Shown here: positions 1-64,000 of the stretch, piece by piece
How the letters are laid out: each line of letters begins with the position of its first letter
How positions within the stretch are numbered: position 1 is the first letter of the stretch
DNA from: Verrucomicrobium sp.
GTDB lineage: Bacteria; Verrucomicrobiota; Verrucomicrobiia; Methylacidiphilales; UBA1321
Direction of reading: 5' to 3'
DNA: 64,000 nt
Assembly: GCA_017849585.1 (NCBI GenBank)
Contig: JAFIGT010000034.1
Span: 1 to 64,000 of the forward strand
Made by a program: the position numbers and the translations under genes
Notes under the pieces: generated by a model
What the model was told of the DNA's origin: nothing
The model's input: only the letters and a program-made list of their open reading frames with translations
Database searches by the model: none

Positions 1-2
1 GA

Positions 3-95
3 CGTAAAAGAGCGAAGTCGGCCCAAGTGGTTTTCAAAAACAATGGCATTGCCTTAGATCGCGCTATGGATCTTCAAGCTTTGCTGAAGGAGTGA
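3..95 (+). CDS. C-terminal end of an unidentified protein (partial)
   Basis: The third forward frame is open from the window edge for 30 codons and ends in TGA. The tail reads ...NNGIALDRAMDLQALLKE, a charged helical-looking end. Too little is visible to recognise a family. The strong hairpin that follows (120-161) fits the end of a transcription unit. It could equally be a chance open stretch. Confidence 0.25.
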   Translation, partial: RKRAKSAQVVFKNNGIALDRAMDLQALLKE

Positions 96-119
96 ACTCT
101 TTGAGAAAAACTCACTTTT

Positions 120-161
120 GGCGGAGGACTTCTTTTGCGTCCGCGCAAAAAGTCATCCGCC
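120..161. terminator. Long imperfect hairpin at the left edge
   Basis: An 18-20 nt inverted repeat (arms 120-139 and 144-161, loop TCCG) has outer arms GGCGGA/TCCGCC and inner arms TTTTGCG/CGCAAAA. It lies downstream of the partial left-edge frame. It has no long T tract, so termination is an inference; it could also be a palindromic repeat element. Confidence 0.4.
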
Positions 162-206
162 AAATAGAAGAGGATTCTCAAGAAAATCATTTCCTTGAGC
201 GGGGGT

Positions 207-224
207 TGGGGGCAGCGCCCCCCA
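207..224 (-). terminator. GC-rich hairpin directly after glk
   Basis: The bases TGGGGG and CCCCCA pair around a short loop immediately downstream of the glk stop codon on the minus strand. It lacks a T tract, so it is only a candidate terminator or mRNA-stabilising hairpin. Confidence 0.35.
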
Positions 225-1199
225 TTAAGCCATCGCGGCGCGATGGGCGGCACCGATGAGCGCGGTCTTGGAATTCAAGATCACCTTCACGGGCATTTTT
301 TCCAGAATCGGGCGCATTCGGCCTTTGGCTAGGAACGCATTCAGGAAGAGGGGCTCCTGCAGTTTGGAAAGAATACGCGGCGCGATGCCGCCGCCGATGT
401 AGAGACCGCCGGTGGACATGATCGTCAGCGCGAGATTCCCGGCCTTCACGCCGTAGTAGGTGACGAACAGATCCAGCGCTTGTTCGCAAACCGGATCTTT
501 TTTCGCCAGTGCCGTTTGTGTGATGACTGCGGCCGGATCGTTGGCCTGCATTTCCTCACCGAGCCAGCACGGTTCCGCTACGCCGCTGCGTTGGCGGAGA
601 AATTCGTAGATATTAACCTGACCCTGGCCCGAGAGCAGACGTTCCCAGCTCACATGGCCGAATTTTTTATGGAGATGCAGGAAGAGTTCCGTGTCCAGCT
701 CGCTCGTCGGCGAGAAATCCACATGACCACCCTCGCAGGCGAACGGGCGGTGATCCATGCCCACCCAGTAGAGACCCGCCTCGCCGAGGCCGGTTCCGGC
801 GGAGATCAGCGCCATATTACCGACCGCGCCCTTTTGGCCGATCTGCAACGTGCAGAGTTCATTGGGCCCGAGCACCTTGATGCCGCTGGCGTTGGCTTCC
901 AGATCGTTGATCAGCAGGGCCGGGGCGCCATCGAGTTGCGCCGAGAGCGTACTGGATTCCACCACCCAAGGCAGGTTCGTGGTATGGCACACGCCATTGA
1001 TCACTGGCCCCGCGATGCCAAAGCAGGCGCGCAGGATGTCCCAGTTTTTACCCTCGAGAAATTTCGCGACGATCTCGCTCAGGCTGGAATAGTCGCGGCT
1101 GTGAAAAGTTTCCTGCGCGACAAGCTGCAGCATGCCGCTGGAGCGGTCATAGCCGGCGAGATTGACCTTTGTTCCACCAATATCGCCCGCGAGAATCAT
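225..1199 (-). CDS. glk: Glucokinase
   Basis: A 324-residue protein of the bacterial glucokinase family (Glk type, ASKHA fold), which phosphorylates glucose with ATP in the cytoplasm at the entry to glycolysis. The phosphate-1 motif AGDIGGTK is at residues 4-11, the catalytic aspartate lies in LINDLEANASG (about D99), GTGLGEA is at 135-141 and the sugar-binding EGGHVDF at 156-162. Length is normal for the family. It is followed by a GC-rich hairpin, and a small single-span membrane protein lies just upstream on the same strand. A ROK kinase is less likely because the ROK cysteine cluster is absent. Confidence 0.93.
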   Translation of the reverse strand: MILAGDIGGTKVNLAGYDRSSGMLQLVAQETFHSRDYSSLSEIVAKFLEGKNWDILRACFGIAGPVINGVCHTTNLPWVVESSTLSAQLDGAPALLINDLEANASGIKVLGPNELCTLQIGQKGAVGNMALISAGTGLGEAGLYWVGMDHRPFACEGGHVDFSPTSELDTELFLHLHKKFGHVSWERLLSGQGQVNIYEFLRQRSGVAEPCWLGEEMQANDPAAVITQTALAKKDPVCEQALDLFVTYYGVKAGNLALTIMSTGGLYIGGGIAPRILSKLQEPLFLNAFLAKGRMRPILEKMPVKVILNSKTALIGAAHRAAMA

Positions 1200-1241
1200 G
1201 AATGTACGTCCTGAGAGAAAAGACTGAGGTAAGGGAAAAAG

Positions 1242-1430
1242 TTATTCGAGCCAGTTGAGCAGGTTCCAATTGTTCACGACCATCACGAAGATGCCGAGGC
1301 CCACCAAAAAGACAACCAGTAGGCCGACGGCGCCCGCCCCCAACAGGACGAGTCGCGTGTTCAAATCCAGCGGCTCCTTCTCCGGATCATTGTCAACCGC
1401 AGGGGTGGCGATGGGTAGGGGATTGCTCAT
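1242..1430 (-). CDS. Small single-span membrane protein
   Basis: A 62-residue protein with a polar, acidic N-terminal third and one hydrophobic segment (VLLGAGAVGLLVVFLVGLG and on), ending in ...NWNLLNWLE. An in-frame TTG at 1445 would add five residues, but the ATG at 1428-1430 looks more natural. It lies 42 bp upstream of glk on the same strand and may be co-transcribed. Function unknown. It resembles the 54-residue membrane peptide at 10280-10444 only in size and layout. Confidence 0.55.
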   Translation of the reverse strand: MSNPLPIATPAVDNDPEKEPLDLNTRLVLLGAGAVGLLVVFLVGLGIFVMVVNNWNLLNWLE

Positions 1431-1604
1431 AGGGGATAAGCTCAAACTGGCTCAAGCGCCGGGAAATTCAAGAGTAAATCGAGTAGCAGAAAATCGAATG
1501 AATCGCAGGAATCAAATCACGGTTTTCTAATGCATGGGGAAAGAATACCCGAACGGCGCCAAAAGATTTATGAGTTGTCGCAGTGAAATTGCTGCCCTAG
1601 AAAA

Positions 1605-1625
1605 GAGGTTTACTCACGTAACCTC
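1605..1625. other. Inverted repeat just before a secreted-protein start codon
   Basis: GAGGTT and AACCTC pair around a short spacer and end 9 nt before the ATG at 1635. It could be a hairpin in the mRNA leader or a protein-binding palindrome. No Shine-Dalgarno is visible between it and the start. Confidence 0.3.
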
Positions 1626-1634
1626 TATTTCGCT

Positions 1635-2387
1635 ATGAGCCATCGTCTTTTCTCCTGTCTGGGAGCCGCCATTTGCCTGCTGGCCGGATGGAGCCCGATT
1701 TACGCGCAAACGGCCCCGGACTCTCCCGTCGCGGCTCCGGTTCCGGCCCTCGTGCCAAGCCGGGAGTTCGTCATTGTGAGCGGCGGTCCAGCACTCCGCA
1801 CCTTCGAGCGCGACAAGCGTGCTTCGCACGACAAGTATTGGGGTAATTTTATCGACTCGGCACTGCTGCGTTTCAAACAGCTTCAGCCGCAATTGCAGCC
1901 CGGAGAAAAAATCACCTGGCTTGTCTACCGGCCCGGTTATCGCCAACGCGGGGCGGAAATGGTGACCGACTTGCTCGATGAAGTGGTGGCGCGGGCCAAT
2001 AAGGCGGACGTCAACCTCCTCTGGTTTGATCGTGCGCCGCAAGTGGTCAATTACCTCAATCGTGGCAAGGACCGCAAGACCACTCCTGTCGTCTTGTTTG
2101 AATATTTTGGTCATTCCAACAAGGCGTGTTTCCTGTTCGATTACAGTAACGATGTGGATGGCATGTCGGTCGATTATCTGCATGTGCGTGATCTCTCCGA
2201 TATTAATCAGAATGCCCTGGCCAGCGACGCCACGGCCAAGAGCTGGGGTTGCCATTCGGGTGAACTCTTCAGCGCCTCGTGGAAAAAGCGTTTCGGCACG
2301 CCGATGGAAGGGGCGATTGGAAAGACCGATTACTCGCGTGGCGGATTACCCTTTCTCTCCAGTCAGGGAGGTCGTTGGAACCAATGA
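1635..2387 (+). CDS. Secreted protein with a caspase-like (clan CD) His/Cys pattern
   Basis: A 250-residue protein with a Sec signal peptide (hydrophobic core about 8-20, cleavage near IYAQ-T), so exported. A hydrophobic strand VVLFEYFGH ends in His160, and a second element AKSWGCHSG carries Cys206. This spacing recalls caspase-like and CHAT folds, where a strand ends in GH(G) and a later one in AC/GC. That fold call is by eye only; no family was recognised with certainty. The stop overlaps the next start by 4 bp (ATGA), so the two are translationally coupled. It may be a secreted peptidase or an inactive relative. Confidence 0.6.
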   Translation: MSHRLFSCLGAAICLLAGWSPIYAQTAPDSPVAAPVPALVPSREFVIVSGGPALRTFERDKRASHDKYWGNFIDSALLRFKQLQPQLQPGEKITWLVYRPGYRQRGAEMVTDLLDEVVARANKADVNLLWFDRAPQVVNYLNRGKDRKTTPVVLFEYFGHSNKACFLFDYSNDVDGMSVDYLHVRDLSDINQNALASDATAKSWGCHSGELFSASWKKRFGTPMEGAIGKTDYSRGGLPFLSSQGGRWNQ

Positions 2388-3136
2388 AAAATTTCTTTGT
2401 GACTTCATCATTTAGTAAGTGGAGTGGCGTGCTGCTCCTGACGGCCCTCTGGCCGCTGGGCGGCCTGGCGCAGAATAACGGTGCGATTATTCAGGAGACG
2501 GCCCCGGCTCCCGCGACAGTGTCTACTCCGGCGGAAACTCCCGCTGCCGTACCGACGGCGACGGAAGCGGCTCCAGCTCCGGCCGCAACCACTGAGGCCA
2601 CGCCTGCGCCGCAGGCAACACCAACAACGCCGGCTCCCGCCGCCCCCGTGGCGCGTCCGGTGGCGGTGCCGGTTCCTGCTCCGCGAGCCGTGCCGGTGGT
2701 CGTGAACCAAGCGCCCCCCGCCAAACGTTTTGGCGACGGGGTTACTTACATCGGCCACCGATATTTCGAGGAAAAGGGCGGTGGCTGGGGCTGGATCAAG
2801 AAAGAGGGCGATTCTTGGGGTTCTGCCAAATGGGTGGCGATTCAGGAAGACCCACTTCGTGGCATTCTTATTCCCTCGCGCAAAATGGGTGGCCGTTCCG
2901 CCGACCAGGATTATGAATACAAATTGACTGGCTGTTTTTCCGATAAGATTGCCTACGATCCGCATCTCGACGAAACCATGCCGGTATTCGTTCTCGAAAG
3001 TTACCAGAGCCTCGGTCCAGCCAAGCCGCTCGATCGCAAGCCGGGACCACCCATGCGGTTTACCCGTTCCAAGAAAAGTCGTGCTTCGTCGCGCGAGGAT
3101 CGACCGGTTCCCGCACCAGACGGAGACTCGTTCTAG
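2384..3136 (+). CDS. Secreted protein with Pro/Ala linker and unknown C-terminal domain
   Basis: The start ATG overlaps the upstream stop, which fixes it despite a longer open frame upstream. The 250-residue product has a signal peptide (SGVLLLTALWPLGGLAQ), a low-complexity Pro/Ala/Thr linker of about 100 residues, then a compact aromatic- and glycine-rich domain (VTYIGHRYFEEKGGGWGWI, two Cys not visible as a pair) and a basic tail. The linker suggests a spacer that holds the domain away from a membrane or the peptidoglycan. Function unknown; probably acts with the caspase-like partner encoded upstream. Confidence 0.7.
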   Translation: MKNFFVTSSFSKWSGVLLLTALWPLGGLAQNNGAIIQETAPAPATVSTPAETPAAVPTATEAAPAPAATTEATPAPQATPTTPAPAAPVARPVAVPVPAPRAVPVVVNQAPPAKRFGDGVTYIGHRYFEEKGGGWGWIKKEGDSWGSAKWVAIQEDPLRGILIPSRKMGGRSADQDYEYKLTGCFSDKIAYDPHLDETMPVFVLESYQSLGPAKPLDRKPGPPMRFTRSKKSRASSREDRPVPAPDGDSF

Positions 3137-3176
3137 TGTCTATATGCACAATTAGACACTCATTCGGAATACGATC

Positions 3177-3785
3177 ATGAATCTTCGACCGCTCGATTGG
3201 CTCGGCTGGCTGCTAGCCATAGCCCTCTGCGTGGGTTTTTTCCTGCCTTGGCTGAAGATGCCTTATCGCAAGGAAGCCCCGCGCGGCCAGAATGCGGCGA
3301 CGTTGGTGAAACGACTTACGACTGATTCCAATCGTCCTCTCTGGCAAGAGTATTTTTCCATCACGCCGGAAGAATGGCAGCACGCGTTGCAGAACGCGGG
3401 CATGGGAGTATCCGGGGTGGAGATTCCCCGCGCGTTTCAGGGCGGGGGCCATCGCCTCGATGCCGCGATGGTGAGCGCCTCTGGTTTGCTTGGCGAGGAA
3501 CGGCAGGCGGACCGTGCGATGTTGGTGCTGGCATTCCCGGTGCTGGCAGTGCTCTCAGCGGCTTTCATTACGCTCGTGACGAACAAACTGGGATTGCTAT
3601 TGCCCCTGTTGGCGGACGCGGCTCTCTATGGCCTCACGCGTTACCAGTTGAACACGACATCACTCGAACGTTTGGCGATGTCGATGGATTTGGGACTTGG
3701 CCTGTGGCTGTCACTCTATGCGCTGCTTGGACTGATCGTGGTGCTTCTTCTGCGCTTGCTCCTGCCGGCTCACACGCAACTCTGA
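3177..3785 (+). CDS. Four-helix membrane protein, function unknown
   Basis: A 202-residue protein with one N-terminal transmembrane helix (LGWLLAIALCVGFFLPWL), a roughly 85-residue extracytoplasmic-looking loop, then three more hydrophobic helices near the C-terminus ending RLLLPAHTQL. It follows the two secreted proteins by 40 bp and precedes an MFS transporter by 48 bp, so the four genes may form one operon. No family was recognised. Confidence 0.65.
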   Translation: MNLRPLDWLGWLLAIALCVGFFLPWLKMPYRKEAPRGQNAATLVKRLTTDSNRPLWQEYFSITPEEWQHALQNAGMGVSGVEIPRAFQGGGHRLDAAMVSASGLLGEERQADRAMLVLAFPVLAVLSAAFITLVTNKLGLLLPLLADAALYGLTRYQLNTTSLERLAMSMDLGLGLWLSLYALLGLIVVLLLRLLLPAHTQL

Positions 3786-3833
3786 TTTTATGCTTTCATC
3801 TGCCACCATGCTAAACCGCCCCGGGGTTCCTTT

Positions 3834-5216
3834 GTGAGCGAGACTCCCCGACCCCGCTCCTCGTTTCGCGCGGTACTAGGCGAGGCGAATTTCTTTCGCC
3901 TCTGGCTGGGGCAAATCATCAGTTCCATTGGTGACCGCTTTTATCAATTCGCCCTGCTTAGCGTCGTGCTGGGCATTCACCAGAGCATGGGTGTGGGCAA
4001 GGAAAGCGCGCGCGTGATCTTTGCCGGGATGTTGCCCGGACTGATCTTTGCCCCTTGGTACGGATGGGCGGTCGACCGTTTCTGCCGCCGCTCGGTCATG
4101 ATCTTCACCGATCTTGTCCGCGCGGCACTGTGCCTGTTGCTCATTTATCTCTGGTACGGCGGACATCATCAGGTCTGGATCTACACGGTTGTCTTTTTCA
4201 TGGGAGCGATGAACGGTCTGTTCATTCCCGCGCGGCAGGCCGCGTTGCCGCAGCTCATTCGCGATGGCCGGTTGATCACCGCCAACGCGCTCATCGCGCT
4301 CATCGGTGTGATCGCCAGTCTTGTCGGCTCAGTTTTTGCGGGCATGACGGTTTCCATCTTCGGCGCGCGCAGTAGTTTTTACATCACGGCAGCCGGATTC
4401 ATCGCTTCCGCCTGGTTCATTTTCCGCATTGATTCTCCGCTACGACCCGACCCGCATCCCACGGGCGAACCGATTCAGCAAAACTGGAAGGAGCTTACGG
4501 CCGGATGGCATTTGCTGCGCCAGATGCCGGAGCTGCTCGGATTGGTTTTGCTCAACGGTCTTTTCGCCTTCACCAGCGGCGTCTTTCTGATCACCGTGCT
4601 CGAGCACACCGTCCGCTCTGTCGATCTTACCTTGGTGCACCAGATGACCGATTGGCTTGTCGCGGTGCTGACACCCATTTCACCGAAGCCTCCGCGTTTT
4701 GATAACATGATGGTGCTCGGCTTCGGCGTGCTTTTCGCCTGCGTGGGAATTGGATTGAGCTTGGGCGTCTGGTTTTGTGGTAAATCGAAGCATTGGTCGC
4801 ACCTGAAAGGCCTGCCCTATTTCGGTTTGTTGTTACTCGGCATCGGCATGGTTGGTTTCGCGCATCTTGCGACTTATGGTCCGGCGTTGATCGGCTGCCT
4901 TGGCCTTGGTTTTCTCGCCGCCATCATTGCCATTCCCATTGATGCGCGATTGCAGCATGAGGTGGGCGATTTGCACCGGGGTCGCGTTTTCGCCCTGCGC
5001 AATATGGTGACGACGTTGTCCTTCCTCATTGCGCTGGGGATAAATCTGGATGGCCGACTGCTGCAGTGGCGCGGGGCCACGCAGGTCATACAAGATCTGG
5101 GCGTTGCCGTGACAATTGCTGGAGCCGTGCTCGCCTTCACGCAGGGACGAAAGCTGCTTACGCTCTGGTCCTCGGAAAAAAAAGGAGCATCTGCGGCGGA
5201 AGTGCCGCGCTCCTGA
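3834..5216 (+). CDS. MFS transporter (MFS_3-like)
   Basis: A 460-residue protein with about 12 hydrophobic helices. The N-terminal FRLWLGQIISSIGDRFYQFA and the loop WAVDRFCRRSVM match the major facilitator branch that includes EntS- and LplT-like exporters. The start is GTG; the nearer ATG at 3808 is out of frame and stops at once. Substrate cannot be read from the sequence. It ends 20 bp from a convergent gene. Confidence 0.8.
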   Translation: MSETPRPRSSFRAVLGEANFFRLWLGQIISSIGDRFYQFALLSVVLGIHQSMGVGKESARVIFAGMLPGLIFAPWYGWAVDRFCRRSVMIFTDLVRAALCLLLIYLWYGGHHQVWIYTVVFFMGAMNGLFIPARQAALPQLIRDGRLITANALIALIGVIASLVGSVFAGMTVSIFGARSSFYITAAGFIASAWFIFRIDSPLRPDPHPTGEPIQQNWKELTAGWHLLRQMPELLGLVLLNGLFAFTSGVFLITVLEHTVRSVDLTLVHQMTDWLVAVLTPISPKPPRFDNMMVLGFGVLFACVGIGLSLGVWFCGKSKHWSHLKGLPYFGLLLLGIGMVGFAHLATYGPALIGCLGLGFLAAIIAIPIDARLQHEVGDLHRGRVFALRNMVTTLSFLIALGINLDGRLLQWRGATQVIQDLGVAVTIAGAVLAFTQGRKLLTLWSSEKKGASAAEVPRS

Positions 5217-5235
5217 TCGACGGTCACGTCAACAA

Positions 5236-6045
5236 TTACGCGGGCTCTTCGACCACCGGATTGGCGAGCGTACCGATCTTCTCGATCTCCACTTCCACCT
5301 TGTCGCCGGGCTGGAGGTAGACCTTCGGATCGCGGCTCATGCCCACGCCTGATGGCGTGCCGGTGAGAATGACCGTGCGCGGGGCAAGCGTCGTGCTGCC
5401 GCTGAGGAATTCAATGAGGGTGGCCACATCAAAAATCATGTCGTTGGTGCGGCTCGACTGCATGGTCTGGCCGTTTAGTCGGGTGGAAATGGCGAGGTCG
5501 TTCGGATTGGAAATTTCATCCGGTGTGACGAGGCATGGACCGAGCGGGCAGAAGGTATCGAATGTCTTCGCGCGGCACCATTGACCACCGCTCCACTTGA
5601 TCTGCCAGTCGCGGGCGCTGACGTCGTTCGCCGCCGTGTACCCGATCACATACTTGAGCGCATCCTCACGCTTTACGTTTTTGCATTGATAGCCGATGAC
5701 CACGGCCAGTTCGCACTCGTAATCGACCCGGTCGCTGCGCAAAGAGCGGGGGAGTTCGATTGGCGCGCCGGGATCTTGCACGGCGGTCGGTGCCTTCAGG
5801 AAAACGACAGGCTGTTCCGGGATGGCCGCCTTGGTCTCTTCCGCGTGGGCGCGATAATTGAGTCCAATGCAGTAAATGGCTGAGGGCTCCACCGGGGCGA
5901 GCAGGGCATTGGGAATGACGCGTTCGTTCGTAATGCGGCGGTCGCCATAGTAGGGGTCGCCGCTGAGGGCGAAGAAATCCTTGCCGTTATCGGAAGTGGT
6001 GAGTCGTATCTGATGCTGCTCGTCGCGAACACGGTAAATCTTCAT
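5236..6045 (-). CDS. Fumarylacetoacetate hydrolase family protein
   Basis: A 269-residue cytosolic enzyme of the FAH superfamily. GLNYRAHAEE (61-70) supplies the usual active-site residues, and the metal ligands are E110 and E112 in YECELAVVIG and D141 in NDVSARD. TGTPSGVG near the C-terminus is the conserved glycine loop. Family members hydrolyse or decarboxylate acyl-pyruvates in aromatic or sugar-acid breakdown; ureidoglycolate-lyase-type and 2-keto-3-deoxy-fuconate hydrolase-type relatives have the same layout. The gene is isolated, so the substrate is undetermined. Confidence 0.85.
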   Translation of the reverse strand: MKIYRVRDEQHQIRLTTSDNGKDFFALSGDPYYGDRRITNERVIPNALLAPVEPSAIYCIGLNYRAHAEETKAAIPEQPVVFLKAPTAVQDPGAPIELPRSLRSDRVDYECELAVVIGYQCKNVKREDALKYVIGYTAANDVSARDWQIKWSGGQWCRAKTFDTFCPLGPCLVTPDEISNPNDLAISTRLNGQTMQSSRTNDMIFDVATLIEFLSGSTTLAPRTVILTGTPSGVGMSRDPKVYLQPGDKVEVEIEKIGTLANPVVEEPA

Positions 6046-6204
6046 GGATTAACAAGTCTCCCTTGCCGCTAAAATTAGCACAGGGATCTTGCGTTTTGCC
6101 ATGCATTTTCTTGCGGATGCCCCGTCAGGGTGAAGTGGAGCCGGTCCATTAAGACTTGCAGTGAGGGCGGGTCTGGCCTTTTCTCTTTCTGTTTACCACC
6201 ACCT

Positions 6205-7437
6205 ATGAGCCAACTGCCACGGATTGGAATTTATCTGGATACTTGGGATTTTGGAGGGATCGCGACATTTTGCGAGAACCTGGCCAACGGTCTCGCCGCA
6301 CGTGGCCACGAGGTCACGATCGTTTTGGCGCGCGATTTCAAGCAGAGCGATGACTCGGCCCGCGCTGCGTTTGACGAGATGAATGCGACCCGCTCGTTCG
6401 CGCTCGAAATCCTGCACATCAAAAACTGGCCGCGCCGCCAGCGAATGCTTCGCGGCGTGGAGATCATCCGCGCGAAGAAATTCGATGTGCTGTTCATTAA
6501 TAATTTCGACTCGTTGCTGCCGTGTTTCAATACCCTGGCCGCGTCCACGCGACTGATCAGCATCGGCCATGGCGATCACAGCCATTGCTACGCGCAGTTC
6601 CTGGCCACGCAATATTTCGTGCATCGTCATATCGCCATCTCGCGGGAAATCCTCTCGCATTGCCGCGAGCTTTGCCCGCCCTCCTATCGCGACAAGGTGG
6701 TGCTCCTTCCGCATGGAGTGGCCAGTCCGAGTGTGAGTTTCAATCGCCCCTCCCGCGAGGGCGAGGCGGGACCGCTGCGCGTCTGCTTTTGCGGTCGTTT
6801 CGATTTCACGGATAAACGCCTGCAGGATCTGCCCACGGTGTGGCGTGCCTATCAACGGCGCGGCGGCACGGGGCGGCTCACGCTCGTTGGCGAGGGCGAT
6901 GTGCGCCGCTGGCTGGAGGAACAGTTCGCGAAGGAGATTGAGTATGGCGAAGTGATCTTCACCGGTCGTCTCTCCGGCGCGGCGCTGTCCGAGGCGCTGG
7001 CCAATCAGGAGATTTTTTTGAGCCTCTCGAATTGGGAGGGGCTCGGTCTCGCCGCCATTGAGGCCACCCTGCACGGAGCCTATCCGGTGCTGAGCGCGGT
7101 CCGGTCCGGTCATCGCGATATTGTGGACACGCTTGGCTTCGGCACGCTCTGCCCGGTCGGCGATACGGAAGCCTTTGCGGAGGCGTTGCGCCTCGCGGAG
7201 AACCAGCGGACGCAACTGGCTACCAGTCGCGCGGCGCGAGCGCATCTCGCGGCGCAGCAATTCGGCATTGAACGCATGGTGACTGATTATTCCACGCTGG
7301 CCGAGACAGTGGTCCAGGAACCCTTTCGCACTCCGGCCCTGCATTTGGGCGAGGTGCGGGGCACTCTCGGTTTGCTGGAGCGTTGGAAGGGAAATCTCTT
7401 GTTTAAACTCAGCCGTCGTTTCCGCAAATCGACATGA
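6205..7437 (+). CDS. Glycosyltransferase family 4 protein
   Basis: A 410-residue GT-B fold glycosyltransferase. The acceptor half begins RIGIYLDTWDFGGIATFCEN and carries the glycine loop. The donor half has a glucan-type signature E-x7-E in NWEGLGLAAIEATLHGA. The ATG at 6205 is chosen because upstream in-frame sequence from a GTG at 6130 does not look like the family. The stop overlaps the next start by 4 bp (ATGA). It probably builds a surface glycan; the sugar donor is unknown. Confidence 0.85.
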   Translation: MSQLPRIGIYLDTWDFGGIATFCENLANGLAARGHEVTIVLARDFKQSDDSARAAFDEMNATRSFALEILHIKNWPRRQRMLRGVEIIRAKKFDVLFINNFDSLLPCFNTLAASTRLISIGHGDHSHCYAQFLATQYFVHRHIAISREILSHCRELCPPSYRDKVVLLPHGVASPSVSFNRPSREGEAGPLRVCFCGRFDFTDKRLQDLPTVWRAYQRRGGTGRLTLVGEGDVRRWLEEQFAKEIEYGEVIFTGRLSGAALSEALANQEIFLSLSNWEGLGLAAIEATLHGAYPVLSAVRSGHRDIVDTLGFGTLCPVGDTEAFAEALRLAENQRTQLATSRAARAHLAAQQFGIERMVTDYSTLAETVVQEPFRTPALHLGEVRGTLGLLERWKGNLLFKLSRRFRKST

Positions 7438-8159
7438 ACACCGCCCTTGTCACCGGAGCGGGCAGTGGACTCGGCGCAGTGCTCGCCCAACGACTGGCCG
7501 CGAGCGGATTCGCTGTCGGTGTCCATTATCGCTCGAGCGCCAGCGGCGCGGCAAAGGTGGTCGCTGCCATCGAGAAAGCGGGTGGCCAAGCGCGCGCCTT
7601 CAAGGGGACCATCGATACCCAGCGCGGAGCGGCCACCTTGGTGCAGAAGGTGACGAAATGGAGCGGCGGTTCGCTCGATGTCTTGATCAATAATGCCGGG
7701 GCCTATACCGGCGCGCGGGTCGAAAAACTGAGTGAGGCCGATTGGCTGGCGGGCTTCCACAGCACCGCGAGTGCCGCGCTGTTCACCACGCAAGCGGCGT
7801 TGCCGTTCCTGCGGAAATCGCGTCGCACGGGCGGCGCGCGCATCGTGAATCTTGGCGACGGCAATTGCGAGCATCTCACCGCCCGCACGCTCGCGCTCGG
7901 TTATCACGTGGGAAAAGTTGGCGTCGTTTTGCTGACCCGCTCCATCGCGCAAGCGGAGGCGAAGCACGGGATCACCTGCAATCTGGTCTCGCCGGGGTTC
8001 CTCGAAACCAGTGTGGGGCTCCCGCCGAAAACGGAAATTCCCGCAGGCCGGTTCGGCACTGCGGCCGATATCTGGAACGCCGTGGAATTTCTGCTGCGAC
8101 CGGAATCGTCCTACCTGACCGGCTCGAATCTCCGTGTGACCGGCGGTTGGCAGGGCTGA
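7434..8159 (+). CDS. Short-chain dehydrogenase/reductase
   Basis: A 241-residue SDR with the NAD(P)-binding motif TGAGSGLG at 7-14, NNAG at 87-90 and catalytic Y157-x3-K161. The usual catalytic Ser about 13 residues before Tyr is missing: the strand reads VNLGDGN, placing Asp142 nearby. Pteridine reductase/FolM-type SDRs also replace this Ser by Asp, so a pteridine reductase is possible, but the spacing differs by two. It is translationally coupled to the glycosyltransferase upstream. The last two codons and the stop lie inside a 46-nt repeat shared with the mntR end. Confidence 0.85.
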   Translation: MNTALVTGAGSGLGAVLAQRLAASGFAVGVHYRSSASGAAKVVAAIEKAGGQARAFKGTIDTQRGAATLVQKVTKWSGGSLDVLINNAGAYTGARVEKLSEADWLAGFHSTASAALFTTQAALPFLRKSRRTGGARIVNLGDGNCEHLTARTLALGYHVGKVGVVLLTRSIAQAEAKHGITCNLVSPGFLETSVGLPPKTEIPAGRFGTAADIWNAVEFLLRPESSYLTGSNLRVTGGWQG

Positions 8160-8196
8160 GCCCTGCACCCCGTAACGCTTCGCCACGGGTGGAAGT
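8151..8196 (+). repeat. 46-nt dispersed repeat, copy A, covering the SDR stop codon
   Basis: It begins CAGGGCTGAGCCCTG, a 6-bp stem whose three-base loop is the TGA stop of the SDR gene, then continues to GGTGGAAGT. It matches 28191-28236 at 43 of 46 positions in the same orientation. Both copies supply the final Gln-Gly codons and stop of the preceding gene. Confidence 0.8.
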
Positions 8197-8221
8197 TCAT
8201 GTTGATTACATTCTCCGGCGC

Positions 8222-9001
8222 TTAGTACGCATACGGATTCGCGGGGGTGGGGACTTTCTGGACGGATTGGGCGTCGATTTCGGCTTGGATTTGGCCGAGG
8301 GTTTGGACGAAGCGGACGGGCCCTTCGAGTTCGATCCAGTCCATGTTCTTGAGGTCGGCGGGAATGTCGCCATGGACCTTGATGCCCATGGGGGTGGTGT
8401 CGGCGGCGCAGCAGTACATGACGAGGCGGAGGATTTTGAACTCGGATTTGCCGACGCCATAATATTGCCCGCGCATGTGGAGGACGCGGCCCTGGAGCTT
8501 TTGCGTGGCGGCGGGTACGCCGGAAATACTGATGAGGTCCACGACGTCAATCGGGAGCGGCTTCGACGGGTCGGCCTCGGAGAGGGTCTGGAGCAGCTTC
8601 CTTTCCGCCTCCGCATCAAGGGTGCTGGAGTTCAGCGCGGTGGAGGTCGACTGAATTCCGCGCGCGGCGATCAGTTGTTCTGAGAAAGACTTCGGCGCTG
8701 TGCCCGCCGCGAAGAAAAGAGGCAGGAGCAAGATCAGCCATTGGAGCCAGCCGTGACGCGTGGGGCGGGGTATGAAATAGCACAAATGCGCGAAAGCCAA
8801 GAGGAGAAGGAGAATTCCCGCGATCGCGATGAGGGGTTGGAAGAGGGGGTGTAGTAGCATTTTAGTGCGACCTGTCGCCCACGTATGAATCATCACCATC
8901 CCCCAGGCGCTGAGCGTGGCGGGGGGCAGGGCGTAGCCCAGGATCGCGGTGAAGCGATCGAGCGGCGCGGGGGTCGTGGAGGTGGATTCAATGGAAGCCA
9001 T
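8222..9001 (-). CDS. TIGR03943-type membrane protein, partner of the upstream permease
   Basis: A 259-residue protein with four N-terminal hydrophobic helices, then a soluble domain containing the characteristic LVMYCCAAD, whose Cys pair suggests metal binding. It matches the YcgQ/TIGR03943 family, found beside ArsP/DUF318 permeases. Its start overlaps the end of the permease by 14 bp, so they are coupled. Homologue pairs are suspected to traffic metal ions or thiol-bound metals; the substrate is not established here. Confidence 0.8.
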   Translation of the reverse strand: MASIESTSTTPAPLDRFTAILGYALPPATLSAWGMVMIHTWATGRTKMLLHPLFQPLIAIAGILLLLLAFAHLCYFIPRPTRHGWLQWLILLLPLFFAAGTAPKSFSEQLIAARGIQSTSTALNSSTLDAEAERKLLQTLSEADPSKPLPIDVVDLISISGVPAATQKLQGRVLHMRGQYYGVGKSEFKILRLVMYCCAADTTPMGIKVHGDIPADLKNMDWIELEGPVRFVQTLGQIQAEIDAQSVQKVPTPANPYAY

Positions 9002-9965
9002 AGAACACGGTCAGCAGTAAGGTTGCCCCGGTGATCATCGCCCACAAGGTGACGACGAACTGGCGTTGGTACAGCGATTGGTAGAGCCAGAAAAGTTTCA
9101 GATCGAAGAGCGGTCCGGCAACGAGAAAGGCGATCTTGGCGGCGACGCTGAACGTGGCGAACGTGGCGATGATGAACGCATCGGTGGTGCTGCACAGGCA
9201 CAACACTTGCGCGAGACCGATCCCGGCGAGCGGACCGAAAAGGGTGCTTTGTCCGATGGGGTCGAGGATCGCGCGATTGATGCCGGTGCTGAAGACGGCG
9301 GCGAAGGCCGCGCCGATGACGAGGAAAATGAGCACACCGAGAAAGTCGCGGGTCACGGTCGCGCAAAAGCGTTGCAGCGTGGGCAGGGGCGCGCCGAGGC
9401 GGAGGTTCACATTCACGAGCGCATCGGCCGCGCCTTCCGCTTCGCCGGTCAGCACTTCGGGCCGCAGCATTTTTTCCGGCCGTTGTTGGGTCAGCCAGAT
9501 GCCGATGAAGAAAACCACCACGGTGCCGAAGCCGAGTCGTAGGCCGACCATGAGCCACGGGTCCTGACTGCGAAAGGCGAGCCAGGTGGAGAGCAGCGTA
9601 AGGGGGTTGAGCAGCGGGGTGGCGAGGAGGTATGTCGTGGCGATGGAGGTGGGGATGCCTTTGCGCACGAGGCGCGAGATGACGGGCATGGCGCCGCATT
9701 CGCAAAGCGGGAAGAAGAAGCCGGCCGCGATGGCGGCGAGCACGCCCTTGGCTTTCGATTTCGGCAGGAAGCGGCGCAGCAGTTGCGGCGGCAGGAAGAG
9801 ATCGACGAGACCGGAGGCAATCGCGCCGAGGAGGAGGAAGGGTGCGCCTTCGAGGAGGATGGCGAAGAAAGAGAGCGTCACATCGGGCAGGGAAAACCCG
9901 GTAAACCAGGACGCAGGGGTGGCGGCGGCGAGAAGCATGAGGTTAGGCTGGGAAAAGTTTATCAC
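8988..9965 (-). CDS. ArsP/DUF318-family permease (YcgR/YraQ-like)
   Basis: A 325-residue polytopic membrane protein with eight or more hydrophobic helices. FFFPLCECGAMPV and CLCSTTDAF are hallmarks of the PF03773 permease family, whose members include a methylarsenite exporter. The annotated start is GTG; an ATG at 9938 would remove nine residues and is an alternative. It pairs with the TIGR03943 protein encoded directly after it. Confidence 0.85.
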   Translation of the reverse strand: MINFSQPNLMLLAAATPASWFTGFSLPDVTLSFFAILLEGAPFLLLGAIASGLVDLFLPPQLLRRFLPKSKAKGVLAAIAAGFFFPLCECGAMPVISRLVRKGIPTSIATTYLLATPLLNPLTLLSTWLAFRSQDPWLMVGLRLGFGTVVVFFIGIWLTQQRPEKMLRPEVLTGEAEGAADALVNVNLRLGAPLPTLQRFCATVTRDFLGVLIFLVIGAAFAAVFSTGINRAILDPIGQSTLFGPLAGIGLAQVLCLCSTTDAFIIATFATFSVAAKIAFLVAGPLFDLKLFWLYQSLYQRQFVVTLWAMITGATLLLTVFYGFH

Positions 9966-10020
9966 GTTCGCGGGCGTTGCAAACGCAATTGTGGAAGGGA
10001 GTGGAGCGTGCGAAAAAAAA

Positions 10021-10216
10021 GAGCGTCGACAACGCGCGACAAGTATCGACCCACTCTGTTGGGTGTCGCTGCGGGTGTTGCCCCAGCCGGGCTACTTCCG
10101 ATGGGCGGTTGGGGAATTCGCAGGAGTCGTGACTGTGCATGTCACGAGTTATAGCACGGAAATACGCGGAGCGTTTGCGTTAGGTGAGCTATGTGAGCTG
10201 CGTGTGCGATATTTTT
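10021..10216. repeat. 196-nt dispersed element, copy 1
   Basis: This stretch aligns end to end, without gaps, with 37014-37209. The outer parts are most similar (45 of 48 at the right end), the centre much less. It occupies most of the intergenic space between the permease and the small membrane peptide gene. The left third can fold (CCCA...TGGG inside GCGACA...TGTCGC). No gene is supported inside it. Confidence 0.75.
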
Positions 10217-10279
10217 CGAGCAAGCGTACGGGAAAGGCTTCTCGCTGAGTTCGCCAAGACACCGACGGCCATCATCGCG

Positions 10280-10444
10280 TTAAATGAAATCGATGTAGGG
10301 CCAGTAGGGCTTGAGGAAGGCGAGGACCGGCATCTTGTAGGTGATGAGGAGTCCGGCCACCAAGGCAATGGTGGCGGCGACGGAAAGCCAGAACCACGCG
10401 AAGTTCGAAACGCTTTCGGAAGCGGAAGGGGTCGGAGCGGTCAT
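10280..10444 (-). CDS. 54-residue single-span membrane peptide
   Basis: A short complete frame starts MTAPTPSASESVSNFAWFW, has one transmembrane helix (LSVAATIALVAGLLITY), then an aromatic- and proline-rich tail ending PYWPYIDFI. The layout of polar N-terminus, helix and aromatic tail looks like a real small membrane protein rather than random sequence. It lies 110 bp upstream of the bcp stop region and is divergent from no known partner. Function unknown. Confidence 0.6.
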   Translation of the reverse strand: MTAPTPSASESVSNFAWFWLSVAATIALVAGLLITYKMPVLAFLKPYWPYIDFI

Positions 10445-10554
10445 AGGAGTACTCTATTAGAAGATCGGTCGCATCTCAATCAAGATTAATAGTAAGATGA
10501 GCAGGATCGAAGCTGTCGGCGGCGCTTCACATGCAAACTCCCTGTTCCGGTCGC

Positions 10555-11016
10555 TTATGGGATGACTTCCAGTACTTCGGCCACGTGCGTGGCGGCTTTG
10601 ACCTTGCGAAAGATCTTCACGATTTTCCCATCGGGACCAATGACAAACGTGGATCGTTCGACGCCCATGTACTTGCGGCCGTAGAGGCTTTTTTCGACCC
10701 AGACGCCATACGCGGCTACGATCTTTTTGTCCACATCCGCGAGCAGCGGAAAGGGCAGGGAGTTTTTCCCTGCGAAGTTTGCGTGCGATTTCACGGAGTC
10801 GGGGCTAACCCCGAGCACCACCACGCCCTTTTTTAGCAGGGCGGAATGCGCATCGCGGAAGGAGCAGGCCTCTGTCGTGCAACCGGGCGTGCTATCCTTC
10901 GGGTAGAAATAAAGCACCACTGTTTTGCCCGCGAAGTCGGCGAGTTTGAGGGTGGTGCCATCCTGGGTTTCGGCTTGGAACGCGGGTGCTTTCGAACCTT
11001 CGACGAGGGCTTTCAT
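10555..11016 (-). CDS. bcp: Thioredoxin-dependent thiol peroxidase
   Basis: A 153-residue peroxiredoxin of the BCP/PrxQ type. Peroxidatic Cys46 sits in STPGCTTEACSFRD, with Cys51 five residues on as the likely resolving cysteine. It reduces hydroperoxides with thioredoxin in the cytoplasm. The ATG at 11016 overlaps the stop of the preceding permease gene (ATGA), which settles the start against a longer open frame. The two genes form an operon. Confidence 0.93.
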   Translation of the reverse strand: MKALVEGSKAPAFQAETQDGTTLKLADFAGKTVVLYFYPKDSTPGCTTEACSFRDAHSALLKKGVVVLGVSPDSVKSHANFAGKNSLPFPLLADVDKKIVAAYGVWVEKSLYGRKYMGVERSTFVIGPDGKIVKIFRKVKAATHVAEVLEVIP

Positions 11017-12251
11017 TTCGGGGGAAGATTTTCCTTTGTGACTTTGTCGAGCAGGAGTCGCAAGCCCTTCAAGCGCAGGTCGCGCGCGCCGGTATCGGCC
11101 AGCGGGTTTTCTTCCGTGGCGCTCTCGGTCCGGGCCAGCTTCCAGCGGCGTTGAATCTGCCAGAACCAGCCGAAGCGGAAGCCCATCATGACCAGCGCGC
11201 CGAGCCCGAAGAGCACCGGGCAGGCCCACGCCGCCATGAAGGCCGGGATGCGATTGCCGCGACCCATGGCGCTGAAAAATTGCATGATGAAGAGGTACAC
11301 CATCAGGATGAAAATCGCGTTGAACACGCCGCCCGCCGGGCTGCCGCGTCCCTGCTTTGTGCCGAGTGCAAGGGCGAACCCGAGCAGCACCAGTACGCTT
11401 GAGGGGTAGGCAAAGAGGTAGTGATATTGCGTGCGGTAGGGGGCCAGTCGCGATTCATGCTGGCCGCGCGAGCTGTCGAGGAAGCGGCCCAGTTCGGTCA
11501 ACGTTAACTCGGACGGCTTGGACTGCGTGAAGACGAGATTGCTGGGCGAGATGGTGTATTCGTCGAGATCGATGCTGGCGTAGGTGTCTTGCCGCACCAC
11601 ATCACCCCGGGCGTCATGCACATTCTTGCGGACATCCCGCAGGCGCCAGAATTGTCCTGTGTACTCGCCATAACGGGCGAAATATTTTTCCAGGTCGCGG
11701 CCCTTCTCGTCGCGCTGGAGCAATTCCAACCCCTCGGCTTCGCCGGTGGCCACATTGAGTTTTTGGATGTACCAGACCCGGTATCGCTGCGGGTCCACAT
11801 AGATCAATCCCCGCACGATGGCCGAGTCCTGCTTTTGCTCCTTCACCTCGCGCATAATGGCGGCACGCTTGGCCTCGGCTTTGGTCGCGGGCCAGCTTAC
11901 ATCATAAAACAGCACACCGGCGACCAGCACGGCCATGACGATAAAGGGTGAGAAGAGTTGCAGGCTGCTTAAGCCACCTGCCTGCAGGGCGGTGAGTTCG
12001 TTGCGCCGCGTCAGGGTCAGCAGGGCGTACAGCGAGGCGAAGAGCATCGCGACCGGTAGCACATCCACCATCAGGCGCGGGAATTGGGCGGCATAGTAGG
12101 TGGCGATCAGGCTCCAGGGGGCCTTGTTCTCATAAAAATCGTCCAGCGAGCCAAAAAGATCGGCCACCACCCACAGGGTGCTGCAGGCAATGATACAGAA
12201 GAGGAACGGCTGGAGCAGTTCCAGGATCAGGTAGCGGAAAAAAATCTTCAT
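11013..12251 (-). CDS. LptF/LptG family LPS-export permease
   Basis: A 412-residue inner-membrane protein of the YjgP/YjgQ family: paired N-terminal helices (MKIFFRYLILELLQPFLFC), a loop with NELTALQAGGLS, a central periplasmic domain of about 150 residues, and three to four C-terminal helices. In the Lpt system it extracts LPS from the inner membrane with LptB. The sequence does not separate LptF from LptG. It is divergent from gmhA, with 33 bp between the starts, a context fitting LPS biogenesis. Confidence 0.88.
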   Translation of the reverse strand: MKIFFRYLILELLQPFLFCIIACSTLWVVADLFGSLDDFYENKAPWSLIATYYAAQFPRLMVDVLPVAMLFASLYALLTLTRRNELTALQAGGLSSLQLFSPFIVMAVLVAGVLFYDVSWPATKAEAKRAAIMREVKEQKQDSAIVRGLIYVDPQRYRVWYIQKLNVATGEAEGLELLQRDEKGRDLEKYFARYGEYTGQFWRLRDVRKNVHDARGDVVRQDTYASIDLDEYTISPSNLVFTQSKPSELTLTELGRFLDSSRGQHESRLAPYRTQYHYLFAYPSSVLVLLGFALALGTKQGRGSPAGGVFNAIFILMVYLFIMQFFSAMGRGNRIPAFMAAWACPVLFGLGALVMMGFRFGWFWQIQRRWKLARTESATEENPLADTGARDLRLKGLRLLLDKVTKENLPPK

Positions 12252-12284
12252 GACACGATGCGACCTCTCACCTAATAGAAACAT

Positions 12285-12854
12285 ATGAACGTAACGTCAA
12301 TGGTAGAGGCGCAGTACACAGAATTGCGCCAAACGGTCGAAGCTTGCCAAGCCGGGCTTCCCACCGTCGAAAAAATGGCGCTGGCCGTGGTTGCGGCGCT
12401 GAAAAAGGGAAACAAGATTTTGACCGCCGGTAACGGTGGCAGCGCGGCCGATGCGTTGCACATGGCCGAGGAACTCGTGGGTCGCTACCGCACGAACCGC
12501 CGTTCGCTGCCCTCCATCAGCCTCGCCGCTGATGTGACGGCGGTGACCTGCATCAGTAATGATTTCGGTTACGATAACGTCTTCTCCCGCCAGGTGGAAG
12601 GTCTCGGTCAGCCCGGCGATATTCTCGTCACCTTCAGCACCAGCGGCAACTCGGCCAACATCCTCAACGCCCTTGAGGCGGCCAAGAAGCAGGGTCTGTT
12701 CACCATCAATCTCTCTGGCAAAGACGGTGGCAAAGCCCGCGGCAAGGCCGATCTCGAATGGATCGTCCCCGCTTCCAACGGCGCCCGCGTGCAGGAAATC
12801 CACACCTGGGTCATGCACACGATCCTTGAACTCGTCGAACTCGAGTTCCAATAA
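12285..12854 (+). CDS. gmhA: Phosphoheptose isomerase
   Basis: A 189-residue SIS-domain enzyme converting sedoheptulose 7-phosphate to heptose 7-phosphate for the LPS inner core. Signatures are GNGGSAADALHMAEE (49-63), the phosphate loop STSGNS (118-123) and QEIHTWVMH (170-178) with the metal ligands. Length and motifs match GmhA rather than DiaA, which lacks the complete active site. A long stem-loop follows. Confidence 0.93.
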   Translation: MNVTSMVEAQYTELRQTVEACQAGLPTVEKMALAVVAALKKGNKILTAGNGGSAADALHMAEELVGRYRTNRRSLPSISLAADVTAVTCISNDFGYDNVFSRQVEGLGQPGDILVTFSTSGNSANILNALEAAKKQGLFTINLSGKDGGKARGKADLEWIVPASNGARVQEIHTWVMHTILELVELEFQ

Positions 12855-12881
12855 ACCGCCGGTTGTTAAAAAATTCGTCGT

Positions 12882-12920
12882 GTGATCGGGAGTAATCCGC
12901 TCCATAGTGCTCCCGATCAC
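12882..12920 (+). terminator. 11-bp stem-loop after gmhA
   Basis: GTGATCGGGAG (12882-12892) pairs perfectly with CTCCCGATCAC (12910-12920) across a 17-nt loop. There is no T run, so it is a candidate terminator or processing hairpin between gmhA and the next gene. Confidence 0.5.
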
Positions 12921-12949
12921 CGATCGATTCCATCCTACCCCGAGGGGAC

Positions 12950-14563
12950 ATGAAAAAAGTACTATTCGCCGTCATCGCCCTGATTGTTTTTCTGCTGCTC
13001 CTCCAATTTGGCCCCAATGGCCTTTACCATCGCGAACAGGCGATTAACGCGGAGATCGAAAAAGCCCGCGGCCTGACTGCGCAAACCGAAACCCTTCCGG
13101 CCCCGATGCCCGTGGCCAGCAGCACCGATTCCACGGCCACGCCCGCTACGACAGTCGCCCCCAGCATCGATACCAATACCGGCACGCCCGCTGCCGCTGC
13201 GGCGGCTCCCAAGCCATCGGCGCCGGCCCCCGCAGCTCCAGTTCCCGCGCCTGCCGTTGCCCAAAGCACGCCTCCTCCCACCCCGGCTCCGGAATCCACT
13301 CCCGCGGCCACTCCGGCTCCCGCCTCGGAAGCGCCTGCCCCCGCGCCTGAACCGGTCGTTGCGGCGGCGACTCGCCCTCCCGAGCCAGCTCCGGCTCCGG
13401 CGCCTGTTGCCGCGCCCACGCCAGCGCCCGTTGCGCCGACACAGCCGCTTCCGGCTCCCACGACCACGGTTGCCACCGCCACTGCATCGGCTCCTACGGC
13501 CACGGCTTCCACTCCTGCCACCGCTGCCGCGGTGCCTGTTCCTGCTGCGTCTGTTAAAAAAGCCAAACTCTCCGGGCCCAAAGTGGTCATCCTCGGCTAC
13601 TACCGCTTCAGCGACCTCGGCACCACCAACACCAATCCGAATCGGCTCTCGGGCGAAACCTTCGCCAAGCAAATCGCGTGGCTGCACGATAATGGTTTCG
13701 AGATTCTCGCGCTCAGTGATCTCATTGGCCGCCTGAAGAGCGGCTCGCCGCTGCCGGAACATGCCGCGGTCATCACGATCAATAACGGCTACAACAACGC
13801 CCTCACCGTCGCGGCCCCCGTACTGCGCCAATACAATTATCCCTGGTCGTTCCTGGTCTACACCGACTTCATCGAGCAATCGCCGAAGTCCGTGACATGG
13901 ACCAATCTCCTCGACCTTTCCCAGAACAAAGTCGAAGTCGGCAGCCAGACGAAGAGTCATCCGTGGCTCGCGGAAACGGCCGGAAAATCAGCCGAGCAAT
14001 ATGACAAATGGCTTACGAACGAACTGACCGGCTCGCGCCGCATCCTGGAAATCAAACTCAAAAAACCGGTGACTGTCCTCGCCTATCCCTACGGCAACAG
14101 CAGCCCGACCGTGGAAAAGAAAGCGCTCGCGCTCGGCTACGAGGCGATGCTCACCATCTCCGGTGAACCTGTCACCTCTTCCACCTCGCCGCTCAACTTG
14201 GGCCGCCTGATCATCAATCAATACACCTCGCCGTATTTCGAGACGATCTTGAGCCAGAAAAACTTCACCGTTTCCAACACCCAGCCCGCCATGGGTACCC
14301 AGATTCGCGAAGCGCGCCCCATCATCAGCGCCAAGCTCAACTATGCCGGCAAGATCAATCCGAAGTCTGTCACCGCCGAACTCTCCACCGGAGGCAACTT
14401 CAAGAACATCTACGATCCCGCCACGCAGACCGTCACCTTCCCCACGACAAAAAATCTCCTCGAAGGGCCCGTCTTCGTGCTCATCAAGGCGAAGGATCAG
14501 GACACCGGCAAGCCGATCGTGGTCTACTGGCAATTCCATTACGCCGCGCCCAAGGCGTCGTAA
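12950..14563 (+). CDS. Membrane-anchored polysaccharide-deacetylase-like protein, probably catalytically dead
   Basis: A 537-residue protein with an N-terminal signal anchor (LFAVIALIVFLLLLQFG), a Pro/Ala/Thr linker to about residue 200, a NodB-like domain (about 204-420, starting VVILGYYRFSD) and a C-terminal Ig-like beta domain (about 445-535). The metal-binding TFDDG motif is TINNG (276-280), with both Asp changed to Asn, and the first His of the H-x3-H motif is Gln333, leaving H337. Family knowledge says these residues are essential, so deacetylation is unlikely. It may bind a polysaccharide instead. Confidence 0.8.
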   Translation: MKKVLFAVIALIVFLLLLQFGPNGLYHREQAINAEIEKARGLTAQTETLPAPMPVASSTDSTATPATTVAPSIDTNTGTPAAAAAAPKPSAPAPAAPVPAPAVAQSTPPPTPAPESTPAATPAPASEAPAPAPEPVVAAATRPPEPAPAPAPVAAPTPAPVAPTQPLPAPTTTVATATASAPTATASTPATAAAVPVPAASVKKAKLSGPKVVILGYYRFSDLGTTNTNPNRLSGETFAKQIAWLHDNGFEILALSDLIGRLKSGSPLPEHAAVITINNGYNNALTVAAPVLRQYNYPWSFLVYTDFIEQSPKSVTWTNLLDLSQNKVEVGSQTKSHPWLAETAGKSAEQYDKWLTNELTGSRRILEIKLKKPVTVLAYPYGNSSPTVEKKALALGYEAMLTISGEPVTSSTSPLNLGRLIINQYTSPYFETILSQKNFTVSNTQPAMGTQIREARPIISAKLNYAGKINPKSVTAELSTGGNFKNIYDPATQTVTFPTTKNLLEGPVFVLIKAKDQDTGKPIVVYWQFHYAAPKAS

Positions 14564-14573
14564 CGTGGGACGC

Positions 14574-14596
14574 ATGGCCCATTGAACATGGGCCAT
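14574..14596. terminator. Hairpin between convergent genes
   Basis: ATGGCCCA (14574-14581) pairs with TGGGCCAT (14589-14596) around a 7-nt loop. It sits in the 38-bp gap between convergent genes and could terminate either. No long T tract. Confidence 0.55.
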
Positions 14597-14601
14597 GAAC
14601 C

Positions 14602-15837
14602 CTAATCCGGGATCACCACTACCTTCAGGCCTTCCTGACGGATGTTGACTTCCATCGCCTCGGTGATTTTCGAGAGTGGGAAGCGGTGCGTGATCAATTT
14701 CTCCACCGGCAGGCCGATGCCTTGCGCGCGGCGCAGAAAATTATAAGCGATGGGATATTCATCGACCGTGTAGACCCACGAGCCGACCAGCGTGATTTCC
14801 TTGGCGCAGAAATCCTGGTGCGGGTTGATCGTGCAGGTGCCGTTGTCGACAAAGAAACCGACCTCGCACACGCCGCCGCCGCGCTGGACGAATTTGAAAA
14901 TATTTGAAGCGGCCGCCGGAACGCCCGTGCATTGGAAAGCGAAGTGTGCGCCCCGGCCCTTGGTCGCTTCCTTGACCGCGCCGATCAGGCCCGGCAGTCC
15001 GTCGTAATTCTTGAAATTGATCGTTGTCTCCGCGCCCATCCGTTTCGCCATGTCGAGACGGCCCTCATCGCCGTCGAGCGCCACAATGTGCTGTGTGCCC
15101 GCCGCGCGTACCGCTGCCAGCATGAGCAGTCCGATCGGACCGCAACCCTGAATCACCACGCGGCTGCGGAAATTCAACAGCCCGGTGCTCTTCGCCCGTT
15201 CCAGTGCGTGGATGACCACAGCTGCCGGTTCGATCAGCATGCGCAAATCGAGGCTCAAATCGTTCACGGCAAAAAACGTCGCGCCAGCGCGCACGATCAT
15301 GTACTCCGCGAAATAGCCGTTGAGATGGGTCGAGTCGTCGGGAATCAATCCCTGCACGCGAAGATTCTCGCACAGGTTCAAGCGGCCCGGCGTGTAGAGA
15401 CACGCGTCGCACTTGCCGCAGGTGGTGACGCTCGTCACAATCTTGTCGCCCACACGCACCGTCTTGCCCGCGTTGTCGCGCGTGACGTTCTTGCCGAGCT
15501 TCACAATCTCGCCGGTGCCTTCGTGGCCAAGCACCAGCGGCGCGAGCTTCATCGGATCGCCCTTGTACTCGTGGACGTCGGTGCCGCAGACACCGCAGCC
15601 TTCGACGCGAATTAGGATTTCATCGTCCGTGATGTCGCGAATCGGAAATTCCCGCATCTCGATCGTCTTCGGACCCGTCAGCAACGCCGCTTTGCAGGAG
15701 CGCGCGATGCCCGCGGTAGCGGGCGCGGCGGCAACGGTTGGAGTCGCGGCAGAGACCGGCGACAGCGGATTCAACTTCTGCTGTTCGGCAATGACCCGGC
15801 GTACAATCCGGCTGATTTCTTCGGCGTTAATCGACAT
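14602..15837 (-). CDS. Zinc-dependent alcohol dehydrogenase with an encapsulation-peptide-like N-terminus
   Basis: A 411-residue medium-chain dehydrogenase. The catalytic zinc site is seen in GCGVCGTD (C84) and GHEGTGE (H105-E106); the structural zinc cysteines are C140, C143, C146 and C156. The NAD fold has GCGPIGLLM. The oddity is residues 1-45: an amphipathic helix (MSINAEEISRIVRRVIAEQQ) followed by a Pro/Ala/Thr linker, before the enzyme proper begins near residue 48. This layout matches the peptides that target PduP- or EutC-type enzymes to bacterial microcompartments. The substrate is unknown; sorbitol or threonine dehydrogenase-like enzymes are the nearest by layout. Confidence 0.88.
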   Translation of the reverse strand: MSINAEEISRIVRRVIAEQQKLNPLSPVSAATPTVAAAPATAGIARSCKAALLTGPKTIEMREFPIRDITDDEILIRVEGCGVCGTDVHEYKGDPMKLAPLVLGHEGTGEIVKLGKNVTRDNAGKTVRVGDKIVTSVTTCGKCDACLYTPGRLNLCENLRVQGLIPDDSTHLNGYFAEYMIVRAGATFFAVNDLSLDLRMLIEPAAVVIHALERAKSTGLLNFRSRVVIQGCGPIGLLMLAAVRAAGTQHIVALDGDEGRLDMAKRMGAETTINFKNYDGLPGLIGAVKEATKGRGAHFAFQCTGVPAAASNIFKFVQRGGGVCEVGFFVDNGTCTINPHQDFCAKEITLVGSWVYTVDEYPIAYNFLRRAQGIGLPVEKLITHRFPLSKITEAMEVNIRQEGLKVVVIPD

Positions 15838-15972
15838 GGCGTAGGAAAAGTCCTAGCTCCTTATATGATCGAAGTCAATCATATAATATCCCAGAGAAGA
15901 GAAGGGGGAGGTTTGCGGATTACGCGGGTTTTCGGAAAGGCGAAAAAACAAATCCTCTCTTCCCTCTCTTTC

Positions 15973-18684
15973 TTATTCCACCACGATTTCGAAGAATGGC
16001 GTGGGTCCGGTCTTGGGCAGCTTCTCCGTGTCGACGCTGAGCGCGAGCGTATTGCCCGTGATCTTGACCGGCATTTCGTCGCCACGTTCGCCATTGAGCT
16101 TGAGCGCATATGCCGTCGCCTTCTTGGGGGCGGCCGTGCGGGTCAGCGTCACTGCAAATTCCCCTGTGCGCGAAAGGATCGGCAGTTTGCCAAGATCCAG
16201 AATCTTCTCCTCCTTGGCATCAGCGAATTTCATATCGGTGTTGCGCGCATCGGTGGAAATCACCAGCAGCAGACGGTTCGCATCGCTCACCGGCTTTCGT
16301 CCATCAATCGACGCCAGTGTGATCGACGCGGGAACCGTGCTCCGCTCGATGGTCATCGCCTCCAGCTTCACCTTCTTGTCGCTCTTGATCACCACGCCTT
16401 CGAGCCGTGGCGTGCGGACAAACAGTTCGCCGCCGGTGGTGGTGTTGAGCGTAATTTCGCCCGTGTCGCTCTGGAGAATCCCGGCGGCGGGATCGCTCGT
16501 ATTGGTGGCGGGCAATACTTTCAATTCCCGCAATTTCGTCACGATGTTGGTGAGCAGTCCCGTTGTCTTCGATTGCGCCACCTCGGAGGTCCACAGCGTG
16601 CCGCCGATGGACGAGGTTTTTCCGGGAGGAACCGTCAAATCCGCCGCCAAGTTCGCCTGCATCGGACCGTAGGTAATGCCCACGCGGCACAGTACCCAGA
16701 GTCGCGTCAATTCATCGTCGATGGCCTTCATGCCACGACCGGCAAAGATGAAGTCGTCGGTGAGGGGAATATCGATCGTATGTGTCGAGGCCGCCACGTC
16801 ACCGCGCCGGAACGTGAGCGCTTCCACCACTTCCGCCGCGCGGATGACGGGATCGTCTCCGGCATGAAACCAGATGAGCCGCGTCGCCGAGTCGACGACC
16901 TGCGCTGCGTGACAGGTGATGCCACTCCAGCCCTGCAACGCGGCGCCCGCGCCGTTCATCAGCCCCTGCTCGTGCCGGTACGGATTCCAGAACACGTGTC
17001 CGAATTCAGTGTTCACAAAGGGCCGGTCGAGAAACCGCGAGGCCACCTGCTTCTTGAAACTCGCCCCACCCTCGGCCAACGCGCTGCCCTGGCTGACCGT
17101 TGTGCCCGCGACGTCCGTGCCGGTGGCGAATTTCGGATGCGCGTAGTAAGCGTTCATCGTGATCACCGGATAAAGGGAACGGGCCGGAACCGTGCCGATG
17201 CGGGACCGCATATTGTAGTTTGAAGTCAGACCGGTGAAGCCGAGTTCGCGCAATGTCGCCAGATACCACTGCGTCATTTCCAATTCCATGTCGCCGCAAC
17301 ATCTGGCCATGTCGCGACCGGCGGGCGTATCGGTAAGGACGGTCGGCGCGGCGATCGACGGCACATTGGCGAAGGTGCCGCTTTCCGGCAACTCCGTGGT
17401 GCCGCACTTGCCGCCCCACGCTTCGCGCAGCGTTTTGTAATCGCCATATTTCTTCGCCAGAAACGCCTGCCATACTCCGTCGAATTCCTTGCCGTAGTTG
17501 CGGCTCTCGAACAAAATTTCCTGCTCGTTCAGGCACGATGTCAGCGCCAGCGCGGGATCATTCTTGAGGGGCAATTTCGTGTACGGATTCACGTCGTTGA
17601 GCAACCGCGTCGTCGCCGCCTTCCAGTTCGCGCGAAAATTCGGATTCACATACATCTGCGCCTTGGTGTTGTACCCGCCCTGCTTGGACGCCTCGCGCAC
17701 CTTCCCGTTCGAATAGCCGACGAAGGACGTCATGAAGTCGAGGTTCCAGTACACGCCGCGCTTTTTTAGCTCCGACAACAGCAGGTGAAAGCGATCCAGC
17801 GCGAGCGTGTCGAACGTGATCTCCTCCGGCTTCTCCGGCAGCACGTAGCGGTTCATCTTGTCCGTCTGGAGCGAAGCCGCCTTCCAGTTGCCGCTGATCA
17901 GATTGTCGAAAAAATGGAAGCGCACGAGATTGTAGCCTTGCCGCGCTACCGCCGCCGCATATTCCTCCACATCCTTGTCTTCCCACAGACGAAAACCCGC
18001 GGGCGGCATCAACTGCACGGAGAAAAAGCGCACCGCCACATCCGGCTTCGACGCAAAGGCGAGGTTGCCCTGCTTGTTCACGATTACGCGGCCATACGTT
18101 CCCGCCGGAGCCGGGTCAAAGAAGGAGGAGAAATCAAGCGCGCTGCCGGGTTTGATGTACAGATCGCTGGTATCGATCGCCTTCCACTTCGCTGGAGTCG
18201 TGGGCACCATCACCGGTGCCGCCGCCGGGGCCACCGGTACCGGGCCTACCTTGATCTGACGCACACGCACTTCGCCGCTGGTGGGGAAACCCTCGAAGAC
18301 GAACAGCGGCAGGTTGATCTTGTCGCCCGTCGTTGGCTTCACCTTGAAATTGAGCGCGTACGATTGCCACGTTGTGCCCAGGGTGACGAGTTGTGTTTCG
18401 GAAAGATGGGTGTATGGCGCTGCGAAATCGGAAATCACCAATCGCGCTTTCATCGCTTCCGTACTCTGCGCCTCGAACGTCAACTGCACGCGCTTTCCCG
18501 CTGCGACCTCCATTTTCTCCGCGACGCCCACCGCTGGCGGACGTTCGCCTTTTTTGTCGGCAAAACGAATAACGATCTCGCCCGAGACCACTTCTGCTTT
18601 CGCGCCGTTGCGGGCTGTGATTTCCTGCGCGTTCACCGTCAGGGTAAAAAGGCCGCAGACCAACAGTGGTAGAAGAGTACGCAT
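15973..18684 (-). CDS. Secreted glycoside hydrolase, clan GH-A-like
   Basis: A 903-residue protein with signal peptide (LLPLLVCGLFTLTVNAQ). An N-terminal beta-sandwich (about 22-147) resembles a carbohydrate-binding module. A TIM-barrel region follows from about 175, with GYNLVRFHFFD at 250-260, the likely acid/base Glu387 in CLNEQE and the nucleophile Glu560 in FVNTEFGH. A C-terminal beta region closes the protein. The arrangement is typical of GH5-like clan A retaining glycosidases; the exact family is not assigned. It lies 37 bp downstream of a small secreted protein and is probably in its operon. Confidence 0.8.
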   Translation of the reverse strand: MRTLLPLLVCGLFTLTVNAQEITARNGAKAEVVSGEIVIRFADKKGERPPAVGVAEKMEVAAGKRVQLTFEAQSTEAMKARLVISDFAAPYTHLSETQLVTLGTTWQSYALNFKVKPTTGDKINLPLFVFEGFPTSGEVRVRQIKVGPVPVAPAAAPVMVPTTPAKWKAIDTSDLYIKPGSALDFSSFFDPAPAGTYGRVIVNKQGNLAFASKPDVAVRFFSVQLMPPAGFRLWEDKDVEEYAAAVARQGYNLVRFHFFDNLISGNWKAASLQTDKMNRYVLPEKPEEITFDTLALDRFHLLLSELKKRGVYWNLDFMTSFVGYSNGKVREASKQGGYNTKAQMYVNPNFRANWKAATTRLLNDVNPYTKLPLKNDPALALTSCLNEQEILFESRNYGKEFDGVWQAFLAKKYGDYKTLREAWGGKCGTTELPESGTFANVPSIAAPTVLTDTPAGRDMARCCGDMELEMTQWYLATLRELGFTGLTSNYNMRSRIGTVPARSLYPVITMNAYYAHPKFATGTDVAGTTVSQGSALAEGGASFKKQVASRFLDRPFVNTEFGHVFWNPYRHEQGLMNGAGAALQGWSGITCHAAQVVDSATRLIWFHAGDDPVIRAAEVVEALTFRRGDVAASTHTIDIPLTDDFIFAGRGMKAIDDELTRLWVLCRVGITYGPMQANLAADLTVPPGKTSSIGGTLWTSEVAQSKTTGLLTNIVTKLRELKVLPATNTSDPAAGILQSDTGEITLNTTTGGELFVRTPRLEGVVIKSDKKVKLEAMTIERSTVPASITLASIDGRKPVSDANRLLLVISTDARNTDMKFADAKEEKILDLGKLPILSRTGEFAVTLTRTAAPKKATAYALKLNGERGDEMPVKITGNTLALSVDTEKLPKTGPTPFFEIVVE

Positions 18685-18721
18685 AAGAGTGGAGGTTTCC
18701 GTAGAGGGTGTGTTGAAAAGA

Positions 18722-19249
18722 CTATTCGATCGTCTGGCAGGTGACCGGGCCCACGAAGTAGTGCTCGCCCTTCTTCGTTTTTTCCAGCAAGAGCCGCGGT
18801 GCGTTCACCCACCGGCCTGTTATCGGCACCTTGAGTTCGGCCTTGTACTCGATCTTCTGCCAGTCGCCCGTCAGATCGTACGATTGATTCTCCGCGAAGA
18901 TCGTCGAGGCCGCATCCGTCACCCGCACCGAGATTTGCGACCCGGCCGGTCCCTTGATCCAAAACGTGATCGCCACGCCCTTGCCGCCCCGGATCAATGT
19001 CGTGCGACCGGGGTAGCGCAAGTGCGCCGGCCATACCATGTCCTCGCGATCATATTCCGGTACCACCTCCAATGTGGCCTTGCCGTCCGGCGTCTTCATC
19101 TCGGCGTTGACCGAGATGGCCAGAGAGCCGAGATTCTCCGGGGTGCTGCGCAGCGTGGAGTAATTCCACTCCTGCACGCGCGGTTCCGCCTGCGCTGTCA
19201 GCAACGGCCCCACCAGCCAACACACCACCCAAAGTAGTTTCCATTTCAT
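18722..19249 (-). CDS. Small secreted carbohydrate-binding-like protein
   Basis: A 175-residue protein with signal peptide (MKWKLLWVVCWLVGPLLTAQA), then one beta-rich domain whose closing part (DLTGDWQKIEYKAELKVPI) resembles CBM4/9-type sandwiches, where a Trp-Gln turn precedes the last strands. The same turn occurs in the N-terminal module of the downstream hydrolase (TLGTTWQSYALNFKV). The start at 19249 is chosen for the signal peptide; a longer frame exists. It probably helps the hydrolase to bind its substrate. Confidence 0.65.
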   Translation of the reverse strand: MKWKLLWVVCWLVGPLLTAQAEPRVQEWNYSTLRSTPENLGSLAISVNAEMKTPDGKATLEVVPEYDREDMVWPAHLRYPGRTTLIRGGKGVAITFWIKGPAGSQISVRVTDAASTIFAENQSYDLTGDWQKIEYKAELKVPITGRWVNAPRLLLEKTKKGEHYFVGPVTCQTIE

Positions 19250-19617
19250 AAGAGGTGTATCCAAGCTAAGCCGCTTTGACCGCCAAAGGCTAATCGGATA
19301 GTTACCCAAATTACCGGAATTTGTTTCATAATTTGCGAATGGCTGGATTCATCTGCCCCCGTGTCTCTGTTCCCCCCCCCCAATCGTGAGATCGTTGCCA
19401 GCCCCACATACTGATTCCTTGGATCAAAAATCCAGCATTCAGCCGAAAGATCACTTGTAGAAACCACTCCGAAAAGTGCACGATCATTAGCACTAATGAG
19501 CGAATTACTCTCCTATACAACTGCTTGATGTAATTAGGTTAATCGCTAGTTAAGATATCTTTTGTGTTGTAAAAATATGAACATATGTTTATATTGTGAA
19601 TCAGGAGGCAACAGCAC
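19250..19617. other. 368-bp intergenic region between divergent genes
   Basis: No gene is supported here. It is AT-richer than its neighbours, carries a run of ten C (19372-19381), a CATTAG-CA-CTAATG inverted repeat near 19485-19500 and a 22-bp near-palindrome close to the right end. It probably holds two divergent promoters, but no clear -35/-10 pair stands out. Confidence 0.5.
19574..19595. promoter_or_regulatory. Candidate operator palindrome
   Basis: A 22-bp near-perfect palindrome is centred on AACATATGTT (19580-19589), 23 bp before the start of the cytidylate-kinase-like gene. It could bind a dimeric regulator. No known consensus was matched. Confidence 0.4.
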
Positions 19618-20439
19618 ATGAAGCCGATTCGTTCTTTGGATATCTGCAAGACGTTTATTGAATGTCAAAATCTCCGTCCCCAGGATCTCTCCGCCCCACC
19701 GCTCCCGGTAGTCACCATCTCCCGCGCCACGGGCGCCCGTGGTGTCACCATCAGCGATCTCCTCTGTGAATACCTCCAGTCCAACGAACCGGAACCGACC
19801 CCGCCTTGGACGGTATTTGACCGCAACCTGATCGAGCAGGTTGTCGCCGATCACGAACTACCCGCCCACATGGCCAAGTTCATGCCCGAGGATCGTCCCC
19901 CGATGATCAGTAGCGCCATCGAGGAAATGCTTGGCCTCCATCCCTCGCCATACGATCAGGTGCGGCAGACCGCCGAAACCATACTGCGTCTCGGTCACAT
20001 GGGCCGTGCCATCATCGTCGGTCGCGGCTCGCAAATGCTGCTCTCTGAACTCCCGCAGGCGCTCCATGTGCGCATTACCGGCTCCCGCAATCGCCGGGCG
20101 CAGCATCTCGTGGAGTACTATCACCTGTCCCCCGCTGCCGCGATTGAAATGCTGGAGCGTGAGGACACCGCCAAGCGTCGCTATATGCGCGCGCACTATC
20201 ACTGCGACATTGATGACCCGACGCTCTATCATCTCGTCGTCAACACCGACCGGTTGACCTCCGAGGATGCTGCCACGTTGATCGGCGATGCGGTGTTCCG
20301 CCTCACGCAACGTCTGGACGCCGCGCACCATCTTTCCACCTCCGCCGGCGAAAGTGCTGAGCCCGAGCCCTCGCTGACCGAGCAGGCGGAAACCTATCAT
20401 CCGAATCCCGACTACGTTTCCTCGGAAACGGATAATTAG
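19618..20439 (+). CDS. Cytidylate kinase-like family protein
   Basis: A 273-residue protein of the cytidylate-kinase-like group (PF13189 type). VVTISRATGARGVTIS near residue 31 replaces the usual P-loop start, FDRNLIEQV and GRAIIVGRGSQML follow, and AKRRYMRAHYHCDIDDP is the NMP-kinase lid-like region. AGGAGG at 19603-19608 is a good ribosome binding site, nine bases before the ATG. Family members are often stand-alone and of unknown substrate. The tail (about 240-273) is polar and probably disordered. Confidence 0.75.
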   Translation: MKPIRSLDICKTFIECQNLRPQDLSAPPLPVVTISRATGARGVTISDLLCEYLQSNEPEPTPPWTVFDRNLIEQVVADHELPAHMAKFMPEDRPPMISSAIEEMLGLHPSPYDQVRQTAETILRLGHMGRAIIVGRGSQMLLSELPQALHVRITGSRNRRAQHLVEYYHLSPAAAIEMLEREDTAKRRYMRAHYHCDIDDPTLYHLVVNTDRLTSEDAATLIGDAVFRLTQRLDAAHHLSTSAGESAEPEPSLTEQAETYHPNPDYVSSETDN

Positions 20440-20515
20440 CCGCATCTGGCCCCGACCCGTTGAGCCGTGCGACAGATCGGTTGCTGTCGCGCCTGCGCGC
20501 GGGTATGTTATCCCC

Positions 20516-21388
20516 ATGGCCACGGAGAACCTGCTCAGCGCGCATCAAGATCATCAGCGCAAATGGGATGACTTTTATTACGTCTATCCCGTCATCTCGC
20601 GACGTTCGCGCGGCGTCTCCATCGGCATCAATCTCAACCCCGACAAGATCTGTAATTTCAACTGCGCCTACTGCGAGGTTGACCGTCTCACCCCGGCCCG
20701 CCGCCGTGATGTGAATCTTGATATTCTGGCCACGGAATTGCGCGCTATGCTCGACATCTGGCGCAGTGGCGAACTCTTCGAACGCGAACCTTTCGCCAGT
20801 GCTCCCGCTGACTGGCGGCGACTGAATGACATCGCCTTTAGCGGGGATGGCGAACCGACCACCTGCCCGGTCTTCGAGTCCGCCGTCGCCCTCACGGCGC
20901 GCCTGCGCACCGAAATCGCGCCGCCGGAAACCAAGCTCGTCCTTATCTCCGACTCCGCCTGCTTCGACCGGCCCGGTGTGCAGGCCGGATTGAAAACGAT
21001 GATGCAATTCCCGCATGAAATCTGGGCCAAGCTCGATGCTGGGACCGAGGCGTATTATAAAACCGTCAACCGTTCGCACATCGCGTTCGAGCGTATTCTG
21101 CGCAACATCGAGAATACGGCGAAATGGTGTCCGCTGATCATCCAGTCCCTGTTTTTCCGCGTGAATGGTGTGCCACCCAGCGCCGAAGAAATCGACGCCT
21201 ACGCCGCGCGCCTGAATACGATTCGCCAGCATGGCGGGCAACTTCTGGCCCTGCAGCTTTACACCATCGCCCGGCCCACGCCGGAGAAATGGGCCACTGC
21301 TCTTTCCGACGCGGAACTCGATGCACTCGCGGCGCGGGTGAAGGAACTCACCGGCCTGCCGCAGACCCTCTCCTACGGGAATTCGTAG
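20516..21388 (+). CDS. Radical SAM protein (COG0731-like)
   Basis: A 290-residue radical SAM enzyme. The iron-sulfur cysteines are C46, C50 and C53 in ICNFNCAYCEVDR, and the SAM-binding glycine motif is AFSGDGEPT. The compact TIM-barrel and the GINLNPDKICNFNC start recall wyosine-synthase-like proteins; the substrate is unknown. It is separated by 76 bp from the cytidylate-kinase-like gene on the same strand, so co-transcription is possible. Confidence 0.82.
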   Translation: MATENLLSAHQDHQRKWDDFYYVYPVISRRSRGVSIGINLNPDKICNFNCAYCEVDRLTPARRRDVNLDILATELRAMLDIWRSGELFEREPFASAPADWRRLNDIAFSGDGEPTTCPVFESAVALTARLRTEIAPPETKLVLISDSACFDRPGVQAGLKTMMQFPHEIWAKLDAGTEAYYKTVNRSHIAFERILRNIENTAKWCPLIIQSLFFRVNGVPPSAEEIDAYAARLNTIRQHGGQLLALQLYTIARPTPEKWATALSDAELDALAARVKELTGLPQTLSYGNS

Positions 21389-21508
21389 ACGGGATCATGT
21401 CTCGTGATGTGATGGGTGCGAATGCCCTACAGCGCAGAAACATCTATGCGCGACTAATTCTAGTTAGCGAGAGCCGGACCCAGCCCGGCTCCTGTTCTTG
21501 CGCAAGCC

Positions 21509-22501
21509 TTATTCCGCGACGTCGCCGATCTCGATGCCGAGATTGCGCGCCACGCGAATCGCGTCGGCCGGCAGATCCTTGCGCTTGCCGAGGATATCCT
21601 CCAAGTCGCGCAATTGCATGCGGCCATTCGTCTGGCCCACCATCACGCCACGCTCGCCCTGCGTCAGGGCCAGCACGGCCATCTCGCCCATGCGACTGGC
21701 CAGCAGGCGGTCAAAGTGCGTCGGTACGCCACCGCGCTGCACGTGACCGAGCACCGTCAAACGGACTTCCTGTTCGATCTTGCCCTGGCCCGCTTCGTTG
21801 AGGCGGCGGACGAATTCCTCGCCGCTGCACACGCCCTCGGCGACGATGATCACACTGTTGTTGTGATTGTTGTGGAACCGGTGATGGAGCACCTCGATGA
21901 TGCTCTTCATGTTCACCCGGAATTCTGGCACCACGGCCACCTGGCTGCCGGTGGAGATCGTGGTCATGATGGAAAGATACCCGCTCCCACGGCCCATCAC
22001 CTCGATCACGAAACAGCGGCGGTGCGACGCGGCTGTGTTCTTGATCATGTCGACGAGCGTGATGATCGTGTTCAGCGCGGTGTCCACGCCGATACCCATC
22101 TCCGTGCCGTAAATATCATTGTCGATCGTGCCCGGTAGGCCGATGACGGGAACGCCCTGCTTGTGCAATTCCAACGCACCGCGCAGCGAACCGTCTCCGC
22201 CGATCACGACGAGCCCATCGATCTTCTGTGCCCGCAGATTGGCGATACCCTTCTGCTGGCCTTCGGGCGTGCGGAATTCCAGGCAACGGCTGGTTTGCAG
22301 GAAGGTGCCGCCGTGCCGGTTCATCCCGCTGACGCGGAGGGCCGTTAACGGGAGAAATTCGTTGTCGAGCAAACCCTGATAGCCATTTTGAATGCCCATG
22401 ACTTCCAACCCCAAGCTCAGGGCGGTACGGGTCACGGAGCGAATGGCCGGATTCATGCCGGGGGAGTCGCCGCCGGAAGTCATAATCGCGATACGTTTCA
22501 T
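21509..22501 (-). CDS. pfkA: 6-phosphofructokinase
   Basis: A 330-residue glycolytic kinase forming fructose 1,6-bisphosphate. MTSGGDSPGMN (7-17) binds nucleotide, GGDGS (101-105) has Gly104, which marks the ATP-using rather than PPi-using type, and TIDND (125-129) has catalytic Asp127. MGRGSGYL and HVQRGG are the substrate motifs. It stands alone, flanked by forward-strand genes. Confidence 0.93.
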   Translation of the reverse strand: MKRIAIMTSGGDSPGMNPAIRSVTRTALSLGLEVMGIQNGYQGLLDNEFLPLTALRVSGMNRHGGTFLQTSRCLEFRTPEGQQKGIANLRAQKIDGLVVIGGDGSLRGALELHKQGVPVIGLPGTIDNDIYGTEMGIGVDTALNTIITLVDMIKNTAASHRRCFVIEVMGRGSGYLSIMTTISTGSQVAVVPEFRVNMKSIIEVLHHRFHNNHNNSVIIVAEGVCSGEEFVRRLNEAGQGKIEQEVRLTVLGHVQRGGVPTHFDRLLASRMGEMAVLALTQGERGVMVGQTNGRMQLRDLEDILGKRKDLPADAIRVARNLGIEIGDVAE

Positions 22502-22635
22502 AAAGTCAGCCTACTGGATTAGCACAGCCCGCGCGGCAATAAAGGGGAAAGATCAAATTCTTATGAAATAATCTGTTGCGATGAAGCGCAAAGATGCTAT
22601 TATATGCTTGTATAACAAAACCGAGGAGATGACTG

Positions 22636-23325
22636 ATGATCACAACCCCACTCCTTTTGATCCGCTTCCGACCCAGCTTTGAGTCGTGGCAGGCTGCGGC
22701 GGCCTATCTGCTTCAGCAAAGCGCGGCTCCCAGCTCTGTCGAATGGATTGAGTGTGCCGATGGTGACCGCGTCACCTACTTTCCTGAATTGCCCCCCACC
22801 CGCTGGAATGAGGACTTCATAGCCCTCGCCCGCCGTGCTTCTTGTCACCGCAGTTCGGAGCGCTGGCCGCTGCTTTATCGCGTGCTCTGGCGCTTGATCC
22901 ATGGTCAATCGCGGCTTCTGAACGATCGCCTCGACCCCGACGTGAACCGGCTCCTGGCCATGGCGCAGGAAGTCGACAAGGAAACACGCCACCTCGTCCA
23001 CACGGTGCAGTTCACCCCGATGGATACGCCGCATGGACTCGTGCAGATGGCCACGTTCCACCCGCGCCACCATGTCGTCGAACTTGCTGCACCCGCCCTG
23101 GCCCGGCAATGGGGTGAGACCCGCTGGACCCTGCTCACTCCCGACCGCTGCGTGTCGTGGAATGGACGTCAACTCGTCTACACGGCCGGCACGGGACTCC
23201 CCGCACCCACTCAACCCACTTCCACGGCGAAGCATCCTCCGGTCCAGCGCTTCAGCTATCATCGTCAGGCCCGAGCGGGAACGAGCAGCTCCATACCCCG
23301 CCCGCGCCAGATGGAATTGCTGTAG
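22636..23325 (+). CDS. DUF4130 (TIGR03915) family protein
   Basis: A 229-residue protein whose middle (LLYRVLWRLIHG, LDPDVNRLLAMAQEVDKE, HPRHHVVELAAP, TRWTLLTPDRC, SWNG) matches the DUF4130 family, labelled a probable DNA-metabolism protein because it usually accompanies a radical SAM/uracil-DNA-glycosylase-like protein. That partner is not adjacent; the radical SAM gene at 20516 is of another type. The C-terminal 40 residues are Pro/Ser/Arg-rich. GAGGAG before the ATG is a fair ribosome site. Confidence 0.8.
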   Translation: MITTPLLLIRFRPSFESWQAAAAYLLQQSAAPSSVEWIECADGDRVTYFPELPPTRWNEDFIALARRASCHRSSERWPLLYRVLWRLIHGQSRLLNDRLDPDVNRLLAMAQEVDKETRHLVHTVQFTPMDTPHGLVQMATFHPRHHVVELAAPALARQWGETRWTLLTPDRCVSWNGRQLVYTAGTGLPAPTQPTSTAKHPPVQRFSYHRQARAGTSSSIPRPRQMELL

Positions 23326-23452
23326 GACGGCTCAGTGGGTGGGGCCCACGGTGATCATGGCGTTTCACTGAAGCGCCTGCAAAAAAACGGCCTGAGAGGG
23401 GATCGTCTTGGACGATTTGGGGTGAATGAACCGATGCCAGTCGGGCGACGGG

Positions 23453-24391
23453 TTATTCTGTGGCCGGATTCGGAGCGGTTTGAGCCAGCCGTGCGGTAGA
23501 GTTTTTGTGGGCCTGTTCGCGTTGCTTGATGGCTGCCATCACGATGGCTTGCTCGCCGTAGGTGATCCACGGACCTTCGCGCACTTCCCAAGCTTCCACA
23601 AAACGCCAGTCGCACATGTCCAGACCGACGAGGCCGAGGAAGGTTTTGACTGCGGGAGAGACATCGAGCCCAGCCTTGTTATATGTGTTAGGCCGTTCCT
23701 TGCCAAAAACGTAAGCCGCGTGATCATAACGGAATGGGCCAACGTCCTGCCACTGGGCGAAGCAGGATTTGCCATCCGCATTGCGGATTTCGATCCAACG
23801 TCCCTTGCATTGCGATTGATAGCGCTGATCTTTGGCGAGTTCCTTATTGTACCAGGGCACCCATTTCTTGGCCAGATCGGGGAACTTCACATCATTGAAC
23901 GGCAACGCTACGTAGAACGGATTTTGTGTGACTGCGAAACGACCCTTCGGGAGGAAACCGAAGCGTTGGGTCGGATTATCGGTGCCGCCATAGCTCTTGG
24001 TCCATTTGGAGTCCCAGGCGCTGGCGTAATTGGTCGTGTCGTTATAGGTGGTGGCGTCTTGGCCAACCCAGAAGGTGGTGGTGACGATCTTCTTTTTCCA
24101 CGGGTAATTCGAGGGGGGCTTGGAGATGATTTCTTCCGTGGACTGGAGAACGACTTGGGTGATCGGTTGGTCATTGACCGTCACGAGGGGCTGCCCGGCA
24201 TTGGCCGCTGGGGTGGGGGTGTTTTTGGTGGGCGTCGGAGCCGAAACCGGAGAGAGGGTGGGAGGCTCGGCCGAGGTGGAGGCAACCGCTGTTTCCGCCG
24301 TGGTCCCGTAAATGACGGTTTCCTCAGCGTGGAGAACGCTCAGTCCCGCAATGCCCATGATAACACAGGCCCACTTAGGAAGGGTTAGCAT
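23453..24391 (-). CDS. Secreted double-psi beta-barrel-like protein
   Basis: A 312-residue protein with signal peptide (LPKWACVIMGIAGLSVLHA), a Thr/Pro/Ala linker to about residue 85 and a conserved domain in which QWQDVGPF and GLDVSPAVKTFLGL recall the RlpA/expansin double-psi beta-barrel (DRGPF...DLS). RlpA-like proteins act on or bind peptidoglycan. The C-terminus is helical and charged. An in-frame GTG at 24424 could add eleven residues. Confidence 0.65.
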   Translation of the reverse strand: MLTLPKWACVIMGIAGLSVLHAEETVIYGTTAETAVASTSAEPPTLSPVSAPTPTKNTPTPAANAGQPLVTVNDQPITQVVLQSTEEIISKPPSNYPWKKKIVTTTFWVGQDATTYNDTTNYASAWDSKWTKSYGGTDNPTQRFGFLPKGRFAVTQNPFYVALPFNDVKFPDLAKKWVPWYNKELAKDQRYQSQCKGRWIEIRNADGKSCFAQWQDVGPFRYDHAAYVFGKERPNTYNKAGLDVSPAVKTFLGLVGLDMCDWRFVEAWEVREGPWITYGEQAIVMAAIKQREQAHKNSTARLAQTAPNPATE

Positions 24392-24707
24392 GCTTGGCTT
24401 CGTTTTTGCAGACGATTGCGTCACTTATTCCCTATTTTTACTTAATTGTCAATCTTCGAGAGCTTTTGACGTCGCTATTCAAATTTTCTTCAGTTTGGCC
24501 GTTTCCCGTCGATATGCCTTTTCTCTTGTCATCGGCATGAGTGACGCTACTGTTGACCCTTTCCTGCCGATGTCAAGGCGTCGGCTGGAAAAAATAAACG
24601 CCGGGCAACCGGCACCCTCACAAAAATTCATTCCGTAGAAACGGAAGCTGGCCATCCTGGGGGATTGAAACAGGACGGGCAGTGATAGACGACAGAAAGA
24701 GATCACC
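24392..24707. other. 316-bp region upstream of rpsB
   Basis: No gene is supported; a weak forward open frame here has no family or codon pattern to recommend it. The region must hold the divergent promoters for rpsB and the DPBB-like gene. Near its right end is a small hairpin, GCCGG-GCAA-CCGGC (24600-24613), capped by a GNRA-type tetraloop about 95 bases before the rpsB start. Confidence 0.5.
24600..24613 (+). promoter_or_regulatory. GNRA-capped hairpin in the rpsB leader
   Basis: A 5-bp GC stem is closed by GCAA. rpsB leaders in several phyla carry S2-binding autoregulatory structures, but this hairpin was not matched to a known one; that role is only suggested by its position. Confidence 0.3.
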
Positions 24708-25457
24708 ATGATTCGTGTTGATGTGAAAGAGTTGTTGGACGCCGGCGTCCATTTCGGACACCGTACCCAACGTTGGAACCCCAAGATGAAGCCCTTCATT
24801 TTTGAAGCGCGCAATGGCATCTATGTTATCAACCTCGACAAGACGGCCACTCAGCTCGCCGCCGCCCAGGACTTCCTGAAGCAACTCGCCGCCAGCGGCC
24901 AGAAGGCTCTTTTTGTCGGTTGCAAAAAGCAGGCGCAGGAGACCATCAAGGCTCTCGCCCCGCAGAGCAATTCCTACTATGTCACGGAGCGTTGGCTCGG
25001 TGGCACGCTGACGAATTTGCAGACGATCCGCAAGAGCGTCGCCCGCATGAAGTACATCGATGATCTCGAAGCCAAGGGCACGATCAACCAGCTCCCGAAG
25101 CAGGAAATCGCCGTCCTCCGCCGTGAGAACGTCAAGTTGCACCGCAACCTCGACGGCGTTCGCGACATGGAGAAATTCCCGGGCGCGTTGATCATCATTG
25201 ATACTCCCCGCGAGCAGATTGCCGTCGCCGAAGCCCGCCGTTTGAAGATCCCGATCGTGGCCATCACGGACACGAACGCCGATCCCGATCAGGTGGATTA
25301 TCCCGTGGTCGGCAACGACGACGCCATCCGCTCGATCCGCATCATCATCGAGGCGTTCAACGACGCCCTGATCGAAGGTGCCAGCGTCAGCGGCAAGAAG
25401 CGCGCCGACAAGGCCGCCGCGAGTGAGTCCGACAGCCTCACCGGCGTCTCGGCCTAA
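24708..25457 (+). CDS. rpsB: 30S ribosomal protein S2
   Basis: A 249-residue ribosomal protein. Diagnostic segments are LLDAGVHFGHRTQRWNPKM, ERWLGGTLTN, FPGALIIIDT and the helix DDAIRSIRIII. It is followed by tsf after 36 bp, the usual order. The C-terminal 25 residues are an Ala/Ser-rich extension typical of variable S2 tails. Confidence 0.97.
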   Translation: MIRVDVKELLDAGVHFGHRTQRWNPKMKPFIFEARNGIYVINLDKTATQLAAAQDFLKQLAASGQKALFVGCKKQAQETIKALAPQSNSYYVTERWLGGTLTNLQTIRKSVARMKYIDDLEAKGTINQLPKQEIAVLRRENVKLHRNLDGVRDMEKFPGALIIIDTPREQIAVAEARRLKIPIVAITDTNADPDQVDYPVVGNDDAIRSIRIIIEAFNDALIEGASVSGKKRADKAAASESDSLTGVSA

Positions 25458-25493
25458 TCCCCCTCTCAAAATTTAAACCCTTAATTGATTACC

Positions 25494-26114
25494 ATGAGTA
25501 TTGAAATTACTCCCGCGTTGGTCCAGCAATTGCGCGAAAAGACCGGCACCGGGATGATGGATTGTAAGAAAGCCCTGGTGGAAGCCAAGGGCGACGTGAA
25601 CGCCGCAGAAGTTCTCCTTCGCAAGAAGGGGGTCGCGACCGCCGGCAAGAAAGCCAGCCGTGAAACCAAGGAAGGCGTGATCGCCTCCTACATCCACTTC
25701 GACAAGGTGGGCGTGCTGGTCGAAATCAATTGCGAAACCGACTTCGTCGCCCGCAATGAGAAGTTCCGCGATTTCGTGAAGGACGTCACTCTCCAGATCG
25801 CCGCCGCGAACCCCCTCTACCTGTCCCGCGAAGAAGTTCCCGCTGAACTCCTGAAGACGGAACGGGAAGTGGCGGCAGCCCAGGTCAAGGGCAAGCCGGA
25901 AGCGATCGTCGAAAAGATCGTCACGGGCAAGCTGGATAAGTTCTACAGCACTATCGTGCTGCTCGAGCAGGCGTTTGTGAAGGATGACAAGCTGACCATC
26001 GAAGACCTCCGCAAGGCCAAGGTCGCCGAGCTCGGTGAGAATATCATCATCCGCCGCTTTGTTCGTTTCGCCGTTGGCGAAAGCGTGAAGTCCGAAGCCG
26101 CTGCTGCCGAATAA
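25494..26114 (+). CDS. tsf: Elongation factor Ts (short form)
   Basis: A 206-residue EF-Ts that recycles EF-Tu·GDP. The N-terminal UBA-like domain (LREKTGTGMMDCKKAL) is followed by the nucleotide-exchange core with NCETDFVARNEKF. It is shorter than the 283-residue E. coli protein, lacking part of the second core subdomain, as in several other phyla. The ATG at 25494 is preferred to an in-frame TTG at 25485. A strong terminator follows. Confidence 0.96.
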   Translation: MSIEITPALVQQLREKTGTGMMDCKKALVEAKGDVNAAEVLLRKKGVATAGKKASRETKEGVIASYIHFDKVGVLVEINCETDFVARNEKFRDFVKDVTLQIAAANPLYLSREEVPAELLKTEREVAAAQVKGKPEAIVEKIVTGKLDKFYSTIVLLEQAFVKDDKLTIEDLRKAKVAELGENIIIRRFVRFAVGESVKSEAAAAE

Positions 26115-26141
26115 GGCGCTTCCGCTTCCATCCGTATCTTG

Positions 26142-26172
26142 AAAAGGCCCGGCCCACAAAGCCGGGTCTTTT
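26142..26172. terminator. Strong intrinsic terminator between tsf and mntH
   Basis: AAAAGGCCCGGC pairs with GCCGGGTCTTTT around CCACAAA, giving a 12-bp stem (one G-T pair) flanked by A and T runs. It can serve both the tsf transcript and the convergent mntH transcript. It also shows that rpsB-tsf ends here, separated from pyrH. Confidence 0.9.
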
Positions 26173-26260
26173 CTTTTGTAGGGAGAGCTTCTCAACAGAA
26201 TGAGGAGAGAGCGGACTTCGAGTGGGTGGTTGCCATGCGACAATCCATTTGGAATCCGCC

Positions 26261-27625
26261 CTAAGCCCAGGTTTTGAACGCTTGCACTAGAAGCCAGACA
26301 TTCAGCGAAGCAATCAGCACCGCGAGAAACCAAGCCGCGCCCTGCATCCAGAGCGGGTTTACGAACTCGCCCATTTTCTTCTTGTCGCTCGTGAACATCA
26401 CCAGCGGGAATACGGCGAAGCTGAGTTGCATGCTGAGGACGACCTGGCTGAAGATCAGGAGCTTGGCTGTTCCGTCCTCGCCCCACAGGGCGGTGACGAT
26501 CACGGCCGGGATGATCGCGATGCCGCGGGTGATGAGGCGACGGATCACCGGAGGTAGGCGCAGATTGAGAAAGCCCTCCATGACGATTTGACCGGCGAGG
26601 GTGCCGGTCAACGTGGAGTTTTGCCCCGAGGCGAGCAAGGCGATGGCGAAGAGTGTGCTGGCGAGTCCTGTCCCGAGCAGGGGGGCAAGCAGGCGGTGGG
26701 CATCCTGTATTTCCGCCACGGTGTTGTGGCCATGACGATAAAAAACAGAGGCGCCAAGGATCAGGATGGCAGCATTGATGAACAGCGCGCACATCAGCGC
26801 CACGGTGGAATCGATCGTGCCGAATTTGATCGCCTCGCGCTTGCCGCGGGAAGTCTCGTCATAGCCACGTGTCTGCGTGATGGAGGAGTGGAGGTAGAGA
26901 TTATGCGGCATCACGGTTGCCCCCAGGATGCCGATGGCGATATAGAGCATCGCCGGGTTGTGAATGATTTCCGCAGAGGGAATACAGGCGGCGGCAACGG
27001 CGGACCATTCCGGTTGCGAAAGAACAATTTCCACGGCGAAGCAGCCGCCGATGATGAGAATCAGAGAGATGACCAATAATTCGATCCAGCGAAAGCCGCG
27101 GTGTTGCAGGAACAGTATCACCATGACATCGAGCGCGGTGATGCAGACGCCCCAGATCAAGGGAATGCCGAAGAGGAGATTGAGCGCGATGGCCGAGCCG
27201 ATGACCTCCGCCAAATCACAGGCCGCGATGGCGATCTCGCAGGCGACCCAAAGGCCGAAGTTTACCTTTGGGCTGTAATGGTTGCGGCACGCTTGCGCCA
27301 GGTCATGACCCGTGGCGATTCCGAGCTTCAGCGCGAGGTGCTGGAGAAAGATCGCCATGAAATTGGAAATGATGATGACGGAAAGCAGCGCGTAATTGAA
27401 TTGCGAGCCGCCCGCGAGGCTGGTGGCCCAATTGCCCGGATCCATGTATCCAACGGCGACGAGATAGCCGGGACCGGAAAAGGCGAGAAACTTGCGCCAG
27501 AAACCGACCGAGCGGGTGGCGTGGGGAACGGGTACGCTGCGGTACACCTCCGGCAGGGAGTGGGAGGTGACGCGCGGATGAGGACTTCTCGCGGAGCGCG
27601 ATGTGGAGTCCTGGGGCGTATGCAT
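26261..27625 (-). CDS. mntH: Nramp-family Mn2+/H+ symporter
   Basis: A 454-residue inner-membrane transporter with about 11 helices. The metal-binding DPGN motif is at 62-65 ([11 protein letters not shown]), and MPHN in [13 protein letters not shown] is the second half of the site. It imports manganese by proton symport. It is divergent from an MntR-type regulator, with a palindrome between them. An upstream GTG-type extension of four residues is possible. Confidence 0.93.
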
Positions 27626-27668
27626 ACACACTAACAACTAAGCGAGCGGCGGGGTCGCGTCAATGTCA

Positions 27669-27690
27669 TTTGTTTGACATATCGAACAAA
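27669..27690. promoter_or_regulatory. Candidate MntR operator
   Basis: A 22-bp imperfect palindrome with arms TTTGTTTGA and TCGAACAAA lies in the 142-bp divergent gap between mntH and mntR. Its position and symmetry fit a site for a DtxR/MntR dimer that represses mntH at high manganese. The arms resemble, but were not compared in detail with, published MntR boxes. Confidence 0.55.
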
Positions 27691-27767
27691 ATATCCCTTC
27701 TCTGACAATTTACGATGGCAGCGATTTTAACTTGGAACCGATTCCGGCTTCTGTGAACATCTGGCGG

Positions 27768-28199
27768 ATGGCCAGCCCCTTCTACGGCAGCAACGACATT
27801 ACCGAGATCGCGGAGGATTACCTGGAGCGTATTCAGGAGCTTGTTGATCGAAAGGGCTATGCCCGGGTCACCGATCTGGCCGAGGCTCTGCATATTGGCC
27901 GCTCCACGGTCTCCACGATGGTGCGCAAGCTGTCGCAGCGCGGTTTCATCAACTACGAACGCTATCGCGGTTTCACGCTCACCGAGTCAGGCCGCAAGAT
28001 TGCCCTGCAGATCAAGTCGCGCCATGAGACCTTGACCCGCTTTCTGCGCCATCTCGATTTGCCGGAAAAAATCGTGGCCACCGATGTGGAAGGCATCGAG
28101 CATCACCTGAGCAATCAAACGCTCGCTCGGCTCAAGCAGCTCTCGGATTATTGGCAGGAAAATCCCAAGGCTTGCGCCCAGATCTTCAAGCAGGGCTGA
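27768..28199 (+). CDS. mntR: Manganese-dependent transcriptional regulator, DtxR/MntR family
   Basis: A 143-residue regulator: a winged-helix domain (about 10-75; VTDLAEALHIGRSTVSTMVRK is its recognition region) and a C-terminal metal-sensing and dimerisation domain with HETLTRFLRHL and EGIEHHLSNQTL. No SH3 domain is present, as in MntR. Divergent from mntH. The ATG at 27768 is preferred over a longer frame. Its last Gln-Gly codons and stop are part of a 46-nt dispersed repeat. Confidence 0.9.
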   Translation: MASPFYGSNDITEIAEDYLERIQELVDRKGYARVTDLAEALHIGRSTVSTMVRKLSQRGFINYERYRGFTLTESGRKIALQIKSRHETLTRFLRHLDLPEKIVATDVEGIEHHLSNQTLARLKQLSDYWQENPKACAQIFKQG

Positions 28200-28236
28200 G
28201 CCCTGCACCCAGTAACGTTTCGCCACAGGTGGAAGT
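28191..28236 (+). repeat. 46-nt dispersed repeat, copy B, covering the mntR stop codon
   Basis: It matches 8151-8196 at 43 of 46 positions. CAGGGC-TGA-GCCCTG forms a hairpin with the mntR stop in its loop. As in copy A, it is orientated with the gene it terminates. Confidence 0.8.
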
Positions 28237-28265
28237 GCTGACGCGATGCGCTCGTAGAAAACTAG

Positions 28266-29108
<843 letters not shown>

Positions 29109-29127
29109 CGGGCGGAGCATTCGTCCG

Positions 29128-30585
29128 CTAGCGTGCCAGCGAGGGATTCCAGAGGTTCACGCCTGTGGCTGGGTCGAACGTCTCTTCGACGTTGAGCGAC
29201 TCCACGTGGCCATCCACGAAGACGTAGTGAGCTCCGGCTTTGGGCCCATGCCGGGTTGTATCGAGCGCATTACGCGCTGCACCCAAGCCTGACCAGAGGT
29301 GGCACATGATGTGGTCGCCCATGAAGCCGCTATGCTGGCTCTCGGCGAGCAAAAGCGTGCGCGATGGTTGTGGCACTTGGATCAAGCGATGCCATGTGGC
29401 CGGTTTTCCGCTGTAGCGCTCGTAGGCTTCCAGTTCAAAGTGAACGTTGAGTGCGTAGCTCCAGCCCTCGACCCAACTGGAATCTTGTGGGCAGACGAAG
29501 TGTCGCGCGTAGACACTCTTCCACGCGTCTTCAGAACTATATTCGGTTTCGCCGAGGTAACCGATAATGGAGCGGCCCCAACCGGGTTGGCCCTTGCTAT
29601 AGGCGGAATGTGAACTGCGCGGAAATTCGCCGTCGTGATCCTGCGCATAGAGTAAAATCCCGGCGCCGAGTCCTCGCAATTTGGACATGCACTGCGTGGC
29701 TTTGGCTTGGGAGTGGAGATTGGAGAATCCCGCGCTTGCTAACGCTGTCAGCACGGAGACAATCGTTACGGCCAGCAGTAATTCCATCAAGGTGAAGCCG
29801 TGAGTGGTGCGAGATTTTTTCGATCGGAGCCGTGACCACCACGCAAGAGTGGCACCAGCACTTGCCAACAGAATCGCGCTTGACGGTTCCGGTACGACGT
29901 TCCAGTTGAGCGTGACGAAGGCGGAATCGTAACCGCTCACGGCGGTGACATCGTTTGTCCAGTCCACGACGTGTGACGTGATCACGGAGCTTGTTGTATC
30001 GGTCAAAGAGGCGGCGAAGATTTCGAATGTTGCCGAGACTGCTCCGAGTGTGCTCGAGGTGAACACAGGATGCCACATCGAGAGGGTTCCCCAGATGACG
30101 GTGTCGCCTGGATTCTGAAACACCGGCTGGAACAAATCCGGGCTCCACTCATCGACGTAGCCGGTTAATCCGGGTGTTGCGGACACCATGCGAATGGCCA
30201 GCACGACACCCGAGGGCAGGGGATCGCTGGCCTCGGTCATATCCATGTCGAATCCGAACTGCGTACTAAACGCGAGGTTCTGTTGCGAGGGGTCCAAGGC
30301 GCTGTACCAAGGGCTGGAGGGATCGAACGAGTCGTTCGCGTATGGATAGCCTTTACCACCTCCGGCTACAGGCAGATACCATTCGCGTAGCGGTGCCATC
30401 GGCAGATTGTTTTGCGTGAGCGCAACGGAGATCGCACCGGTATTCGTGCTGGTATTGGTGACTGTCACCACCGGCATGACCATGCCACCGAGCGAATCCG
30501 GATCGGGCACCCATTGCAGCGTGCTGGCTCGCGCCGGGAGTAATCCCAGCGCGAACACGAGCATCAAGAGGAAGTGTTTCATCAT
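29128..30585 (-). CDS. PEP-CTERM protein fused to a type IV prepilin-like domain
   Basis: A 485-residue protein in one unbroken frame. Residues 1-21 are a signal peptide and 22-228 a beta-rich secreted domain. A PEP-CTERM signal follows (VPEP at 231-234, hydrophobic helix, basic RLRSKKS). Directly after comes a prepilin N-terminus, HGFTLMELLLAVTIVS, with cleavage Gly263, Phe+1 and Glu+5 (E268), and a DUF1559-like pseudopilin head ending AGAHYVFVDGHVESL. The upstream 30600-31367 gene is a tandem paralogue of the N-terminal half. Two sorting systems, exosortase and prepilin peptidase, could act on one chain. Confidence 0.82.
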   Translation of the reverse strand: MMKHFLLMLVFALGLLPARASTLQWVPDPDSLGGMVMPVVTVTNTSTNTGAISVALTQNNLPMAPLREWYLPVAGGGKGYPYANDSFDPSSPWYSALDPSQQNLAFSTQFGFDMDMTEASDPLPSGVVLAIRMVSATPGLTGYVDEWSPDLFQPVFQNPGDTVIWGTLSMWHPVFTSSTLGAVSATFEIFAASLTDTTSSVITSHVVDWTNDVTAVSGYDSAFVTLNWNVVPEPSSAILLASAGATLAWWSRLRSKKSRTTHGFTLMELLLAVTIVSVLTALASAGFSNLHSQAKATQCMSKLRGLGAGILLYAQDHDGEFPRSSHSAYSKGQPGWGRSIIGYLGETEYSSEDAWKSVYARHFVCPQDSSWVEGWSYALNVHFELEAYERYSGKPATWHRLIQVPQPSRTLLLAESQHSGFMGDHIMCHLWSGLGAARNALDTTRHGPKAGAHYVFVDGHVESLNVEETFDPATGVNLWNPSLAR

Positions 30586-30599
30586 GTGCTCCCGTTTGG

Positions 30600-31367
30600 T
30601 TAGACGATGGCGGCATCGCGGCGTTGACGCCACCGCCGCAGCGCGAGCCCGGACAGCGCTCCGACACCGAGCAGCAAGCCACTCGATGGTTCCGGCACTG
30701 CCTGCCACGTGAGTGTGACAGACGATGAGGTGTAACCGGCGGTCGGCGTGGCGGCGGTGTCGGCGTCGACGGTATATGTCGTGCTGACAGCCGTAGCGGG
30801 TGTGGCCACGTAGATTTCAAATGTGGCCGTGTAGATTGCGCCCTCGACGAAATTTGCCGCGTCGATGGTGAAGACGGGGTGCCACATCATCAGCGAACCC
30901 CACAACACGGAATCACCTGTGCTGCTATAGACGAGGTCAAACACATCGGCGGTGCTATTGTAGAGATAGCCCTTGAGTCCTGCTGAAGCGGAGGTCATCT
31001 GGATGCCGAGTGTCGTACCCGATGGCAGCACGCTTGAGAGCGTGGCGGCGGCCGGGTTGAATCCGAACCGGCTGCTGAAGGCGAGACCAGAGCCGCTTAC
31101 GGGATCGAGTTCGTCGGACCAACTGGCGCCATTGTTCAGATTATCTCCGGGCCGCCAATAGGTGAGTGGCGCGATCAACGGCACGGTGGAAGGCTGCGTC
31201 ACTGTGATGTAGCCGGAGTTTGCTCCGGTCGAAACGAAGTCCACGGCGGGCATGATCATGCCACCTTGTTGCATCGGGGTGGGAATCGCAGTCAGCGTCG
31301 TGGCCTGCACGACAGGAGAAATGCCGAGCGCCAGCAAGACACTCGTCACCATTAAAAATGATTTCAT
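30600..31367 (-). CDS. PEP-CTERM sorting-domain protein
   Basis: A 255-residue secreted protein: signal peptide (SFLMVTSVLLALGISPVVQA), a beta-rich domain, and a C-terminal exosortase signal with AVPEPSSGLLLGVGALSGLAL followed by basic RRWRQRR. The domain is paralogous to that of the next gene: both share GGM[IV]MP[AV] near the start and LWGSLMMWHPVF/IWGTLSMWHPVF later. Only 14 bp separate the two genes, so they form an operon. The role is unknown; PEP-CTERM proteins are usually exported to the cell surface or biofilm matrix. Confidence 0.85.
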   Translation of the reverse strand: MKSFLMVTSVLLALGISPVVQATTLTAIPTPMQQGGMIMPAVDFVSTGANSGYITVTQPSTVPLIAPLTYWRPGDNLNNGASWSDELDPVSGSGLAFSSRFGFNPAAATLSSVLPSGTTLGIQMTSASAGLKGYLYNSTADVFDLVYSSTGDSVLWGSLMMWHPVFTIDAANFVEGAIYTATFEIYVATPATAVSTTYTVDADTAATPTAGYTSSSVTLTWQAVPEPSSGLLLGVGALSGLALRRWRQRRDAAIV

Positions 31368-31544
31368 AGTTTTTTCGGATGAAGCCGGATCAAGGCACAC
31401 GCCAAGCCACCTCCGGCGGTTCGGTGGCAGGACGGCACACGGCAGGAGCGTTAGCTCGAGCCATGTCGGGGAAGGAAATTCGACCGCACATGGAGCGCGG
31501 CGAATTACCCGGAAATGAACTGGAAAAAACACCCGGACGGGTGC

Positions 31545-31937
31545 TTAGGCTTTTACGAAAAGAGGCACCGGCGAAAGCGGTTCAACGGTGCGGGAAGGGT
31601 ATGAAAGGGATTGAGGCCACGGATGGGACTGGGTGGCGTTGGCCAAAATGGGAAGACAGGCGACGACAACGGGCAATACGCTCTCGGCTTTTTTCTCTAC
31701 CTTCACAAGCGCCGGGAGTTTCTCTTCCTTCTGGCGTTGATCTTGAATGCGGTGACACTTCGAGCAGGGGGCTTTGCCGCTAAACGTCTTTTCCAAACCG
31801 GCCAGCAGCGAACCCTGCTGGATCGAATAAGTGCGCGTCATCTCCACCCACGCCACCGTTTGAAATAACGCCCAGTGACCGCCCGCGATGCAAAACATCG
31901 CGAGAAACATCAGGAGATGGGCAAGGCGGCGTAGCAT
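31545..31937 (-). CDS. Small membrane-associated protein with a CxxCH motif
   Basis: A 130-residue protein with an N-terminal hydrophobic helix (AHLLMFLAMFCIAGGHWALF) and a GKAPCSKCHRI segment, the CxxCH pattern of covalent haem attachment. The rest is Lys/Glu- then Pro-rich with a second hydrophobic stretch. No cytochrome c fold is otherwise visible, and the motif might instead bind metal. Lies downstream of nothing obvious and ends before the PEP-CTERM operon on the same strand. Confidence 0.5.
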   Translation of the reverse strand: MLRRLAHLLMFLAMFCIAGGHWALFQTVAWVEMTRTYSIQQGSLLAGLEKTFSGKAPCSKCHRIQDQRQKEEKLPALVKVEKKAESVLPVVVACLPILANATQSHPWPQSLSYPSRTVEPLSPVPLFVKA

Positions 31938-32080
31938 TGGCGCAGAGCTTACAAATGACGTGAGCGATAAGGCAAGTTAATACGGCTATGAATCTCAAGA
32001 GGATTTGCTGGCCGGCATCCCTTGCGCTGGCGGAATTGGAAATTGGCATTTGAAATTGGTTGCTGTAACCTCGCGAGCCT

Positions 32081-32641
32081 ATGGCACTGGATGACATTCT
32101 ACTCGATACGGAAGAAAAGATGATGAAGAGCACGGAAGTGGTGCTCGGAGAATTCACGCGCGTCCGCACGGGCAAGGCATCGCCGGATCTGGTCACCGGG
32201 TTGACGATCGATGCGTACGGCTCGATGATGAAGCTGCGCGATGTGGCGGCTGTGACGACTCCTTCCCACGATCTGATTGTGATCCAGCCGTGGGATGCTT
32301 CCAATGTCGACCCGATCCGCAAGGCGATCGAAAGCTCCAAGATCGGCATCACGCCGCAAGTCGATGGCAAGGTCATCCGCCTCCCCATTCCCCCGCTTTC
32401 GGCTGAACGCCGTCAGGAACTGGTGAAGACGATTCACCGTCTTGCCGAGGAAGGTCGCGTGGCCATTCGTGGCAATCGCCGCAATGGTTTGGACGAAATC
32501 AAAAAGCTTCAGAAGGCCGGCGAAATTACGGAAGATCAACTGGCCAGCGCGGAAAAGGAAATTCAGAAACTCACCGATCAATACACGGGTGAGATTGAAA
32601 AAGCCGTTAACGCCAAAGAAGCTGAATTGATGAAGGTCTGA
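32081..32641 (+). CDS. frr: Ribosome recycling factor
   Basis: A 186-residue protein that splits post-termination ribosomes with EF-G. FTRVRTGKASPDLV, the DPIRKAIESSKIGITP segment, PLSAERRQELVK and the C-terminal helix with RRNGLDEIKKLQKAGEITEDQ-type repeats define RRF. It is 2.97 kb from pyrH, its usual neighbour, with the PEP-CTERM operon and the CxxCH gene between. Confidence 0.97.
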   Translation: MALDDILLDTEEKMMKSTEVVLGEFTRVRTGKASPDLVTGLTIDAYGSMMKLRDVAAVTTPSHDLIVIQPWDASNVDPIRKAIESSKIGITPQVDGKVIRLPIPPLSAERRQELVKTIHRLAEEGRVAIRGNRRNGLDEIKKLQKAGEITEDQLASAEKEIQKLTDQYTGEIEKAVNAKEAELMKV

Positions 32642-32661
32642 CGCCCCGTCAGACAGACTGG

Positions 32662-33066
32662 TCAGGCGGAAGTGGCTTCCGGACGCGGATTGGCCGCGAA
32701 TATCCGTTTGACCGCCTTCATAAAATCAGCGAGGTCGAAAGGTTTGGGCAGCACTTCGGTGGCGCCGAGTGATTTCATGAATTTCAGGCAAAAATCCTTC
32801 GACATGACTTGCTCCCCGGCGCTAATGGCGAGAATGGGCAGATGGGCTTGCCGTTGTTTGACGGCATGGGCGAGTTGAATGCCATCCATCTCGGGCATGG
32901 AGACATCCAGGACCATCAGGTCGACCTGATTTTGTAGCATCCAGCGCAGTGCGGCGTGCCCGTCTTCCATTTCGAAAATCTCATACCCGGCATCATGCAG
33001 TGGTGTGCGGAGCAGACCCCGGATCAGGGGATCATCATCAACGACCAAGATACGTCTTTTACTCAT
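32662..33066 (-). CDS. Single-domain response regulator
   Basis: A 134-residue CheY-like receiver. The acidic pocket is D10-D12 (VVDDDP), the phosphoacceptor is D54 in LDVSMPEMDG, and LPKPFD holds the conserved Lys. There is no output domain, so it acts by protein-protein contact or as a phosphorelay member. No histidine kinase lies nearby. Convergent with frr, 20 bp apart. Confidence 0.88.
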   Translation of the reverse strand: MSKRRILVVDDDPLIRGLLRTPLHDAGYEIFEMEDGHAALRWMLQNQVDLMVLDVSMPEMDGIQLAHAVKQRQAHLPILAISAGEQVMSKDFCLKFMKSLGATEVLPKPFDLADFMKAVKRIFAANPRPEATSA

Positions 33067-33270
33067 TTTGTGTCAGGAGAATAGGAGTCTGTCTGCAGAC
33101 GTTCTCTGCAGAGCCCCTGATTCCCTTTTTACCTTATCGGACGGTCGATTCCTTTCCTGACCAGCAAGTTAGGAAAAATGAGGAACACAAATGGGCTCAC
33201 TTGTAATCAAGTCGAGATTCGAGCGGATCAAAGGGCTTGCATTCGCGGAGCAATCGGGCCAATTGAGGTG

Positions 33271-34011
33271 ATGGATCGATTCCAGACTTCGCGATTGGTC
33301 ATTGGATTTCCCTCGGGCGTGCTGGAGGGATCGCGCCCGTTTGAGGCGCTGGAGAAATATCGGGCTGCAGGATTTTCAACGGTGGAGATTCATCCGCAAT
33401 CTCCCGAGGATCTCCTGCTCGACGGCGCACGGCAGGGATTTCGCGAGCCGAGCGTTCATCTGCCCTGTCAGGCGAGCTTTCTGGAACGGGAGACATTGGC
33501 TGTGGCACACGCGGCGCTTGATCGGGGATATACCCGGATCGTGGCGCATCCGAATGTCATTCGCACGTTCGCGCTGTGGCGGGAGCTGGGGGAGAGTTTG
33601 CTGGTTGAAAATCTCGATTTTCGCTCTCCGGGTTTTCAATGGGTGGAGGACATGAAGCCCATTTTGGAGCAATTGCCCGACGCGCGTTTTTGCCTCGATG
33701 TGGGGCATGCTTGGGACGGTTCCGCGCAGCAGGGGGTTCGTTTGTTTGAGACCTTCCGTGATCGACTGGCGGAGGTGCATTTCTCGGAAATCGATTTGAA
33801 AACGGCTCTCCATCTGGAAGGCATCGGGGGTGAGTATCTGGAGAGTTGCTGTTCTCTTTTGAACCGGGTTCCGGCGGGGACGCCGCTCATTCTGGAGATG
33901 GCGACCTTGCCGTTGACGCGATTGCAGGAAGTGCGAGAGCAGGTGGAGCGGGCGTTGGCGGAAGAGATTCACGCGCCGAGAAGCGAGAGTGGTGCACCCG
34001 TCGAGATTTGA
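33271..34011 (+). CDS. Sugar phosphate isomerase/epimerase-like TIM-barrel protein
   Basis: A 246-residue protein with the xylose-isomerase-like TIM-barrel pattern (AP_endonuc_2 type): a start with [28 protein letters not shown]-like barrel strands, LLVENLDF with Glu, [10 protein letters not shown] and [11 protein letters not shown] with a metal-ligand His/Glu arrangement. The substrate is unknown. The ATG at 33271 is preferred over an upstream in-frame ATG at 33178. Its last 22 bp overlap the 3' end of the tRNA gene on the opposite strand. Confidence 0.72.
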
Positions 34012-34066
34012 ACTCGAAACCCCTGCCTTCGGAGGGCAGTACTCTATCCAGTTGAGCTACGGGTGC
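33990..34066 (-). tRNA. tRNA-Arg (anticodon CCG)
   Basis: The reverse strand folds as a 77-nt cloverleaf: acceptor GCACCCG/CGGGTGC, D arm GCTC...GAGT, anticodon stem CTGCC/GGCAG with loop CTCCGAA, T arm CGAG-TTCAAAT-CTCG, and an encoded CCA end. The anticodon CCG reads CGG codons. The 3' end overlaps the final codons of the converging TIM-barrel gene. Confidence 0.95.
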
Positions 34067-34159
34067 GAAGATGGCTGCTTGGACAACAGCAGGGAGGCGA
34101 ACTCGAACTGCTGAGTTGAAAGTAACGAGGCCCCCCAGTGAAGTCAAAAGCAAAAGCGG

Positions 34160-34795
34160 TCAGTCCTGGGAGTCGTCGTCCGGGTGGGGCAGATGAAAGA
34201 CCGGCAAAGTCCACCCCCAATAGATCGAGGCGAGGCGCAGCAGAACGATGACCGCCATGCCGAGCAGGGCACACACGGAGTGGTTCCAGCCGATGGCGAC
34301 GCCGAGTAAATAGACGATGACGCCTGCGATGGAGGCGGTGGCGTAGAGGCTGCTGCGGCGCAGGACGAGCGGAATTTCCGCCAGCAAGACATCGCGGATC
34401 ATGCCCCCGGCGGCTCCGGTGATCGCGCCCATGAGGACGATGACGATACCGCTATGGACGGTGTGTTCGGCGATCTGCGCGCCGCTGATGGTGAAGAGGC
34501 CGAGACCAAATGCGTCCGCGACGAGGATGGCGTTGTTAGGCGGTTTGCGATAACGGACATAGATCAGCGTCGCCACGGTGGAGATCAGGATCACGTAGAG
34601 CGACATGGGCTCCCGAATCCAGAAGAAGGGGCGGTTGTCGAGCAGCAGATCGCGCAGGGTTCCGCCGCCGAGGGCGGTCACGACCGCGATGACACTGACG
34701 CCGAGCCAGTCGAGACTTTTGCGACCTGCCGCGAGGGCTCCGCTGACGGCGAAAACCGCCACCCCGAAAATTTCCATCGCGTAGATAAATGTCAT
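34160..34795 (-). CDS. UPF0126/TRIC-family membrane channel
   Basis: A 211-residue membrane protein with seven helices in two repeats, each carrying a glycine-rich helix and GGGTLRDLLL or GGMIRDVLL. This is the YicG/UPF0126 (bacterial TRIC) pattern, known as potassium-permeable trimeric channels, also suggested to carry glycine. It follows tkt on the same strand beyond a 12-bp inverted repeat that probably separates the transcripts. Confidence 0.88.
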   Translation of the reverse strand: MTFIYAMEIFGVAVFAVSGALAAGRKSLDWLGVSVIAVVTALGGGTLRDLLLDNRPFFWIREPMSLYVILISTVATLIYVRYRKPPNNAILVADAFGLGLFTISGAQIAEHTVHSGIVIVLMGAITGAAGGMIRDVLLAEIPLVLRRSSLYATASIAGVIVYLLGVAIGWNHSVCALLGMAVIVLLRLASIYWGWTLPVFHLPHPDDDSQD

Positions 34796-34828
34796 GATGC
34801 TTTTACTGTCCTAACATGACACCGAGCC

Positions 34829-34856
34829 CCTCTGGCGAGATGGATCTCGCCAGAGG
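34829..34856 (-). terminator. Perfect 12-bp inverted repeat after tkt
   Basis: CCTCTGGCGAGA (34829-34840) is the exact reverse complement of TCTCGCCAGAGG (34845-34856), with loop TGGA. It lies 9 bp beyond the tkt stop on the minus strand. There is no T tract. Confidence 0.65.
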
Positions 34857-34865
34857 AAGAATCGC

Positions 34866-36884
34866 TTAGAGTGCCTTGACGTGATTCAAGACGTTCTCGA
34901 CAGTCAGGCCGTATTCGACGGCGAGTTTTTCCGCTGGGGCGCTTGCGCCGAACTTGTCGATCGAAACGCTCTTGCCCGCGTCGCCAACGTACTTGCTCCA
35001 GCCGAGCGAGATACCCGCTTCGACGGAGACGCGCTTCTTGACGGAGGGCGGCAGCACTTCGTCGCGGTAGCTCTGCGGTTGCTTGTCGAACAGGTCCCAC
35101 GAGGGGAGCGAAACGACGCGCACCGCTTTGCCTTCGCTGCCGAGCTTTTGCGCGGCGTCATAGGCGAGGTGCACTTCCGAACCGGTCGCGATGAGGATCA
35201 ATTCCGGCGTCGTGCCGGGCTTCGATTCCCAGAGGATGTAGCCGCCCTTGAGCACGCCCGAGGCGGGAGCCACCACGGTGCGGTCGAAGGTGGGGATATT
35301 CTGGCGGGTGAGCGTGATTACGGTCGGGCCGTCCTGTTTTTGGATGGCGGCGAGCCACGCGTAGCTGGCTTCGTTCGCGTCGCCGGGGCGGATGACCGAG
35401 CAGTTCGGGATCGCGCGCAGCGTGGCGAGTTGCTCCACCGGTTCGTGGGTCGGACCGTCTTCGCCGACGAAAATGGAATCGTGCGTCATCACGTAGATGC
35501 CCTGAATCTGGCTCAGCGCGGAGATGCGGATCGGGGGACGCATGTAGTCGGTGAAGACGAAGAAGGTCGAGCCGAACGGAATCAATCCGCCGTAGTAACC
35601 CATGCCCGCCATGATCGTGCCCATGCCGTGCTCGCGGATGCCGAAGTGGAAGTTGCGACCGGCGTGATTGTCCTTGGAGAAGGAACCGAATTCCTTCACG
35701 AAGGTCTTGGTCGAAGGGGCCAGATCGGCGGAGCCGCCGAGGAGATTCGGCAGCGCGCCCATGAGGGCTTGCAGCACTTCGCCGCCCGCGGCGCGCGTGG
35801 CGACGGACTTGCCGGCGGGGAATTTCGGCAGCACCGATTCCAGATTGGCGGGGAGTTTCTTCGAGAGGAAGGTTTCGAACAGCGCGGCCTTCTCGGGATG
35901 CTTGGCCTTGTACGCGGCGAAGAGCTTGTTCCACTCTTCTTCCTGCTTGGCCCACTTGGGCTGCAGTCCGGAGAAGAATTCCTTCACGCGATCCGGGACG
36001 AGGAACTGCTCGCTGTCGGGCCAGCCGAGGTTGCGCTTGGTGGCGGCGACTTCGTCCGGGCCGAACGCATCGGAGTGGGCCTTGGGCAGGCCTTGGAGCT
36101 TGGGCGATCCCTTGCCGATGACGGTCTTGGCGATGATGATGGTGGGCTGACCCTTGTGGGCGGTCGCGGCGGCGAGGGCGGATTCGCACTGCTTCACGTC
36201 GTTGCCGTCGATCTCGATCACGTTCCAGTGGTAACCCTTGAAACGCAGCGGCACGTCGTCGCTGTAGGAAAGGCTGGTGACACCTTCGATGCTGACGCTG
36301 TTGTCGTCGTAGAACCAGGTGAGGTTGTCGAGACCGAGGTGGCCCGCGAGCGCGGCCGCTTCGTGGGAGATGCCTTCCTGCAGATCGCCGTCGGAGACGA
36401 TGGTGTAGACGTGGTGATCGATGAGGTTGAACTCGGGCGTGTTAAAGGTGGCGGCGTAGAATTTCTGCGCGATGGCGAGGCCGACCGAGTTGCCCGTGCC
36501 TTGGCCGAGCGGGCCGGTGGTGACTTCCACGCCCTCGGTCTCGTGCGACTCGGGATGGCCGGGGGTGAGGCTGTGCCATTGGCGGAAATTCTTGAGCTGC
36601 TCGAGGGTCATCTTCTTGAACCCGGTCAGGTGCAGGAGCGAGTAGATGAGCATGGAGCCGTGACCGGCGGAGAGAACGAAACGGTCGCGATTGGCCCACT
36701 TGGGATTGGCGGGGTTGAACTTCAGGTATTTGGTCCAGAGGGCGATGGCGAAATCGGCGCAGCCCATGGGCAGGCCGGGGTGACCGGACTTGGCCTTCTC
36801 CACCGCATCAATCGTGAGCGTGCGGATGGTGTCGGCGGCGAGTTTTTCGATGGGCACAGCGGCGAAAGGGGTCTGGTCGGGCAT
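34866..36884 (-). CDS. tkt: Transketolase
   Basis: A 672-residue thiamine-diphosphate enzyme of the pentose phosphate pathway. KSGHPGLPMGCAD near the N-terminus, GPLGQGTGNSVG, the cofactor motif SDGDLQEG...DDNSVS, and GIREHGMG with the catalytic Glu, then FTDYMRPPIRISA identify it. Length is standard. An element copy lies in the gap upstream of its start. Confidence 0.96.
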   Translation of the reverse strand: MPDQTPFAAVPIEKLAADTIRTLTIDAVEKAKSGHPGLPMGCADFAIALWTKYLKFNPANPKWANRDRFVLSAGHGSMLIYSLLHLTGFKKMTLEQLKNFRQWHSLTPGHPESHETEGVEVTTGPLGQGTGNSVGLAIAQKFYAATFNTPEFNLIDHHVYTIVSDGDLQEGISHEAAALAGHLGLDNLTWFYDDNSVSIEGVTSLSYSDDVPLRFKGYHWNVIEIDGNDVKQCESALAAATAHKGQPTIIIAKTVIGKGSPKLQGLPKAHSDAFGPDEVAATKRNLGWPDSEQFLVPDRVKEFFSGLQPKWAKQEEEWNKLFAAYKAKHPEKAALFETFLSKKLPANLESVLPKFPAGKSVATRAAGGEVLQALMGALPNLLGGSADLAPSTKTFVKEFGSFSKDNHAGRNFHFGIREHGMGTIMAGMGYYGGLIPFGSTFFVFTDYMRPPIRISALSQIQGIYVMTHDSIFVGEDGPTHEPVEQLATLRAIPNCSVIRPGDANEASYAWLAAIQKQDGPTVITLTRQNIPTFDRTVVAPASGVLKGGYILWESKPGTTPELILIATGSEVHLAYDAAQKLGSEGKAVRVVSLPSWDLFDKQPQSYRDEVLPPSVKKRVSVEAGISLGWSKYVGDAGKSVSIDKFGASAPAEKLAVEYGLTVENVLNHVKAL

Positions 36885-37013
36885 AGGGGGTGTTTTATAA
36901 ACAAGCGTGGGTGAGGTGTCCAGCTCCTAGCGGAGGGCAGCGACGCTGACGCCGCGAGTGTGGCCTGCCGGGCGAAAGCGGCAATGGGGCGAAAGGGTGT
37001 CGCAAAAAATAAA

Positions 37014-37209
37014 GAGCGTCGACAAACGGCTACAAGAATCGACCGCCTCTGTTGGGTGTCGCGGCTGGTGTCGACCAAACCGTGTGATTTCAAATCTCAG
37101 ATTGGAAATTTCAAAGCGGTGGAGTCCGTGCATGACTCCTGTTCTAGCAGAAAAACGGGGCGAGCGTTTGCGTTAGGTTGGCTACGTGAGCTGCGTGTGC
37201 GATATTTTT
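37014..37209. repeat. 196-nt dispersed element, copy 2, entering the end of a PEP-CTERM gene
   Basis: A gapless counterpart of 10021-10216 with the same total length. The left end reads GAGCGTCGACAA, the right end GTGCGATATTTTT. The right end supplies the last eight codons and the stop of the PEP-CTERM gene on the opposite strand. GTCGACA and TGTCGAC near the left end can pair. It fills most of the gap before tkt. Confidence 0.75.
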
Positions 37210-37988
37210 GCGTGGCGGCGACGATAAGAGGTCGCCAGCAAAGCGAAAACAGCCAGTCCCAGCAGTCCAAGAGTGGAAGGTTCGGGCGTTACGGCCAGAT
37301 TGTCAGCGGTGACTTGACCCGACATGATGGTGCGCGTTGTGGCGCTGATGCCACCGGCCACAATTTCGAGCTGAAATTGTGAGCTGTCAGTCATGTTCCA
37401 TGGTGATAGATCGTAGGATTCCGATGGAGTCCACAGATAACCATTGCTGGCTCCGTCGAGATCATAGGCGGTGATCAAGGTATGTGTGGCGCTGTCATAG
37501 GAAACCTGCAGGCTGACAATACCGGAAGCGATGGGAGTTGGTAGTTGAGAGGTGTCGGAGGGGGAGTTTTGCACGCCGGGAACGATGAAATAGCCTGCAT
37601 TGGTTTCCCGCAGAGTGATTCCCCCTTTGTTATATTCACTATTCGCCGTATTCGCGGCGGTGAGTGAGATAAAAAGCAAATCGGAGCTGCCGAGTGCGAG
37701 ACTGGATAGGCTTACGTCAACTTGCGCGGACCAATTTTCGGTATAACTCCCATAGTTGGCCGTCCAGTGATGCAGGACCATTCCGATGGTGTTTGCGGTC
37801 ATCGTCCCGGTGAACTCCAGTCGCTGATTCGTTTCGGCAAAGGTTCCGAAATTGCGAATTTCGTCGCTACCCCATTTAGTGGAATCGACGGAGTTGTCGT
37901 TGAAATCATCCCCACCAGAAAAATTGGCATGAACCAGACACGGAAAGAAGACGCACAGCAAAACCGCTCTCATCCTGATAGCAAACAT
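37182..37988 (-). CDS. PEP-CTERM sorting-domain protein, concanavalin-like
   Basis: A 268-residue secreted protein with signal peptide (RAVLLCVFFPCLVHA), a DDFNDNSVDSTKW opening and alternating beta strands that recall LamG/concanavalin-type glycan-binding sandwiches, then TPEPSTLGLLGLAVFALLA and a basic RRRH tail. The last residues (KISHTQLT) come from a dispersed element. GAGG five bases before the ATG at 37988 supports that start. No exosortase gene lies in this window. Confidence 0.8.
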   Translation of the reverse strand: MFAIRMRAVLLCVFFPCLVHANFSGGDDFNDNSVDSTKWGSDEIRNFGTFAETNQRLEFTGTMTANTIGMVLHHWTANYGSYTENWSAQVDVSLSSLALGSSDLLFISLTAANTANSEYNKGGITLRETNAGYFIVPGVQNSPSDTSQLPTPIASGIVSLQVSYDSATHTLITAYDLDGASNGYLWTPSESYDLSPWNMTDSSQFQLEIVAGGISATTRTIMSGQVTADNLAVTPEPSTLGLLGLAVFALLATSYRRRHAKISHTQLT

Positions 37989-38158
37989 ATCCCTCGATCC
38001 CTTCCCCATAAAGTTAATGCAGTTCACTGTACTGGCGGGCCGTGAGCGGGCAAGTAAGAATCTGGCTGGTCAAACACGACGTGATATTTTGGCCTTTGCC
38101 TGCTTGAAACGGGGTGGGAACCGGATCAACCTTGGTAGTAACCGGGAGAGGTTCGCTT

Positions 38159-38692
38159 ATGATCAAGAAGCTGTTGCAGTCCTGCTTTGGATTGGGGAAA
38201 GGTGGCGAGGACGATTACTGGCTCAAGCCCGGCGATCATATCACCCAAGTGGAGTCGAAAGGTCTGACGTGTTCGATGAGCCATGTCCGTGGAAAAGTTT
38301 ATGTTTCCACGATCCAAGAAAGTGATCTCCACGATTCCCCGGTATGGAATGGGGTGGATGGTCCGCCGGTTTCTGTGGAAACCGCTGAGAATCTGGCGTG
38401 GCAAAAGGTCGTGCAGTTGGCGCAAGAAGAGTCTGCTTATTACGTGGTGGGAAGAACCTCAATCAATCGACTCAACGAGTTCAAAGCCTGGTATTACCAG
38501 ATATGCTATATGAACACGCATGTGCCGCCCGATAAAGTCGGGCCAAATGGGGTCGACTCGATTTACATCTATGTGCTGATGAATGGCAGGGTGATCGAGC
38601 CGAAGTTGGAGGTTGAGCAGAGAAGTGAAAAAGCAATGGGGGCTTGCAGCACTTATCACATCACAAGGCAAGATCCACTAGCCGACTGCTGA
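38159..38692 (+). CDS. Hypothetical cytosolic protein
   Basis: A 177-residue protein with no signal peptide or membrane helix after its short basic start (MIKKLLQSCFGLGKGG). The body has WLKPGDHITQVES, a strand pattern GKVYVSTIQESDL, and a helix NLAWQKVVQLAQEES. GGGAGAGG seven bases before the ATG at 38159 is a good ribosome site. No family was recognised. It is divergent from the PEP-CTERM gene and convergent with a glycosyltransferase. Confidence 0.6.
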   Translation: MIKKLLQSCFGLGKGGEDDYWLKPGDHITQVESKGLTCSMSHVRGKVYVSTIQESDLHDSPVWNGVDGPPVSVETAENLAWQKVVQLAQEESAYYVVGRTSINRLNEFKAWYYQICYMNTHVPPDKVGPNGVDSIYIYVLMNGRVIEPKLEVEQRSEKAMGACSTYHITRQDPLADC

Positions 38693-38702
38693 AAAAGACC
38701 TG

Positions 38703-39431
38703 CTAGGGCCGTGGTTTGAAACGGCTTTTCATGCCGAGGCGCAGCACTTGCCAGACCGCTTCGCGCGCGATGGTAGAGGACATCTTCGAGGCGCCGGCGT
38801 GGCGGTCTTCGAAAATAATCGGCACTTCGGCGATCTGCGCGCCGAGACGCCACGCGGTATGGGTCATTTCCACTTGAAAGGAGTAACCACTGGAGCGGAT
38901 GGTGGAAAAGTCAAACGCTTGCAGCAAGTCGCGACGCCAGCATTTGAATCCGCCGGTGGGATCGGTGAACGGCATGCCGGTGACGATTTTGACGTAGTGC
39001 GCGGCCAGAACGCTGATGCAGAGCCGTTCGAGCGGCCAGTTGAGTACGCGTACTCCATTGAGGTAGCGCGAACCGAGGACGAGGTCCGCCCCGTTGCTTT
39101 CGGCCAGCAGCAAATCCGGCACGGAAACCGGATCGTGCGAGAGATCGGTATCCATTTGCACGATCACATCGTAGTCGCGTTCCAACGCCCATGAGAATCC
39201 GCTGAGGTACGCGGAGGCAAGTCCCTGTTTGCCGGGGCGCTCGATGAGGAAGAGCGATTTGTCGAAGGCGGCGTGCTGGCGCACCCACTGCGGTGTGCCG
39301 TCGCCGGAGGCGTCGTCGACGACGAGGAGATGCGCCGTCGGGCAGGAGGCCCAGAGGGCGCTGGTGAACTCTTCGAGGTTCTCGAATTCCCGGTAGGTGG
39401 GAGTGACCACGAGGATTGACTTGGGTTTCAT
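38703..39431 (-). CDS. Polyprenol monophosphomannose synthase-like glycosyltransferase
   Basis: A 242-residue GT2 (GT-A fold) enzyme: VVTPTYREFENLEE start, VVDDASGDGT, and the metal-binding QMDTDLSHDP. This matches the Dpm1/Ppm1 type that attaches a hexose to a polyprenyl phosphate at the inner leaflet of the membrane. It lacks the extra C-terminal transmembrane domain found in some. Such a donor could feed GT-C enzymes like the one at 57970. The divergent partner is another GT2. Confidence 0.88.
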   Translation of the reverse strand: MKPKSILVVTPTYREFENLEEFTSALWASCPTAHLLVVDDASGDGTPQWVRQHAAFDKSLFLIERPGKQGLASAYLSGFSWALERDYDVIVQMDTDLSHDPVSVPDLLLAESNGADLVLGSRYLNGVRVLNWPLERLCISVLAAHYVKIVTGMPFTDPTGGFKCWRRDLLQAFDFSTIRSSGYSFQVEMTHTAWRLGAQIAEVPIIFEDRHAGASKMSSTIAREAVWQVLRLGMKSRFKPRP

Positions 39432-39457
39432 GCGCAGCAGGACTAATCTAGCGAGGT

Positions 39458-40423
39458 GTGATTGATTACTCCATCATAATTGCCGCGCCCGAGTGGACGC
39501 CCGATCTGCCCGTGTTGGCGAGCCTGCGGGAGTGCCGGCTCGATCCGGCGCGGTACGAGATTTTTGTCGCGACCGGCCATCAACCGGCGCGCCAGCGCAA
39601 TGCGGCTCTCACCGAGGCGCAAGGTGGGGTCATTGTTTTTTTCGACAGCGATTGTGTGGTGACGCCGGCTTATTTTCAGCGCCTGGACGATCAGCTCCGC
39701 GAGCACCACGCTGATGTGCTGGGTGGTCCGGTGTTGTTGCAGCACGAAAAATCTGCGCCCACGTTGCAACGCGTTTTCCAGACTGCGTTCGGTCATCGGC
39801 TGGCGGTTGGGAAAACGGCTTCGCGCTATGCGGCGCACGGTGTGCCCCGTCCTTGCGGCGATGCGGAGTTGATCCTGTGCAATCTCGCGGTGCGCCGGTC
39901 ACTTTTTCAACAAGCCGGACCCTTCAACGAGCAGCTCTACCCGAATGAAGAAAATGAGTGGCTCGATCGCGTGCTGGCTCTCGGCAAAGCCCGGTTGTGG
40001 CATGATCCGGGGCTGACGGTGCATCGGCCGCAACGCGCCACGTGGGAAGCGTTCATCCAGATGTTGCTGCGTTATGGGGCGGGTCGTACACGGCAGACGT
40101 TGATCTCGCGCCATGTGACGGCGAAGTCGCTGCCTCTGGCCGCGCTGCTTTTGTGGTTCGGGTTGACTTGGGTTGCGCGGCCCGAGATGAGCGCGCTGAC
40201 GTGCATTGGGAGTCTCGCCTATCTATTGCTGATCGCCACGACCGCGCCGGGCCGATTGATTTTTTCGTTTCGCGAGCATCTTCAGGTTGGACTTGCGGCG
40301 GTGATCACACTTTTTGCTTATGCGACCGGGCAATTGCTCGGTTTGACGGGTTGGCCGCCACCTCACCGCGCGGCCAAAGGCGAAGTAAGGGTGCATCGGG
40401 TGCGCGACCTCGATCAAGTTTGA
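39458..40423 (+). CDS. Family 2 glycosyltransferase with C-terminal membrane helices
   Basis: A 321-residue GT2 enzyme starting with GTG. The catalytic half has QRNAALTEA and the metal site FFDSDCVV, and a later NEENEWLDRVL acidic motif. The C-terminal quarter holds two to three hydrophobic helices. It probably transfers a sugar to a membrane-bound glycan. The last ten bases overlap the end of the convergent phosphoesterase gene. The start lies 26 bp from the divergent polyprenol-phosphate glycosyltransferase. Confidence 0.82.
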   Translation: MIDYSIIIAAPEWTPDLPVLASLRECRLDPARYEIFVATGHQPARQRNAALTEAQGGVIVFFDSDCVVTPAYFQRLDDQLREHHADVLGGPVLLQHEKSAPTLQRVFQTAFGHRLAVGKTASRYAAHGVPRPCGDAELILCNLAVRRSLFQQAGPFNEQLYPNEENEWLDRVLALGKARLWHDPGLTVHRPQRATWEAFIQMLLRYGAGRTRQTLISRHVTAKSLPLAALLLWFGLTWVARPEMSALTCIGSLAYLLLIATTAPGRLIFSFREHLQVGLAAVITLFAYATGQLLGLTGWPPPHRAAKGEVRVHRVRDLDQV

Positions 40424-41325
40424 GATGAGGTTGTTGAATTGAGGCTGTGTGGAGCCCGCTGGAGAGTGATTTGTGTGATTTCCGTGGGATTATTGAGGCG
40501 CAGGGGCATCGTTTGGCCCAGGCCACGGTTGACGTAGACGGCGGAGGAGCCCTCGTGATACGTTCCGCGCAGGTATGGAAACGTGTGCATCAGGGGGCCA
40601 ATGACGGGGCGCGGGGGTGCGGTGAGCGAGAGTTGGCCGCCGTGCGTGTGGCCGCTCAGCACCAGGTCGGCTCCCAGCTCGCGCAGGCGGGGGAACAAGC
40701 TCGGATCATGCGCCAGCACGATGCGGAAATCGGCTGGCGGCGTCAGCGCCTGGGCGAGGGCGGCGATATGACGTTTCAGCCGGTGCGGGTGCGTGGAGAA
40801 ATCGATGCCTGAAAGGGACAGTTTCGAGCCGTTGCGATCCAGCGTTACATTTTGGTTGATCAATAAATTCGGTCCCAGCCACGAGCGCAGCAGCCGGATC
40901 ATCTCCCAGCGTGTGTTGAACACATCGTGATTGCCGAGACAGGCGAAGGTGCCGAGTGGTGCTTCGAGTTGACGCAAGAGCGGCAGTGCGGCGGGAAGAT
41001 AACTTGCGTGGCGATCTACAAAATCGCCCGTGATCACTAACAGATCCGAGGCCAGTTCCCGGCATGCGTCGACGACGGGCGGTAGATGTCGATTCGCCGT
41101 GAAGCCGGGACCGATGTGGAGGTCGCTTAATTGGGTGATTGTCACGCCCTGCCACGCGGTGGGCAATTGGGGAAAGGCGAGCGTGACGCGTTCGATGCGG
41201 AAGCGACCGGCGCGATGGCGAGTGATCAGTCCCACGCCGCCGACGAGCAGAAAGGGAAGGGTGATCAAGCTGCCGCGGAGCAGATGCAGTCGCTTGAGTG
41301 GGGGAAGTGCCCGGTTGACTTTCAT
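40414..41325 (-). CDS. Membrane-anchored metallophosphoesterase (YaeI-like)
   Basis: A 303-residue calcineurin-type phosphoesterase. One N-terminal transmembrane helix (SLITLPFLLVGGVGLI) is followed by the metal motifs QLSDLHIGP, GDFVDRH, GNHDVF, LAHDPSLF and GHTHGGQ. Homologues include UDP-2,3-diacylglucosamine-type and YaeI phosphodiesterases. The ATG at 41325, 17 bp after the TPR gene stop, is chosen over a long unconserved extension. Probably co-transcribed with that gene. Confidence 0.88.
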   Translation of the reverse strand: MKVNRALPPLKRLHLLRGSLITLPFLLVGGVGLITRHRAGRFRIERVTLAFPQLPTAWQGVTITQLSDLHIGPGFTANRHLPPVVDACRELASDLLVITGDFVDRHASYLPAALPLLRQLEAPLGTFACLGNHDVFNTRWEMIRLLRSWLGPNLLINQNVTLDRNGSKLSLSGIDFSTHPHRLKRHIAALAQALTPPADFRIVLAHDPSLFPRLRELGADLVLSGHTHGGQLSLTAPPRPVIGPLMHTFPYLRGTYHEGSSAVYVNRGLGQTMPLRLNNPTEITQITLQRAPHSLNSTTSSQT

Positions 41326-41342
41326 CCGGCGGGCTCCCCCCG

Positions 41343-41669
41343 TTATTCCAAGGAGGCGAGAGCGGCGCGGACTTCGGCTTCCGGCCCTTCGTGATGTTGG
41401 TCGATGGCGAGTTGCAACGCCTTTTCGTAAAGTTCGCGGGCTGCGGCCTTGTCCCCGCGTTGCACGGCGCACTGGCCCAGCAACATCACCACGACCATCC
41501 AATCCTGTCGTTTGCCCAGGGCTACGCGCAGATGGCGTTCGGCCTCGGCGAGGCGTCCGGCGTCGAAGAGGGCTTTCCCGAGGCTGAACCGGTGCAGTTC
41601 ATTTTCAGGGTGTTCGATCACTTTGGCTTCGAAGCGGGCAATGCGTTCGTCTTGCTGGGTGGTGTCCAT
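41343..41669 (-). CDS. Small TPR-repeat protein
   Basis: A 108-residue protein of two to three tetratricopeptide helix pairs (NELHRFSLGKALFDAGRLAEA; VVVMLLGQCAVQRGDKAAA). No signal peptide, so it acts as a cytosolic protein-binding scaffold. It precedes the phosphoesterase on the same strand. Confidence 0.75.
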   Translation of the reverse strand: MDTTQQDERIARFEAKVIEHPENELHRFSLGKALFDAGRLAEAERHLRVALGKRQDWMVVVMLLGQCAVQRGDKAAARELYEKALQLAIDQHHEGPEAEVRAALASLE

Positions 41670-41768
41670 ATGTGAGGGTGAGTCGTGTCGCGATCAGTTG
41701 CGGAAGGACCAGCATAGGAGTGGAATCCCGACTATGCAAGCCAGTGTGAGGGCAAGCTGTGCAGGCAA

Positions 41769-41798
41769 AAAAAGCGGCGCTGAAATGCGCCGCTTTTT
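41769..41798 (-). terminator. Intrinsic terminator after the YceI gene
   Basis: AAAAAGCGGCGC pairs with GCGCCGCTTTTT around TGAAAT. On the minus strand it is followed by a run of seven T, so it should stop transcription from the YceI gene. The stem is symmetric and could act on both strands. Confidence 0.9.
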
Positions 41799-41818
41799 GG
41801 GAGAACGGGAATGAATGC

Positions 41819-42388
41819 TCAGCCCTTGATGGCTTCGAAGGCGAGTTCGATTTCGACCGTCTCGGAGCCCGGACCGACGGATTTTGTCATGCCGTAATCG
41901 TTGCGGTTGATCTTGAAGCGGGCATTGCCCCCGGCGCGGTCATCGCCCTGTGGTCCTTTGCCGAAAGCCACATCGACGAATTGGAAGGTAATGGGTTTTG
42001 TCACGCCGAGCAGGGTGAAATTGCCGGTGATCTCGTAGGTGGCGTCATCGATCTTTTTTACCGCCGTGCTCTTGAAGCTCAGCGTGGGGAATTTCTCCAC
42101 ATTGAAGAAGTCCGCCTTGCGCAGGTGCGCGTCGCGCATGGAATTGGCCGTGTCGATGCTCTTGGCCTGTACGATGACTTCGACGGAGGATTTCGTGGGG
42201 TCTGCCTTGTCGAAGCTGACCTTGCCCGTGTACTCCGTGAACTGGCCGCGCACGGTGCTGAGGCCCATGTGCTTGATTTTGAATCCGACCGACGAGTGGG
42301 CCGGGTCGACGGTGTAGGTATCTGCCGCAAAGGCGGGCAGGGTGAGGGACAGTGACAGGACGAGGAACAAGGCCGATAGACGACGCAT
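41819..42388 (-). CDS. YceI family periplasmic protein
   Basis: A 189-residue lipocalin-like protein with signal peptide (RRLSALFLVLSLSLTLPAFA). YTVDPAHSSVGFKIKHMGLS, the TGKVSFD loop, MRDAHLRKADFFNVEKFPT and the C-terminal beta strands are the YceI signature. Family members bind isoprenoid-like lipids in the periplasm. Followed by a strong terminator; it forms a single-gene unit. Confidence 0.92.
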   Translation of the reverse strand: MRRLSALFLVLSLSLTLPAFAADTYTVDPAHSSVGFKIKHMGLSTVRGQFTEYTGKVSFDKADPTKSSVEVIVQAKSIDTANSMRDAHLRKADFFNVEKFPTLSFKSTAVKKIDDATYEITGNFTLLGVTKPITFQFVDVAFGKGPQGDDRAGGNARFKINRNDYGMTKSVGPGSETVEIELAFEAIKG

Positions 42389-42507
42389 AAGTTAATTTCC
42401 TTGGTTGATTTGTGTAATTATGGATGCGATTTTGCAGAATGCAAGTGACCCACTTTGGGGGTGGCCCGAATGGGCGTGACAAGGGAGATGTAACTCGGTT
42501 GGATAGT

Positions 42508-42535
42508 GGTTGTTAATACTCAAGTAATAGCAACC
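42508..42535 (+). promoter_or_regulatory. Stem-loop before the ACT-domain gene
   Basis: GGTTGTTA (42508-42515) pairs with TAGCAACC (42528-42535), one G-T pair, 25 bp upstream of the ATG at 42561. It could be a leader hairpin; no function is established. Confidence 0.3.
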
Positions 42536-42560
42536 GTAACCCTTCAACAGGCCAGGTCGT

Positions 42561-43022
42561 ATGCCATCTGAAACCACCGAAGCAACTCGCGGCGATAAAG
42601 TCCGGCAGCTATCCGTTTTCATGGAAAACAAGGTTGGTCGCCTTGCGGAGATCGTGAAACTTTTTACCGATCACAATATCCATGTGGTCGCCATCAATGT
42701 GTTCGACACGGCGGAGGCGGCCATCATCCGGCTGGTGGTGGATGATCCCGAGCGGACGCGCACGGTTTTTGCCGAGCACGAAATTCCCTTTGCTGAGTGC
42801 GGACTTGTCGTGGTCGAGCTTTCCTCCAGCGCCTCGGATTTGCAGGCGGTGCTGAGCGCGTTGCTGCAGGCCGAGTGCAACATCCATTTCACCTACTCCT
42901 TTCTGACCCGTCCGCGGGGCAAGGCGGCTCTGGCCCTGCACGTCGACGATGAGGACGTTGCCTGCCATGTGCTCCTGCAGGCCGGGTTCAAGCTGCTTTC
43001 GCAACGCGACATCAGCCGCTAG
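42561..43022 (+). CDS. Tandem ACT-domain protein
   Basis: A 153-residue protein with two ACT-like modules: one from RQLSVFMENKVGRLAEIVKLF (about 16-80) and one from LVVVELSSSASDLQAVLSALLQAE. Such stand-alone pairs bind amino acids or regulate enzymes. No partner enzyme is adjacent. It has no signal peptide. Confidence 0.8.
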   Translation: MPSETTEATRGDKVRQLSVFMENKVGRLAEIVKLFTDHNIHVVAINVFDTAEAAIIRLVVDDPERTRTVFAEHEIPFAECGLVVVELSSSASDLQAVLSALLQAECNIHFTYSFLTRPRGKAALALHVDDEDVACHVLLQAGFKLLSQRDISR

Positions 43023-43101
43023 CCTGCTTGTAGGGAGGGACGCTTCGCGCGAAGCGTCGGGGCGATGCGGTGTGACTGCGTTTTGAGATCCAGATGAAGC
43101 C

Positions 43102-43338
43102 ATGACGATCACACTCCTGACTTTTGCCCAGGCGCGGGAATTCTTCGGCACCAGCGAGCGGACGCTCACGGTGCCGGAGGGATTGACCGCTGCTGCGGTG
43201 CTCGACTCTGTGCGGGCGGGTTGGCGCGAGGCGTTGCCCGGCTCGCGGGTGGCGATCGACCTCGAGTATGCGGATTGGGATCAACCGCTGCGCGATGGCC
43301 AGACGCTCGCTGTCATTCCGCCCGTCAGCGGGGGGTGA
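43102..43338 (+). CDS. moaD: Molybdopterin synthase sulfur carrier subunit
   Basis: A 78-residue ubiquitin-like protein ending in the required Gly-Gly (VIPPVSGG), which is thiocarboxylated to carry sulfur to precursor Z. The beta-grasp pattern is LLTFAQAREFFG...LRDGQTLAVIPP. The moaE gene follows, possibly coupled through a GTGA overlap. Confidence 0.9.
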   Translation: MTITLLTFAQAREFFGTSERTLTVPEGLTAAAVLDSVRAGWREALPGSRVAIDLEYADWDQPLRDGQTLAVIPPVSGG

Positions 43339-43349
43339 TCTTTCGATTT

Positions 43350-43727
43350 ATGCGCTCCCATCTTCAACTCACCCACGAACCGCTCGTTATTGCCGCGCCG
43401 GTTTTCCCGGCGGAAACGGATTCCGGCGCGTGGGTGGATTTCTTTGGCGTCGTGCGCGGCCAGGAGCAGGAACGCGCGATTGCCGCGCTGCACTACGAAG
43501 CGTATGAGGCGATGGCCAGGCGGGAACTGGAACGGATTGTGAATGCGCTCGGCGTGAAGTATCCCGTGCAGGAAGTGTGGCTCACGCATCGGCTCGGTTG
43601 CGTGCCGGCGGGTGAACCTTCCCTGCATGTGCGCGTGCGTAGCGCCCACCGCGCGGAGGCGCTGGCCTTCACCGGTGAACTCATTGATGAGATGAAGCGT
43701 TCCGTGCCGATTTGGAAGATGGCGTGA
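43350..43727 (+). CDS. moaE: Molybdopterin synthase catalytic subunit
   Basis: A 125-residue MoaE: GAWVDFFGVVRGQE, LHYEAYEAMARRELERI, HRLGCVPAGEPSLHVRV and MKRSVPIWKMA, with the catalytic Lys in the C-terminal motif. It joins with MoaD to form molybdopterin. The ATG at 43350 lies 11 bp after moaD; an in-frame GTG at 43335 overlapping the moaD stop is an alternative. Only these moa genes are in the window. Confidence 0.92.
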   Translation: MRSHLQLTHEPLVIAAPVFPAETDSGAWVDFFGVVRGQEQERAIAALHYEAYEAMARRELERIVNALGVKYPVQEVWLTHRLGCVPAGEPSLHVRVRSAHRAEALAFTGELIDEMKRSVPIWKMA

Positions 43728-43816
43728 GGTCCGTCCGCTTTCCGGCATCAGTCAAGAAATAGAGTGGTTAAGCGGCCACACTGATTTCCTGTTGGCCAAC
43801 ACAGGGTCCGCGTTCC

Positions 43817-44614
43817 CTACGGCTTTTGATCGCCATCCTGCGAGAGAACGGTGAAGCCGTAGCGTTTGAACACGGCCAGCGATTCCGGTTGCATCAGGAT
43901 ATTGAGAAAGCTTTGTGCTGCGACCGAATTCGCGCTGTGCGCGGTCAGCGCGGCGAAGAAATGGACGGGTGGAACATCAGATGCGGGGATTTCGTAGGCG
44001 ATGCGGATATCATGAGCGATCAGTGCGTCGGTCTTGTAGACGAAGCCAATGCCCACCCGGTCGGCCTCCACTGCCGCGAGGGTGCTCCGGGCATTGCTGG
44101 TGATCAGGAGCCGGGATTCCAGGGCTTTCCAGATTCGGTATTTCTCCAAGTATTGGCGGCCATGAATACCTGAGGCCACATTCATCGGATCGCCGATGGC
44201 AATGCGTCCGGTTTTGGGTTGCAGCAAATCTGCGGCTTTTTGAATGACGAGCGGACTGGATTTGTTGACGATGATCACCAGGGTGCTGGCGAGCCAATCG
44301 CGCCGCGTGTCGGGCCGGATCAGGTTTTTCTTTTGCAACTCGTCCATCCATTTGGTGTCGGCGCAGATGAAGAGATCGCAGGGCACGCCCATGGAAATCT
44401 GGCGCGCGAGCTGATCGGAGCCGGCAAAGTTGAGCCGGATTTTCCGGCCCAGTGTGCCTTCATGGAGATTGGCGATTTCCGTGAGCGCTTCCGTCAATCC
44501 GATGGAAGAGAAGACGCGCAATTCCCCTTGATTTTTCTGGCCGGCCCAGGAAAAGAGGGTGGACGCCAAGACGATGAAGAAAACCCCCGAGGCCCGTAAG
44601 AGCACCTGCAGCAT
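43817..44614 (-). CDS. modA: Molybdate ABC transporter substrate-binding protein
   Basis: A 265-residue periplasmic binding protein with signal peptide (LRASGVFFIVLASTLFSWAG). LRVFSSIGLTEALTEIA, NFAGSDQLARQI, ADLLQPKTGRIAIGDPMNVASGIHGRQYLEKYRIW-type hinge motifs (GDPMNVASGIHG) and VGIGFVYKTDA match ModA. It supplies molybdate to a ModBC transporter. No modB or modC is seen, so they may be elsewhere. Convergent with moaDE, 89 bp away. Confidence 0.88.
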   Translation of the reverse strand: MLQVLLRASGVFFIVLASTLFSWAGQKNQGELRVFSSIGLTEALTEIANLHEGTLGRKIRLNFAGSDQLARQISMGVPCDLFICADTKWMDELQKKNLIRPDTRRDWLASTLVIIVNKSSPLVIQKAADLLQPKTGRIAIGDPMNVASGIHGRQYLEKYRIWKALESRLLITSNARSTLAAVEADRVGIGFVYKTDALIAHDIRIAYEIPASDVPPVHFFAALTAHSANSVAAQSFLNILMQPESLAVFKRYGFTVLSQDGDQKP

Positions 44615-44662
44615 GCGTCTTTATATCATCTATCCGCGGGAGAGGGAGGTAAAAAACGCGCG

Positions 44663-47600
44663 TCATTGTTTTTTTCGCACATCGGGCCGGGCTTCGAGTT
44701 GAATCGGGCCGAGCAGGCCGCTTTTTTCGCGGGTGAGTTTTTGGTCGATCCACGCCTTGCGGTCCCATGTGGTGAAGGTGGTGCGCTCTGTCTTGGGGAG
44801 AGCCTCGTCGGCGAGGAGGCGATTGAAGGCGGTATTGGCCACCTCGATTTCGAGCGTATTGCGTCCGGGCCGGATGGCGCGGCTCGCTTCCAGCCGCCAT
44901 GGGGCTCGCCAAAGCGTGCCGAGGCGCTGGCCATTGAGCGTCACCCGAGCGACTCGGGCCACTTCGCCCAGATTCAGGGTGATGGAGGCATCCGAGCTGG
45001 GAAAATCAGCCGGTAAACTAAATTCCGTCTGATAGACGGCGATGCCCGAGTAATCCTGAATCTGTGGGTCGGACAATTCTGTCCACGATTGTGGTGGCTG
45101 CAACGGTTGTGCCGGCACGCCGGGTAATCCTTTGAAGGTTATCGTGAAGGGCGACTGGATCGCAAAGGTTCGAACGGCGCCTGTCGGAGGTCCAGCCAGT
45201 GACGCTCCGGGCGACAGCACGACATACAGCGTGCGTCGTGCCTCGATCGGCAACGAGAAGGTGAGCGATTCCTTTTCCCGGCGCACTTCCGCGATTGATT
45301 CCGCGCGGCCCGTCACCGGGTCCCACACCGAGGCGGTGCGATTGGTTCCGTCGCGCAGTGTTACTGAAAATACCGCGGCCTTTTCGTTGGGATTGAAGAG
45401 GCCGAACAAATCCACGGCTCCAGCGCGGCGATGTTGCGACATCAGCGCCTTGCCTTCGGCCGGAGCGGGGCTCGTGACGTCGGGTTGATAGGCGATCTCG
45501 CGGAACAATTTTTCGGTATCTCCCGCGGAGTACAGTTTACCTTTGCCGACATTCTTGGGAGAGGGAACCGCTCCCGCGGCGCCCCAGACGGAAAGCGCGG
45601 TTGCTTCGATGCGGCGATCCTGCTCTGCGTGATCCGACCAGCCCGGCGCTTTGCCGGGCCGGGAGGCGGCGATGATCGCGCCATCCTGTACCAGACGCGC
45701 GAGCGTTTCCACCGTCTCGGCCCGCAACCGGGTGGAAGGCACCAGCAGGGCGTGATAACGGTCCGTGCCATGGAGCGTCAGTTTGCCGTCCACTACTTTG
45801 AGTTGATTTAGGGCCACCCGGTCGATGCGCAGGGAGCGTGCACCGGGAGGTAGCTTGAGAGAGCCCGGTCCCGGTCGCGGCATGCTGTCGCCGTAATAGA
45901 TCAGCACGTCATAGACTGGAACGCTGGTTTGCAGGAGATATTGCGCGCGGCTGATTTCGCGCAGCCAGTCGCCGATCATCGGCCACCACGGCACAAGCCG
46001 GTTGAATGCCTGTCCATGCCGGCCCAGCGTCCAACCGGGAGCTTTGTCGGCGGGTTGATGCACGTAGCTGTGCAGGACGAAGCGGTTGAAACCCCACAAC
46101 AATGCATGATCGCCGAGGTACCCGTAATCACCGGGTGTCCGGCGATAATCGGCGGTCCACGATGTGAACGCTTCCGCGCCGACCACGGGCTTGCCTGTCA
46201 CGAAGGCGGCTTCCGGTACGGCCGATTTACGGGGAGCTTCATCGGGGGGCGGTGGAATGGTGAGGTCGGGTTTGTCGGACCAGAATTCGTCCATCGGTTG
46301 GTCGACGAGCCGCGCGATGGCGAAGAGATCAAGCGAAGGCGGTGCGCTGTCGGAAAGTTCGGCGGCGAATTCGATCTTGCGCGCGTGCAACAATTCGGCG
46401 TTGCGGCCAAAGAAGCGTTCCGTGATCAGGTCGGCGATCGTCTCGCGAAAATCGTTCAGGAATCGCTCCGTCTCCTCGCGCGAACCGAACACTTCGCCGG
46501 CGAAAACCGACAGGTAGGGCAGGAGCGCGTAGTGACGGCGGCGCTGGAATTCCTCGGCAAAATCGTCGGTCCAGTTTTGTCGTCCCACTTCCCAGCTATC
46601 GAGCAGCACGGTGTCCAGCACGCCGCGTTGCGCGGCCGGGATCGCATCGATCAGCCGCTGTATGTACGCCTGGAAATGCAGGTCGGTCGCGGCCACGCTC
46701 ATCTTGTCACTTTCCAATCCTTTTCCGCCCGTCGGCGGTACGCTGCTCCCTTTGCCGGTGGTGGTGAAACCGAATCGCACCACGCGCCATGTCCCGGCCG
46801 GAGCGTTCCAATTCAGATGTCCATTTTTCGTTTGAGAGGTGAGGTCGATGACCTGCGCGGCTTGGATGGGTGCGCTCTCGCCCTTGGCCCAATTCGGCGT
46901 GCCGGGACTGCTGGAGTCGGCGGTTTGCTGCGCGAGGTTGAGTAGCTCACACGACCATTGCGGAGCCTCGGTTCCATTGAGCAGTTCCACTTCCGACATC
47001 TGCACGTTGCGAAAGGTCAGCCATCCCTCCACCGGGCCGAGGATTTCCCATTCGAGCGTGATTTTCGCGGCCTTGATCGTGGGGAAGGGAATGGTCAGGG
47101 CGTTGTTGAATTTGTGTCCGATTATCTCGGTTTCGTAGGCGACCGCGCCATCGGCGGTGACGCGCAAACGCATCTTGTTTCCGGGCGGTTCATGTACTTT
47201 CCAGCGGATGAAGAATTGGGCCCGGTTGCATTCATGTGGCGCGGGGAAAGTGAAATCGAGCCGCCATTTCGTGGTCTCCTCCGTTTCGGCCCCGGTGGCT
47301 GGGTTGCCATCGAAGAAAAGCTGGCTTGGAAGGCTCTGCCCGTTGGATTGGGCGGTGCAACCCTTCATGTTCGACGGTGCGCGATTGACCGGCCAGGCCA
47401 GCACGGCGATGTCCTTGGACCAATTTTGCGTCGCGGGCAGGGGGGGTAAATCCAGATCCACCGTTTGACCACCCGTGATGATTTCGTGGGACCACACCAC
47501 GCGCTTCATCGAATGCTCGGGCTTGATCCAGGGTCCGCCGGTCGCACTCCAGCCGGGACCAAGGTGCGTGCCGAGCTTCACGCCGATCCGATTGGCCTCT

Positions 47601-47914
47601 TCCGCGGTGTAGCGCCACAGCTCGAACCACTTGTCGCTCAAAAACGGGCTGACGGGTCCCTCTGCGGCCATGCTGACGGCGAGAATGGTGGCGCGCGGAA
47701 TGCCCTGGTCGCGCATCGCTTGCAGATCTTTCGTCACGCCCTCCTTGCTCAGATTTCCGTTGAGCCAATGCCACCACGTCTCAACGCCGTATTGTGCGGA
47801 GGGGGTGGTGAAGGTGGCCGCATCGGGCCAGTTGGCGAGAGTGGACGATTCGGCACCTGAGACAATCCCCCAACCCGAGACGAGAAAGAACGACAACAAA
47901 CACGCGAGTCGCAT
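44663..47914 (-). CDS. GH106-type alpha-L-rhamnosidase, secreted
   Basis: A 1083-residue protein with signal peptide (ACLLSFFLVSGWGIVSGAE). The N-terminal catalytic half starts WWHWLNGNLSKEGVTKDLQ and has LGTHLGPGWSATGGPW and KPEHSMKRVVWS, as in GH106 rhamnosidases. The C-terminal half has beta-sandwich and sugar-binding regions (NLGEVARVARVTLNGQRLGT). The enzyme would release rhamnose from plant or algal polysaccharides. A 15-bp palindrome lies 49 bp upstream of the start. It is on the same strand as, and 48 bp from, modA. Confidence 0.85.
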   Translation of the reverse strand: MRLACLLSFFLVSGWGIVSGAESSTLANWPDAATFTTPSAQYGVETWWHWLNGNLSKEGVTKDLQAMRDQGIPRATILAVSMAAEGPVSPFLSDKWFELWRYTAEEANRIGVKLGTHLGPGWSATGGPWIKPEHSMKRVVWSHEIITGGQTVDLDLPPLPATQNWSKDIAVLAWPVNRAPSNMKGCTAQSNGQSLPSQLFFDGNPATGAETEETTKWRLDFTFPAPHECNRAQFFIRWKVHEPPGNKMRLRVTADGAVAYETEIIGHKFNNALTIPFPTIKAAKITLEWEILGPVEGWLTFRNVQMSEVELLNGTEAPQWSCELLNLAQQTADSSSPGTPNWAKGESAPIQAAQVIDLTSQTKNGHLNWNAPAGTWRVVRFGFTTTGKGSSVPPTGGKGLESDKMSVAATDLHFQAYIQRLIDAIPAAQRGVLDTVLLDSWEVGRQNWTDDFAEEFQRRRHYALLPYLSVFAGEVFGSREETERFLNDFRETIADLITERFFGRNAELLHARKIEFAAELSDSAPPSLDLFAIARLVDQPMDEFWSDKPDLTIPPPPDEAPRKSAVPEAAFVTGKPVVGAEAFTSWTADYRRTPGDYGYLGDHALLWGFNRFVLHSYVHQPADKAPGWTLGRHGQAFNRLVPWWPMIGDWLREISRAQYLLQTSVPVYDVLIYYGDSMPRPGPGSLKLPPGARSLRIDRVALNQLKVVDGKLTLHGTDRYHALLVPSTRLRAETVETLARLVQDGAIIAASRPGKAPGWSDHAEQDRRIEATALSVWGAAGAVPSPKNVGKGKLYSAGDTEKLFREIAYQPDVTSPAPAEGKALMSQHRRAGAVDLFGLFNPNEKAAVFSVTLRDGTNRTASVWDPVTGRAESIAEVRREKESLTFSLPIEARRTLYVVLSPGASLAGPPTGAVRTFAIQSPFTITFKGLPGVPAQPLQPPQSWTELSDPQIQDYSGIAVYQTEFSLPADFPSSDASITLNLGEVARVARVTLNGQRLGTLWRAPWRLEASRAIRPGRNTLEIEVANTAFNRLLADEALPKTERTTFTTWDRKAWIDQKLTREKSGLLGPIQLEARPDVRKKQ

Positions 47915-47962
47915 GGATGTGTTATAAATGTAATTGTGACACAGGCGCAAGTATATATACGC

Positions 47963-47977
47963 ATTTGTCAGACAAAT
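47963..47977. promoter_or_regulatory. Candidate operator upstream of the rhamnosidase
   Basis: ATTTGTC-A-GACAAAT is a perfect 7-bp inverted repeat with one central base, next to the palindrome GTATATATAC (47951-47960), in the 116-bp gap between folE2 and the rhamnosidase. It may bind a sugar-responsive repressor; none is encoded here. Confidence 0.45.
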
Positions 47978-48030
47978 TCACAAACAAAAACATGGAATCG
48001 CCTATCCCGTTGTCGAAAAGAGGCTAACGC

Positions 48031-48855
48031 TCAGTTTTGATGGCTCTCGATGCAGGCGTAGGCGGCGTGATTATGGATGCTTTCCATGTTCTCCGCTTCC
48101 ACCTTGTACCAGGTAATGTCGGGGTGCTGGTTGCACCGCAGGGCCACGTTTCGCACGAGATCTTCCACGAACACGGGATTATCGTAGGCGCGTTCCGTCA
48201 CGGCCTTTTCGTCGGGCCGTTTGAGGAGCGAGAAGATCTCGCTGCTGGCGCTCGCTTCGATGAGGGCAATCATGTCCTCGATCCAGATGGTCTTGGCCAT
48301 GCGGACGGAAAGGGTGACGTAGCCGCGCTGATTATGCGCGCCGTAGGCACTGATCGCCTTCGAACACGGGCATAGCGTGGTGACGGGGACGGTGACGGTC
48401 ACGGTGTAGGAGATCTCCTTGCCGTAGGCTTCCGCATCGAATCGGGCCACGTAATCCACCAATCCCTTGGCCTTCGTTACGGGGGCTTCCTTCTCGATGA
48501 AGTAGGGGAATTCCATCGTGATGTGGGCCGCCTCGGCGTGCAGCTTCTTTTGCAGTTCCCTCAGCATGACCGGGAGATTGTCGATGTGGACGAGGCGTCC
48601 GTGCGCGTTGAGCACTTCCACGAATCGGCTCATGTGCGTTCCCTTGAATTGATGCGGTAGATCGACGGTCAGATCGAACTTCGCAATCGTGTGTTGCTTC
48701 ACGCATGCCTTATCCAGCACCTCGATGGGGTAGCTCAGGCCACGCACGCCGACCTTGTCAATTTTCAACTGGCGGGTGTCCTGCTGATTCTGGCAATCGG
48801 CCAGCGGCGTGGTGGCGCTGGGGTGGCTGGCTTGGGGAGACGTGGGAGTGGCCAT
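48031..48855 (-). CDS. folE2: GTP cyclohydrolase FolE2
   Basis: A 274-residue GTP cyclohydrolase of type IB, giving dihydroneopterin triphosphate for folate. GLSYPIEVLDKAC, SRFVEVLN, TTLCPCSKAISAYGAHNQRG with the catalytic Cys-Pro-Cys, and AVTERAYDNPVFVED identify it. The N-terminal 25 residues are polar and variable. FolE2 often replaces zinc-dependent FolE at low zinc; no Zur site was identified. Confidence 0.93.
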   Translation of the reverse strand: MATPTSPQASHPSATTPLADCQNQQDTRQLKIDKVGVRGLSYPIEVLDKACVKQHTIAKFDLTVDLPHQFKGTHMSRFVEVLNAHGRLVHIDNLPVMLRELQKKLHAEAAHITMEFPYFIEKEAPVTKAKGLVDYVARFDAEAYGKEISYTVTVTVPVTTLCPCSKAISAYGAHNQRGYVTLSVRMAKTIWIEDMIALIEASASSEIFSLLKRPDEKAVTERAYDNPVFVEDLVRNVALRCNQHPDITWYKVEAENMESIHNHAAYACIESHQN

Positions 48856-48933
48856 AGGAATAGTCACTATAGCAGAAGTCGAAAAGAAGCCAATCGTTGC
48901 GCAATGTATAAGGAGGGGCGTACTATTAGCAGC

Positions 48934-49428
48934 ATGTCAATGAAACGGCCTTATCTTTCGGGCGTGATGGCGTTGGGGGTCTCGTTGGCGATTGTTTTTC
49001 TCGTCGCTGCGCTGGGTGGGGCGGTGACGGCTTCCTCCGTTCACGACTGGTATCCCACCCTGGCCAAACCGGTGTGGACTCCCCCTGCGTGGGTGTTTGG
49101 TCCCGCGTGGAGCACGCTCTATCTACTCATGGCCATTGCGTCGTGGTTGGTGTGGCAGCGGCGAGGGGAAACCTTGGTGGGCCCCGCGCTCCGCTGGTAT
49201 GGCGTGCAACTTGTCCTCAATGCCATGTGGTCGATTCTCTTCTTCGGATTACGTTCACCGGGAGTTGCGATGATGGAAATTCTGTTTCTCTGGTGCGCAA
49301 TTCTCGCCACCGTAGTCACCTTTCACCGCGTGCGACCACTTGCCGCGTGGTTGCTCGTGCCCTATCTGTTGTGGAGTACTTTTGCGGCCGCGCTCAACGG
49401 AGCCGTGTGGTGGTTGAATCGCGCTTGA
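48934..49428 (+). CDS. tspO: TspO/MBR family membrane protein
   Basis: A 164-residue protein with five helices and the TspO pattern: SSVHDWYPTLAKPVWTPPAW, FGPAWSTLYLLMAIA, and the WSTFAAALNGAVWWLN closing helix. Family members bind porphyrins and sterol-like compounds, and sense stress. The start is the ATG at 48934; another at 48940 is equally plausible. Divergent from folE2. Confidence 0.9.
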   Translation: MSMKRPYLSGVMALGVSLAIVFLVAALGGAVTASSVHDWYPTLAKPVWTPPAWVFGPAWSTLYLLMAIASWLVWQRRGETLVGPALRWYGVQLVLNAMWSILFFGLRSPGVAMMEILFLWCAILATVVTFHRVRPLAAWLLVPYLLWSTFAAALNGAVWWLNRA

Positions 49429-49478
49429 ATCCGCCATTGCCTCGGTTTGAGCCTCTGCTAATACAGAGAGACTCATTT

Positions 49479-50024
49479 ATGACGATACCGGGTTTCAAGG
49501 CGGGGTGGAGATTGGCATATCTGTTTCTTTTCGTGTGGGGAGGTATCGTGGCCTTGCGGGGGGAATCGTTTGAGGCGATGACCTACCACACCGAGAAGGA
49601 CATTACGGGGACGATTTCGGGTGAGTACACAGTCGATTCCCAGCGCATCATCGTCCGCGTAAAAAAGGGCAGCTATACTTGGCACAGTGTCAACGGAGTG
49701 CCACGCAAAAAGATCGTGAAGATCAATGTCTGGCTCGCGCGTTGGAAGGAAGACCGCAGCGCGATTGAGTATCTGACCTCGAGCGATAGTGTCACGATCA
49801 ATAAGACCGTCGAAGACAACGAAACGCTCGCCGTGGGTACCTATAAGTTTACCCTCACCACGAGCCAATGGAGCATGCCGGAGCTTAGCCGGATGTGGGT
49901 GGCGATCTGTATTGCAGATGCCGATATGGATGCCTTGCCAGGTATCTCGAAATATCATGCTTTTCACATGACTCACTATCTGCTCAGCGGGGAATTGACC
50001 GGCGTCATCAAACCGAAATCGTAG
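49479..50024 (+). CDS. Secreted hypothetical protein
   Basis: A 181-residue protein with signal peptide (RLAYLFLFVWGGIVALRG). The body has beta-rich lysine stretches (RIIVRVKKGSYTWHS; KKIVKINVWLARWKED) and ends HYLLSGELTGVIKPKS. No family was recognised. It follows tspO by 50 bp on the same strand. Confidence 0.6.
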   Translation: MTIPGFKAGWRLAYLFLFVWGGIVALRGESFEAMTYHTEKDITGTISGEYTVDSQRIIVRVKKGSYTWHSVNGVPRKKIVKINVWLARWKEDRSAIEYLTSSDSVTINKTVEDNETLAVGTYKFTLTTSQWSMPELSRMWVAICIADADMDALPGISKYHAFHMTHYLLSGELTGVIKPKS

Positions 50025-50157
50025 AGGACAAAACGGACGAAAAAAGCCCCAAGAAACGCTGGACAACACTCCGAAAATTAGTATAACTTATCTTTGAAAA
50101 ATTTGACGATTAGGAATACTTCTTCGATAAATCATTAACTAAGAGCATCTTTATACT

Positions 50158-51633
50158 ATGAGCGCGACCAAACCTGTTGTCTTCAATAATACCGTATTGC
50201 GCGACGGCCACCAGTCTCTGGCGGCGACCCGCATGACCACCAAGCAAATGCTCCCTGTTGTGGGCGATCTCGACAGCCTCGGCTTTGGCGCGTTGGAAAC
50301 CTGGGGTGGTGCCACCATCGATTCGTGCGTTCGTTACCTGAACGAAAATCCGTTTGATCGTCTCGACACGCTCAAGAAGCTCGCCCCGAAGACCCCGCAC
50401 ATGATGCTCCTGCGCGGCCAGAATCTCCTCCAGTACACCGCGTTCCCCGACGACGTCGTGGAAGCGTTCTGTGCGATGTCCGCCAAGCATGGCATGGACA
50501 TCTTCCGTATTTTCGACGCGCTCAACGACACGCGCAACCTGGTCACCGCGATCAAGGCCGTGAAAAAAGCCGGCAAGCACGCGCAAGGCACGCTCTGTTA
50601 CACCACCAGCCCGGTGCACACCCTTGAAGCGTTCATCAAGATGGGTGCCGAGTTGCAGGAAATGGGCGCCGACTCCGTTTGTATCAAGGACATGGCCGGA
50701 TTGATTTCCCCCTCGATGGCCTATGATCTCGTCAAGGCTCTCAAGGCCAACCTGAAAATTCCGGTTGCTCTCCACAGCCACAGCACGGCCGGTCAGGCCG
50801 CCGCCGCCTACTACGCCGCGACCGAGGCGGGCGTCGACACCATCGACACCTCCATCGTTCCCTTCGCCAACGGCACCGGCCAGCCCGACACCGTTCTCAT
50901 GCTCGCCATGCTCGAGCGCAGCGCCCGCAAACCTTCCTATGATGCCGCCACGCTCCAGCGTGTCCGCGAGCACATGGAAAAGGTCTACGTCGAAATGAAG
51001 GCGTTCACCAGCCCCAGCAATGAAAAGACCGACGCCGACATCCTCGCGTTCCAAGTCCCCGGCGGCATGCTCTCCAATTTCCGCAACCAGCTCAAGGAAC
51101 AGGGCATGGCCGACAAGTTCGACGATGTGCTGCGCGAAATCCCCGTTGTGCGCGAAGCGCTCGGCTGGATTCCGCTCGTCACCCCGACCTCGCAGATCGT
51201 CGGCACACAGGCGATGCTCAACGTCAAGTTTGGCCGCTGGAAGATGCTTTCGCAGCCCGCGATTGACGTCGCCCTCGGCAAGTACGGCCGCACTCCCGGC
51301 AAAGTGGATGCCGCCCTCCTCAAGGAATGCGAGAAGAAGGCCGGCCAGCAGGCTGTGACCGTTCGCGGTGCCGATCTCCTCGCCCCCGGCATGGACAAGC
51401 TCCGCGCCGAAGTGAAGAGCAAGGGCATCGACCCGACCGACGAGAACGTCACGCTCTACGCGATGTTCCCGCAGGAAGTCGAAAAGCTGTTCAAGAACAT
51501 TGCCGCAGGCATCAAGCCCTACGACATCGCCCCCGCCCCGGCCAAGAAGGAAGCGACTGGCGGCAAGGCCTCCAAGTTTGCCCTGTCCGTTGATGGCAAG
51601 CGCCACGAAGTGACGGTTGAAGAATTGAATTAG
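50158..51633 (+). CDS. Carboxyltransferase 5S-type subunit (PycB/OadA-like, lacking a biotin domain)
   Basis: A 491-residue TIM-barrel enzyme. LRDGHQS (14-20) begins the barrel with Asp16 as metal ligand, CIKDMAG holds the carbamylated Lys, and ALHSHSTAG has the metal His pair. Family members move CO2 between biotin and oxaloacetate/pyruvate. It stops where a carrier would begin (FALSVDGKRHEVTVEELN), and a separate carrier lies at 62313. This fits the 5S subunit of methylmalonyl-CoA:pyruvate transcarboxylase. It could also act as an oxaloacetate decarboxylase. Confidence 0.88.
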   Translation: MSATKPVVFNNTVLRDGHQSLAATRMTTKQMLPVVGDLDSLGFGALETWGGATIDSCVRYLNENPFDRLDTLKKLAPKTPHMMLLRGQNLLQYTAFPDDVVEAFCAMSAKHGMDIFRIFDALNDTRNLVTAIKAVKKAGKHAQGTLCYTTSPVHTLEAFIKMGAELQEMGADSVCIKDMAGLISPSMAYDLVKALKANLKIPVALHSHSTAGQAAAAYYAATEAGVDTIDTSIVPFANGTGQPDTVLMLAMLERSARKPSYDAATLQRVREHMEKVYVEMKAFTSPSNEKTDADILAFQVPGGMLSNFRNQLKEQGMADKFDDVLREIPVVREALGWIPLVTPTSQIVGTQAMLNVKFGRWKMLSQPAIDVALGKYGRTPGKVDAALLKECEKKAGQQAVTVRGADLLAPGMDKLRAEVKSKGIDPTDENVTLYAMFPQEVEKLFKNIAAGIKPYDIAPAPAKKEATGGKASKFALSVDGKRHEVTVEELN

Positions 51634-51646
51634 TTGCACGTTTGAC

Positions 51647-51805
51647 ATGCAATTTATTTTGATTCCTCACGTGCTGAACGGGCAGAATGCCTGGGAGCGT
51701 CCCAAACGCGCTCCCAAGCTGAAGAAGAGCGTGCCGTTCCCGATGGAACTCATCGAGACGGCGCGACCGTTGCGCGATGGTAATCAGAAAAAACAGAATT
51801 ATTGA
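51647..51805 (+). CDS. 52-residue basic protein between the 5S subunit and mutA
   Basis: A short complete frame starts MQFILIPHVLNGQNAWERP and continues with basic and acidic residues to ...GNQKKQNY. Its stop is 4 bp before the mutA start, a spacing that suggests translational coupling, and mutA has no clear ribosome site of its own. No family was recognised and no Shine-Dalgarno precedes it, so it could be a chance frame. Confidence 0.4.
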   Translation: MQFILIPHVLNGQNAWERPKRAPKLKKSVPFPMELIETARPLRDGNQKKQNY

Positions 51806-51809
51806 ATTT

Positions 51810-53948
51810 ATGAGCAGTCCCACCAACACCGCCTTGAACTTCTCCGAATTCACCGCGCCCACGTATGATGAGTGGCGCAAGGAAGCGGAGATCACCCTCA
51901 AGGGAGCCCCGTTCGAAAAGAAACTGATCTCCAAGACTTACGAAGGCATCGACCTTCAGCCGATTTATCTGCGCGCCGATGGCGAGAAGATCGAACACGC
52001 CAAGTCGCTCCCCGGTTTCGCCCCGTTCGTGCGTGGCGGCAACGTTCTTGGCCAGCATCTCGATGGGTGGGAAATCTCGCAGGAATTCGCCTTCAGCACC
52101 CCGAAGGAATTCAATAGCGCCGTCCGCACCGATCTCGAGCGCGGCTTGACTGCCGTCAATATCGTCCTCGACAAGGCCACCCGCAACGGTGACGACCCCG
52201 ATTCCGCCAAGGTTGGCGAAGTGGGCAAGGGCGGTCTCTCCATCGCCACGCTGAAGGATCTGCAACGCGCGCTCGAAGGCATCGACCTCGCCCGCGTCCC
52301 GCTCTTCATCCGCACCGGTGCTTCCGCCATGCCGTTTGCCGCGCTGCTTTTCGCGCTGGCCAAGCAGGGCAAGAAGTCGCTCTCCGAACTGCGCGGTTGC
52401 ATCGAGATGGACCCCGTCGGTGTCATCTCCCACGAGGGTTCACTCCCGCAGTCGTATGAGGAAGCTTATCGTGAAATGGCGATCCTCACCGCCTGGGCGG
52501 CCAAGAATGCGCCCAAGCTCCAGACCATTTGCGTTCACGCCCGCGCCTGGCATGAAGGCGGCGGCAATGCCGTGCAGGAACTCGCCTTCGCCATCGCGAC
52601 CGGCGCTGAATATCTCCGCGAAATGACCAAGGCTGGTCTCGATGTCAACGTCGTCGCGCCCCGCATCCGTTTCGCCATCACGGTTGGCTCCCAGTTCTTC
52701 ACCGAAATCGCCAAGCTCCGCGCCGCCCGCATTCTCTGGGCCGACGTGGTGAAGGCTTTCGGCGGCAACGAGGAATCGCAAAAGCTCACCCTGCACGTCC
52801 GCACCTCGCACCGCAACAAGACGATCTACGATCCGTATGTGAACATGCTTCGCACCACGGTCGAAGCGTTCGCCGCCGTACTCGGTGGCAGCGACAGCAT
52901 CGCCGTCGCGCCGTTCGATGAAGTCATCCGCACTCCGGACGATTTCTCCCGCCGCATTGCGCGCAACACGCAGATCATCCTCCAGAAGGAATCGCACCTC
53001 GATCACGTCATCGATCCTGCCGGTGGTTCCTGGTACATCGAAACCTACACCGATCAACTCGCTCAGGCCGCCTGGAAGTTGTTCCAGGAGGTCGAAGCCA
53101 AGGGCGGCATCCGCGCCGCGCTGGAAACGGGATTCCCGCAACAGGCCGTCGCTGCCGTCGCCAAGGAACGCGTCAAGGCCGCCCAGACCCGCAAGGACAC
53201 CATCCTCGGCACGAACATGTACCCGAACGCCAAGGAAAAGCCGCTCGAAGTACGCAAGCCCGATCTCGCGGCCATTCACAAGAAGCGTTCCGCCGAACTC
53301 GCCGAATTCCGCACCTCGTCGGAACAAAGCGATTTGACCTCGGTGCTCGACAAGCTCTCGCAGCTTCTCGATTCCGCTCCCGAGCGCGTGCTCGATGCAG
53401 CCATCGCGGCCATCATCTCTGGTGCTACGCTGGGTGAAATCACCCGCACGATCCGCTCGCGCGATGTGTCCCGCCCGAAGATCACGCCGGTCTGCATTTT
53501 CCGCACGGCCGAAAGCTACGAACAGCTCCGTGCTTCCGTCGAAGCCCAAGCTGCCGCAGGCACTCGTCCGAAGATCTTCCTCGCTGTCATGGGACCGCTC
53601 AAGCAGTTCAAGGCCCGCGCCGATTTCAGCGCCGGGTTCTTCCAGGTGGGTGGATTCGAAGTGGTTTACCCGAAGAAGGGATTCGCCACACCCGAAGAAG
53701 CCGCCAAGGCTGCCGTCGAGTCCGGGGCGAAGGTCGCCGTCATCTGCTCGACTGATGATACCTATCCCGAACTGGTGCCTGCTTTCGTCAAGGCGCTCAA
53801 GGCCGCCGACGCCAAGCAGGCTGCCATTGTGGCCGGTTACCCGACCGAACACATCGAGGCGTTCAAGGCCGCCGGGGTGGATGAATTCATTCACATCCGC
53901 GCGAACTGCTACCAGATCCTCACCGACCTCTTGAAGAAGGTGTCCTAA
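51810..53948 (+). CDS. mutA: Methylmalonyl-CoA mutase, small (beta) subunit
   Basis: A 712-residue protein with the mutase barrel ([66 protein letters not shown]) and a degenerate C-terminal Rossmann domain in which the cobalamin motif D-x-H-x-x-G is absent ([14 protein letters not shown]). That marks the non-catalytic partner of MutB in heterodimeric mutases. It precedes mutB by 23 bp. Confidence 0.95.
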
Positions 53949-53971
53949 CCGATCCGCGAAAGGCAAATCAT

Positions 53972-56149
<2,178 letters not shown>

Positions 56150-56174
56150 AGACAAGCCGCGAAGAATAAAGATC

Positions 56175-56279
56175 GTCCGCAGATTACGCAGATTCACGCA
56201 GATGTAGGGGGCGGTGGTGAAAACCATCGCCGATAAAAAACCTCAAAAAAATCTGTGTAAATCGGCGAAATCTGCGGAC
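56175..56279. repeat. Long nested inverted repeat between mutB and meaB
   Basis: A 29-nt arm (56175-56203) pairs with 56251-56279 at 24 of 29 positions. Inside, GGCGGTGGT (56210-56218) pairs with ACCATCGCC (56223-56231) with a single G-T pair. The outer arms carry the tandem words CGCAGATTACGCAGATTCACG. It fills almost the whole mutB-meaB gap. It resembles the short dispersed repeats seen in many genomes and may set RNA stability or folding. Confidence 0.8.
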
Positions 56280-56296
56280 AATCTGTTTTTAGAGCC

Positions 56297-57490
56297 ATGT
56301 CCAACACGCCACCAGACCCCTCACGCCCGGATTGGGTGCCCGACAATGCCGGGGCCGATTTCGCGACCCGCGTCATGAAGGGCGTCGACGGCGGTCACGA
56401 CGGCATGGGTACGCGCTTGGGCGACATGACGAAAGTTCCGAACCCTGCGAATCAAGACATCGCGTTGACGCCACCCCCTGAAGTCACTCCGCAACCGTTC
56501 CGCCGTCGCCGTTTGAGCGTCGAGGAATATGTGCAGGGCATTCTCGCGGGAGACCGCACCATTCTCGCCCGCGCCATTACGGTCGTGGAAAGCAATGCTG
56601 CTGCGGACTCCGATCTCTCGCAGGAAATCCTGCGCCAGATTCTGCCCCACACCGGCAAGAGCATGCGCGTCGGCATCACCGGCGTGCCTGGCGTCGGCAA
56701 GAGCACTTTTATTGAATCCTTCGGCTGCTACCTCTGCGAGCAGGGCCATCGCGTTGCTGTCCTCGCCGTCGATCCCAGTAGTTCCCTCACGCGCGGCAGT
56801 ATTCTCGGCGACAAAACGCGCATGGAGAAATTGAGCCGCGAAGCGAATGCCTTTATTCGTCCATCGCCCTCGGGTGGCACACTCGGCGGCGTCACCCGCA
56901 AGAGCCGCGAAACGATGCTCGTCTGCGAAGCGGCGGGCTTCGACGTGCTCCTCATCGAAACCGTCGGCGTCGGCCAGAGCGAAACCACTGTGCGCTCGAT
57001 GGTCGATTTCTTTTTGCTCCTCCTCATCACTGGGGCGGGCGACGAATTGCAGGGCATCAAGAAAGGCATCATCGAACTCGCCGATACCTTGCTCGTCACG
57101 AAAGCGGACGGGGACAACGAACTCCGCGCGCAAACTTTTTGCGGCGACATGGAGCGTGTCATTCATCATCTCGCGTCTCCCACGCACGGGTGGAAACCTC
57201 GTGCCATCCGCTGCTCTGCGCTCACCGGCGCGGGCATTCCCGAAGCGTGGACGATTATCGAAACCTTCAAGGCGCTCACGAGTGCGCACGGTTCCTTTGA
57301 GCAACGTCGCCGCGAACAAACCCTCGAATGGGTCCACGCCATGGCTCACGACGCCCTGCTTGCCGCGTTCCATCAACACCCCGCCGTGAAGACGCTCCTG
57401 CCCGAAATCGAGAAGCAAGTCCTCGACGGTCAGATCCCCGCTGCAAGCGCCGCGCAAAGTTTGCTGGCGAAGTTCACCTATCCTTTGTGA
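56297..57490 (+). CDS. meaB: Methylmalonyl-CoA mutase-associated GTPase MeaB
   Basis: A 397-residue G3E-family GTPase that loads and protects the cobalamin of mutase. The Walker A motif is GVPGVGKST (129-137), with AVDPSSSLTRGSILGDKTRM, PSPSGGTLGGVTRKSRE, LLIETVGVGQSE and the C-terminal arm. The first 75 residues are a polar extension longer than in E. coli ArgK/YgfD. The operon context with mutAB is diagnostic. Confidence 0.95.
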   Translation: MSNTPPDPSRPDWVPDNAGADFATRVMKGVDGGHDGMGTRLGDMTKVPNPANQDIALTPPPEVTPQPFRRRRLSVEEYVQGILAGDRTILARAITVVESNAAADSDLSQEILRQILPHTGKSMRVGITGVPGVGKSTFIESFGCYLCEQGHRVAVLAVDPSSSLTRGSILGDKTRMEKLSREANAFIRPSPSGGTLGGVTRKSRETMLVCEAAGFDVLLIETVGVGQSETTVRSMVDFFLLLLITGAGDELQGIKKGIIELADTLLVTKADGDNELRAQTFCGDMERVIHHLASPTHGWKPRAIRCSALTGAGIPEAWTIIETFKALTSAHGSFEQRRREQTLEWVHAMAHDALLAAFHQHPAVKTLLPEIEKQVLDGQIPAASAAQSLLAKFTYPL

Positions 57491-57509
57491 TCGTTGATGA
57501 GGAGGTAAG

Positions 57510-57896
57510 ATGAAAAAGTGGCAGATTGCTTTCACGTGTGGCAGTCCGTTTCTGCTTGCTGGTTGTCTTTTGGAGCACTGGATCGGCCAGACGTTTTCCA
57601 CGGTTTTGATATTGATCGCAGGCGTGCTAATGTGGTGGGGTATCCAACTCCAAAAGAGAGACAAACAGAATGGTTCGCTTACCGAGCCAATATCCCGCGA
57701 AAAACGCGTTTCCCACATCGGCTGGGTGATATTTGCTGGAGGTGTCAGTTGTGTAATTGGTTTCTTCATGCTGCGTTTACATCACCCGCAATTTGGCGTA
57801 GCGACCCACCTGCTCATTTGCTCGTTCTCCTTTTTGCTTATTCTCGGAATTGCCTATTGGCGGTTGCGCCAAATTCGGGCAAATCGCTCGGAATGA
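57510..57896 (+). CDS. Small four-helix membrane protein
   Basis: A 128-residue protein with four hydrophobic helices: two N-terminal (IAFTCGSPFLLAGCL; TVLILIAGVLMWWGI), a polar loop, then two more. GAGGAGG seven bases upstream is a strong ribosome site. Unrecognised family. It lies 19 bp after meaB but its relation to propionate metabolism is unclear. Confidence 0.6.
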   Translation: MKKWQIAFTCGSPFLLAGCLLEHWIGQTFSTVLILIAGVLMWWGIQLQKRDKQNGSLTEPISREKRVSHIGWVIFAGGVSCVIGFFMLRLHHPQFGVATHLLICSFSFLLILGIAYWRLRQIRANRSE

Positions 57897-57969
57897 GCCT
57901 CAGCAGGTTTACTGTGTCGGGCCAACTTTGACTTGAGGCAGCAAAGCGTTCCATGCAGGCTCCCTCGCA

Positions 57970-59544
57970 ATGAGCGAGCGGTGTGTGAACCAATCGGGAG
58001 AGGAGAGGCAACGAGGGCATTGGGGGGCAAGAATCGTCCTTATCGTCGGCTTTCTCGGCTGCGCCGTCTGTCTTTTCTATGGCTGGAACCGGACTTTGCT
58101 CGACCTGCATGGGTTTCGGCAGGCGCAGACGGCGATTAGCGCCTACTATTTCATTCACGAGGGATTTACTCTCGACTATCAAACGCCGGTTCTGGGCAAA
58201 CCTTGGGCGATTCCTTTTGAATTTCCGCTGTATCAAGCTCTCGTGGCGCTGCTAGTCAAGGCCACGGGATGGCCACTCGATCAGACCGGGCGTGGGGTCA
58301 GTCTTTTCTTTTGGGTGGCGACGGCGGCACCTCTTTATGGACTGCTGAGATTGTGGAAGGTCGAACGCTGGTGGTGCGGAGCTATCCTGCTCCTCGTGTG
58401 GAGTACGCCCACTTATTTGTTTTGGTCGCGCACGTTTATGATCGAATCCACGGCGCTGTTTTTTTCGCTGGCGTATCTTTACGCTACCATACGCGCCGTG
58501 CGGCAGCGTTCCATGCTTTGGTTCATACTAGCGCTGATGTGTGGGGTGTTGGCCGGATTGCAAAAGGCGACCACGTTTCTGATTGTTCTGGTTCCACTCC
58601 TTGGTTTCTCTGCTGGTGAAATCTGGCGGTGCTACCAGTCTCGCGCCGCGTGGAAAGGAAAGGCTCTGGCGGTGGTCACCCTGATGCTGCTTCCGCTGGG
58701 GGCGACGGTATTGTGGACGCGGCATACCGATGCGCTGAAAGCGCGCAATCCCCTAGGGAAGGATATTCTGATATCGTCGTCGTCCTATCAGCGCTACTGG
58801 ATTTACGGCAATTTGTCGCAACGGCTCCATCCCAAGACCTGGGTGCATTTGCTCCACCGCGAGTATGGTTACGGAGTCGGCCGTCGCTCCATCGTTTTGT
58901 CGCTGGCCGTGATGGTGACATTGCTCTGGGCGATGTACCGGGCACCGCAGTGGCGCGCGACCTTGTCAGTTCTCGGGGCTGCCTATGTGGCGGGACCGCT
59001 GGCATTCACCAATCTGTTTCACATGCACGATTATTACTCTTACGAGAATCAGCTTTACCTCGTGCTCGCCTTTGCCCTGGCCCTGTACGCCTGCCGGGAG
59101 TCTCTCCCCGCGCGCTGGAGGCGCATCCTGCCCTGTGCGGTGATCTTGTTGTGGACGGGAGCTGGTTTTGCCGCGTATCGGTACGATTATGTGTACTCCA
59201 TCCGCTGCGCGCCGGAACCTACAGCGCTGCTTCGCGAATTGGAACCGCTGACGCAGGCCGGTCGTCCCCAGGATGTATTGCTCATCTACGGGCAATACTG
59301 GGATTCCACCGTACCCTATTACAGTCGCCGCAAGGCCGTCATGCATTATGGTGCTGGGCTCCTTAAGCCGGAAGCATTTCGCGCTGCTTTGGACGCCCTG
59401 ACTCCGAATGAGAAAATTGCCGCCATGGTGGTGAGTGGCGATCTGGCAGCCGATTCCGCTTTCGTTGCCGAACGGATTCAGACATTCGATTTGCACTCCA
59501 CCCCGATTCGCACCCGATGGGGCGACTTCTATCTGAAAAAATAG
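57970..59544 (+). CDS. GT-C fold membrane glycosyltransferase (ArnT/PMT-like)
   Basis: A 524-residue protein with about ten helices and a C-terminal periplasmic-looking domain. The first loop LHGFRQAQTA is rich in charged residues, like the catalytic loop of dolichyl-phosphate-mannose-dependent enzymes, and FWSRTFMIEST follows. Such enzymes use polyprenyl-phosphate sugars, perhaps made by the gene at 38703. It interrupts the propionate gene series. The acceptor is unknown. Confidence 0.72.
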   Translation: MSERCVNQSGEERQRGHWGARIVLIVGFLGCAVCLFYGWNRTLLDLHGFRQAQTAISAYYFIHEGFTLDYQTPVLGKPWAIPFEFPLYQALVALLVKATGWPLDQTGRGVSLFFWVATAAPLYGLLRLWKVERWWCGAILLLVWSTPTYLFWSRTFMIESTALFFSLAYLYATIRAVRQRSMLWFILALMCGVLAGLQKATTFLIVLVPLLGFSAGEIWRCYQSRAAWKGKALAVVTLMLLPLGATVLWTRHTDALKARNPLGKDILISSSSYQRYWIYGNLSQRLHPKTWVHLLHREYGYGVGRRSIVLSLAVMVTLLWAMYRAPQWRATLSVLGAAYVAGPLAFTNLFHMHDYYSYENQLYLVLAFALALYACRESLPARWRRILPCAVILLWTGAGFAAYRYDYVYSIRCAPEPTALLRELEPLTQAGRPQDVLLIYGQYWDSTVPYYSRRKAVMHYGAGLLKPEAFRAALDALTPNEKIAAMVVSGDLAADSAFVAERIQTFDLHSTPIRTRWGDFYLKK

Positions 59545-59770
59545 CCCCTCCCGCCCTTCCAATGCAGGCGGAAGAGATTTCCATGGGGATGGAAGTTATT
59601 GATGGAAAATAAGTAAGAAAGAAGGGGGCGGCGTAAAATTTTTCGCAAGAGACGGCACATTTTTATTGCAATAGGATAACTAATATACATACTTTTACCC
59701 GATAAGATTAATTAATGAATCTTCCCCGCTAACGCGAGGATAGGCCAACTACGAAGAAAGTGAGACGCCC

Positions 59771-60211
59771 ATGAGCATCAAGAAAATCGACCACCTCGGC
59801 ATTGCCGTTCGTTCCCTCGACGAATCCATCAAATATTACGAGACCGTCCTCGGTCTCAAGTGCGAGCACCGCGAGGAAGTGCCCTCTCAAAAAGTGCGCA
59901 CTGCCTTCTTTGCCGTGGGCGAAGTGCATGTCGAACTGCTCGAGCCGACGGCGGAAGACAGCCCCATTGCGAAGTTTCTCGCGAAGAATGGCGAAGGCAT
60001 CCATCACGTGGCCTTTGGCAGCGACGACGTTGTGGGCCAGCTCGCCCAGGCCAAGGCGGCCGGTGCGCAGCTCATTCACGAAACGCCGATTGACGGCGCG
60101 GGCAACAAGCTCGTGGCGTTCCTGCACCCGAAGTCGACTCACGGTGTGCTGACCGAATTTTGCCAGCCCAAGGGCGGATGCTCCTGCGGCGGCGACCATC
60201 ATCACCACTAA
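59771..60211 (+). CDS. mce: Methylmalonyl-CoA epimerase
   Basis: A 146-residue VOC-fold metalloenzyme interconverting (R)- and (S)-methylmalonyl-CoA. DHLGIAVRSLDESIKYYE carries metal ligand His8, GIHHVAF carries His79 and TEF has Glu129. The tail is unusual: GGCSCGGDHHHH, with two Cys and four terminal His, a natural metal-binding tail. It begins the second propionate gene block; an AT-rich 226-bp gap precedes it. Confidence 0.95.
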   Translation: MSIKKIDHLGIAVRSLDESIKYYETVLGLKCEHREEVPSQKVRTAFFAVGEVHVELLEPTAEDSPIAKFLAKNGEGIHHVAFGSDDVVGQLAQAKAAGAQLIHETPIDGAGNKLVAFLHPKSTHGVLTEFCQPKGGCSCGGDHHHH

Positions 60212-60260
60212 ACCCTGATTTTAAACCCGAAACCAACGAAGGTATTCAAAGGAACAGCCC

Positions 60261-61814
60261 ATGCCTATTTCCGCTGCAGTAGTTGACAAGCTCAGAAAGA
60301 AACGCGACGTCGCCATCAATGGCGGCGGCAAAGACAAGCTCGAAGAGCGCCGCAAGAAGGGCCTCATGACGGCCCGTGATCGTTTGGACAATCTCTACGA
60401 CGCGAATACCTTCCAGGAGCGCGGTCTGTACGCCGAACACAACTGCACGAACTTCGGCATGATGGGCAAGAGCCTGCCGGCGGACGGCGTCGTCACCGGC
60501 ACCGGTTACGTTGCGGGCGTTCCCGTGGCGGCCTTCAGCCAGGACTTCACGGTCGCGGGCGGTTCGCTGGGCAACATCCACGCGAAGAAGATCGTCAACC
60601 TGATGGACTACGCGCTCAAGGCGGGTCTGCCGATCGTCGGCTTCATGGATTCGGGTGGGGCGCGCATTCAGGAAGGCGTGGAATCGCTTTCCGGATACGG
60701 ACAGGTGTTCTTCCACAACGTGCTCGCCTCCGGCGTGGTCCCGCAGATCGCGGTCATCGCTGGTCCTTGCGCGGGCGGCGCGGCGTACTCGCCGGCGTTG
60801 ACTGACTTCCAGATCATGATCAAGAAGCAGGCCAACATGTTCATCTGCGGCCCGGACGTCATCAAGGCGGCCACCGGTCAGACTTGCACGATGGAAGAAG
60901 TCGGTAGCGCGGCGGCTCACGCCACCATCTCCGGCAACATCCACTTCGTCGCCGAGAACGACACGCATGCGATTCAGATCGTCAAGCAGTTGCTCTCCTA
61001 CCTGCCGTCCAACAATCTGGTCGATCCGCCCCACAAGCTGCCCCCGACCCTGTCGCTGACCAAGCACAAGAGCATGGAAGCGCTCGTGCCGGAAGATCCG
61101 AAGGCTCCGCTCGACATGGCGGCGGTGATCGGAAAGCTTTTTGATGCGAATACCTTCCTCGAAGTGCAGCGCGACTTTGCGAAGAACATCATCGTTGGCT
61201 TTGCCCGCTTGAAGGGCATGGTGGTGGCCATCATCGCCAACCAGCCGATGGTCAAGGCTGGCACGCTCGATATCGACGCCTCCGACAAGGCGGCCCGGTT
61301 CATCCGTTTCGCCAACTGCTTCAACATCCCGATCATCACGCTGGTCGACGTCCCCGGCTTCCTGCCCGGTCTGGCCCAGGAGCGCGGCGGCATCATCCGT
61401 CACGGCGCGAAGATGCTCTTCGCGTACTCCGCGGCGACCGTGCCGAAGATCACCATGATCCTGCGCAAAGCCTACGGCGGTGCGTACCTCGCCATGTGCT
61501 CGAAGGATCTGGGAGCCGATTACGTTCTTGCGTGGCCCACGGCGGAAATCGCCGTCATGGGTGCCGAGGGCGCCGTCAAGGTTCTCTATCGCAAGGAAAT
61601 TGCCGCCGCCGCCGACCCGAAGGCCAAGGAAGCCGAACTCATCGCGGATTATCGCGACAAGTTCGCCTCGCCCTACCAGGCCGCCAGCAAGGCGATGATC
61701 GACGACATCATCGAGCCCGCCGACACCCGCGCGGCCCTCGCCATGACGTTGCGCAATCTCCTCTCCAAGCGTGAAACCCGCCCGCCGAAAAAGCACGGCA
61801 ACATCCCGCTCTAA
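60261..61814 (+). CDS. Acyl-CoA carboxyltransferase 12S-type subunit (MmdA/PccB-like)
   Basis: A 517-residue crotonase-fold carboxyltransferase. GGARIQEGVESLSGY and GPCAGGAAYSPALTDF form the acyl-CoA and biotin pockets of the N half, and LRKAYGGAYLAMCSKDLGADY those of the C half. It moves CO2 between (S)-methylmalonyl-CoA and biotin. With the 5S subunit and the biotin carrier it would form transcarboxylase; with a membrane beta subunit it would be a Na+-pumping decarboxylase. AAGGA precedes the start. Confidence 0.93.
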   Translation: MPISAAVVDKLRKKRDVAINGGGKDKLEERRKKGLMTARDRLDNLYDANTFQERGLYAEHNCTNFGMMGKSLPADGVVTGTGYVAGVPVAAFSQDFTVAGGSLGNIHAKKIVNLMDYALKAGLPIVGFMDSGGARIQEGVESLSGYGQVFFHNVLASGVVPQIAVIAGPCAGGAAYSPALTDFQIMIKKQANMFICGPDVIKAATGQTCTMEEVGSAAAHATISGNIHFVAENDTHAIQIVKQLLSYLPSNNLVDPPHKLPPTLSLTKHKSMEALVPEDPKAPLDMAAVIGKLFDANTFLEVQRDFAKNIIVGFARLKGMVVAIIANQPMVKAGTLDIDASDKAARFIRFANCFNIPIITLVDVPGFLPGLAQERGGIIRHGAKMLFAYSAATVPKITMILRKAYGGAYLAMCSKDLGADYVLAWPTAEIAVMGAEGAVKVLYRKEIAAAADPKAKEAELIADYRDKFASPYQAASKAMIDDIIEPADTRAALAMTLRNLLSKRETRPPKKHGNIPL

Positions 61815-61825
61815 CCGAGAACACC

Positions 61826-62272
61826 ATGGAAATCGTACTCTCCATCATAGCCCTCGTCGTGGGCGCGATTGCGATAGCGCAAGTCGCCTCACTGCGCCGG
61901 GAAAACCGCGAGGTACTGGAGGAACTCAAGGCGTTGCGCACAGCGGTGGACGCCTTTGAGGCGCCCGCCCGGGGCGAATCCGCCGAGACCGTCGTCAACC
62001 TGCAAAGCAATGGCAACAGCGGCGTCGCCGCTTCGTCCGCGCCCGCTCCGGCGGCTGCGACCGAGGTGAAGACCCCTGCTGGCAGTGCGGAAATTCCCGC
62101 CCACATCCTCGCCGTCATCGCGGCGAGCGTGGCCGGAACCCTCCGTGGCCAGTACCGCATCCTCGCCATTCAAGCGGCCAACGCGGCCCAGCAAGTAGCC
62201 GTGTCCGTGCCAGTCGTTGATTGGTCCCTTGAAGGCCGCCGCGAGATTTACTCCTCGCACAAGTTGAGATAA
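61826..62272 (+). CDS. OadG-like membrane-anchored small subunit
   Basis: A 148-residue protein with one N-terminal helix (EIVLSIIALVVGAIAIAQVA), a coiled-coil stretch (REVLEELKALRTAVDA), a Pro/Ala/Ser linker, a helical region and a conserved-looking end WSLEGRREIYSSHKLR. Small anchors in this position occur with Na+-pumping decarboxylases. No beta subunit was found in this window, so whether the complex is membrane-bound and pumps ions is open. It lies 11 bp after mmdA-like. Confidence 0.68.
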   Translation: MEIVLSIIALVVGAIAIAQVASLRRENREVLEELKALRTAVDAFEAPARGESAETVVNLQSNGNSGVAASSAPAPAAATEVKTPAGSAEIPAHILAVIAASVAGTLRGQYRILAIQAANAAQQVAVSVPVVDWSLEGRREIYSSHKLR

Positions 62273-62312
62273 GACTCCCCAGAATATAGAAACCATTTTA
62301 CTCCCTGAACAC

Positions 62313-62735
62313 ATGAAAAAACTACGGGTAACAGTTGAAGGCAAAGCTTACGAAGTGACGGTTGAAATCCTCGACCAGGGCCCCGAAGGCGCGCCCTTCA
62401 ACCCCCAGGGCGTTGCCAGTGCCCCCGCTCCGGCCGCTCCGATCGTTTCCGCCCCCATTGCCTCGGCCTCCGTCAGCGCGCCGGTCTCGGCTGCTCCGGC
62501 CGCCGCCGCCGCTCCGGCCGGTCCCGGCTCGGTTGTCAGCCAGCTTGCGGGCAAGATCGTCGCGATCAATGTCAAGGAAGGCGACGCCGTCAAGGAAGGC
62601 GACGTGCTCCTCTCCGTCGAAGCCATGAAGATGAACACCTACATCAACGCGCCGCGCGCCGGCAAGGTGAAGAAGGTCAACGTCGCCATGGGTGATGCCG
62701 TCAACGAAGGTCAATCCCTCATCGAACTCGAATAA
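62313..62735 (+). CDS. Biotin carboxyl carrier subunit (1.3S/MmdC-like)
   Basis: A 140-residue carrier. Residues 1-20 (LRVTVEGKAYEVTVEIL) mirror the end of the 5S protein, a Pro/Ala linker follows (30-70), and a barrel-sandwich biotinyl domain has EAMKM with Lys106 as the biotinylation site. It shuttles carboxyl groups between the 12S and 5S active sites. Downstream birA would supply its biotin. Confidence 0.93.
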   Translation: MKKLRVTVEGKAYEVTVEILDQGPEGAPFNPQGVASAPAPAAPIVSAPIASASVSAPVSAAPAAAAAPAGPGSVVSQLAGKIVAINVKEGDAVKEGDVLLSVEAMKMNTYINAPRAGKVKKVNVAMGDAVNEGQSLIELE

Positions 62736-62819
62736 ACGCAAACCTGGGGGTTGCACGGGGGCTGGATGGACTGCGCTGCCAAAAGAGAAGCGTGAACGAA
62801 GAACAAAGCGTTTAAACGT

Positions 62820-63587
62820 ATGAGTTACCAAGTCATCCATCGCGGTCCCCAACCCATGATCCGGCCCACCGCCGAAGGGTGGGCCGTGCATTGCGTGGAG
62901 GAAGTGACCTCCACCAACGATCTCTGCCGCGCTCTCCCCGAGTGGAACGCGGTCCTCGCCATCCGCCAGACAGCCGGTCGCGGTCGCACCGGCAAATCCT
63001 GGGTCTCCGACGCCGGTGGCCTCTGGATGTCCATGGTCATCCCCGCCGACGGCCCCCGCTCCCGCTGGGAACCGCTCCCGCTCGTCATGGGCTGGACACT
63101 CCTCGGCGTCCTGCGCCAACTCGGCGTGAAGGATCTGCGCTTGCGCTGGCCGAACGACGTCATGGTGGGCGACCGCAAACTCGCCGGACTCCTGGTTGAG
63201 CGCTACAACGAAGCCACCGCCGTCATCGGCCTCGGCATCAACATCACCAATCATCCCGAGCACACCTCGCCCGAACTCCTCGGCCAGTCGACCCGCCTGA
63301 AGGACCTCCTCCCGCACGTCCCCAAGCCCGAATCGCTCGCCGATGCCATCCTCGTCGCCACCCGGCGTATGCAGGAAAAAATGGTCGCGCAGGGATTCAC
63401 CGCTTTCGTCGACGAAATCAACGCCGCCTGGGGCCAACCCCGGCAAGTGGCCTGTGAATTGAAAGATCACACCCGCCAGGGCACCTTCTGCGGCATCGAC
63501 CAGGATGGCAACCTCCTCATGCAGGACGAGAGCGGCTCCACCTCCGCCCTCAGCGCCATCGAGGTCCGCATCATGAAAGAATTATGA
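62820..63587 (+). CDS. birA: Biotin-protein ligase
   Basis: A 255-residue class I ligase, without a DNA-binding domain, so not the repressor form. EEVTSTNDLCRAL, the biotinyl-AMP loop TAGRGRTGKSW (51-61), RWPNDVMVGDRKLAGLL and IGLGINI identify it; a C-terminal SH3-like domain closes it. It biotinylates the carrier encoded 84 bp upstream. The stop overlaps the next start (ATGA). Confidence 0.94.
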   Translation: MSYQVIHRGPQPMIRPTAEGWAVHCVEEVTSTNDLCRALPEWNAVLAIRQTAGRGRTGKSWVSDAGGLWMSMVIPADGPRSRWEPLPLVMGWTLLGVLRQLGVKDLRLRWPNDVMVGDRKLAGLLVERYNEATAVIGLGINITNHPEHTSPELLGQSTRLKDLLPHVPKPESLADAILVATRRMQEKMVAQGFTAFVDEINAAWGQPRQVACELKDHTRQGTFCGIDQDGNLLMQDESGSTSALSAIEVRIMKEL

Positions 63588-64000
63588 GTCAACTACCGTA
63601 CCCCAAACTTACTGCCGAAGAAGCCGCCGCCTTTATCCAACATGGCCAGACCGTAGGCTTCAGTGGATTCACCCCGGCCGGAACCCCCAAGGCCATCCCC
63701 ACCGCTATCGCCAAGCGCGCCGCTGCCGAACACGCCGCCGGTCGCCCCTTCAAGATCGGCGTCGTCACCGGAGCCTCCACCGGCCCGTCCCTCGACGGCG
63801 AACTCACCAAGGCCGATGCGATCTCCTTCCGCACCCCCTACCAGACCAACAATGATCTGCGCAAGGGCATCAACGCCGGCAAGGTCAGCTTCTTCGACAT
63901 GCACTTGTCGCAGCTCCCGCAGAACGTCCGCTACGGCTTCCTCGGCAAGGTTTCCGTTGCCGTCATCGAAGCGTCCGACCTGACTGCCGACGGCGAGATC
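63584..64000 (+). CDS. Acetyl-CoA hydrolase/CoA-transferase, succinyl-CoA type (partial)
   Basis: The first 139 codons of a gene cut by the window end. GFSGFTPAGTPKAIP, GVVTGASTGPSLDG, ADAISFRTPYQTNNDLRKGINAG and FFDMHLSQLPQNVRYGFLG match CoA-transferases of the Cat1/ScpC type, which pass CoA from propionyl-CoA or succinyl-CoA to succinate or acetate. Translationally coupled to birA. This would close the propionate cycle by freeing propionate and regenerating succinyl-CoA. Confidence 0.9.
   Translation, partial: MSQLPYPKLTAEEAAAFIQHGQTVGFSGFTPAGTPKAIPTAIAKRAAAEHAAGRPFKIGVVTGASTGPSLDGELTKADAISFRTPYQTNNDLRKGINAGKVSFFDMHLSQLPQNVRYGFLGKVSVAVIEASDLTADGEI

Follow-up and report, generated by a model that had tools for sequence, protein, structure and literature searches.

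Introduction

PEP-CTERM regions mostly lie at the very end of the proteins that carry them. According to Haft et al. (2006; PMC1569441), the region ends no more than 10 residues before the C-terminus in 87% of them, and the rare long-tailed proteins may be non-functional. The same source and PMC3237569 place the motif of PEP-CTERM-type helices outside and the basic tail inside. Type IV prepilins have cytoplasmic leaders, which can be long, and their peptidase works at the cytoplasmic face (PMC10191384). Here, we describe a gene from Verrucomicrobium sp. in which a PEP-CTERM protein runs without interruption into a prepilin, and compare it with its relatives. The gene is located within a 64,000-nucleotide stretch of contig JAFIGT010000034.1, hereafter called the window.

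Results

A PEP-CTERM protein and a prepilin in one frame

The first-pass annotation had described a secreted domain, a PEP-CTERM signal and a prepilin site in one unbroken frame, with VPEP at residues 231-234, cleavage between G263 and F264 and a tandem paralogue upstream that has only the first half. All of this is borne out. The minus strand contains 485 codons without a stop (Table 1), the plus strand over the same interval being full of stops. The initiating ATG at 30585 is preceded by a GGGAG ribosome site and followed by a signal peptide, MMKHFLLMLVFALGLLPARAS, a secreted beta-rich domain, the PEP-CTERM signal, the prepilin signal and a pilin-like head. The paralogue, located 14 nt upstream, is 44% identical to the first half.

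Table 1. Features of the fused gene and its surroundings, with the evidence for each
Feature	Position	Strand	Evidence
Fused ORF, 485 aa	29128..30585	minus	Frame reading and domain searches
First half: signal peptide, family domain, PEP-CTERM	29812..30585	minus	13-member alignment, AF2 model, TIGR02595
Junction: RLRSKKSRTTHG, a predicted basic loop in the cytosol; A6 run at 29815-29820	29800..29840	minus	Scan of single-base changes
Second half: prepilin signal and pilin-like head	29131..29808	minus	Comparison with 11 stand-alone prepilins
Paralogous PEP-CTERM gene in tandem, lacking the second half	30600..31490	minus	ORF list, domain search, pairwise comparison
Small CxxC protein, N-terminal hydrophobic helix	31545..31937	minus	Homologues beside the pair in relatives
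Cassette, three protein families	29109..32027		Comparison with congener G002

The PEP-CTERM signal spans residues 231-257 and comprises the PEP motif, a helix and a basic cluster (VPEPSSAILLASAGATLAWWSRLRSKK), the last including the run RLRSKK. In the full protein, it is recognized by TIGR02595 barely above the cut-off (16.6 versus 16 bits; 22.1 bits in the genome scan) and falls below the cut-off of Pfam PF07589 (14.7 versus 20.7 bits). More than 220 residues follow the signal, and the extreme C-terminal position would be regained solely after a cut at G263. The helix is the second least hydrophobic among 22 compared, yet within their range; this weak hydrophobicity counts against the processing of the fusion into two products.

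The domain preceding the signal belongs to a family with the conserved motifs GGM.MP ... W.G.MWHPVF ... ATFEI, and the family-invariant residues are kept in the window protein (alignment of 13 members). Its AF2 model is beta-rich (pLDDT 76), with a helix at residues 235-257 of the model; the single-sequence model of the whole fusion is unusable (pLDDT 36). Among NCBIfam models, only those for sorting signals gave matches of note to the first half, with no choice-of-anchor or other named domain, and no solved structure matched it by sequence. Fold searches returned middling matches, with Z scores up to 6.7 and no Foldseek E value under 0.001, and the modelled fold may be described, at most, as an Ig-like beta arrangement.

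In the second half, cleavage would separate THG from FTLMELLLAVTIVSVLTALA, with G263 and F264 flanking the site and E268 at the Glu+5 position, followed by about 20 hydrophobic residues, as in sites with Gly or Ala before Phe. Both N_methyl (PF07963; 23.8 versus 21.2 bits) and the GFxxxE prepilin model TIGR02532 (25.9 versus 16.3 bits) match above their cut-offs, and the PDB matches of this half are pilins and pseudopilins, restricted to the stem. In place of a short N-terminal leader, 262 residues precede the site. Alignment with relatives shows that the family-invariant residues are kept in this half as well. The DUF1559-like head proposed in the first-pass annotation did not hold, the match to DUF1559 (SBP_bac_10) being non-significant (13 bits versus a cut-off of 23.3, E 0.11). 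The head is nearer to the H-X9-DG type (TIGR04294), yet also below the cut-off (17.2 versus 19 bits), and has two residues more between the conserved positions than the relatives.

Relatives carry two adjoining genes

A prepilin-profile scan of genome contigs retrieved 11 relatives of the second half from Verrucomicrobiota and Planctomycetota, 35-45% identical to it (L065-L075, including the loci from genomes G033, G020, G037 and G097). All 11 are unfused and adjoin a gene of the partner family, which is located upstream in seven cases and downstream in four. Likewise, when 98 relatives were searched, the two halves adjoined each other in G033, G020 and G037, in the order PEP-CTERM gene, stop, prepilin. 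The genes are closely packed: in L065 and L066, they are joined by TGA-CCGCC-ATG, in L067 (G037), they overlap by 16 nt, with a GTG start for the prepilin, and in L069 and L070, they touch. Such touching or overlapping genes in the nearest relatives are probably translationally coupled. In two loci (L068:367-1182 and L073:561-1394), the partner has the family domain without a PEP-CTERM signal and ends in ...FFRMKYTP and ...YFRLAPHMEQ, respectively, suggesting that the anchor varies between lineages.

We then ran a virtual-fusion profile, which includes the window itself, on two partly overlapping genome sets, 384 from the class and 388 from the phylum. Among the candidates scored, at most 15 per genome, no stop-free junction was found elsewhere. 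The full-length matches outside the window that combine a PEP-CTERM protein and a prepilin come from about ten other genomes, and each contains one or two in-frame stops. The partial stop-free matches inspected were ordinary prepilins, and stop-free candidates in G235, G356, G293, G354 and G227 were rejected as prepilins with short or spurious upstream extensions and no PEP-CTERM protein. An initial scan of the genome-contig collection with the full-length fused protein gave no match.

The search for the same junction in relatives, suggested at first pass, thus leaves this genome as the only one with an in-frame joint. In all relatives recovered, the two genes are separate neighbours, which supports the earlier proposal of a recent fusion of neighbouring genes. 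That homologues always occur as separate genes, the observation named in advance as one that would count against the annotation, speaks against a designed polyprotein maintained by conservation, but does not call the existence of the joint in this genome into question. Because both halves have orthologues with conserved residues and the gene order is the same in relatives, the fused layout goes beyond chance. Comparison at the sequence level shows a two-gene unit of conserved order, present in part of the Verrucomicrobiota and Planctomycetota, that appears to have been fused in frame here.

The junction

No ATG or GTG lies in frame from VPEP to the cleavage site. The sole candidate for an internal start is an in-frame TTG within the PEP-CTERM helix, 24 codons upstream of the cleavage site and lacking an obvious ribosome site; it amends the first-pass statement on start codons between the halves. 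A scan of all single-base changes identified 41 deletions, 6 insertions and no substitutions that restore two genes with a usable start near the prepilin site. A deletion at any of the 41 positions from 29800 to 29840 divides the frame into a gene for the PEP-CTERM protein and one for the prepilin, the latter starting at GTG, and the stop and GTG start of the presumed ancestral arrangement are still legible at the junction. The ancestral unit would have encoded a secreted protein with a PEP-CTERM signal and, behind it, the partner prepilin. The simplest route to the fusion would be the insertion of one base in a short overlap, for which the A6 run is the likeliest place.

The same A6 run raises the question of a sequencing or assembly error. 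Were the true run one base shorter, overlapping genes ending in ...RSKNLAPLTASP (stop) and starting with (GTG)MVVTAPIEKSRTTHGFTLMEL... would be restored, in keeping with the overlapping or touching genes of relatives, some of which have GTG starts. The overlap so implied, about 54 nt, is longer than those of the relatives. Moreover, 11.5 kb aligned to the congener G002 at 87-93% identity contain no unbalanced coding indel, 55 homopolymers of at least 5 bases included, the few gaps of one or two bases being compensated or intergenic; the assembly is thus not prone to indels, and we regard an error at the A6 run as decidedly unlikely. Scarcely probable at all is dual decoding, whereby slippage on the A6 run would provide some stand-alone PEP-CTERM protein with the tail ...RSKNLAPLTASP, or the TTG would start the pilin half: the run lies exactly at the joint and a stop in the shifted frame follows soon after, but six-base homopolymers are common (52 in the window) and the TTG has no ribosome site.

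Predicted topology and processing

A cut at G263 would leave a tail of 33 residues, counted from the V of VPEP, compared with 22-36 in stand-alone proteins (n = 21); it contains five Lys or Arg residues and no Asp or Glu. The fused chain is predicted to form a hairpin, in which the signal peptide and a periplasmic beta domain are followed by an inbound PEP-CTERM helix, a basic loop of 12 residues in the cytosol, an outbound prepilin helix and a periplasmic pilin head. As the topologies of PEP-CTERM and prepilin signals are known from their families, the chain should satisfy both unchanged. Given that prepilin peptidase works at the cytosolic side of the membrane, a cut after G263 would give back the two ancestral products, namely a PEP-CTERM protein with a basic tail of normal length, ready for the exosortase, and a mature pilin with Phe as its first residue. 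The genome encodes two exosortases (C41:12746-13582 and C2:71109-71876), one prepilin peptidase (C10:61404-61754) and several T2SS/T4P ATPases. As also proposed at first pass, the fusion could be a precursor processed into two products; the predicted topology and these enzymes would allow it. We know of no prepilin peptidase that cleaves a loop connecting two helices, which counts against such processing.

Taken as one reading, a fusion followed by hairpin formation and a cut at G263 that restores both ancestral products is the account we tentatively favour, with prospects close to balanced, judging from the sequence comparisons. The fusion would then be a near-neutral polyprotein that delivers its two products at a fixed 1:1 ratio. 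The stronger proposition, that two surface proteins with different sorting routes are made as a natural polyprotein, with the loop cut by prepilin peptidase before the exosortase acts on the other face, is possible, but we consider it somewhat doubtful. If true, it would show that prepilin peptidase accepts non-terminal sites, and the widespread tandems of PEP-CTERM and prepilin genes described below would be functional partners in a fixed ratio. The fused gene offers a natural test of the need of the peptidase for a free leader.

Two alternatives accept the fusion as real. The product might not be properly processed, the pilin being kept out of filaments by its blocked N-terminus and the PEP-CTERM signal being buried mid-protein, with the paralogue covering the first function. 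The presence of the fusion in a single genome, the intact first-half paralogue next door and the suspicion, voiced in PMC1569441, that long-tailed PEP-CTERM proteins are non-functional all fit this possibility. Against it, there is no stop, family-invariant residues are retained in both halves, and the length and charge of the junction are right for cutting, and we judge it unlikely, albeit a serious contender. Alternatively, the uncut protein might have acquired a new role as a two-helix inner-membrane protein that tethers a surface domain to a pilin-like head. The frame is indeed intact and the association of the partner genes extends over two phyla, but the joint has recognizable sites for two distinct proteases, both of which the genome encodes, and no other genome among those searched has such a fusion, making this alternative very unlikely.

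PEP-CTERM and prepilin tandems across the genome

The fused pair is one of many in the source genome, the one genome surveyed completely for tandems. Profile searches detected 96 PEP-CTERM and 94 prepilin loci, weak ones included. By motif search, 18 of the 94 prepilin loci, that of the window included, follow a same-strand PEP-CTERM motif at a distance of 12-192 nt; 18 pairs within 300 nt compare with 0.28 expected under uniform placement. Reading of 20 further regions identified 18 separate pairs (the other 17 and L063), with a stop before each prepilin site. The genome contains at least 18 other tandems of a PEP-CTERM gene followed by a prepilin gene, all separated by stops (L045-L063). The joint is TGATG in L045, and the prepilin start may fall inside the PEP-CTERM gene in L048. 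The window pair has the smallest spacing and is the sole fusion among these tandems. Comparable tandems were also observed elsewhere in the class (genomes G002, G088, G161, G098, G225 and G202).

The recurring tandem is probably a more general finding than the fusion. Our literature search returned no paper combining PEP-CTERM with 'pseudopilin', and the accessible parts of papers on PEP-CTERM with prepilin terms contain no description of such pairs. Pilin-like proteins of the Verrucomicrobiota-Planctomycetota group are numerous and most have no known job; if the tandems are functional partners, exosortase surface proteins would be linked to these.

The cassette and its neighbourhood

The fused gene is part of a 2.9-kb cassette consisting of genes for a small CxxC protein, the two paralogous PEP-CTERM proteins and the prepilin, located between pyrH and frr on the strand opposite to both. 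In the congener G002, the pyrH of which is 92% identical, pyrH adjoins frr, and the alignable blocks are 20 bp apart; hence, either this genome acquired the cassette or the congener lost it. The cassette ends show neither a target-site duplication nor flanking repeats, and a scan of the locus yielded no promoter. Homologues of the CxxC protein occur beside the pair in at least five other genomes, namely at L067, L068, L072, L073 and L075; the family has conserved Q..W..M and CxxC motifs and a proline-rich end and corresponds to no Pfam family.

By eye, divergent genes for an Nramp-type transporter and a DtxR-type regulator are located between tsf and pyrH (window 26261-28199). Their proximity to the cassette and the invariant Met and His residues in the families of both halves (GGM, MxH; DHxMxHxW) hint at metal handling; this idea was set aside, as the neighbourhoods of the relatives, inspected by eye, are not consistently metal-related. 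In L065 (307-2192, minus strand), sensor kinase and response-regulator genes that by eye resemble redox-type two-component pairs lie directly upstream of the pair, facing away.

Comparison with known systems

The closest counterparts are the stand-alone pairs L065-L075, such as those of Spartobacteria bacterium LR76 (L069) and Planctomycetales bacterium ZRK34 (L074), in which the two families lie side by side as in the window, often together with the small CxxC protein. Unlike in the window, these are two genes, and four of the pairs (L071, L072, L074 and L075) have the reversed order. With PEP-CTERM/exosortase proteins (TIGR02595, PF07589; PMC1569441), the first half shares the signal peptide, the PEP motif, the helix and the basic cluster, as well as a genomic setting with many such proteins and encoded exosortases, but the signal in the window is located mid-protein, scores weakly and is followed by a prepilin. 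The second half resembles type IV prepilins and pseudopilins (TIGR02532, PF07963) in the G|FTLMEL site, Glu+5 and the hydrophobic stem, whereas a secreted protein of 262 residues, complete with signal peptide, stands in for the short leader. Finally, relatives keep the H-X9-DG head of TIGR04294, whereas the window protein, below the cut-off of that model, has H-X11-DG.
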